Shown: positions 1 to 33,716 of the stretch, in pieces
Numbering within the stretch: the first letter of the stretch is position 1
Layout: each line of letters begins with the position of its first letter
From: Bacteroidota bacterium
Lineage (GTDB): Bacteria; Bacteroidota; Bacteroidia; Chitinophagales; JADIYW01
Reading direction: 5' to 3'
Length of the DNA stretch: 33,716 nucleotides
NCBI GenBank assembly: GCA_028288625.1
Contig: JAQBNI010000149.1
Span: 1-33,716, forward strand
Position numbers and translations under genes: made by a program
The notes under the pieces: model-generated
What the model saw: the letters and a program-made list of their open reading frames with translations, nothing else
Told to the model about the DNA's origin: nothing
Database searches by the model: none

Positions 1-2
1 AC

Positions 3-1934
3 TGTCCTGGAGCTACGACAGCACAGACAGCAGGTCTTCCAACAGGATCCACCTTCCCGACGGGAACAACAACGAATACATTTACGGTAACAGATGCAGG
101 AGGATTAACAGCATCGTGCAGCTTTACAGTAACCATAACAGACAGCGAAGCACCTGTAATTATATGCCCGGCTGACACAACAGTAAATGTAATTTCCGGT
201 TGTACTGCTACAGGTTTAAACTTAGGTATACCGACAACCACTGATAATTGCGGCGTTGCCAGTGTAACAAACAATCATCCCGGCACTACTTATCCGCCGG
301 GAAATACAATCGTAACATGGACGGTAACTGATAGTGCCGGCAATACTGCGACATGTAACCAAACGGTAACGATAGTTTCTTTTTCGCCTACTATTTCATC
401 TAATAGCCCGGTATGTGAAGGTGAGAACTTAATATTAACTGCTTCAGATATTCCCGGTGCAACGTTATATACATGGTATGGTCCTTTAAATAATGTAATA
501 GGAACAACCACTCTGCCTACACTAACGGTTCTTGCTGTTACAACAGCAGAAGCCGGTTCATACAGTGTAACTGTTACGGTTAACAGTTGTACATCAACAA
601 AAGCAACAACGATCGCTGTCATAAAACCCAAGCCTACTGCACCAACTCTAACTGCTGTTAGTCCTGTATGCGAAAGGAGTTCTATTGTATTTTGTGCAGC
701 AACTGCAGATACAGGTGTAATTTATAACTGGTATGGTCCAGCAGGATTTCAATCTAATTCTAATTGTGTAACGCTAACGAATGTTACACCTGCGCAATCC
801 GGATTCTATACAGTTGTTACAACTTTAAATGGTTGTCGTTCATTAGCCGATTCTGTATTTATTCTGGTACAGCCGGCTCCACAATCGGATAGTATAGGAA
901 GCAACTCACCGTTGTGCGAACATCAAACATTACAATTATTCGATTCAGTTAGAAATCCTAACAACATTGATTTTAATTGGACAGGACCAAATGGGTTTAC
1001 ATCCAATCAGCAAAATCCTTCCTTACCAAACGTTACACTGGTTAACCAGGGATTCTATACCGTTGTGTTAACAGAGAGAGGTACAAGTTGTACATCCTTA
1101 CCTTATACCACTTTAGTGGAGATAAATGCATTCCCTGATTCGTTAGCCGCAAATAATACGGGACCTGTCTGCGAAGGAAATACGATCACGTTAAATGCCA
1201 CAAATATATTTGGTGCAGTCTATTTATGGACAGGACCCAATGGCTTTACTGCAATAGGTAAAAATCCGGTCTTAACATCTGTTACTCCTGATATGTCAGG
1301 AATATATACCGTAATTGTTGCCCTCCCCGGCGGATGTATTGATTCGGCAAAAACAAATGTGATAGTGTATCCGAATCCTATTGTTGATGCGGGTATTGAT
1401 ACTACTATCACGCAAGGCACTCTCTTACAACTGCACGGTACTTTGCTGGACAACTTTGGTAATGAAATACCTTTTCCGTTGGGAACAACTTATAACTGGT
1501 CACCTAATGCAATATTAGATCACGATTATATTCCTGATCCTATGGCTGATTTTTCAGACTTACCTGTTCCAAATCCATATAAATTTATATTTATGATTCG
1601 CGATGAACACGGATGCAGAGGCACAGATTCTATATACGTTACTGTCCTTCCATCATTTGGTTTGGTTATTCCTGATATTATTTCACCGAACGGTGACGGA
1701 TTGAATGATACCTGGAAGTTGACGTTCATTGATAACTTCAATTTAAACAACATCCCTTATCTCATTCAAATATTTGCACGAGGTGGTGCCTTAATTTACA
1801 GCAGCTCTAATTACAGTAATACTGATGGATTTGACGGAACGTTTAATGGAACTGCGTTGCCAAGTGGTGCTTACTGGTATATCATCACGACACCTGGTAA
1901 ATCATATAAAGGCGCAATCCATATTATAAGATAA
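3..1934 (+). CDS. T9SS-secreted HYR/Ig-like repeat surface protein, C-terminal part (5' truncated)
   Basis: The reading frame is open from the left edge, so the gene starts outside the window and only its last 643 residues are visible. The first ~120 residues resemble HYR modules (DSEAPVIICPADTTV, then a WTVTDSAGNTATC strand). Four Ig-like repeats of ~80 residues follow. Each opens with (S/G)PVCEG or (S/G)PLCE, has a central W(T/Y)GP and ends in a SGxYTV strand. The last ~90 residues hold IPDIISPNGDGLNDTW and end YKGAIHIIR, the CHU_C or type B T9SS sorting domain. By family knowledge such proteins cross the outer membrane through T9SS and stay attached or are released. A PorP/SprF gene lies 42 bp downstream on the same strand, as is common for gliding or adhesin loci. 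The ligand cannot be told from the sequence. Confidence 0.9.
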   Translation, partial: CPGATTAQTAGLPTGSTFPTGTTTNTFTVTDAGGLTASCSFTVTITDSEAPVIICPADTTVNVISGCTATGLNLGIPTTTDNCGVASVTNNHPGTTYPPGNTIVTWTVTDSAGNTATCNQTVTIVSFSPTISSNSPVCEGENLILTASDIPGATLYTWYGPLNNVIGTTTLPTLTVLAVTTAEAGSYSVTVTVNSCTSTKATTIAVIKPKPTAPTLTAVSPVCERSSIVFCAATADTGVIYNWYGPAGFQSNSNCVTLTNVTPAQSGFYTVVTTLNGCRSLADSVFILVQPAPQSDSIGSNSPLCEHQTLQLFDSVRNPNNIDFNWTGPNGFTSNQQNPSLPNVTLVNQGFYTVVLTERGTSCTSLPYTTLVEINAFPDSLAANNTGPVCEGNTITLNATNIFGAVYLWTGPNGFTAIGKNPVLTSVTPDMSGIYTVIVALPGGCIDSAKTNVIVYPNPIVDAGIDTTITQGTLLQLHGTLLDNFGNEIPFPLGTTYNWSPNAILDHDYIPDPMADFSDLPVPNPYKFIFMIRDEHGCRGTDSIYVTVLPSFGLVIPDIISPNGDGLNDTWKLTFIDNFNLNNIPYLIQIFARGGALIYSSSNYSNTDGFDGTFNGTALPSGAYWYIITTPGKSYKGAIHIIR

Positions 1935-1976
1935 TTGAAAAAAAGGGAATTAATAATCTAAGTAAAAAGAATAAAA

Positions 1977-3545
1977 ATGAAAATACGTATACTCATCAGC
2001 CTGGGAGCCTTATTAATTGCAGGGATACAGTTGTCGGATGCACAACAACTCCCTGTATTTAGCAATTACTTTCTAAATCCGTTTTACTACAACCCTGCAC
2101 GTGCCGGAACAGATCCCGATGGCGGACGAATTAATCTTGCTTTTCAAAAGCAATGGGATAAGATCCCTTCCGGACCAATTTCAACATACGCATCATGGGA
2201 TGGTCGTATAAAGTCTTCTAATATGGCGGCAGGTGCCACTATCTTCCATGACAGAACCACATCCAGCTGGCAAACAACCGGAGGAAGTTTTGCATACGCA
2301 TATCATGTTCCTTTTAATAAAGAAAAGACACACTTCCTTTCTATTGGTTTGCAAGCCGGAGTAACGTCTCTTCATATTCATGATTTTACACCTTCTGATC
2401 CTAATGACCCGGCAATTACTAACGGACGGAATGTGAATTTTGACCTGTCAGTTGGTATCAATTATCACTTTAAAGGTTTGAATGTAGGGTTTTCAGTTCC
2501 ACAAGTACTGGGCAATAAGGTACGATTCAAGAAAGTTGATCCTACTTTTGCCAATAGTGTGAATATATCCCGTCAATACATAGCGATGGTAAGTTACGAA
2601 GCCAAATTAGGCAAGAAGAAAGATTGGTCATTAACACCTTTTCTAATGGTGAATTTTATAAATAAGTCATTGCCTGTTTACCTGGATATAACCTTGATGG
2701 CAGCATACAAACATCTTGCATGGCTGGCTTTTGGATATGATAACGGAGGAGGACTGAAACCGAACGGTGACACAAAGGGATTCTTCATGCCTAATGCAGC
2801 AGGGATTCATGCTACTGCGGGCGTAAGCATTAAAGAGTTAGTTGATATCAATTACACCTTTAAAACTACTGTGGGTAAGAAAGGAAATTTAGTGCCATCT
2901 AACCTTGGATTTACACATGAAGTATTATTAAGCTTTCGTTTAAAACGCAAAACGGATCAGTCAGAGTTTGCGAAAAACAAAAAGAGAACGGATGATGACA
3001 TTGCTAAGGTGAATGTAAAAGCTGATGATGCAATTCAAAAAGCTGATGATGCGAATGCTAAAGTTGATTCCTTAGGTAACATAGTTGACAAACTTGGTCC
3101 ACGTATGGATAGCGTTGAGAAAATTGCAAATGATGCTAAATCTTCTGCTGAAAGAAATACAACTGACATAGAAAAAGGCTCTTCAACTTTAGACAATATT
3201 GTTTTCAAGAAATTCGGTTCAGTATATTTTGAAGTGGATAAATTTGAATTAACAGATGAAGCCAAGGCAAGTATCGATGCACTTAAAACGAAGCTCGGAC
3301 AAATGAAAGGTAATTATTTTATTTACCTGGCGGGTAGCGCATCGGTTGAAGGAAGCGCAAGTTATAATCAATCATTATCTACCAAACGTTGTAATGCGAT
3401 TAAGCAATATATAGAGGGGATTGGAATTTCACAGCATGTATTATTGTTGCCTTACGGTGAAGATGCCCCCGTTACGGGAAATCAAATTCAGGAAGCTGAC
3501 AGAGCTAAAAACCGACGGGTAGACGTTTACCTGAGTGGTGAATAA
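1977..3545 (+). CDS. PorP/SprF family T9SS outer-membrane protein fused to a C-terminal OmpA domain
   Basis: 522 residues. A signal peptide ends near A22 (SDA|QQ). Residues 23-320 match the PorP/SprF family: QLPVFSNYFLNPFYYNPARAG at the N-terminus followed by a beta-barrel pattern. Residues ~321-407 are a charged, Ala/Asp/Lys-rich, probably coiled-coil linker. Residues 408-522 are an OmpA peptidoglycan-binding domain, with YFEVDKFELTDEAK, YNQSLSTKR and NRRVDVYL. Where many OmpA domains have GHTD, this one has GSAS, so the Asp that contacts diaminopimelate is Ser; the Arg of LSTKR is kept. PorP/SprF proteins anchor or help export T9SS substrates, so the exoprotein just upstream is the natural partner. 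The fusion would tie the barrel directly to the cell wall, a job usually left to a separate OmpA-type protein. The gene is probably cotranscribed with the upstream gene. Confidence 0.9.
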   Translation: MKIRILISLGALLIAGIQLSDAQQLPVFSNYFLNPFYYNPARAGTDPDGGRINLAFQKQWDKIPSGPISTYASWDGRIKSSNMAAGATIFHDRTTSSWQTTGGSFAYAYHVPFNKEKTHFLSIGLQAGVTSLHIHDFTPSDPNDPAITNGRNVNFDLSVGINYHFKGLNVGFSVPQVLGNKVRFKKVDPTFANSVNISRQYIAMVSYEAKLGKKKDWSLTPFLMVNFINKSLPVYLDITLMAAYKHLAWLAFGYDNGGGLKPNGDTKGFFMPNAAGIHATAGVSIKELVDINYTFKTTVGKKGNLVPSNLGFTHEVLLSFRLKRKTDQSEFAKNKKRTDDDIAKVNVKADDAIQKADDANAKVDSLGNIVDKLGPRMDSVEKIANDAKSSAERNTTDIEKGSSTLDNIVFKKFGSVYFEVDKFELTDEAKASIDALKTKLGQMKGNYFIYLAGSASVEGSASYNQSLSTKRCNAIKQYIEGIGISQHVLLLPYGEDAPVTGNQIQEADRAKNRRVDVYLSGE

Positions 3546-3573
3546 ATCCCGGTAATTATAATATAATAAAAGA

Positions 3574-3604
3574 GGCTGTTCAAAACCTGACAGCCCTTTT
3601 TTTT
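3574..3604 (+). terminator. Intrinsic terminator after the PorP-OmpA gene
   Basis: GGCTGT at 3574-3579 pairs with ACAGCC at 3590-3595 around a 10-nt loop and is followed by eight T residues (3597-3604). It lies 28 bp after the stop codon and between convergent genes. The upstream side is A-rich, so it may also act weakly on the minus-strand gene that ends at 3615. Confidence 0.75.
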
Positions 3605-3614
3605 ATGCCGGAAT

Positions 3615-4484
3615 TTATTTTTTAATCTGAGGAAGAAAAGAATTTATTGTTGCGATATCTTCGGTTGTAAGATTTGCCGCATTTATATCTTCTGGCAATT
3701 TTTTCCATGGTGGAGTTTCTCCATATCCATAATTTCCAAAAACAATAACAGGTGTCCCGTTGTTAGCCACGGCAGCGCCATTTTCGGTAAGCACCCATTG
3801 ATCAGCCCAGTTAAATATCCAAAACGCATCGCGTTCCAAAAGACGGATACATGAATGACTTGCTGCATAACCAGGCAACAAAAATTGGTGCATACCAATT
3901 CCACTTTTGTTTTGAATATTGAAATACCAGGGCATTTTCCAATCACCATCAATGGTACTTATTTTCAATTTTGCTTTATAATTCGTATAGAGCAAGCCGG
4001 TGGGAGTGGGCTTTGCTTTTCTGCCAGTGCTTGCAGGTCCCCATCTTACCAGCTTTCCATTTTCGTAAGCGCCAAATGCCTGAACGCGCTGTTCAATAAC
4101 GATCAGTTTTGGAATCGTATCAAATGAGTTTAATTCTGATGGAAAAGGGGAGTACTGCATCCAGTTGGTGAGAAAGGTATCCGGTATTGCAACTGTTGAG
4201 CCTAACCGGATGCGTCCCGGACTTAACCTGTTCAATGCTTCAATGATTTGCTTTTGGGTTGAATCATATTTATTATTGAATGAGTCGACCTGTGTTTTAT
4301 TCTTTAAAGAATCGAGGTGATATTTAATAACAACCTTAGGCTCTTCTTTATTTGTTGTAACAGTTTCTTTCTCTCCCGAATTCTGCACGGTTACAGCTTG
4401 TTTTTTATGATTGCACGAAGAAACTGCAATAACAAGGAAGACAGCTATACAGCTATGAAGTATGTGTTTTTTGGAAGATGTCAT
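3615..4484 (-). CDS. L,D-transpeptidase (YkuD family) lipoprotein
   Basis: 289 residues. An N-terminal hydrophobic stretch ends in the lipobox VSSC with Cys24, so this is predicted to be a lipoprotein. Residues ~80-105 (LSPGRIRLGSTVAIPDTF) look like a LysM-like or linker segment. The catalytic part runs from ~125 to 250. It holds KPTPTG, the conserved His199 in GIGMHQF, and the active-site stretch SHSCIRL with Cys212. YkuD enzymes form 3-3 peptidoglycan cross-links or attach proteins to peptidoglycan through an acyl-Cys intermediate. The family motif is usually SHGC(I/V)RL; Ser replaces Gly here. The gene is monocistronic by spacing: it converges on the gene to its left, and 142 bp separate it from the next gene. 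The exact substrate is unknown. Confidence 0.88.
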   Translation of the reverse strand: MTSSKKHILHSCIAVFLVIAVSSCNHKKQAVTVQNSGEKETVTTNKEEPKVVIKYHLDSLKNKTQVDSFNNKYDSTQKQIIEALNRLSPGRIRLGSTVAIPDTFLTNWMQYSPFPSELNSFDTIPKLIVIEQRVQAFGAYENGKLVRWGPASTGRKAKPTPTGLLYTNYKAKLKISTIDGDWKMPWYFNIQNKSGIGMHQFLLPGYAASHSCIRLLERDAFWIFNWADQWVLTENGAAVANNGTPVIVFGNYGYGETPPWKKLPEDINAANLTTEDIATINSFLPQIKK

Positions 4485-4626
4485 TGTAGTTAAAGCAATA
4501 TTCTTTTATTCAATTTTCTAATTGATGAAATACTAATATATAATAATCCTTACGGCTGATAATGTGACAAATTAATGTAAAAAGCAGAAATTTATTTAGT
4601 TGTATTGAATTATTTTTCTATTTATT

Positions 4627-6225
4627 TTATTTTGCGTGTACGGTTTCTTTAAATCCACTGAGCGTATAAGATGGTAGGTCTGTATTTGCCGGTCCATGGA
4701 TCACTTTTCCTTCGTAGGTAAACCTGCTTCCGTGGCACGGGCAATCCCAGCTTTTTTCATCATTGTTCCATGCTACGCTGCAACCCAGGTGTGTACATTT
4801 TGCTGAAACAATATGCATGCGGTCCTGGCTATCACGATATACTCCACATTTTTCTCCATGCAGATCCATCAGTTTGCCTTCACCCATTTTTATCGATAAC
4901 AATTCATGCTCATCACCGGTAGATTTTTTTACTCCGGGAATCACACCTTGCATCAACCCTTTAAAGAAATTACCCATCTTTTTTAATGTAACGCGCGAAG
5001 GATCATAAATTTTTTCCCATTTATTTTCCTTTCCATTTATGAGATCAGCAATTAGCATGCCACCTATTGTGCAGTACGTCATACCATCACCGGAATCTCC
5101 TGTAATAATATAAACATTATCCTTATCCCACGGATTACGACCGATAAATGCGATATAATCAATGGTTTCCATTACTTCTCCCGACCAATGATAAATGATC
5201 TGCTCAATTGGAAAATGTCTGCGCGTCCAGTTCTCTAAATTTGCATACCGTTTTTTTTCTGATACGCCGCCTGAAGTAGTATCACCCGTTACATGATCTT
5301 CTCCACCGCTGATCAAAAGATCATACTGATCGTCGTAAGGCGTTAAACGGACATAATGATATGGCGCATACGCCGAATCTTTTATTACATCACCGGTATC
5401 CCACCATAGAGCATTGGGTAGCGTACCTTTTTTAACCAGTGCACCAATTACATAAGAGCGATATCCGTTTTGTTTAAGGTGCATCACTACTTTATTATTC
5501 ACCGGGCTGTTTGTTGCAATCACAATATGCTTTGCTTTAACAGAAAATCCTTTATCCGTGGTAATGCCTTTGTGATCTATTTTTTCTGCATGCGTTTCGG
5601 TAAATATTTTTACGCCATTTTTTACTGCTGCATTTGCAAGTCCGGAAAGATATTTCATGGGATGAAATTTTGCCTGCCGTAAAAATTGAAGGCACTTACC
5701 CGGAGTAAGTACCCCGGGAATATTATCCAGTTGAGTTACTTCAATACCCACACGCGATGCCGCTTTAAATTCCTCCCACAATATATCCGGTGTCTCAGAA
5801 GGATGTACAAATAAATACCCGTTCACTCTTTCAAACTCACATTCTATTCCTTCTTTTTTTGCAGTTTCTTCAATAAAATCAATGGCTGACATATGACTTT
5901 GCGCAATCAGCTTTGCTTCTTCACCGCCAAAGATCTTCTCCAATTCATAATATCTTTCATCTAAGGAAGTAGTGAGGTGCGCGGTAGTTCTCCCGGTTTC
6001 GCCGCTTCCCAATAATCCGTCTTCCACCAACACTACTTTTTTCCCTGATTGTGAAAGACAATAAGCTACGCTGACGCCACCTAATCCACCACCAACAATT
6101 ACCACATCAGCTTCTATATTTTCAGTTAATTGAGGATAAGCAGATGGTTTAACAGAATCTATCCAAAAGCTTGTATGCCTGCCTGCAGTAACTTTTCCAT
6201 CTCTTGTATTGCTTGTATTTTTCAT
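4627..6225 (-). CDS. FAD-dependent oxidoreductase with C-terminal Rieske [2Fe-2S] domain
   Basis: 532 residues. The N-terminus (~residues 37-70) has the dinucleotide-binding signature VVIVGGGLGGVSVAYCLS and then GSGETGRTTAH, typical of the DAO/glycine-oxidase-like fold. The C-terminal ~90 residues are a Rieske domain with CTH (Cys477, His479) and CPCH (Cys495, His498), all four cluster ligands present. It belongs to the family of two-domain FAD/Rieske proteins found in Bacillus and Bacteroidota. These are presumed to pass electrons between the flavin and the cluster; the substrate is not known. There is no signal peptide, so it is probably cytoplasmic. The gene stands alone, with 90 bp to the next upstream gene. 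A TAnnTTTG-type element lies 31 nt before the start. Confidence 0.9.
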   Translation of the reverse strand: MKNTSNTRDGKVTAGRHTSFWIDSVKPSAYPQLTENIEADVVIVGGGLGGVSVAYCLSQSGKKVVLVEDGLLGSGETGRTTAHLTTSLDERYYELEKIFGGEEAKLIAQSHMSAIDFIEETAKKEGIECEFERVNGYLFVHPSETPDILWEEFKAASRVGIEVTQLDNIPGVLTPGKCLQFLRQAKFHPMKYLSGLANAAVKNGVKIFTETHAEKIDHKGITTDKGFSVKAKHIVIATNSPVNNKVVMHLKQNGYRSYVIGALVKKGTLPNALWWDTGDVIKDSAYAPYHYVRLTPYDDQYDLLISGGEDHVTGDTTSGGVSEKKRYANLENWTRRHFPIEQIIYHWSGEVMETIDYIAFIGRNPWDKDNVYIITGDSGDGMTYCTIGGMLIADLINGKENKWEKIYDPSRVTLKKMGNFFKGLMQGVIPGVKKSTGDEHELLSIKMGEGKLMDLHGEKCGVYRDSQDRMHIVSAKCTHLGCSVAWNNDEKSWDCPCHGSRFTYEGKVIHGPANTDLPSYTLSGFKETVHAK

Positions 6226-6256
6226 GGTAAATATTTTGAAAATAAAATATGATTTT

Positions 6257-6264
6257 CAAAATTA
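6257..6264 (-). promoter_or_regulatory. Possible -7 element of the FAD/Rieske gene
   Basis: Read on the minus strand this is TAATTTTG, a full match to the Bacteroidota -7 consensus TAnnTTTG, 31 nt before the start codon at 6225. An ATTG lies 16 nt further upstream, slightly closer than the usual -33 spacing. Short motifs like this occur by chance in AT-rich DNA. Confidence 0.35.
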
Positions 6265-6316
6265 TTATAATTGTTCAAGGCAATCATTACATAACTTTTT
6301 TAAAGAGTTATATTAT

Positions 6317-6886
6317 TTACATGTGAACATCGGAGCCTGTAAATAAGTTATTTTCTATGGATGGATATTGTAGTTTTCCATCGATAATTTTAGCAGGGGA
6401 AGTATATGGATGTTCATTGGTTTTTCCAATACCCATGATATGCATTACTTTCCATCCGTCATGTTTAAACACATCTGATACCAGCGAGCGGTGACACCGC
6501 CACCAGACGGATTCAGAACACATGTAAGCGAGATTTTCTTTTTCAGCTATTTCTTTTAATTTCTCAATAGAATTTTTGAAGGTATCCGTTTCCATATAGT
6601 CCGCGTAGCCCCTGAACGCCGAGTTTTTCCATCCTGTATTTTTTGAAAGCGGCGTGGTTTTTCGCCGACCGCCAAGCTCTACAAAATGCATATATTGAAC
6701 GCCTTCATCGTTAAGCGTTTTTTGAAGTTGCTCTTTATTAAATTCCGGGCAATATTTTGAACCGGGAAAGCTTCGAATGTCTGCAAGTATTTTTATCTGA
6801 AATGAATGAAGCATCTTAATAAAATTTTCGATAGGCAAATTAGAATGTCCGATCGTCCAGATGGTTTTATTATACACAGCTTCCAT
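6317..6886 (-). CDS. DUF488 family protein
   Basis: 189 residues. The family hallmarks are clear: TIGHSN near the N-terminus, LADIRSFPGSKYCPEFN, LGGRR, and the Cys/His stretch MCSESVWWRCHRSLVSD around residues 140-155. DUF488 proteins are widespread, small and cytoplasmic, and have no agreed function; the conserved Cys and CHR residues suggest a redox, metal or nucleotide-related role. The gene starts 22 bp after the baeRF-like gene on the same strand, so they are probably cotranscribed. Confidence 0.88.
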   Translation of the reverse strand: MEAVYNKTIWTIGHSNLPIENFIKMLHSFQIKILADIRSFPGSKYCPEFNKEQLQKTLNDEGVQYMHFVELGGRRKTTPLSKNTGWKNSAFRGYADYMETDTFKNSIEKLKEIAEKENLAYMCSESVWWRCHRSLVSDVFKHDGWKVMHIMGIGKTNEHPYTSPAKIIDGKLQYPSIENNLFTGSDVHM

Positions 6887-6908
6887 TCATCGAAGGCAAT
6901 TAAAAAAA

Positions 6909-7346
6909 TCATTTTTGATTTTCCTGAACGGGGGAAGGAGCAAAGTGATGCTTTACAAATCTTAAAGCTTCTTCCTTATTCATTTGTTGTGTTGTGAGCA
7001 ACTCTTCTCTTTTTAAATGGATCATAATGCTTTTCGTTTCCAGAACTTCTTTTTGCAGTTCATATTTGGCAGTTGCAGGACCAAATATTAAGATCCTGTG
7101 AGCTTTATCGAGCTTTGCAATAATACCTTTGCAAAATTTTTTGAGATGATCTTCATGTCTATGCTGAAGTTGCTTTTCTCTTGAAAAATCAGTGCTTCCG
7201 CTAATGTTTTCAGTTCCTGCATTATGATTTTTATGAACTTCTTCTGCGATAAATTTTTCATTCAGCAAATGATCAAGCGATATGATAAAAGCTTCCTGGT
7301 GATCAATATAGATCCCATAGTCAATGAAATTTTTTTCTACGTACAT
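6909..7346 (-). CDS. Small protein resembling baeRF / eRF1 domain-3-like proteins
   Basis: 145 residues, no signal peptide. The start (YGIYIDHQEAFIISL) and the block HRILIFGPATAKYELQKEV, followed by a short helical tail, resemble the bacterial release-factor-like (baeRF) or host-attachment families related to eRF1 domain 3. These are thought to act around ribosomes or stress, but none is well understood. The assignment rests on overall pattern only. The gene has an unusually clear Shine-Dalgarno stretch for Bacteroidota: AAAGAGGT ends 5 nt before the ATG. It lies 32 bp after the beta-propeller gene and 22 bp before the DUF488 gene, so the three may form one operon driven from ~8315. Confidence 0.6.
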   Translation of the reverse strand: MYVEKNFIDYGIYIDHQEAFIISLDHLLNEKFIAEEVHKNHNAGTENISGSTDFSREKQLQHRHEDHLKKFCKGIIAKLDKAHRILIFGPATAKYELQKEVLETKSIMIHLKREELLTTQQMNKEEALRFVKHHFAPSPVQENQK

Positions 7347-7378
7347 AGGTTACCTCTTTATTGTAATAAAATTAAATA

Positions 7379-8257
7379 CTATTTTTTCAAGTCATCAAAA
7401 GATACGGAATATATTTTGTTTTCCCGCATTGCGGGAATCCATAACACGTGCATTTTTTTATCTTTATATATATCCGAAGGTCCGTCTATTGTTCTTCCGA
7501 GTTTGATCTCTGAGAATTGTTTCTTGCAAGGTTTGTAAGCAACTAATCGTCCCTTGGTTTCTGTTGTATTTACCCAATCTGTAACATACACCTTTCCATG
7601 GTATTTTACTATACCGTCGTATATACCGCCTTTATGAAATTCGACATATTTTTTATGACATCTTTTTATTCTTCCAAAACTTCCATCGGGTTGATCCGCA
7701 CGTCCGTAGTTTGCAATATATAGCCTTCCGCCCGGATTACGGAATAAGCCGTTAGCGCCAAGCGTTTCCCCTTTTATCTTTAATTGCTTTACTGTTGCTT
7801 TCTTCTTGCATACTTTATAAACCGCATCCTTCAAGGTTGCAGAAACATAGAATCCGCCATGCGCTCTTGCAATATCATTCGCGTATGTAACACCTAAACC
7901 TGAAAGATCTGCTTCAAAAACTTTCTTCTTCGTTTTAATATTATATCCCACTACTTTGTCAATATCAGCGATATATAATACACCGCATTTCGCATACATT
8001 CCTTTTGGAGAATTTAAGCCGGAAATAAATTTCTGTTCAGTTATTTTTCCTCCATCACGCTGCAACATCGAAATATATCCATCGCCATCTTTAGCTACAG
8101 GATCTAATTTTTCACCAGTATTAGAAACAAACAAATGATCTTTATATGCAAGTACACTTTCCGGATTTTGAAAACCACCGATCTCCTTTGTTTTCTGCGC
8201 ATATGCAGCAAATAATATATTGCACAACACAGCTATAAACAAAAATTTCTTTTTCAT
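7379..8257 (-). CDS. Secreted SMP-30/NHL-like beta-propeller protein
   Basis: 292 residues. A signal peptide ends near A20 (AAYA|QK). The rest is a run of beta-propeller strands with repeats such as FQNPESVLAYKDHLFVSNTG, LNSPKGMYAKCGVLYIAD and GRLYIANYGR. This is the pattern of SMP-30/gluconolactonase-like or NHL proteins. It is predicted periplasmic or surface-exposed; lactonase activity is possible, but I cannot identify the metal ligands with certainty. It is rich in Lys and has several Cys (KKCHKK, YKPCKKQ). Its promoter region shares an operator-like direct repeat and a -7 element with the two TIGR03118 genes upstream, which also encode exported propellers. Confidence 0.75.
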   Translation of the reverse strand: MKKKFLFIAVLCNILFAAYAQKTKEIGGFQNPESVLAYKDHLFVSNTGEKLDPVAKDGDGYISMLQRDGGKITEQKFISGLNSPKGMYAKCGVLYIADIDKVVGYNIKTKKKVFEADLSGLGVTYANDIARAHGGFYVSATLKDAVYKVCKKKATVKQLKIKGETLGANGLFRNPGGRLYIANYGRADQPDGSFGRIKRCHKKYVEFHKGGIYDGIVKYHGKVYVTDWVNTTETKGRLVAYKPCKKQFSEIKLGRTIDGPSDIYKDKKMHVLWIPAMRENKIYSVSFDDLKK

Positions 8258-8314
8258 AATATCTTTTTAAGTTAACAAAGGGCTTATGTGGAATAAATAA
8301 AATAATTTATATTA

Positions 8315-8370
8315 CAAATATACTTGTATGCGATTTGTGGTGTGTTACACAACTTTATACCAGAATTATA
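8315..8370 (-). promoter_or_regulatory. Promoter with 21-nt-spaced direct repeats, upstream of the SMP-30-like gene
   Basis: Read on the minus strand: TATAATT (8370-8364), 14 nt, TGTAACA (8349-8343), 20 nt, then TATATTTG (8322-8315), a perfect TAnnTTTG -7 element, 57 nt before the ATG. No TTTG -33 box sits at the expected place; the repeats occupy it. The two TIGR03118 promoters have the same spacing. The layout suggests activator-dependent transcription. Confidence 0.6.
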
Positions 8371-8387
8371 TTATTCACACATTGCAT

Positions 8388-8414
8388 AAAAAAGTCCTGA
8401 TGATACATCAGGAC
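8388..8414 (-). terminator. Intrinsic terminator of the downstream TIGR03118 gene
   Basis: GTCCTGATG (8394-8402) and CATCAGGAC (8406-8414) form a perfect 9-bp stem with a 3-nt loop. Read on the minus strand it is followed by six T residues (8393-8388). It sits 27 bp after the stop codon of the gene ending at 8442 and isolates that gene from the SMP-30-like gene. Confidence 0.85.
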
Positions 8415-8441
8415 ATGGTATTAATGAGTTGGGGAATATTT

Positions 8442-9560
8442 TTATCTTTTTTTGATGTAGCCGAATAAGCCGTGTTCTTCACCGTATGGTCCGGCTGTAT
8501 AGAAGAGCTGATTTTGATCGCCCGTTGGCTGACCATTCACCGGGAATGAAAGCGCCCATAAACCATCGATAGAGATGGGATTAGTGCCATCTTTTAATTG
8601 TCCCTGGAATACACCTGATGAATCAAAAACGTTGATTCGTCCATCACCGAAATTTCCTACAAGAAGCATATTTGAACCAAGACCAAATCCATCGGGCGCT
8701 TTGGTAATTGCCCATGGAGAGTTAAGCGTTCCGGTGGAAGCAAAACGTTTTACTAAAGTACCATTTGGATTAAAAATATTGATGTATCCGTTTCCGGCTC
8801 CTTTTTCATCATCTTCATTATCCGGACCTAATTGCTTGGCATATGCTATGTATAATTTTCCATCGATATTCTGAATATTAAAAGGCGCAAAGCCCGCGGG
8901 TATGGTAGGATCCAAAAATAATTTTGTAAGAACGAGGTTGAAATCTTTATCAAATACATCTACACGATTTCCTTTAAAATTTGCCAGGTAAATGAAATTT
9001 TTATTGCCATCTGAGGGATCACTTGCCATTGCAATACCCTTATATACTGCGCTCAATAAAGATCTGTCTGCAACAGTAGTTGCGGACATACCTGAACTCC
9101 AGGCTAATACTTTACCGCCTTCTCCGGCAAAAATAAATTTATTCGCTCCGAAATCTGAAGTGCTGTTATATATAACTCCTGTCGGATCGCCATCTACTGT
9201 AACCGGCGCTAAAGCAGTTGCTCCGTTCCGGTCATATACTGTAGATACATTTTTATGGTTGGATGCGATCCATAAATATCCTGTTGGTCCGATGGCAATT
9301 CCCCATGCATTATTAAGGTTGCTGTCGATCCGCGCGGCACCGATTGCAGTATCAGCAACAAGCTTTACTTCCTGGTAACCGGTTGTTGTAGTTGTATTAT
9401 TATTGTCGCTGCTCTTCTTGCATCCCGAATTAACTGCTATACTCAGGAATAATAACCAGAATGCAAAAGGAGAAAAAATACCGTGAAATAATTTAGATGT
9501 CGTTTTTAAATCATCGTTTTTTTTAATTAACGATTGATTTCTTTGGTTGGATGCTTTCAT
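8442..9560 (-). CDS. TIGR03118 family beta-propeller lipoprotein (paralogue 1)
   Basis: 372 residues from the ATG at 9560. An in-frame ATG at 9584 would give 380, but it lies only ~7 nt after the predicted -7 element, so the inner start is preferred. A long charged N-region precedes a hydrophobic segment ending NSGCKKSS, a lipoprotein-like Cys. The body shows TIGR03118 features: VKLVADT, NAWGIAIGPTGYLWIASN, GDPTGVIYN, a GNRVDVFD block, FAPFNIQNIDGKLYIAYAK, GYINIFNPNGTLVKRFA and LNSPWAITKAP. These are strands of a beta-propeller of unknown function. The neighbour at 9684-10769 is a clear paralogue with matching blocks in the same order, so this is a tandem duplication. Confidence 0.88.
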   Translation of the reverse strand: MKASNQRNQSLIKKNDDLKTTSKLFHGIFSPFAFWLLFLSIAVNSGCKKSSDNNNTTTTTGYQEVKLVADTAIGAARIDSNLNNAWGIAIGPTGYLWIASNHKNVSTVYDRNGATALAPVTVDGDPTGVIYNSTSDFGANKFIFAGEGGKVLAWSSGMSATTVADRSLLSAVYKGIAMASDPSDGNKNFIYLANFKGNRVDVFDKDFNLVLTKLFLDPTIPAGFAPFNIQNIDGKLYIAYAKQLGPDNEDDEKGAGNGYINIFNPNGTLVKRFASTGTLNSPWAITKAPDGFGLGSNMLLVGNFGDGRINVFDSSGVFQGQLKDGTNPISIDGLWALSFPVNGQPTGDQNQLFYTAGPYGEEHGLFGYIKKR

Positions 9561-9591
9561 TTCTCTCAAATAATTGGTGAACAATATTTTA

Positions 9592-9647
9592 TAAAATTGG
9601 ACCCACCACAGCAGATGTGTGTTATATAACTTATTATAAATGTTATA
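9592..9647 (-). promoter_or_regulatory. Promoter with 21-nt-spaced direct repeats, upstream of TIGR03118 paralogue 1
   Basis: Read on the minus strand: TATAACA (9647-9641), 14 nt, TATAACA (9626-9620), 20 nt, then CAATTTTA (9599-9592), a weak -7 candidate. The inner repeat is part of the perfect palindrome GTTATATAAC (9621-9630). The 14- and 20-nt spacings equal those at the other two propeller promoters. Confidence 0.55.
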
Positions 9648-9683
9648 TCATTTGCAGGCGATGGGAGAGAATGAAAAAGATTT

Positions 9684-10769
9684 TTAATTTCTCTTTATAT
9701 AACCAAAGATGCCATATTCTTTATTGCGATGACCCGAAGTATAATATAATTTCTGATCTTTTACCGAATTATAATTTAAAGGAAATTCTAATGCGAGTAA
9801 CCCGGGAATAGTTAATGTGCCATCCCCATTCTTTAACTGTCCCTGATATGTACCATTCGGATTGAATACATTAATTTTTCCATCTCCAAAATTTCCAACC
9901 AGGATGGCATCTGCTACCTGACCAAATCCTGCAGGCGCCTGAACAATTCCCCATGGAGAATTCAGATTGCCTTCTGAAGCGAAGCGTTTTATAAAATACC
10001 CGTTTGGTGTAAAAACATTTATATACCCGTTTCCTGCTCCCGGATCATCAATATCATCATTCGGTCCTTTGAGTTTGGCATAAGTAACATATAATTTACC
10101 ATTGATATTTTTTATATTGAAGGGAGCAAATTCTTTCGGCAGTGTTCTGTCCTCAAATAATTTCGTAGTGACAGGATTAAAATTTTTATCAAATACATCG
10201 ATGTGATTCCCTTTAAAATTTGCAGCATATAAAAAGGTTTCACCCGCATCAGTTGCAATGGCAAGTCCTTTATACACTGCATTAGGATTGTTCACAACAA
10301 CTGTGGCAGAATTAGAGGAACCGCAGGAAGAAATGGTACCGTTTTCGCAGGCAAAAAGATATTTACTTACATCACCGGTAGCAGGAATCGCAAATGAAGA
10401 TGAATTGTTGTATACAATACCGGTAGGTTTTCCCTGCATACTTACACTCATCAATAACGGTTTTCCGTTTCCATCATAATTTGTACACTTGCTGTTCTTG
10501 TTAGAAGTGATCCAGAACTCACCGACAGGAGACATCGCAATACCCCATGGGTTTGTAATATTTTCATCCGTCCATGCTGCGTGATATTCCGATGCGTCTG
10601 CAACGAGTCTTACATCCTGGTAAGTTTTTGAATAAGACGGAATGGAATCCGGTGATGTAGGACGGTCTTTATTGCATCCGGAATTTGCCATCAGGCAGGA
10701 GAGCATAATGCGCAAAATAAAGGATCTTGAAAAAGACGGAATTTTTTTACTAAGTGTAGATAAGATCAT
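9684..10769 (-). CDS. TIGR03118 family beta-propeller lipoprotein (paralogue 2)
   Basis: 361 residues. A hydrophobic N-terminal segment ends LMANSGCNKD, a lipoprotein-like Cys near residue 32. Blocks shared with the neighbouring paralogue are VRLVADAS, NPWGIAMSPVGEFWITSN, GKPTGIVYN, GNHIDVFDKNFNPV, FAPFNIKNINGKLYVTYAK, GYINVFTPNG and LNSPWGI. They support the TIGR03118 family and a beta-propeller fold. It is predicted to be exported and lipid-anchored; no catalytic residues are recognisable. It has its own promoter (10794-10849). No hairpin terminator is visible between it and paralogue 1, so read-through is possible. Confidence 0.88.
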   Translation of the reverse strand: MILSTLSKKIPSFSRSFILRIMLSCLMANSGCNKDRPTSPDSIPSYSKTYQDVRLVADASEYHAAWTDENITNPWGIAMSPVGEFWITSNKNSKCTNYDGNGKPLLMSVSMQGKPTGIVYNNSSSFAIPATGDVSKYLFACENGTISSCGSSNSATVVVNNPNAVYKGLAIATDAGETFLYAANFKGNHIDVFDKNFNPVTTKLFEDRTLPKEFAPFNIKNINGKLYVTYAKLKGPNDDIDDPGAGNGYINVFTPNGYFIKRFASEGNLNSPWGIVQAPAGFGQVADAILVGNFGDGKINVFNPNGTYQGQLKNGDGTLTIPGLLALEFPLNYNSVKDQKLYYTSGHRNKEYGIFGYIKRN

Positions 10770-10793
10770 TTTTCATAGTTTGCTGGTACAAAG

Positions 10794-10849
10794 CAAATAT
10801 GCGCTGACTCGATTATACACTTGTTATAACACTTCTATAAAATGTTATA
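10794..10849 (-). promoter_or_regulatory. Promoter with 21-nt-spaced direct repeats, upstream of TIGR03118 paralogue 2
   Basis: Read on the minus strand: TATAACA (10849-10843), 14 nt, TATAACA (10828-10822), 20 nt, then CATATTTG (10801-10794), which differs from TAnnTTTG only in its first base. The start codon is 24 nt further on. The inner repeat is part of the palindrome TGTTATAACA (10822-10831). The outer flank CCTGCAAAT (10860-10852) also occurs in the paralogue 1 promoter. Confidence 0.6.
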
Positions 10850-10942
10850 CGATTTGCAGGTTTAATTAGTTAATGAGAGGATAAAATGAGATGATGGGTG
10901 AAGGAAAGAATTTGACAATCCGCTCATCATTTGTATTTGTAT

Positions 10943-11416
10943 CTAGCTTAGCTTTTTATATTTTGTACCTATATAATCCACAAAGTCTGCTTCTACGCCT
11001 TGTTTTCTGATAAAGGATTGTATTTGTGCGCGGTGATGGATCGAATGGTAGTTTAGCTGCAATGCGATATCCTGAGGTGCGGCAGCATAGGTGTTGCCGT
11101 CAAGACCAATAAACTGCACTTCGGTTGCCAGTTCCTCATCAGCTTTTGATTGTATATAATGCAGCCATGGTTGAAGGCTCTTATCCCATTGTGACTCCAA
11201 CTCGCCTATATTATACAACGGTTCCCACCAACTTAATTCATGGTGTTTCGGATCATTATTTACTCTCGCCATCCATTTATACTGGCAGTTGATCAAATGG
11301 CTGAATAGTTTTATACTTTCTGTTTTATCCGGAAGTTCTGCGATCTTTTCCAGTAATTTTTTATTGATGACATCATTGAATTTGAATGTATCGATCAAAT
11401 GTTGTTTCATTTCCAT
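10943..11416 (-). CDS. DinB-like (DinB/YfiT superfamily) protein
   Basis: 157 residues with the four-helix-bundle pattern of the DinB superfamily. The expected metal-binding histidines are visible: His40 in FSHLINCQYKW, and His124/His128 in NYHSIHHRAQI. Members are small cytoplasmic, often metal-bound proteins; some are thiol transferases (bacillithiol or mycothiol S-transferases) and many are uncharacterised. It lies 38 bp after pyrG on the same strand and could be read from the same transcript. The specific activity cannot be inferred. Confidence 0.85.
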   Translation of the reverse strand: MEMKQHLIDTFKFNDVINKKLLEKIAELPDKTESIKLFSHLINCQYKWMARVNNDPKHHELSWWEPLYNIGELESQWDKSLQPWLHYIQSKADEELATEVQFIGLDGNTYAAAPQDIALQLNYHSIHHRAQIQSFIRKQGVEADFVDYIGTKYKKLS

Positions 11417-11454
11417 ACAGAAAAATTACAATTCAAAATTTATAATTTAAAATT

Positions 11455-13089
<1,635 letters not shown>

Positions 13090-13155
13090 TTATTTTACAA
13101 ATGAGAAGATTTAAAAACGAAAATGCAATTCGAGGGTAAAACTTAATATGGGAAT

Positions 13156-13284
13156 GTAGTCGTAAGTCGATAGTCGTAAGTCATAAGACAAGAAATAAGT
13201 TAATCACTTAAGTTACAGAAAATACAAAAAGCAAAAATTACTTACGACTTACAACTTACGACTTATGACTTATGACTTATGACT
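13156..13284. repeat. Inverted array of GACTTAY-type short repeats
   Basis: The left arm (13156-13189) carries GTCGTAAGTCG and GTCGTAAGTCATAAG units. The right arm (13239-13284) carries the opposite orientation, CTTACGACTTACAACTTACG followed by three GACTTAT units. The arms are imperfectly complementary around a ~50-nt AT-rich centre, so a long hairpin could form. It fills most of the gap between pyrG and the upstream lipoprotein gene. A related unit (GTTACGACTTACGTC) occurs at about 19083-19097. Confidence 0.7.
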
Positions 13285-13285
13285 C

Positions 13286-13891
13286 CTATGGCTGCTTATC
13301 TCTTACTTTTACTTCAAATTTCTGATTGCCAATCGTGTAATGAAAGAATAATGCATCTTTTTCTTCCTTGCTCACTTCATATGCAAAGACCTTCGCGCGG
13401 TAAAAATCTTTTGGCGCCATTGTATCGAGATAGAATTTCTTGATATAGGACATATCAATTTCGGCGGAATCTGATTGCAGAAAATACATTTTCAGTGCAA
13501 AGCTCACATTACTGAATAAATATTTGGGATCGGAAGTGGTGAGATGACAGCTTTTTGTAAATGCGCCGACACGAAAGGGGTGATATGAAAAATTTTCTAC
13601 TCCGATATCCATGATATAGTAATCATAACCTTCGCCAATACTTGTTCCATCATCCTTCATCTGGTAAGTGATCGCATTGAAAACTGTTACTGTAACGCTA
13701 TCAGTTTTATCCTGGTGAATAAATTCTTCCTTGTATGCGTTTTCAGTTTTGTATTTGTAACGCTGTTCCTGTAACTGCTGTTCGGTGATGCCTTCCGGAA
13801 TGTGAATTTCACCTTCATTTTTTTCAAAATATTTACAGGATGAAATGAAAAGCGTAAGTGTAATCAGCAGTAGATATAATTTTATTTTCAT
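13286..13891 (-). CDS. Lipoprotein of unknown function
   Basis: 201 residues. The N-terminus (MKIKLYLLLITLTLFISSCK) is a lipoprotein signal with Cys19. The mature part is mainly beta-strand: DSVTVTVFNAITYQ, YDYYIMDIGVENFSYHPFRV, AEIDMSYIKKFYLDTMAPKD and FFHYTIGNQKFEVKV. The layout loosely recalls DUF4352/telokin-like lipoprotein domains, but I do not recognise the family with confidence. It lies 30 bp after the RNA methyltransferase gene and may share its transcript. Confidence 0.7.
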   Translation of the reverse strand: MKIKLYLLLITLTLFISSCKYFEKNEGEIHIPEGITEQQLQEQRYKYKTENAYKEEFIHQDKTDSVTVTVFNAITYQMKDDGTSIGEGYDYYIMDIGVENFSYHPFRVGAFTKSCHLTTSDPKYLFSNVSFALKMYFLQSDSAEIDMSYIKKFYLDTMAPKDFYRAKVFAYEVSKEEKDALFFHYTIGNQKFEVKVRDKQP

Positions 13892-13921
13892 CGGTTTGAT
13901 ATTTTCAGTTGATATATACTT

Positions 13922-15142
13922 TTAGTGGTCGGACGACTTGAAGTCGTGCTGATCACCTTCACTCTCACTTTCATTTTCACTCTCACTTTTCTGTTTCCTT
14001 CTTGTTCCTTCATACATTTCATAGATATAAAACAAGCAATCCAGTTTGCCGTTAACAACGGGATATTTTTTTGCAGGGCGCAATCCGAAATTTTTCATTC
14101 CCTCAAAATTATTGGAGATCACACAGCACGTATATCCTGTAAAATGTTGTTTGAACGCATCGCCGATCTGTTTATATAAAAGATCGATCTGGTAGGCTTC
14201 CATACGTTCGCCGTATGGTGGATTGATGATGAGTGTGCCGCTGCCCAATGGTGGGATCATCTTTTGAATGCTTGCTTCGCGTATCTCTATAAGATTTGAT
14301 AAGCCCGCATGCCTGACATTACTCTTTGCAGTAAAAACAGATTTTTTATTATTATCAGATCCGATAATTTTAAAAGAAAAATCGCGGATATCATTTTCTA
14401 AAACGGAGCAGAGATCATTAAATAAAGTCTTGTCATAATTCTTCCAGTTCTTAAAACAAAAATAATTACGGTCAAGGTTAGGTGCTTTGTTGATCGCCAT
14501 CGTTGCGGCTTCTATAACAATTGTTCCGCTGCCGCACATGGCGTCTAGAAAATGCGATTGCCGGTCCCACTTACTCATTAAAATTAATCCCGCTGCCAGC
14601 ACTTCGTTGATCGGTGCTATGGTTTGCTCAACGCGGTTGCCGCGCTGATGCAGAGAAGTTCCTGAGCTATCGAGCGAGATCGTTACTTTATCCCTGTTGA
14701 TATGAAGGTTGAATAAAATATCGGGATGCTGTGGATTTACATCAGGACGTTTATCATCATTAAATTTTCTAAACCTGTCGCAAATAGCATCTTTTAATTT
14801 AAGCGATGCAAATTGCGAGTGTGTGAAATATTCTGATTGAATTGTAAAATCGATGGCGAAGGTTTGGTCGAGATTAAAATAATCTTCCCATGGTATTCTC
14901 ATCGCGAAGCCATAAAGATCTTCCGGAGAAGTAGATTCAAATTCAAAAAGTGGTACCAATACTTTCAGGCAAGTGCGCAATTCGAGGTTGCAACGGTATA
15001 ACAATTCGAGATCGTAATCACAAACCACTGCACGCTTGATAATTTCGATATTTTTAGCTTTTAAACCTTCTAATTCTTCCGCCAGCACACCTTCCAGTCC
15101 CTGGAAAGTTTTACAGATCAGCTTGGTTTCAAATACATTCAC
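13922..15142 (-). CDS. THUMP-domain class I SAM-dependent RNA methyltransferase (RlmL/YpsC-like)
   Basis: 406 residues. The N-terminal ~160 residues are a ferredoxin-like/THUMP RNA-binding region (KTFQGLEGVLAEELEGL). The catalytic domain has FLDAMCGSGTIVIEAA (SAM-binding motif I) and INPPYGERM (the NPPY motif of N-methyltransferases). Relatives such as the RlmL N-terminal half and YpsC methylate a guanine N2 in 23S rRNA; the exact target here is not provable. The C-terminal ~25 residues are a low-complexity Ser/Glu tail (SESENESESEGDQ), coded by a near-perfect 18-nt tandem repeat (13961-13990). This is unlike the rest of the family and next to a perfect palindrome (13933-13947). Confidence 0.88.
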   Translation of the reverse strand: MNVFETKLICKTFQGLEGVLAEELEGLKAKNIEIIKRAVVCDYDLELLYRCNLELRTCLKVLVPLFEFESTSPEDLYGFAMRIPWEDYFNLDQTFAIDFTIQSEYFTHSQFASLKLKDAICDRFRKFNDDKRPDVNPQHPDILFNLHINRDKVTISLDSSGTSLHQRGNRVEQTIAPINEVLAAGLILMSKWDRQSHFLDAMCGSGTIVIEAATMAINKAPNLDRNYFCFKNWKNYDKTLFNDLCSVLENDIRDFSFKIIGSDNNKKSVFTAKSNVRHAGLSNLIEIREASIQKMIPPLGSGTLIINPPYGERMEAYQIDLLYKQIGDAFKQHFTGYTCCVISNNFEGMKNFGLRPAKKYPVVNGKLDCLFYIYEMYEGTRRKQKSESENESESEGDQHDFKSSDH

Positions 15143-15175
15143 GGTTCAAAAATACGCTTTCAATTTTATATATTT

Positions 15176-15997
15176 ATGCGGATGGAAGACGACCTGCATA
15201 AGCATACAGAATTAATGAAGCTGCAGCACATTCTGAATGATGAAAAGAATGAATTTGGCTTTTTGAAACAGCTGGAAGAACAGCAGCTGGCTGCGTTGCG
15301 GATCAGGATCTCTGAAACAATGCAGCTGGAGCAATCAGCAGTGTGGAGCAAGGTGGCGAAGGTAACCACGTTTATGCCGAATTTAGTGAATGCAAAGGTT
15401 GCAGAGACGATACTCGATCCGATGATCACTGCGAATATTACTTATTATGTTCCGATAAAGGAAGCTATTGGAATTATCAGGTATTTATCTGTACCATTCA
15501 TGGCAAAGGTTGCTGAACAATTAATTCCGGAAAGATGTGTGGAGTTGATCAATGCACTGTCGATGGATGTGATGAAAAAACTTGTTGCGCAGTTATTGAA
15601 AACAAAAAGCCATTTTACTTTGGCAGGATTTGTTGATGTTACAGAGAAGAAAAAAGTTTTGGAGCTATCCAATTACATTACTAAGGATGAAGACGTATTG
15701 CGAATCTCTCATTATGTTCAGAACAAAGATTACCTGGCAGATCTGGTTGAAGGGTTTTCGAATGGAAGATTAAGGTCATTAATTGAAACGAGTGTAGAGA
15801 TAGACCTTCATGAAGAAATAATTATTGTTGCATCGCATCTTCCGGAAAAACAATTAAAGAGAATCTCGGATATTTTGTATGATCTGCCTTTATCATCGCT
15901 GGATAAGCTGCTTCAAAAAACAACAGCATTAAAACTCGACGACCAATTAAAAATTATAAAAGATACATTGCTTAAACAATTGAACATTCAACAATGA
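15176..15997 (+). CDS. All-helical repeat protein of unknown function
   Basis: 273 residues, no signal peptide or membrane segment. I do not recognise the family. The first ~45 residues are charged and probably coiled-coil (LMKLQHILNDEKNEFGFLKQ). From ~85 on there are successive ~20-24-residue helical units with a similar pattern, such as IIRYLSVPFMAKVAEQLIPE, CVELINALSMDVMKKLVAQL and LHEEIIIVASHLPEKQLKRI. This resembles the superhelical arrangement of the MgtE N-terminal or HEAT-like domains, and suggests a protein-interaction scaffold. Only 33 bp separate its start from the divergent RNA methyltransferase gene. An ATG two codons downstream is an alternative start. Confidence 0.65.
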   Translation: MRMEDDLHKHTELMKLQHILNDEKNEFGFLKQLEEQQLAALRIRISETMQLEQSAVWSKVAKVTTFMPNLVNAKVAETILDPMITANITYYVPIKEAIGIIRYLSVPFMAKVAEQLIPERCVELINALSMDVMKKLVAQLLKTKSHFTLAGFVDVTEKKKVLELSNYITKDEDVLRISHYVQNKDYLADLVEGFSNGRLRSLIETSVEIDLHEEIIIVASHLPEKQLKRISDILYDLPLSSLDKLLQKTTALKLDDQLKIIKDTLLKQLNIQQ

Positions 15998-16009
15998 ATA
16001 ATGTTTACT

Positions 16010-16110
16010 GTCATCCTCGCGCAAGCGGGGATCTCATTAATGTTAGCTGATATGTTTAAATGTTAGCAAACTGCAATATTCGTGAGATCCCCGATCAGGT
16101 CGGGGATGAC
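16010..16110. repeat. Imperfect hairpin (REP/MITE-like) element
   Basis: GTCATCCTCGCGCAAGCGGG then GATCTCA (16010-16036), and TGAGATCCCCGATC then AGGTCGGGGATGAC (16083-16110), are inverted copies around a 46-nt AT-rich centre. Each arm is also partly self-complementary. GTCATCC...GGGGATCTCA elements are common dispersed intergenic repeats. It lies between two plus-strand genes, and an apparent upstream extension of the oxidoreductase ORF reads through it. Confidence 0.8.
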
Positions 16111-16146
16111 GAACCACTTTACTCCATTATTTTTTTATATTTGTCC

Positions 16147-17778
16147 ATGAGTGAAACAAAATTATTTCAATCTTACAAGCAGAAGCCAAACATAGACGAA
16201 CACTATGATGTGATTTGCATTGGCTCTGGTTTAGGCAGCTTAACTACTGCTTCCATATTATCACGCAAAGGTATGAAGGTATTAGTTTGTGAAAAACATA
16301 CCACGCCCGGCGGTTACACGCATGTGTTTACACGTAATGATTACGAATGGGATGTAGGCTTGCATTACGTAGGTGATATGGAAAGAATGGGTTCATTGCT
16401 TCGGGTTGTGTTTGAATATATCACGGATAAAAATTTGAAGTGGGCAGATATGGGAGAGGTATATGATAAGATCATTATTAAGGACCGGGTGTATGAATAT
16501 TTAAAAGGATTGCAGCCATGGAAGGAACGCATGAAGGAATATTTTCCGGCTGAAAAAGATGCGCGTGCTATTGATAAGTATGTGGAGTTGTTGTTTGATG
16601 TAAATAAAACTTCCAAAGGATATTTCATGCAAAAAGCGTTGTGGGGTTTTGTCCAGTTTCTTGCATCTCCATTTTTGGGGAGGGGATATGAAAAATTTTC
16701 TAAGAGGACAACAAAGGAAGTACTGGATGAAATATCGGAAAATGAAGAATTGAAAGCAGTTCTGTCTGCGCAGTTTGGCGATTATGGTATGCCACCGTCA
16801 AAGAGCAGTTTTGTTATTCATGCTGCAGTTGCGCTGCATTACATGAATGGTGGGTTTTATCCTGTTGGTGGTTCGGAGGAAATTTTCAATACCATTGCAC
16901 CAAGTATTTTAGCATCAGGCGGAAATATATTGATCGGTGCCGGAGTTAAAGAAATTTTAATTGAAAATGGTGTTGCAAAAGGCGTGGTGATGGAGGATGA
17001 AAAAGTGATCAAAGGTGATGTGGTAGTGAGCGGTGCAGGAGTTCATATTACGTACAATAATTTAATTCCACAGCAAGACAAGTTCAGGATAAAGCATATG
17101 GATGAAGCAATAAAACTGCCCCAATCGTATGGACATTTGAGCTTGTATATTGGATTAAAGCACACTGCTGAGGAATTGGATCTGCCTAAAGCTAATTACT
17201 GGATCTATCCGAATGGAACAGATCATGATAAAGCAATCGATCTTTTCCTGCTGGATTATAACAATGAATTTCCTGTCGTGTACATTTCATTTCCGGCTTC
17301 AAAAAACCCTTTGTTTACAGAAAAATATCCGGGTCGCTCCACTATAGAAATTATCACCGTTGCGAAATACGACTGGTTCAAAGACTGGGAAGGAACGAAG
17401 TGGAAAAAAAGAGGAGAGGTGTATGATGCTTTAAAAGAAAAATTTGCGCAGCGTTTGTTGGAATTTTTGTACAAATATGAGCCGCAGGTGAAAGGTAAGA
17501 TCGATCATTATGAATTATCGACACCCATTACAACAAAACATTTTTGCAATTATTTAAACGGCGAGATCTATGGATTGGATCACGATCCTAATAGATTTGC
17601 AAAAGATTTTCTCAGACCACACACACCAATTAAAAATTTATTTCTCACGGGTCAGGACATTGTAACTGTCGGCATTGCCGGCGCATTGATGAGCGGCGTG
17701 TTGACTGCGAGTACAATTACGAAGAGTAATATTGTGGGAGAGATTACGAAGGCGATGAAGGAAAATGCTGCTGAGTAA
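16147..17778 (+). CDS. RetSat/CrtI-like FAD-dependent oxidoreductase (phytoene desaturase superfamily)
   Basis: 543 residues from the ATG at 16147. The frame is open back to 16060, but that extension is translated from the hairpin repeat and is rejected. The N-terminus has YDVICIGSGLGSLTTASILS (residues 20-39) and then CEKHTTPGGYTHVF, the FAD-binding signature of carotenoid desaturase/isomerase and retinol saturase-type enzymes. The C-terminus has FLTGQDIVTVGIAGALMSG, the second flavin-contact block. The substrate is likely a polyene or other hydrophobic lipid, but no carotenoid genes are nearby. A TATATTTG -7-like element ends 3 nt before the ATG; if used, the mRNA would be nearly leaderless. 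The length is normal for the family. Confidence 0.85.
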   Translation: MSETKLFQSYKQKPNIDEHYDVICIGSGLGSLTTASILSRKGMKVLVCEKHTTPGGYTHVFTRNDYEWDVGLHYVGDMERMGSLLRVVFEYITDKNLKWADMGEVYDKIIIKDRVYEYLKGLQPWKERMKEYFPAEKDARAIDKYVELLFDVNKTSKGYFMQKALWGFVQFLASPFLGRGYEKFSKRTTKEVLDEISENEELKAVLSAQFGDYGMPPSKSSFVIHAAVALHYMNGGFYPVGGSEEIFNTIAPSILASGGNILIGAGVKEILIENGVAKGVVMEDEKVIKGDVVVSGAGVHITYNNLIPQQDKFRIKHMDEAIKLPQSYGHLSLYIGLKHTAEELDLPKANYWIYPNGTDHDKAIDLFLLDYNNEFPVVYISFPASKNPLFTEKYPGRSTIEIITVAKYDWFKDWEGTKWKKRGEVYDALKEKFAQRLLEFLYKYEPQVKGKIDHYELSTPITTKHFCNYLNGEIYGLDHDPNRFAKDFLRPHTPIKNLFLTGQDIVTVGIAGALMSGVLTASTITKSNIVGEITKAMKENAAE

Positions 17779-17802
17779 ACTCTATATTTTTATTATAAAA
17801 GA

Positions 17803-17832
17803 AGCCGCTTAATAAAGCGGCTTTTTAATTTT
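17803..17832 (+). terminator. Intrinsic terminator after the RetSat-like gene
   Basis: AGCCGCTT (17803-17810) and AAGCGGCT (17815-17822) form a perfect 8-bp stem with a 4-nt loop, followed by a T-rich tract. An A-rich run precedes it, so it could also serve the convergent minus-strand pseudogene that ends at 17849. Confidence 0.85.
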
Positions 17833-17848
17833 TTACTACTGTTGTTTT

Positions 17849-18844
17849 TTATTTTGTTACAACGATTTTCTTTTTATATATCTCGCCGTTAAATTCCAAA
17901 TTCATCAAATAAGAGCCATTTGCAATTCCGGATAATTGAACTGGTATTTTATTTTTTGTGCCTGAAACATAAGAAGTTTGTGTAAGAATATTTCTTCCTA
18001 ACATATCCGTAATATTTATTTTTAAATTTCCTGATTTAGCTACATCCATATCTATGATGAATTGACCGGTGTTTGGGTTGAGGTAGATTTTTAATTTTTC
18101 AGAATTAATATGATCTATAATTCCAACAGTTGTAATTGTTCTTTGGCTTATTGGGTTATCAGAAGCAACCCTAGAATTATATACTATATCTGAATTTGAA
18201 CAATTAGCTTCAAAAATTTTAAAATAATATTCAGTATTAGGAGTTAAATTCGTTACTGTTATTGGACCTCCATTAGTCCCACTATAAATCACATAATTCT
18301 CCGCTACCAATTGTACTCCCACTTCCAAAAGAACTACTCCCAAAATACGATACACCATTTATACGATAATCTGTTACAGAAGAGTTTTCTTTACCAACAA
18401 GTATTCTTCCTTCACCATTTCCATTATTCCAGCCGATTGACATTGAATTTGTTCCGACAATATCAAACGAAATATTATTTGCCTGTATATCGGGCAAAAT
18501 ACAAGATGAAATACAATCAACCGTAAGCGTATAGTTACCGCTTGCACCATCATACCCGTCAACTACTATGTAATAAGTGCCTGCAGGTGCATTAGAATAA
18601 AGTGCAGATGAATTATCAGAAGCCATACAAGAAGAACAATAACAGGTATAAGATATGTGGACTGTGATATTCTGCCAATCGCCAGGTTTGCTTTACGTTC
18701 CGCAATTTTTGATTGGAACCATTGCTCCCATCCTGCACTAGGTGCTTTGGTTCCACATGGTTCTGTGTTTTGTATCTGAGCATTTCCTTTCAAAGAAATA
18801 AAACTGAAAAAAAAGAAAGACAAATAGTAAATAAATTTTTTCAT
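17849..18844 (-). pseudogene. Decayed T9SS exoprotein (probable peptidase) with internal deletion and frameshift
   Basis: Three pieces in shifting frames belong to one former gene. The first (from 18844) has a signal peptide and a pro-region ending STYLIPVIV, the lead-in normally followed by a secreted peptidase domain such as M43. At about 18640 the frame changes and the sequence jumps to ASDNSSALYSNAPAGTYYIVVDGYD, a pre-peptidase C-terminal-like domain; the catalytic domain is missing. That frame ends at a stop near 18282. Around 18300 a single extra base separates GSTIGSG from NYVIYSGTNGG, the expected FN3 continuation. Removing one base restores it. The last piece runs to 17849 and ends in a type A T9SS sorting domain (IYLNPNTGQFIID... 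YKKKIVVTK). It could be a true pseudogene or an assembly error. Confidence 0.8.
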
Positions 18845-19187
18845 AGTCTATGGTTTCTTTAGTTATAACAAAATGTATGTTAAATCGATAAATACTGAAT
18901 TACCTCATAGTACAGTATCACCACTGTTACCGTTATACATAATTTAGGTAGTTAGTACATTGTATAGCCGATCATTGTTGACTCTATAATTACTACCTCA
19001 CAATAATAATATCACTCCTATTATTATTATAAGTAATCGTCCTCTGGTGATTAGCGTAGTATGCCTTGCCGGTTTCTTTAAGTTACGACTTACGTCTTTC
19101 GGTTGATATTTTTTTACATAAAGCAAATATCTTTGATTTCATTATATTAGATTTAATTCTTTATATAGCTAAAGTATTAATATTGAC
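18845..19187. other. Long AT-rich intergenic region between divergent genes
   Basis: No convincing gene. It holds a perfect 10-bp inverted repeat AATAATAATA (19002-19011) / TATTATTATT (19019-19028) with a 7-nt loop, a lone GTTACGACTTACGTC repeat unit (~19083-19097) related to the array near 13200, and a full TAnnTTTG match (TATCTTTG, 19128-19135). The rest shows no structure I can name. Confidence 0.5.
19128..19135 (+). promoter_or_regulatory. Possible -7 element of the outer-membrane barrel gene
   Basis: TATCTTTG matches TAnnTTTG fully; GGTTG lies 22 nt upstream in the rough -33 position. Transcription would start near 19140, about 200 nt before the barrel start codon but only ~48 nt before the small ORF at 19188. 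Confidence 0.35.
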
Positions 19188-19346
19188 ATGAAAAAATATA
19201 TGTTGACTCAAATCATTGGAAATTATCATATTGTAGAGATGAATGCATCCTTACTCTTAATTCCTTTTATTCCAATTATTTTTATTTTTCCATATATATT
19301 CTTGTATATGTATTGCTCTTTTTGTATTATTGGAAAAAAAATATGA
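19188..19346 (+). CDS. Possible 52-residue hydrophobic leader or small membrane protein
   Basis: An ATG at 19188 opens a 52-codon frame starting MKKYMLTQIIGNYHIVEMNA, followed by one hydrophobic segment (LLLIPFIPIIFIFPYIFLYM) and the basic end GKKI. Its TGA overlaps the ATG of the outer-membrane barrel gene (ATGA at 19343-19346), the classic arrangement for translational coupling. A TATCTTTG promoter-like element lies ~50 nt upstream. The DNA is T-rich, so a hydrophobic frame of this length can arise by chance. I recognise no homologue. Confidence 0.3.
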   Translation: MKKYMLTQIIGNYHIVEMNASLLLIPFIPIIFIFPYIFLYMYCSFCIIGKKI

Positions 19347-20092
19347 AAAACAGCTACAGTTTATTAATTCTTTTTTTTCTTCTAAGTGTCTCAACGAAAG
19401 CAAGCAATCCCAATAAACTTAAAACAGAAGGTAAATCAAAAGGAACCTCTTTCATTTTCTTAACCGGTATCAACTTTGCCAAGGTTCATGATCCTAAGTT
19501 TAGTCCGGATGATTTGGATGATGATGAGAAAATAGTGGTAAAGCCTGGAGTATTAGTAGGGGTCGGAATAAATTTTGCTTTTAATAGGTACATATCCTTA
19601 GAACCTGAGTTATTATTTTCACAGAAAGGAATAAAAGATGTTTGGAAATCGGGCAGGGATAAAGAAACATACACTGAAACATATAATTATCTTGAAATGC
19701 CGATCATGATAAATGGCGGTTATTCCAATAGTAAATTTGAAGCGTTTGGCTCAATCGGTGCTTCAGTTGGATTTTGGATTTCAGCAAAAACGAAAGATGT
19801 TACAATTATAAGCGGAGAAAAAGATGTAGAAAAAGATAAACTTGATTTGACGAAAAATACCGGGTCCAGTATAATTGCAAATAGGGTGGAAGCTGCAATT
19901 CATGCAGGCTTTGGTGCTGGGTATAAAATAAAAGGGATGGCTATAGGTTTAGAATTAAGAGGTAGTATTGGTATGACAGGTTTAGAACGTAAATCTAAAG
20001 ATGCACCAAGTTATGTCCCTAAACCCACTAAATTAACAAATCGTGTTATATCTCTGTGCTTATATCTTAAATTAGGAAACAAACCAAAATAA
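19343..20092 (+). CDS. PorT-like outer-membrane beta-barrel protein
   Basis: 249 residues from the ATG at 19343. An in-frame ATG at 19313 adds 10 residues before the signal peptide and is less likely. The signal peptide is MKNSYSLLILFFLLSVSTKA. The mature part alternates beta-strands typical of the Bacteroidota OMP_b-brl_2/PorT family: GVLVGVGINFAFNRYISLEP, ELLFSQKGIK, YNYLEMPIMINGGY, FGSIGASVGFWISAK, HAGFGAGYKIKGMAIGLELR. The C-terminus ISLCLYLKLGNKPK has the usual terminal strand. The function is unknown: porin or assembly protein. The stop is only 11 bp from the convergent gene end at 20104, with no hairpin between. Confidence 0.82.
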   Translation: MKNSYSLLILFFLLSVSTKASNPNKLKTEGKSKGTSFIFLTGINFAKVHDPKFSPDDLDDDEKIVVKPGVLVGVGINFAFNRYISLEPELLFSQKGIKDVWKSGRDKETYTETYNYLEMPIMINGGYSNSKFEAFGSIGASVGFWISAKTKDVTIISGEKDVEKDKLDLTKNTGSSIIANRVEAAIHAGFGAGYKIKGMAIGLELRGSIGMTGLERKSKDAPSYVPKPTKLTNRVISLCLYLKLGNKPK

Positions 20093-20103
20093 TTGCCAGC
20101 CAG

Positions 20104-22494
20104 TTACTGAGATATTCCAAAACAAGTTACTTTTAGAGTGGTAGAATTGTTTATTGCTGTTTGCAGAACCCTCTTATTAGTTGAAGTAACAAATACATAT
20201 TCTCCTATAGGCGTATTGCTTGGCAAAATAATTTCATATAAATCCTGCTTTACTTTTTTAAATGTAAATGATATGGTATTCTCTTTCGAATACAAATCAA
20301 TGATCCGTTTGTCTTTTTTAAAATTACATGAATACAAGCTTATAAATTCATCAGGAATTGTATTCGATAATTTAATAATAAATTTTGGCTGATTCTTAAT
20401 TTTATATTGCACGTTTGATTCATCTTTTGCAATTTCAAGCAATTTAGTTTTGTCTGTACCTTTATATAACGCATCCGTTCTTTCTAAAGACTGTAAATCA
20501 TTTCCATAATAAGCATATACGATCTTTTCGAAATCCGGATCTGGTATATTTGCATAATTCTCTGAGATATTCTCGCTTGTAGTAGTTATAGACGCTGCAT
20601 TTGTATGACCTTCTGCATATTTTAATTTCCAATTCTTTAATTCTTTTTCTTCTATGTTGCTGATAATTTCATTAAAAGGTCTAGCCCAATAGTTTCGAAA
20701 CCCGAAGCCAGCTGCTTTCCCAGTCATCATCTCACTTAAAATAACTTTTTTGGAGTTTATATCGAAGAAGGTCACCCATATTGCAGCGTTGTTAGAAGTT
20801 TTACTCATATTATCGACAATAAATACTAAACCTATTTCTTTTTTATAGTTGCTTAAATCATACTCATTTACAATTTTAGAGATGGAATCTTCATTAAGCT
20901 GGTGGAGCATTCCATCAGAATTGTAGGAAATAAACCCAGACTCATTTACTCCTTTGTTGACTTTTTCAGTCAAATCTAATTTTATACTTACCTTATCTTT
21001 TTTTAGTGCTTTTGAAATATTATATTTTTCATACTCATTGGGAATTATATAATTGATCTGCTTTAGCAACCCAGGTATATCAGGATCGGTACCAACCCCT
21101 AAGCTCCCATAATATTTTGAATGTGAGAAGTCAATCCCCACATACGTTATAGGTGTACCTGAAGAGAAAAGATCATTTATTTGTGTAGTATTTAAATTGA
21201 CGGGAGATGATGTATTTTCTGTAATTATTTGTTTTTCTGTTTTTGTCTTTAAATTATCTGCAACAGATTTCTCTGTTTTTGTTTGGTCCTGATTATTGTT
21301 ATTTGTCACAATTGGTCTGGAAGATTTTAAACCATTGTCCTTTTCTGAACTATTTGTTTGTGCTGTAACTGTGGATTTAGAAGGCTGGTTTGTTTGAACT
21401 GGCGAAACTTTTTTTTCTTCTGTCTTAATCGGTTCTTGTTTATTTTTTTCAGCCAACGCTTTCCTAAGCTCTGTGTTTTCTTTCAGCAACTTTTCAAGAT
21501 CCGAGTTGTCTAATACGACAGGTTGCTTGTTTTGTTCAGGTGCAACGGTCGGTTGAGGCTCAGGAGGTGTAATCACTTTATCTGTAGCATATATTTTATC
21601 CTCTGTTTTTATAATATGTGATGGCGTATAAGTGTCTGTAATTTCTTCTTTATTGTTAGGATCTGAAATAAATTTCAACAAGTAGCTCCATTGTTTTGAT
21701 AAGGTAAGAATTCCATCTTTTATTTCAAACCGGTCCGCCTGTTGCAGTAATTCATAAAACAGATCTTCTATTTTTTGTTGTCCGCACGTCGCATATCGCG
21801 TGGTTAATTTGCTTACTACAAAAGTGGTATTCAGGTCAGATTGAACCTTTGCTTCAAAAGTATTGCATGCACCAAATCCAGTAAAATAATCACTAAAGGT
21901 TTTAATTTCTATCCACATAATATTATCATCCGTAACAAAGCTGTGACCTTCAGACTCCTTCAATTTTCTCAGATACCATTTTCCATCCAGCAGGGAAGAG
22001 GTTTGAATATTTGTTTGCCCAATTGTTTTTCCATTTCCATTTGTTGGTGTGTAAATAGTTTTCGGTGTAGTTGTCTCTGTATTATTTATTGGGGTAGATT
22101 CTTTTTTACTGAGTGTCTTTACCCACATATATTTATAAACAGATTCATTTCCGGATATAGGCGGTGTCTTCATTACCTCTTTTATCTGGATCATATAAAT
22201 ATATCCTAACTCATATTTAAAATTGTCGATGTCTTCTTCTAGGATTTCAAAATCATTCGAGGCTTGTTTTTTTACACGTAAACAATTGTTCACAGAATTA
22301 TTTTTGCATGGATAAGTTTGTGCATCTATCGTCCAGATTTGATACTTTCCTGAGATACTTTCTGGTGAGGAAGTTTTTGCCTTAACGTTTTGTTTAGCAG
22401 GAGTTGAAGCAGGCTTATCAGGTATTATTGTTCCCTTTTGAGCATAGGCGACACATGCAATAAACACAAAAAAAATTGTAAGTAATCTTTTCAT
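20104..22494 (-). CDS. Exported DUF4377-META protein with a conserved C-terminal domain of unknown function
   Basis: 796 residues from the ATG at 22494. An upstream in-frame ATG at 22527 would overlap the preceding gene and precede the signal peptide, so it is rejected. The signal peptide is MKRLLTIFFVFIACVAYAQ. Residues ~50-130 match DUF4377 (TIDAQTYPCKNN, NCLRVKK, FKYELGYIYMIQIKEV). Residues ~165-275 are a META/HslJ-like domain (LDGKWYLRKL, FTGFGACNTFEA). Residues ~315-430 are a low-complexity K/T/N/Q linker with a short coiled coil. Residues ~438-625 resemble a Bacteroidota domain with TYVGIDFSHSK and GFGFRNYWA, whose function I do not know. A last beta-rich part (~660-796) contains IGEYVF. 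The start is 4 nt after the previous gene's stop, so translation is probably coupled. Confidence 0.8.
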   Translation of the reverse strand: MKRLLTIFFVFIACVAYAQKGTIIPDKPASTPAKQNVKAKTSSPESISGKYQIWTIDAQTYPCKNNSVNNCLRVKKQASNDFEILEEDIDNFKYELGYIYMIQIKEVMKTPPISGNESVYKYMWVKTLSKKESTPINNTETTTPKTIYTPTNGNGKTIGQTNIQTSSLLDGKWYLRKLKESEGHSFVTDDNIMWIEIKTFSDYFTGFGACNTFEAKVQSDLNTTFVVSKLTTRYATCGQQKIEDLFYELLQQADRFEIKDGILTLSKQWSYLLKFISDPNNKEEITDTYTPSHIIKTEDKIYATDKVITPPEPQPTVAPEQNKQPVVLDNSDLEKLLKENTELRKALAEKNKQEPIKTEEKKVSPVQTNQPSKSTVTAQTNSSEKDNGLKSSRPIVTNNNNQDQTKTEKSVADNLKTKTEKQIITENTSSPVNLNTTQINDLFSSGTPITYVGIDFSHSKYYGSLGVGTDPDIPGLLKQINYIIPNEYEKYNISKALKKDKVSIKLDLTEKVNKGVNESGFISYNSDGMLHQLNEDSISKIVNEYDLSNYKKEIGLVFIVDNMSKTSNNAAIWVTFFDINSKKVILSEMMTGKAAGFGFRNYWARPFNEIISNIEEKELKNWKLKYAEGHTNAASITTTSENISENYANIPDPDFEKIVYAYYGNDLQSLERTDALYKGTDKTKLLEIAKDESNVQYKIKNQPKFIIKLSNTIPDEFISLYSCNFKKDKRIIDLYSKENTISFTFKKVKQDLYEIILPSNTPIGEYVFVTSTNKRVLQTAINNSTTLKVTCFGISQ

Positions 22495-22498
22495 TTTT

Positions 22499-23758
22499 TT
22501 ATTTTTCTGGTACATAAATAAAGTCAACTATGGCTTCTGATTTCGCATCTGACGTGATAAAAATAGTAGCGGGGTGATTCAGGAGTTTCTCCGGATTGTT
22601 TTTTCCTGAATTCATTATAACCATCGTGCAGTTTGCACAGCCTTTTAAACGGATGGGACTGTTATTTGTATTCACAAATATATCACAGTGCTGTACCGGG
22701 TGAAAACTAAACCAGGCATTTACAGGCGCTGTATTTGCATATGTTATTTTGTTGGTATTAATTCTTTCAAGAAGCAGGTTATTGTACTTTAAACTGAGTT
22801 CTGCAACAGCCTTAGTACCGTTGTTGTCACCCAAGTTTGCAATTACTGTATAAGTTGTATTTTGTGCACTATCACTTTTATTTAAAATTTCCAGTGATAT
22901 TATTTCATATGCGTTTACTTTCCCCCAACTTAAAATCTCTTTATCAGCAAGATCCGTTTTAAATTGCTCTGTTAATTGGTTATCATTTTTTATAGTGGTA
23001 TTGATGTTTGTACTGTCTGTCAATTCTATCGATGTGTGCACATTAAATAGCGCTAATACTTTTTCAGGATATAAAAAATAAATCAGAATACAAACTGATG
23101 AAATTATAATTATAGGCAGGGCAAAATACAGCATGAATTTTTGGAAACCGCTTTTTTGTCTTATTTCATGGGGCTCCGGTAAATGCTGTTCTGCTAACAA
23201 TGAATCTTCTTTTGCTTTTTGAGCTTCTGATTCGAGTCTTTCAAGTTGTAGTTGTTGCTGTCTATCTTTTTCACGTTGTTCCAGTTCTCTGCGTTGTCTT
23301 TCTTTTTCTTGCTGTTCTTTTTGCAGTGTTCCCCTCACTTCGCGTTCAATTCTTTCACGCAGTTCCCTTTCTTTTTCTTCTTGTTCCCGCATTAATTTCT
23401 CAATTCTTTCACGTTCAGCTCTTTCTTTTTCAAGTTGCTTCCGTTCTAGTCTTTCTTGTTCCAGTCTTTTTTTGCGTTCACGCTCTTCCTGGTCACGCAA
23501 TAGCTGCTGTTGACGCTCTTTTATAATTCTTTCCTGCTCTTTCAGTTCTTTCAGTTCCCTTATTTCATTTTCTATTTTTTGTTTTTCAAGTTGATCTTTT
23601 TCAATCTGGTTAACATCTTTCTCCGGAATGCCTGTATTAAATACCAAGTCTCCATTAATATTCTTGTATAGAATATTGCCGCAATTTTTACAGAATTTAT
23701 TTTTCCCTTCTTCTATTGGAACTATTTCATATTGAAAACCACAATTCTTACAAAACAT
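22499..23758 (-). CDS. Zinc-ribbon, coiled-coil, single-pass membrane protein of unknown function
   Basis: 419 residues. The N-terminus is a zinc ribbon with CxxC at 3-6 (MFCKNCG) and 23-26 (KFCKNCGN). Residues ~50-190 are an extreme E/R/K/Q-rich helix, a long coiled coil. A transmembrane segment follows at ~208-230 (FMLYFALPIIIISSVCILIYF). The remaining ~190 residues are a beta-rich domain (ILSWGKVNAYEIISLEIL, NAWFSFHPVQHCDIFV, GCANCTMVIMNSG), likely periplasmic with the ribbon in the cytoplasm. I know no named family with this order. It lies 2 bp after the upstream gene and 4 bp before the DUF4377-META gene. Confidence 0.75.
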   Translation of the reverse strand: MFCKNCGFQYEIVPIEEGKNKFCKNCGNILYKNINGDLVFNTGIPEKDVNQIEKDQLEKQKIENEIRELKELKEQERIIKERQQQLLRDQEERERKKRLEQERLERKQLEKERAERERIEKLMREQEEKERELRERIEREVRGTLQKEQQEKERQRRELEQREKDRQQQLQLERLESEAQKAKEDSLLAEQHLPEPHEIRQKSGFQKFMLYFALPIIIISSVCILIYFLYPEKVLALFNVHTSIELTDSTNINTTIKNDNQLTEQFKTDLADKEILSWGKVNAYEIISLEILNKSDSAQNTTYTVIANLGDNNGTKAVAELSLKYNNLLLERINTNKITYANTAPVNAWFSFHPVQHCDIFVNTNNSPIRLKGCANCTMVIMNSGKNNPEKLLNHPATIFITSDAKSEAIVDFIYVPEK

Positions 23759-23760
23759 AA

Positions 23761-24804
23761 TTAGTTTAATTTATTTCCACAATTTTCACAAAAATTAAAC
23801 CCTGCATCAATATTATAGCTACATATCTGGCAGGTTTTATCTCCATCTGGTGTAAACGTATTATGTGATAGTTTAGAACCACAATTTTCACAAAATATGT
23901 TCTCATCTGTACATACAGTTTTACAGTTATTGCAATAAATTCCCCTAGTTAAGGGATTTGTATCGTTAAGGCTATGTTCATTTGAAGATGAAAAATCAGT
24001 GTTTAAAGTAGATGTAACATGGTTTTTTACAATAGTATTTTCTGTTTGTAAAAATAATTCCTCCTCATCTTCTTGAGCTGTTTCAATTAACAATAGATTT
24101 TCATCGTCAGTACTTTTATCACTGAATTTTTTTATAAGAAGTATTATACTGATCACACCAGTTGTAAGGTTTACATAGAAAATATAAGGTAAAATTTGCT
24201 TAAAAGGAGATGCGTTCTGAACTAAAGATCTTGCAAGCCATCCCAGCTGATAGTCGAACGTACAATAAATAGCTCCGCTTATACTACCAATTAATAAATA
24301 TACTTTATGATTCTTGCTGAAAAGTGACCAGATAAAACAAACTATCGAAATATCAAGAATTATCAGTGGAATTGCAAAAGTAAATACTAACCAGATTGCT
24401 CCAATGATCAGTGCACCATAGATTAGAAATTTTAAAAGGGAATCATTAGAATCTTCATTTGAGCCAGCATGTTGATTTTTAAGGGCTTTTTCATATTCTA
24501 TTTGTCTTTTCCGTTCTTCCTCTATTCTTTTTTGTTCCAATTCTAATTGTTTTTTCTTATAAGCTTCATCAAGCTCAAAGTTCATAACAGATACTTTTAT
24601 GCTCATGTAAGCTTTATCGAATGCCAATTGTCTATTTTCATCAAATTCTCTGGATTCTAGCTTGGTAATTGGATCATAAAATTTACATATCCAGCCGAGC
24701 CTATCGCTATCAAGTAATAGGGTCGTACCTAATGAAAGTAAAGCACCAAAAACTCCATACGTATCTTCTGAGAATTCATAATGATATCTGTTGTCTATTA
24801 TCAT
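23761..24804 (-). CDS. Four-pass membrane protein with C-terminal double zinc ribbon, unknown function
   Basis: 347 residues from the ATG at 24804; another in-frame ATG at 24840 would add 12 residues and cannot be excluded. Residues 1-75 are a soluble domain, 78-110 an E/K/R/Q-rich coiled coil. Four hydrophobic segments follow at ~124-143, 145-162, 168-184 and 205-225. After an acidic linker there are two zinc ribbons with CxxC at 291-294/305-308 and 325-328/339-342 (IYCNNC, FCENCG, TCQICS, FCENCG). The tail should face the cytoplasm. No known family is recognised. It is the first gene of the three-gene operon, 2 bp before the next. Confidence 0.75.
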   Translation of the reverse strand: MIIDNRYHYEFSEDTYGVFGALLSLGTTLLLDSDRLGWICKFYDPITKLESREFDENRQLAFDKAYMSIKVSVMNFELDEAYKKKQLELEQKRIEEERKRQIEYEKALKNQHAGSNEDSNDSLLKFLIYGALIIGAIWLVFTFAIPLIILDISIVCFIWSLFSKNHKVYLLIGSISGAIYCTFDYQLGWLARSLVQNASPFKQILPYIFYVNLTTGVISIILLIKKFSDKSTDDENLLLIETAQEDEEELFLQTENTIVKNHVTSTLNTDFSSSNEHSLNDTNPLTRGIYCNNCKTVCTDENIFCENCGSKLSHNTFTPDGDKTCQICSYNIDAGFNFCENCGNKLN

Positions 24805-24961
24805 AGTTTTATAATATACAAGATAGATATTTATGAACAATATTAATAATTTTTGATATTCCTTCTTTTAGTAATAAAAATTCCTAATAAATGATATTGC
24901 GTTTTATAATTTTTCTTATTTTAAGAATTAGCGATTTATTACCTTAGATAAATTTTTAGTT

Positions 24962-25774
24962 ATGGATCATCTCTTCCTTGAAAAATATGGCAGCTGGGCA
25001 ATTGTAACAGGCGCCTCCAGCGGTATCGGAGTGGAGTTTGCGCAGCAGCTTGCTTCAAAAGGCATGAACTTGGTTTTAATAGCGCGCCGTAAACCCATGC
25101 TGGAAAATCTTGCAAGACAATTAACCGAAAGCTTTAAGATAGAATGCAAAGTAATAGAAGCCGACTTAGGAAAAGATAGTTTTCAGTTTGATATCCTCGA
25201 TGCCACAAAAAACCTTGAAATAGGATTGCTCGTAAATAACGCAGGAATGAATTGCGAAGGTCATTTTTACCGGGGAAACCTTGAACGAAATTTGCAAATG
25301 ATCCAGTTAAATGTAAAGGCGGCATATATTCTCGCTTACGAATTCGGAAAACGATTTCTCGAAAATGGCAAAGGCGGCATCATTTTCACTTCGTCTATCA
25401 GCGCATTCAATGCTAACCCTTATTTATCTCACTATGCGGCTACAAAGGCTTACATATTGTCTTTAGCAGAAAGTATGAACTATGAATTCAAGGATAAAAA
25501 TGTAGACGTGTTAGCATTGTGTCCGGGTATGACGAAATCAGAGATGACACGCGGCATGAAGGATGGTCCGATGCTGATGGAAGTAGCTCCTGTTGTAAAA
25601 GAAGCATTGGATAACCTCGGCAAAAAGTCATATGTTGTGCCTGGGTTTATCAATAAAGCGCAGGTATTTTTAAGCACGAGATTATTAAACCGCAATGGTG
25701 CAAAAAACTTATCCGGAGCAATGCTGAAACGCATGCTGCCCGGTGTTAAAAAGAAAAAGAAAAAAGACGAATGA
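24962..25774 (+). CDS. Short-chain dehydrogenase/reductase (SDR)
   Basis: 270 residues. The classical SDR set is complete: cofactor site TGASSGIG (residues 16-23), NNAGMN (~92-97), catalytic Ser145 in FTSSISAF, and YAATK with Tyr158 and Lys162. The substrate is unknown; the C-terminus is a basic tail (PGVKKKKKKDE). Its TGA overlaps the ATG of the rhomboid gene (ATGA at 25771-25774), so the two are translationally coupled. The gene is divergent from the zinc-ribbon operon across ~155 bp. Confidence 0.92.
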   Translation: MDHLFLEKYGSWAIVTGASSGIGVEFAQQLASKGMNLVLIARRKPMLENLARQLTESFKIECKVIEADLGKDSFQFDILDATKNLEIGLLVNNAGMNCEGHFYRGNLERNLQMIQLNVKAAYILAYEFGKRFLENGKGGIIFTSSISAFNANPYLSHYAATKAYILSLAESMNYEFKDKNVDVLALCPGMTKSEMTRGMKDGPMLMEVAPVVKEALDNLGKKSYVVPGFINKAQVFLSTRLLNRNGAKNLSGAMLKRMLPGVKKKKKKDE

Positions 25775-26376
25775 TCACATTTATTATTATTGCGATTACG
25801 GTTACTGTTACCTTGCTGTCTTTTGGTAATCGTCAATTATTATCCAACCTAATTTTTAATCCATACGTGATACACAACAGACGTCAGTACTACAGGTTTA
25901 TTACTGCAGGATTTGTTCATGGGGATTTTATGCATCTCCTGTTCAACATGTATGCTTTATATTTATTCGGCGGGGTTGTAGAAGCTGAATTCCAGGAAAT
26001 TTTCCCCGGGCTTGGTATTTTTTTATATATCACATTGTATTTTTCCGCCCTGATTATGAGCTCAACATTTTCTTACTACAAGCATAAAAATAATCCGGAC
26101 TACAATGCATTGGGAGCGTCGGGCGCTGTATCCGCTATTATGTTTGCCAGTATTATTCTTTATCCTACACAAAAACTCATCATCTTTCCTTTACCAATTC
26201 CACTGCCGTCTTATATTCTCGGACCTTTATATTTGCTCTACTCTTATTATATGGGTAGACAAAACATTGACAATATAGGACATGATGCACATTTTTTCGG
26301 AGCGCTTTGGGGTGTGTTGTTTGTGGTGTTGTTATGGCACCCGGCGCTGAAAAATTTTATTGCACAAATTTTTTAA
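25771..26376 (+). CDS. Rhomboid family intramembrane serine protease
   Basis: 201 residues, strongly hydrophobic, about six membrane segments. The features fit rhomboid proteases: FVHGDFMHLLFNMYAL with Asn59, GASGAVSA with Ser117 as nucleophile, and HDAHFFGALWG with His174 as its partner. It is small for a rhomboid but complete. Rhomboids cleave single-pass proteins inside the membrane; the substrate here is unknown. It overlaps the SDR gene by 4 nt. Confidence 0.92.
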   Translation: MITFIIIAITVTVTLLSFGNRQLLSNLIFNPYVIHNRRQYYRFITAGFVHGDFMHLLFNMYALYLFGGVVEAEFQEIFPGLGIFLYITLYFSALIMSSTFSYYKHKNNPDYNALGASGAVSAIMFASIILYPTQKLIIFPLPIPLPSYILGPLYLLYSYYMGRQNIDNIGHDAHFFGALWGVLFVVLLWHPALKNFIAQIF

Positions 26377-26443
26377 AATGATGAATGATGAATTATATCT
26401 TTCTGTATTTAAACATTGATCATTCAACATTAAACATTACTCT

Positions 26444-27469
26444 ATGACAATCGATCTGCGAAGCGATACCGTTACAAAACCCGGTGAAGGGATGTTAGCC
26501 TCAATGTTTGCTGCCAAAGTGGGAGATGATGTTTTTAATGAAGATCCAACGGTGAATGAGTTGGAAAGAAAGACTGCGGAATTATTTGATCATGAAGCAG
26601 CTCTGTATTGCGTTAGCGGCACAATGGCAAACCAGGTTGCAATAAAAACGCATACGCAGCCGATGGAAGAAATAATTTTAGATAAAACTGCACACATTTA
26701 TTATTACGAAACTGCCGGCTTTGCATATCATTCTGGAGTTTCTGTTAAACTAATAGATGGCGATCGTGGAATAATTTCCGGGGAACAGGTTCGCGACAAC
26801 ATCCAGCCGAATTTCGACTGGCTTCCGAAAACAAGTTTGGTTTGTCTTGAAAATACTTCTAACAAAGGCGGAGGAAGCTGCTATGAATTGGCACCGATAA
26901 AGGAGATCAGGAAAGTTTGCGAAGAAAATAAACTGAAACTGCATCTCGACGGCGCGCGTTTATTCAATGCAATTGTAGCTAAGGATTATACGGCAGCGCA
27001 GATCGGAAAGCAGTTTGATTCGATTTCTATTTGCTTTTCAAAAGGGATGGGAGCACCGGTCGGCAGTGTACTTACCGGCAGTCGCGAATTTATACGAAAG
27101 GCGCGAAGGATACGAAAAGTATTTGGTGGCGGAATGAGGCAAGCGGGTTTTTTAGCGGCAGCTTGTTTGTACGCACTTGAAAATAATATTGACCGCCTGC
27201 AAATGGATCATCACCATGCAAAGATGGTCGCCGGTGCACTTTCACAAACAGCATGGATCAAAAACATACTTGATCCTCAAACCAATATTTTGATCTTCAC
27301 CATCGATGAAGCAAAAACATCTGTTGAAAAAGTGCTGACTTATTTAAAAGAGAATGACATTCTTGCCGTGCAATTCGGCAAATACCAGATCCGGATGGTT
27401 ACGCATTTGGATGTGTCGCCTGATATGGTGGAGAAGGTTTGTGATGTGCTGCTGGCTTTTAAACCGTAA
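26444..27469 (+). CDS. ltaE: Low-specificity threonine aldolase (GntG/LtaE-type PLP enzyme)
   Basis: 341 residues, normal for the family. The start DLRSDTVTKP and VGDDVFNEDPTVNELE are diagnostic. HLDGAR (Asp169) and the PLP lysine Lys200 in SICFSKGMGAPVGS are present. FGGGMRQAGFLAAA follows. It cleaves L-threonine and/or L-allo-threonine to glycine and acetaldehyde; the stereochemical preference cannot be read from the sequence. The gene is separated from the rhomboid gene by 67 bp and is followed by a hairpin element. Confidence 0.92.
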   Translation: MTIDLRSDTVTKPGEGMLASMFAAKVGDDVFNEDPTVNELERKTAELFDHEAALYCVSGTMANQVAIKTHTQPMEEIILDKTAHIYYYETAGFAYHSGVSVKLIDGDRGIISGEQVRDNIQPNFDWLPKTSLVCLENTSNKGGGSCYELAPIKEIRKVCEENKLKLHLDGARLFNAIVAKDYTAAQIGKQFDSISICFSKGMGAPVGSVLTGSREFIRKARRIRKVFGGGMRQAGFLAAACLYALENNIDRLQMDHHHAKMVAGALSQTAWIKNILDPQTNILIFTIDEAKTSVEKVLTYLKENDILAVQFGKYQIRMVTHLDVSPDMVEKVCDVLLAFKP

Positions 27470-27494
27470 TTGATTTACGTTTCCGCAAATGAGA

Positions 27495-27639
27495 CCCGTC
27501 ATTTCGAAGTGACGAAGGAACGAGAAATCCCGCACAGAATCGCACTCGTGGTTTATCAACTCATAGAATATATTTGAAATTTAAGTAGTTGCAAGTCCGA
27601 CGGGATTATTACATCGCGTTGCTTCTCATAATGACGGCG
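27495..27639. repeat. Imperfect hairpin (MITE/REP-like) intergenic element
   Basis: CCCGTCATTTCGAAGTGACG followed by AAGGAACGAGAAATCCCGC (27495-27533), and GACGGGATTATTACATCGCG then TTGCTTCTCATAATGACGG (27599-27637), are inverted, partly degraded copies around ~65 nt. Both ends share CCGTCATT and the inner edge AATCCCG. GTCATTTCGA...GAAATC repeats are common in Bacteroidota intergenic regions. It sits between convergent genes. Confidence 0.75.
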
Positions 27640-27654
27640 CTCACAAAAGACAGC

Positions 27655-28278
27655 TCATCCTACTAAAATAAAAAAGGATAAAAGATACAGCCAGATCACA
27701 CCGAGGAAATGCCAAAAGATCCCGAATAATTTTAATTGTGATTTCGCTACAGGGTCAGTAAAATATACCACTGACGTGGCATAATCCTTTAACATCTTCC
27801 AGCTGTGTGTGATGAAGAAAGATAAAAATATCAATCCTCCCATAATATGTATAGCATGTATGCCGGAGATCACATACAGGTAAGCTGTAGAATGATGTGA
27901 TAATTTGTATCCGCTCGTCAGCAGCATCATCCACCCCGAAATTTGTCCGACCAAAAATAAGATACCAAGGCATAATAAAGTGATCAGCGTGGATTTATAT
28001 TCCATGAAATTATCCTGCTTGTAGTGATGCTGTGCAAGAAAAATAGTAAAGCTGCTCGCAAGCAGTATCAACGTATTCCAGTAAAATATTGGCGGAATTT
28101 TTAAAGATGACTGGGAAGATCTTAAATGACTTACAAAATATAAAAATGTTAAGCCGAGAAACATCATAGATATACCGCAGATACAGAAATACATTAACCA
28201 TTTATAATTCCTGTATTTTTTCTGTACAGTGATCTCGTAAGGTTTTACTTCTGTTTTATGGAGTAGTTTCTCTTCCAT
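27655..28278 (-). CDS. Haem-copper oxidase subunit III family protein
   Basis: 207 residues with five hydrophobic segments, the size of the short bacterial subunit III (CyoC/CtaE type). Subunit III features include the Trp-rich start KYRNYKWLMYF, LYVISGIHAIHIMGGLIFL with the conserved His pair, and the end FWHFLGVIWLYLLSFFILVG. In terminal oxidases this subunit stabilises the catalytic core. No subunit I or II gene is in the window, so it is an orphan here. It starts 35 bp after the Fur-type regulator and could share its transcript. Confidence 0.88.
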   Translation of the reverse strand: MEEKLLHKTEVKPYEITVQKKYRNYKWLMYFCICGISMMFLGLTFLYFVSHLRSSQSSLKIPPIFYWNTLILLASSFTIFLAQHHYKQDNFMEYKSTLITLLCLGILFLVGQISGWMMLLTSGYKLSHHSTAYLYVISGIHAIHIMGGLIFLSFFITHSWKMLKDYATSVVYFTDPVAKSQLKLFGIFWHFLGVIWLYLLSFFILVG

Positions 28279-28313
28279 ATAATTAAGACGGTATTCTTTT
28301 AAAAAGGTTCAGT

Positions 28314-28730
28314 TTAATTATTACAAATTGCGCAAATTCCTTCAATTAGTAAATTGGCATTTTCCATTTTATATTTTTTTGGCAAATGTAATTTAGGTAT
28401 TTCAAGGGTGTACAAGCATTCTATTTTTTCACATTTTTTACATTTAAAATGAACGTGGTGATCATCGTGGTTGTGTTCAACCCCTTCGTGGTGACAAAGC
28501 GCATACTTTGCCACACCCGAATCATCCGGTATTTTATGTAACAATCCATTTTCTAAAAAAGAAGTCAGCGTTCTGTAAATCGTAACTCTGTCAAACCGCT
28601 TGTCAAAATGAAGTTCAAGATCTGCGTGTGTTAATGCAGATGTATGATTTTGAAAGTATTGAAGCATCTCCATACGAACCTGGGTAATACGTAAATCATG
28701 GAGTTTCAAGGTATTTTCTATAAGTTGCAT
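28314..28730 (-). CDS. Fur family transcriptional regulator (Zur-like)
   Basis: 138 residues. A winged-helix domain (LRITQVRMEMLQYFQNH, FDRVTIYRTLTSFLENGLLHKI) is followed by a metal-binding dimerisation domain, HHVHFKCKKCEKIECL with CxxC at 97-100 and a second CxxC at 133-136. The four Cys bind structural zinc, and the His-rich stretch HHEGVEHNHDDHHVH fits a sensing site. I lean to a Zur-like zinc sensor because it sits next to a MerC-like gene, but a Fur or PerR role is not excluded. A perfect TGCAA-N5-TTGCA palindrome lies 16 nt before its start codon. Confidence 0.88.
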   Translation of the reverse strand: MQLIENTLKLHDLRITQVRMEMLQYFQNHTSALTHADLELHFDKRFDRVTIYRTLTSFLENGLLHKIPDDSGVAKYALCHHEGVEHNHDDHHVHFKCKKCEKIECLYTLEIPKLHLPKKYKMENANLLIEGICAICNN

Positions 28731-28745
28731 GTTTCAATTGATTTA

Positions 28746-28760
28746 TGCAATAAAGTTGCA
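28746..28760. promoter_or_regulatory. Palindromic operator candidate between the Fur-type and MerC-like genes
   Basis: TGCAATAAAGTTGCA is a perfect 5-bp inverted repeat with a 5-bp spacer. It lies 16 nt before the minus-strand Fur-type gene and just before the TATATTTG element of the plus-strand MerC-like gene. Its position fits autorepression by the Fur-type protein together with control of the divergent gene. Confidence 0.55.
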
Positions 28761-28769
28761 GATTAATGG

Positions 28770-28777
28770 TATATTTG
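28770..28777 (+). promoter_or_regulatory. -7 element of the MerC-like gene
   Basis: TATATTTG is a full TAnnTTTG match, 9 nt after the palindrome and 68 nt before the ATG at 28846. No clear -33 TTTG was seen at the usual distance, where the palindrome lies instead. Confidence 0.45.
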
Positions 28778-28845
28778 TCAATAAACAATTTTGAACTTCC
28801 GGGTGTTCAAGTAGTTTTATGGCGCCGCTAAGATTTTAATTTGAT

Positions 28846-29244
28846 ATGAAAGTACACAAAAATAAATTCACTCACAAACATTATACGGAGCAAATCACTG
28901 TCTTTTTATCTGTCTTATGCACCATCCATTGCATATTAACTCCTGTACTTGTAGTGATGATGCCGGTGGCTGCTTCTTATTTTGAACAGTATCACTGGGT
29001 GGAATATATCCTGATCGCGAGTGTTTTTTTATTAGGTACATCCTCGATCCTGCATGGGTATAAAGATCATCACCAAAATAAATTTCCTGTATATATATTC
29101 TTTGGAGGACTGATCTTATTATGCTCTGCATCCATCATGAAAATTGTTTTTCATGTAAGTGATCCATCCGAGCATTTTTTAAGCGGGTTTGGCGGCATTA
29201 TCTGCGGCTGCGGACAATTATACAATTTGAAATTAAGCAGGTAG
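28846..29244 (+). CDS. MerC domain membrane protein
   Basis: 132 residues with about four hydrophobic segments. The N-terminal segment has VLCTIHCILTP with Cys25, His28 and Cys29, the MerC metal-binding pattern, and a second Cys pair lies near the end in GIICGCGQ. MerC proteins carry mercuric ions in resistance operons, but in Bacteroidota similar genes sit next to Fur/Zur regulators and are thought to handle other metals; zinc is my inference. The stop is 1 nt from the convergent SirB1-like gene. Confidence 0.85.
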   Translation: MKVHKNKFTHKHYTEQITVFLSVLCTIHCILTPVLVVMMPVAASYFEQYHWVEYILIASVFLLGTSSILHGYKDHHQNKFPVYIFFGGLILLCSASIMKIVFHVSDPSEHFLSGFGGIICGCGQLYNLKLSR

Positions 29245-29245
29245 A

Positions 29246-30169
29246 TTATTGATCTTCACCTTCACTTTCATTTATTTCATCATCTTCACTATGAAAAAGA
29301 TCGAATAATTCTTTCAGCTGATGTGCCTTGTCTACATTTCCATTCTGGTCGTAGCAGGAGAGCTGGTTGTAGATTAATGTTTTTATGGTTTCGAGATTAT
29401 TGCACGGAGAAAAAAACTTAGGATGCGTTTTTACCTTCATTTGTTCGAGGTAATGCGTGATCTCACTTCTTGAAAATGCAATACCTTTATTTAAAGGGTT
29501 GATATAAAACATCACACTTTTTTCCTGATCGTTCGCATCGAGTTCTTCCGGTTTCAAATGCTTGCGGCAATACGCCATGATAAAATGATAGGGAAGGTTT
29601 ACACCGTACACCGGCAATTCATTTTTCTGTGCGAGAATTAAATAAAGAATACTTAAGCTCAGCGAATTACCTTTTTTTGTATCCAGTAAATTATTCAGGT
29701 AACCAAGATCCGGATCAAGCTGCTGCGTTTGATGACCGAAAAATCCATGAAGCTGAAAAAAAACATGGTTCACTACATGCGCTTCTTCCAGTGGTGATAA
29801 AGCGGGGTTTAATTCGATCCAGATATTCTTGGAAATCGTTTCGATCTTTTGCGTGATCTTAAATTCGTCAATTTCAGGATATTGGAATTTGCTGATGATC
29901 AGTGCACCTTCGAGCAGATCTTCACCGTCTTTATCGATCCATTTGATCAATCGATCTTTCACATTCGAAAACTGGATCTTGTTGATGAGATCTTCCAGTC
30001 GCGTCTGAACCACCTGATTTTCCGAAGTCTCCCACGCAGATTCTAATAAAGGAATGCCTTCCACTCCGAGAGAAAATAATTTATTGGATACATGAGAATA
30101 CACTTCGTTGTCATTGTCATCGAGCAATGTGATCAACGCTTTAAATTCGGTATCTGAGAGGTTCGACAA
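29246..30169 (-). CDS. SirB1/transglutaminase-like family protein
   Basis: 307 residues. The N-terminal ~90 residues are helical and HEAT-like (LGVEGIPLLESAWETSENQV). Residues ~100-230 match the SirB1/YchA-like transglutaminase-fold family: LSPLEEAHVVNHVFFQLHGF, GNSLSLSILYLILAQKNELP and VNLPYHFIMAYC. The usual catalytic Cys appears replaced by Ser in GNSLSLSILY, so a non-enzymatic role is possible. The C-terminus is acidic (SEDDEINESEGEDQ). It lies 9 bp after topA on the same strand, so it is probably cotranscribed. Confidence 0.8.
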   Translation of the reverse strand: MSNLSDTEFKALITLLDDNDNEVYSHVSNKLFSLGVEGIPLLESAWETSENQVVQTRLEDLINKIQFSNVKDRLIKWIDKDGEDLLEGALIISKFQYPEIDEFKITQKIETISKNIWIELNPALSPLEEAHVVNHVFFQLHGFFGHQTQQLDPDLGYLNNLLDTKKGNSLSLSILYLILAQKNELPVYGVNLPYHFIMAYCRKHLKPEELDANDQEKSVMFYINPLNKGIAFSRSEITHYLEQMKVKTHPKFFSPCNNLETIKTLIYNQLSCYDQNGNVDKAHQLKELFDLFHSEDDEINESEGEDQ

Positions 30170-30178
30170 TGTTCAAAT

Positions 30179-32494
30179 TTATTTCTTTTTCGGAAATTTT
30201 TTCTTTGGTTTATCCACACTATTGGTGATAATGTTCTCTATCTCATCCAGCGTCAACGTCTTCGCATCTGTTCCCTTTGGGATCTTGTAATTTTCCTTGC
30301 CCTTGCTGATGTATGGTCCCCAGCGTCCGTTCAGGATCTGTATATCTCCGAAATCCTGTATTATGCGATTGGCATCCGCCTCCATTTTTAGTTCATATAA
30401 TTCCAATGCGCGGTTCAATGTGATCGTATAAGGGTCGTCTTCTTTTTTTAAGGAAACAAAAGTTGGACCCACCTGGATGTAAGGACCGAAACGTCCAATG
30501 CTTGTGCGTACTTTCTTTCCTTCGATCTCACCGAGATCTCTCGGCAAATTAAATAAGGTCATCGCGTCTTCCAGGCTGATGGTTTCAATACTTTGCCCGG
30601 ATTGCAACTTTGCATACTTCGGTTTTTCTTCATCTTCCAGCACACCGATCTGTATCATCGGTCCGTACCTGCCGAGCTTAGCAATCACCGGTTTTCCTGT
30701 TTTCGGGTCATTTCCCAGCGCGCGTTCCCCTGTAACATATTCTTTGTCTTCACCCGAAGCTTCTATCTCTTTATGAAAAGGGGTATAGAATAATTTAAGC
30801 GCTTTCGTCCAGTCCTTATGTCCTTCCGCAATCTCATCGAAATCTTTTTCCATTTCCGCCGTGAAGCTGTAATCCATCACGCGGGTAAAATTTTCCATGA
30901 GGTAATCCGTTACCAAAAGACCAATATCCGTCGGCAATAATTTACCTTTTAAAGAACCGGTATTTTCCTGCAAGGTTTCCTTGTTGATCTTGAGATCATT
31001 TTTTTCCTTAACCAGTTCAAGTTTCTGGTACTCGCGAGGCAAACCTTCACGCTCTCCCTTAACTACATATTCTCTGTTTTGTATGGTTGAAATGGTTGGC
31101 GCATACGTAGATGGTCTTCCAATGCCAAGCTCTTCCAGCTTTTTAATTAAACTCGCTTCCGTATACCGCGCAGGTGGTTGTGAGAAACGCTGACGTGCTT
31201 CGATCCTTTTATAATCCAGTTGCTGTCCTACAGTTAATGCAGGAAGCATTCCTGTTTCTTCTGCATTCGCATCTTCGTCGTCCGTACCCTCTATATATAC
31301 TTTTAAAAATCCATCGAATTTTAAAACTTCACCTTCCGCCACAAATTTTTCATTGCGGGTAGAGACATCAATCTTTGCAATTGTTTTTTCGAGTTTCGCA
31401 TTGCTCATTTGTGAAGCGATCGTTCTTTTCCAGATCAGGTCATATATTTTTTCCTCATCGCGCGTTGATCCTTCGGCAGCATTTTCTACATAAGTAGGGC
31501 GGATGGCTTCGTGAGCTTCCTGTGCGCCTGAATGTTTTGAAGCATATTGTTTCCTGTTCGAATATTCTTTTCCAAATTCCTTATTCACGTACGATTCAAT
31601 ACTGTCCATCGCGGTAACCGAAAGATTAGGAGAATCCGTTCTCATGTACGTGATCTTTCCCGATTCATATAATTTCTGCGCCACCATCATTGTTTTTGAA
31701 ACCGAATAGCCCAGTTTCCTGCTGGCTTCCTGTTGCAAAGTAGAAGTGGTGAACGGAGCTGCCGGACTTTTTTGCATAGGCTTTATTTGTATATCGCTTA
31801 CTTTGAAAATAGATTGCTTGCAATCTTCCAGAAATTTTTCCGCTTCTTTTTCCGTTTTAAATTTATCTGATAATTCCGCCTTGAAAACTTTATTTTCTGA
31901 AATAAAATAAGCTGCGACCTTATAAAATGATTCCGCAAAAAAGTTGTTGATCTCTCTTTCTCTTTCAACAACGAGTCGCACTGCAACTGACTGTACCCTG
32001 CCGGCTGACAAGGTTCGTCTTCCGAGTTTTTTCCATAACACAGGAGATAATTCGAAACCTACCACACGGTCAAGCACGCGGCGCGCCTGCTGCGCATAAA
32101 ATAAATTTTGATCGAGCGTGCGTGGATTAGCCACTGCATTTTTTATTGCAGGCGCAGTGATCTCGTTAAATACAATGCGCTTTGTTTTGTTTTTATCAAG
32201 GTTTAATACTTCGCACAAATGCCACGAAATAGCTTCACCTTCGCGGTCCTCATCCGTGGCGAGCCACACTTCAGATTTTTTCGCCAGCTTTTGTAATTCC
32301 TTTACCACTTGTTCCTTGTCTTCAGATATAATATAAGTAGGCGCAAAATTATTGGCAATATCCACGCCCATTTCTTTCTTGGCGAGATCGCGGATATGCC
32401 CGTAACACGACTTCACCATAAAATCCTCACCGAGAATTTTTTCAATGGTTTTCGCTTTTGCAGGCGACTCAACTATCAATAAATTTTTTGCCAT
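30179..32494 (-). CDS. topA: DNA topoisomerase I (type IA)
   Basis: 771 residues. It relaxes negative supercoils by single-strand passage. The Toprim domain begins LLIVESPAKAKTIEKILG and has the metal-binding TDEDREGEAIS (Asp80-Glu-Asp). GRRTLSAGRVQSVA follows, and the catalytic Tyr283 is in GKITYMRTDSPN. The C-terminal third holds repeated basic motifs (KLGRYGPMIQIG, SIGRFGPYIQVG, NGRWGPYISKG) of the topoisomerase I C-terminal repeat type, in place of the Cys4 zinc ribbons of E. coli TopA, and ends in a lysine-rich tail. This is the usual Bacteroidota form. Confidence 0.98.
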   Translation of the reverse strand: MAKNLLIVESPAKAKTIEKILGEDFMVKSCYGHIRDLAKKEMGVDIANNFAPTYIISEDKEQVVKELQKLAKKSEVWLATDEDREGEAISWHLCEVLNLDKNKTKRIVFNEITAPAIKNAVANPRTLDQNLFYAQQARRVLDRVVGFELSPVLWKKLGRRTLSAGRVQSVAVRLVVEREREINNFFAESFYKVAAYFISENKVFKAELSDKFKTEKEAEKFLEDCKQSIFKVSDIQIKPMQKSPAAPFTTSTLQQEASRKLGYSVSKTMMVAQKLYESGKITYMRTDSPNLSVTAMDSIESYVNKEFGKEYSNRKQYASKHSGAQEAHEAIRPTYVENAAEGSTRDEEKIYDLIWKRTIASQMSNAKLEKTIAKIDVSTRNEKFVAEGEVLKFDGFLKVYIEGTDDEDANAEETGMLPALTVGQQLDYKRIEARQRFSQPPARYTEASLIKKLEELGIGRPSTYAPTISTIQNREYVVKGEREGLPREYQKLELVKEKNDLKINKETLQENTGSLKGKLLPTDIGLLVTDYLMENFTRVMDYSFTAEMEKDFDEIAEGHKDWTKALKLFYTPFHKEIEASGEDKEYVTGERALGNDPKTGKPVIAKLGRYGPMIQIGVLEDEEKPKYAKLQSGQSIETISLEDAMTLFNLPRDLGEIEGKKVRTSIGRFGPYIQVGPTFVSLKKEDDPYTITLNRALELYELKMEADANRIIQDFGDIQILNGRWGPYISKGKENYKIPKGTDAKTLTLDEIENIITNSVDKPKKKFPKKK

Positions 32495-32698
32495 TTTTCG
32501 TATTTAGTACAAAGGAATGAGTAGTTAGTATTTATGCGCAGACCCTGAATTATAGAAACAATTTTTTTCAAAAAGGTTTTAAAAGAACGCAATTCCGGGT
32601 ACACAATACACACTACCAAAGCGCAAATAAAAGGTAATTTTTTCATTTTGTTCACTATATGTTATCCATAAAGCAATTTCTTTTAGTGTATAAATATG

Positions 32699-32706
32699 TA
32701 TTTTTG
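32699..32706 (+). promoter_or_regulatory. Possible -7 element of purB
   Basis: TATTTTTG matches TAnnTTTG and ends 13 nt before the purB ATG. A TTTC lies 18 nt upstream in the -33 position. The rest of the 225-bp gap between topA and purB shows nothing else I can name. Confidence 0.35.
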
Positions 32707-32719
32707 ATAAAATTCCCGC

Positions 32720-33716
32720 ATGAACGAATTGCTTTCTATTTCACCTATTGACGGGCGCTACCGGGGAAAAGTTGCCGGCTTAGCAGATTATTTTTCTGAA
32801 TTTGCATTAATAAAATACAGGATACGGGTTGAAATAGAATATTTTATAGAATTGTCGCTGATGATCGGGGAGATTGGCAAACTAACAGATAAACAGCAGA
32901 ATGAATTGCGCCAACTGTATGTAAACTTTACTATGGAAGGTGCAAAGAGGATCAAAGAAATTGAAAAAACGACGAACCATGACGTGAAGGCAGTTGAATA
33001 TTTTATAAAGGAAAATATTAAGGATGCCGACCTTCAGAAAAAAAGCGAGTTCATACATTTTGGATTGACATCCCAGGATATCAATAATACTGCAATTCCT
33101 TTATCTCTTAAAGAAGCGTTCTTTGCTGTATACCAGCCGCAGTTTGAAGAGATATTAAAAATATTGGGTGAAAAAGTTTCTGCGTATGCCGAAATTTCAA
33201 TGCTTGCGAAAACGCATGGTCAACCCGCGAGCCCGACACGCTTAGGAAAAGAATTTCATGTTTTTGCAGAAAGGCTGGATAATCAATTTCAATATTTTTC
33301 TCATATTCCATATTCTGCAAAGTTCGGCGGCGCTACCGGAAATTTTAATGCGCACCATGTGGCATATCCGCATATCGACTGGAAAACATTCGGAGATTAT
33401 TTTGTGAATGATATGCTTGGATTAAAGCGTTCGAAAACCACGACGCAGATCGAGCACTATGATAACTTAGCAGCACTATTTCATAATTACGCGCGGATCA
33501 ATACGATCTTAATAGATCTTTGCCGTGATATTTGGAGTTATGTTTCGATGGATTATTTTAAACAGAAAATTAAGGCGGGAGAGATCGGTAGTTCTGCAAT
33601 GCCGCATAAAGTAAACCCGATCGATTTTGAAAATGCAGAAGGAAATCTCGGTGTTGCGAATTCATTGTTTTATCATTTGGCAGAAAAGCTGCCGGTATCC
33701 AGGCTTCAGCGCGATC
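32720..33716 (+). CDS. purB: Adenylosuccinate lyase (3' truncated by the window edge)
   Basis: The frame opens with an ATG at 32720 and is still open at the right edge, giving the first 332 of an expected ~450 residues. The start MNELLSISPIDGRY, the block FIHFGLTSQDINNTAIP, AKTHGQPASPT and the signature GEIGSSAMPHKVNPIDFEN are those of the PurB branch of the fumarase/aspartase superfamily. PurB splits adenylosuccinate and SAICAR in purine synthesis, releasing fumarate. The catalytic Ser of the SSAMPHK loop is present. Confidence 0.97.
   Translation, partial: MNELLSISPIDGRYRGKVAGLADYFSEFALIKYRIRVEIEYFIELSLMIGEIGKLTDKQQNELRQLYVNFTMEGAKRIKEIEKTTNHDVKAVEYFIKENIKDADLQKKSEFIHFGLTSQDINNTAIPLSLKEAFFAVYQPQFEEILKILGEKVSAYAEISMLAKTHGQPASPTRLGKEFHVFAERLDNQFQYFSHIPYSAKFGGATGNFNAHHVAYPHIDWKTFGDYFVNDMLGLKRSKTTTQIEHYDNLAALFHNYARINTILIDLCRDIWSYVSMDYFKQKIKAGEIGSSAMPHKVNPIDFENAEGNLGVANSLFYHLAEKLPVSRLQRD

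Follow-up and report, generated by a model that had tools for sequence, protein, structure and literature searches.

A putative genome-wide regulon and a candidate HMA-AraC activator behind four promoters of a Bacteroidota bacterium

Transcriptional activation from a 21-nt direct repeat next to the -35 element is known from the LytTR-type response regulators, such as AgrA, ComE, and AlgR. The class II activators of the AraC/XylS family, which include AraC at the araI1-I2 sites of araBAD as well as MarA, SoxS, and Rob, contain an AraC-type double helix-turn-helix and bind to paired half-sites that overlap the -35 element. General stress regulons have been described for SigB, RpoS, and EcfG, and the Bacteroidota are not known to have any of the known general stress sigma factors. 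Here, we have analysed the promoters in a window of 33,716 nt, by which we mean the whole stretch of DNA under study, from the genome of a Bacteroidota bacterium. We estimate a probability of roughly 0.8 that four promoters in the window are part of a genome-wide regulon that is switched on by a small HMA-AraC activator. Computation shows the site with its geometry, a conserved regulon, and the co-occurrence and co-location of both with the regulator gene, whereas we infer binding, activation, and the sensing of a signal.

Promoter elements in the window and in the genome

The preliminary description of this DNA had ascribed a 21-nt repeat and a 20-nt spacing to a -7 octamer to three promoters, and all three carry both features. 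Searching the window with the pattern it gave returns exactly three matches (8315-8370, 9592-9647, and 10794-10849), each of them on the minus strand, as against none in 100 dinucleotide shuffles. Since this pattern was derived from the sites themselves, independent testing was done with a weight matrix trained on 27 genome sites located outside the window. This matrix, which had seen no site of the window, ranks the four sites listed in Table 1 as the only strong ones there, followed by a next-best score of 8.0, and the maximum was 18.5 over 60 Markov-1 surrogate windows and 19.0 over 127 reversed real loci. The fourth promoter (6257-6322), which had been missed, precedes a gene for an FAD/Rieske protein; the site ends 60 nt ahead of this gene and overlaps with the stop codon of another gene at 6317-6886. 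The conserved element is also longer than previously stated, with an extra upstream block that resembles GTGTGAAT. The TIGR03118 genes A and B are paralogues with promoters that are alike, and are therefore not independent evidence of each other.

Table 1. Proposed promoter elements in the window and the genes behind them. Scores are from the leave-window-out weight matrix.
Feature	Position	Strand	Remark
FAD-dependent oxidoreductase with C-terminal Rieske domain, putative target of the fourth site	4627..6225	-	Pfam DAO, Rieske
-7 octamer TAATTTTG, fourth site	6257..6264	-	genome pattern search, octamer register
Proposed fourth activator site, ATGTAAATAATATAAC-N15-TGTAAT	6286..6322	-	score 38.9, best in the window
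Small protein, encoded on the same strand behind the SMP-30-like gene	6909..7346	-	49% identical to the product of C116:42092
Beta-propeller protein (SMP-30-like in the preliminary description), signal-like N-terminus	7379..8257	-	predicted structure, Cj1041c closest solved fold
-7 octamer TATATTTG, SMP-30-like promoter	8315..8322	-	same placement at 20 of the 30 sites in the genome, one nt nearer at 9
Proposed activator site, SMP-30-like gene, GTGTGAATAATATAAT-N15-TGTAAC, two repeats (distal, proximal) with a period of 21 nt	8344..8380	-	1 mismatch to the genome-wide pattern; score 38.5
Protein B of the TIGR03118 family, N-terminus judged lipoprotein-like by eye	8442..9560	-	NCBIfam TIGR03118, E 4.9e-86
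-7 octamer CAATTTTA, TIGR03118 gene B promoter	9592..9599	-	pattern match
Proposed activator site, TIGR03118 gene B, CTGCAAATGATATAAC-N15-TATAAC	9621..9657	-	score 32.9
Protein A of the TIGR03118 family, N-terminus judged lipoprotein-like by eye	9684..10769	-	NCBIfam TIGR03118, E 3.4e-80; 48% identical to B
-7 octamer CATATTTG, TIGR03118 gene A promoter	10794..10801	-	pattern match
Proposed activator site, TIGR03118 gene A, CTGCAAATCGTATAAC-N15-TATAAC	10823..10859	-	in no training set; score 23.0

In the whole genome (3.71 Mb), the pattern GTGTGAATnATRTAAC-n15-TRTAAC has 30 matches and the reversed pattern none. The half-sites are asymmetric in that the distal block GTGTGAAT is conserved but its proximal counterpart is not. 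A search for two TRTAAC elements separated by 12 to 18 nt gave 41 matches, 22 of which have a gap of exactly 15 nt, corresponding to the 21-nt period, and each of the other gaps has two to five. The total is no excess, as the reversed pattern yielded 64 matches over all gaps, and it is the concentration of matches at a single gap that carries the signal. Four of the 22 matches represent period-7 tandem arrays similar to ATAACTT, which we set aside as a different thing. Scanning with the plain repeat TATAACA-N14-TATAACA and three mismatches, along the lines of the preliminary description, was of no use (1305 matches versus 1926 in the reversed control), and TRTAAY-N15-TRTAAC-N21-YANNTTTR with two mismatches was moderately specific (67 versus 30). 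A total of 49 sites were identified in the fetched parts of the genome, six of which have no reading frame of 50 amino acids starting with ATG within the allowed distance. The three beta-propeller genes account for three of the 49, so the proposal of one regulon holds for the sharing of the site by these genes but not for the three being the whole of it.

The -7 box emerged de novo from the 30 genome sites, with TT at one position in all 30 and an A in 26. The octamer is present with at most one mismatch at 29 sites, 20 of which have it at the distance seen in the window and nine one nucleotide nearer, and the remaining site has a poor octamer. Thus, the identical 20-nt spacing applies to the promoters in the window, but there is one nucleotide of play genome-wide. 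The suggestion of an activator-like site in the position of the -33 box is supported, with a nearly fixed spacing. A nearly fixed distance from TRTAAC to the octamer would also be expected of a -35/-10 pair, in which case an alternative sigma factor, and not an activator, would recognise the elements. We consider this extremely improbable given the two successive repeats and the distal block, and given that the downstream octamer corresponds to the ordinary TAnnTTTG box of the Bacteroidota. The only sigma factor recognised by eye in the 40 most recurrent protein families of the 80 regulator loci described below, where it was found at five loci, is similar to the housekeeping one.

The candidate regulator and its association with the motif

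The motif recurs across the Bacteroidota together with a protein of about 186 amino acids that combines an HMA/CopZ-like domain with an AraC helix-turn-helix. An AraC protein is encoded inside six of 11 motif-rich regions, and four further regions have one on their contig at a distance of up to about 15 kb; for the eleventh region (G068), the close copy is located on another contig. The copy in the genome under study (C3:18002-18559, 186 amino acids) starts with a ferredoxin-fold domain similar to HMA/CopZ and ends with the double helix-turn-helix of AraC, of which the latter was identified with Pfam (PF12833, E 2e-17; PF00165, E 2.2e-10). Its structure was predicted with a mean pLDDT of 90 and is closest in fold to AraC-type structures, and the N-domain shows the beta-alpha-beta-beta-alpha-beta order of the HMA fold. 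The alignments of this domain to CopZ and Atx1 cover 65-68 columns with TM scores of 0.63-0.70 by target length and probabilities of 0.99-1.00, but with Foldseek E-values of only 0.04-0.17, and the domain has no HMA match in Pfam. The metal-binding motif MxCxxC is mostly degenerate in 30 regulator sequences, in which only the second cysteine, at position 13, is invariant; the CxxC position reads SIRC in this copy and CIRC in some relatives. The genome contains three further homologues, on contigs C32, C101 (partial), and C66, which makes the copy on C3 one candidate among these, and the homologue on C101 is located 2.5 kb from a site at C101:2898. The promoter of the C3 copy is a weak match with a score of 17.3, as compared to the surrogate maximum of 18.5. 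The cupin gene behind it is preceded by a variant recognised by eye, TACAAC-N15-TACAAT, at the correct distance to the -7 box.

To learn more about the co-occurrence, we sorted 394 other genomes into tiers after scoring at most eight candidates per genome, so that a close copy of the regulator could be missed. Among the candidates scored, a close regulator was present in 33 genomes, which contain 135 motif matches versus 17 in the control, and a middle tier of 39 genomes contains 74 versus 27. The numbers are 54 versus 54 in the 109 genomes for which the scored candidates included a weaker homologue only, and 60 versus 36 in the 213 genomes with no homologue among them; these tier counts ignore phylogenetic dependence except for a split by class, and the middle tier lies outside the two class comparisons. 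On the same scoring of up to eight candidates, a strict motif match is lacking in five of the 33 genomes of the top tier (G033, G297, G331, G274, and G104), and at least three matches are present in eight genomes that belong to neither the top nor the middle tier.

At 80 independent regulator loci from other genomes, we identified 171 sites in 1.34 Mb and none in the reversed sequence. The sites are distributed over 66 of the loci, including 16 of 19 from named isolates, many of the loci being derived from metagenome bins. No site was found at a score of 18 in 12 of the 80 loci, although several of these have diverged repeats by eye. Two TRTAAY elements are separated by 15 nt in 101 cases, as compared to 3-28 for any of the remaining gaps between 0 and 44 nt, and in the reversed loci there are 21 at this gap and 5-21 at the others. 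The TT of the -7 box is present in 129-130 of 134 sites that were chosen without using the box. In 55 of the 80 loci, a site on the same strand falls between 600 bp ahead of the regulator gene and 300 bp behind it, as compared to 154 of 2587 random windows (6%) placed more than 1.5 kb away from that gene. Only sites that reached the stated score were counted in the analyses. In 27 loci, the site overlaps with the stop codon of the regulator gene in a single register.

The preliminary description had favoured a LytTR-type response regulator, which would bind to the 21-nt direct repeat through a GTT core and activate the promoters. The period and the position next to the -33 element fit LytTR sites, and the genome contains four LytTR genes, one of which is located about 6.5 kb from the AraC gene on C3. 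However, the 21-nt period is common to AraC sites and is therefore not decisive. Sites within about 1.5 kb are absent from all 30 LytTR loci examined across the phylum and from the four in this genome, and LytTR genes were found in none of the 11 motif-rich regions and in one of the 80 AraC loci. Furthermore, LytTR genes are present in 266 of 395 genomes, including G111, G045, and G347, which have no motif match. The conserved distal half-site is 16 bp, longer than the 9-bp LytTR repeat, and GTTAYA does not match the LytTR core GTTN[AG][TG]. The AraC protein performs better on each association test, and we rejected LytTR as the regulator on gene association; we consider it very unlikely that such a protein binds to the sites.

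It is also conceivable, but improbable to a lesser degree, that another factor encoded elsewhere binds to the sites and that the AraC protein itself belongs to the targets, for example through induction by that factor. As for a target, a site is located at most 600 bp upstream of the AraC gene in 19 of the 80 loci, histidine kinases and receiver proteins are frequent neighbours of the gene, and 13 of the 33 genomes with a close AraC protein among the candidates scored (up to eight) have fewer than three matches. Yet inspection by eye of the 40 families that recur most often at the 80 loci, a set selected for the presence of the AraC gene, revealed no other specific DNA-binding regulator. Against this alternative are also the co-occurrence of the regulator tiers and the motif over 394 genomes and the agreement of the site geometry with AraC half-sites.

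Regulon content and the beta-propeller genes

The genes downstream of the sites encode universal stress proteins (Usp), CsbD, BON, SDR, ice-binding, and MlaE proteins, and the targets in a relative include a ferritin-like protein. Typical general stress proteins, such as Usp, CsbD, BON, and SDR, are thus found behind one promoter type. We infer a role in stress for the targets, which appear to be envelope, osmotic, and general stress proteins.

The beta-propeller fold ascribed to the three products agrees with the predicted structure of the SMP-30-like protein, for which the best match is Cj1041c and not SMP-30 and which has no match in Pfam or NCBIfam; for the TIGR03118 pair, it was the family membership that was confirmed. 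All three are predicted to be exported, as judged by eye from their N-termini. The gene at 6909..7346 probably shares an operon with the SMP-30-like gene, as suggested by the gene order, and its paralogue at C116:42092 has its own site.

The family TIGR03118 is present in four of 395 genomes in the phylum sample, including this one. None of five TIGR03118 relatives has a site at a score of at least 12, and the conservation expected upstream of the orthologues was thus not borne out. Similarly, sites with a score of at least 15 were found at none of 29 relatives of the SMP-30-like gene (six close and 23 weak), a few of which start at a contig end with little upstream DNA covered. We therefore rejected the three genes as a conserved unit. 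Conservation succeeds for the wider regulon but fails for the beta-propeller genes, which look like lineage-specific recruits since no site was found at the five and 29 relatives.

Proposed mechanism and comparison with known systems

In the proposed mechanism, two AraC protomers would bind to two directly repeated half-sites located 21 bp, or two helical turns, apart. The distal half-site would be GTGTGAATnATRTAAC, and the proximal half-site, AnTTRTRTAAC, would occupy the position of the -33 element. Housekeeping sigma factor and RNA polymerase would then be recruited together to the TAnnTTTG-like -7 box 20-21 nt downstream, as in class II activation. The regulator gene is often placed inside or beside the stress-type genes and has a site of its own, and sensing may be carried out by the HMA-like domain or by a neighbouring histidine kinase and cupin. 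More tentatively, the HMA-AraC protein might serve many of the Bacteroidota as the master activator of a general response to stress (envelope, osmotic, desiccation), in the part played elsewhere by SigB, RpoS, or EcfG, with a signal from the ferredoxin-like domain and the nearby histidine kinase and cupin. On the sequence evidence, the earlier idea of a regulon appears right but too small, and an AraC-type class II activator is supported but a LytTR protein is not.

Narrow searches of the open-access literature found no publication on the motif or the HMA-AraC regulator, which is weak evidence of their being unpublished. A defined site with tight geometry, 49 sites in the fetched parts of one genome, sites at 66 of 80 regulator loci from other genomes, and one small candidate regulator make general stress control in the Bacteroidota directly testable, for example in Flavobacterium and Niastella. 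They would also provide a regulatory context for poorly known stress-type proteins, such as DUF4142, DUF6496, DUF6799, DUF5670, and TIGR03118.

The LytTR-type systems of AgrA, ComE, and AlgR differ from the one described here, in which the half-site is longer and the core another, and LytTR genes do not accompany the motif. The targets in SigB, RpoS, and EcfG regulons overlap with those found here in Usp, CsbD, BON, SDR, and, in a relative, the ferritin-like protein, but no alternative sigma factor was seen in the loci and the direct repeats are as for an activator. The copper chaperones CopZ and Atx1 resemble the N-domain of the regulator in fold, with the invariant cysteine at position 13, whereas the CxxC of the regulator is mostly degenerate and its N-domain is fused to an AraC helix-turn-helix. 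The candidate shares the double helix-turn-helix with the class II activators of the AraC/XylS family, and the geometry of the sites would fit activation from paired half-sites that overlap the -35 element as in these. Similar to araI, the half-sites are direct repeats 21 bp apart, the proximal one next to -35. However, the N-domain is HMA/CopZ-like rather than the arabinose-binding cupin of AraC, and the sites differ from those of the AraC/XylS activators by their Bacteroidota -7 box, many stress-type targets, and asymmetric half-sites.

Geometry of the sites in the window and its genome

Upstream of the SMP-30-like gene and the two TIGR03118 genes, the preliminary description had reported two direct repeats with a 21-nt period followed by a -7-like octamer, and the pattern is present as described on the minus strand (table below) and in none of 100 shuffled sequences. 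Because it had been drawn from the three sites themselves, independent support was sought. In the 161 contigs (3.71 Mb) of the genome to which the window belongs, 22 of the 41 same-strand pairs of TRTAAC spaced 12 to 18 nt apart have a gap of precisely 15 nt, and each of the other gaps accounts for 2 to 5 pairs. Since the reversed pattern gave 64 matches when all gaps are pooled, the evidence lies in the concentration at a single gap rather than in the overall number. The 21-nt period is a genuine feature of this genome. Period-7 tandem arrays make up four of the 22 pairs at gap 15. Short arrays of this type, built of ATAACTT-like units and imitating the 21-nt period, are located at C35:47946, C73:17394-17427 and C95:32547 (contigs of the same genome).

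While the repeats stood, the extent first assigned to the site did not: the element is longer, and the aligned matches share the block GTGTGAAT directly 5' of the first repeat. The pattern GTGTGAATnATRTAAC-n15-TRTAAC, with at most three mismatches, has 30 matches in the genome and none when read backwards. These were selected without knowledge of the -10 region, and by direct count 29 of them contain the octamer YAnnTTTR with at most one mismatch, 20 at exactly the spacing of the window sites and nine with the octamer one nt nearer; in the remaining match, on contig C48, the octamer has two mismatches. Positions 62-63 read TT in every one of the 30 matches, and position 59 is A in 26.

A weight matrix trained on sites in the genome was re-trained without the three window sites before the window was scanned. 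Four sites were found, and the next score was 8.0; the maximum was 18.5 over 60 surrogate windows and 19.0 over 127 reversed loci. The fourth site, overlooked in the preliminary description, ends 60 nt 5' of an FAD/Rieske gene. It starts at 6317-6322, on the last codon and the stop codon (ATG TAA) of gene 6317-6886. In the fetched parts of the genome, which were largely picked for pattern matches, the matrix identified 49 sites with a score of at least 18, six of which have no clear gene downstream.

Matrix sites in the window and the genes downstream of them
Site	Strand	Score (trained without window sites)	Pattern as first described	Gene downstream
6322	-	38.9		FAD/Rieske, 4627-6225
8380	-	38.5	8315-8370	SMP-30-like, 7379-8257
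9657	-	32.9	9592-9647	TIGR03118, 8442-9560
10859	-	23.0	10794-10849	TIGR03118, 9684-10769

Genes behind the sites

Twenty proteins encoded behind sites were scanned against Pfam. The genes 3' of the sites include those for Usp, CsbD, BON, OmpA with TSP3 repeats, MlaE, several lipoprotein-like small proteins, DUF4142, two DUF6799 proteins, DUF6496, a TPR protein, topoisomerase IB, a GH130 protein, an ice-binding-like protein and two short-chain dehydrogenases. Judging from the names, such a set would fit a general or envelope stress response.

The SMP-30-like protein is a predicted beta-propeller (pLDDT 89); its closest fold match is Cj1041c (Foldseek E 9e-23, 34% identity), a Campylobacter jejuni protein for which some entries contain calcium. 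The gene that follows the SMP-30-like gene (6909-7346) is probably in one operon with it, and its product shares 49% identity with the product of another site-bearing gene. TIGR03118 is rare, being present in four of 395 phylum genomes. Conservation of the sites upstream of TIGR03118 orthologs had been suggested as a check, and was not found: outside the window, sites precede 0 of 5 scanned TIGR03118 relatives and 0 of 29 scanned relatives of the SMP-30-like gene. The three genes in the window look like recent additions to an older regulon.

An AraC-type regulator associated with the sites

At least one motif match was found in 123 of the 395 phylum genomes, in uneven numbers. The matches were clustered in some genomes, and 11 such regions, selected by motif and not by regulator gene, were fetched. 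The first five examined, all from the order of the window, each encode a protein of ~186 amino acids, here called the regulator, and the AraC HTH was confirmed in the three that were scanned. A profile search placed the regulator inside six of the 11 regions; for four more it is encoded on the contig of the region, no further than about 15 kb away, and the eleventh genome (G068) has its close copy on a different contig. In its predicted structure (mean pLDDT 90), the regulator combines an AraC HTH with an N-domain of beta-alpha-beta-beta-alpha-beta topology. The nearest solved folds are AraC-type DNA-binding domains for the C-terminal half (best E 8e-5) and CopZ/Atx1-like chaperones for the N-domain, the latter with a probability of 0.99-1.00 but E values of 0.04-0.17. 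An alignment of 30 sequences contains 26 invariant columns, 19 of them from position 93 onward.

The closest homolog in the genome of the window (C3:18002-18559) shares 71% identity with the query, which comes from the same order. Its direct promoter has a weak match (score 17.3); a strong site is located 1.1 kb upstream (C3:19714), but precedes a separate gene. Downstream are a histidine kinase gene and a cupin gene (Cupin_2 below cut-off), the latter preceded by the variant TACAAC-N15-TACAAT with the -7 box in register, as judged by eye. Three further homologs are encoded on C32, C101 (partial, at the contig end) and C66, and no site at score 20 was found in their fetched loci, of which that of C101 is short; a site at C101:2898 lies 2.5 kb from the C101 homolog.

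The layout had also been linked to LytTR-type response regulators, which are present in 266 of the 395 genomes, and this link was not supported by gene association. Across the phylum, sites were found at 0 of 30 LytTR loci, and in the genome of the window at 0 of 4. By comparison, 11 of the 29 loci fetched for the close AraC homolog in the phylum, with equal flanks, have one. There was no LytTR gene in the 11 motif-rich regions and one in 80 regulator loci. One LytTR response regulator gene (L125 10009-10716, C3:25035 area), with a sensor-kinase-like gene behind it, is located ~6.5 kb from the C3 regulator.

These 80 regulator loci, each flanked by as much as 10 kb, are an independent set from other genomes, many of them metagenome bins, and include Flavobacterium, Niastella, Arcicella, Algibacter, Dyadobacter, Ancylomarina and others. 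They contain 171 sites with a score of at least 20, versus none in the reversed sequence; 66 loci have at least one such site, and 68 at score 18. Pairs of TRTAAY number 101 at gap 15 and 3 to 28 at the other gaps from 0 to 44, and in the reversed loci 21 and 5 to 21, respectively. Among 134 sites chosen without -7 information, the two T residues of the -7 box were present in 129 and 130. In 55 loci a same-strand site is present in the interval from 600 bp 5' of the regulator gene to 300 bp beyond it, compared with 154 (6%) of 2587 random windows taken from other parts of these loci, and 19 loci have a same-strand site at most 600 bp upstream. In 27 loci the final codon and the stop codon of the regulator gene carry the beginning of the site, always in identical register; the fourth window site overlaps a gene end in the same way. 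No site at score 18 was found in 12 loci, several of which (for example in Chryseobacterium and Empedobacter) have diverged repeats at the same place, as seen by eye. Beside the regulator gene (L201-L280) are cupin-like proteins in 33 loci, receiver-only proteins in 27 and PAS or hybrid histidine kinases in 26. One representative per recurrent neighbor family was scanned against Pfam, and the cupin-like one had no match. These neighbors are possible signaling inputs.

Co-occurrence was scored in 394 other genomes, tiered by homolog E value, with at most eight candidates scored per genome; the counts, which are not phylogenetically independent, are listed below.

Motif matches by closeness of the regulator homolog
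Tier	Genomes	Motif matches	Control matches
Close homolog, E ≤1e-67	33	135	17
1e-67 to 1e-50	39	74	27
Weaker homolog only	109	54	54
No homolog	213	60	36

Within the class of the window, at least three net matches were found in 14 of 19 close-homolog genomes and in 1 of 50 genomes from the two lower tiers; the corresponding figures for the rest of the phylum are 5 of 14 and 3 of 272. On the other side, 5 of the 33 close-homolog genomes have no motif match, and eight lower-tier genomes have at least three; two of the six matches in one of these (G394) are identical copies. Five genomes (L347-L351) from a single genus within the class share the nearly letter-identical site ATGGGAATTATATAACGTTTCTTTTTTATGCTGTAA, which precedes the same row of genes; these genomes belong to the middle homolog tier and were chosen since the site appeared in the phylum motif search.

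Proposed mode of action

The site has a defined geometry and a regulon, is conserved, and is associated with the AraC gene. We infer that the regulator binds it and activates transcription, and likewise the arrangement of the dimer and the signal. With the transcription start inferred from the -7 box, the distal half-site would be at about -69 to -54 and the proximal TRTAAC at about -38 to -33. Narrow searches of the open-access literature found nothing on the motif or on an HMA-AraC regulator. The most likely mode is that of an AraC-type class II activator, a layout known from araI1-I2, which the sites resemble in this respect. The system would be an AraC-type regulon across the phylum that differs by its N-terminal domain, its asymmetric site and its stress-type targets.
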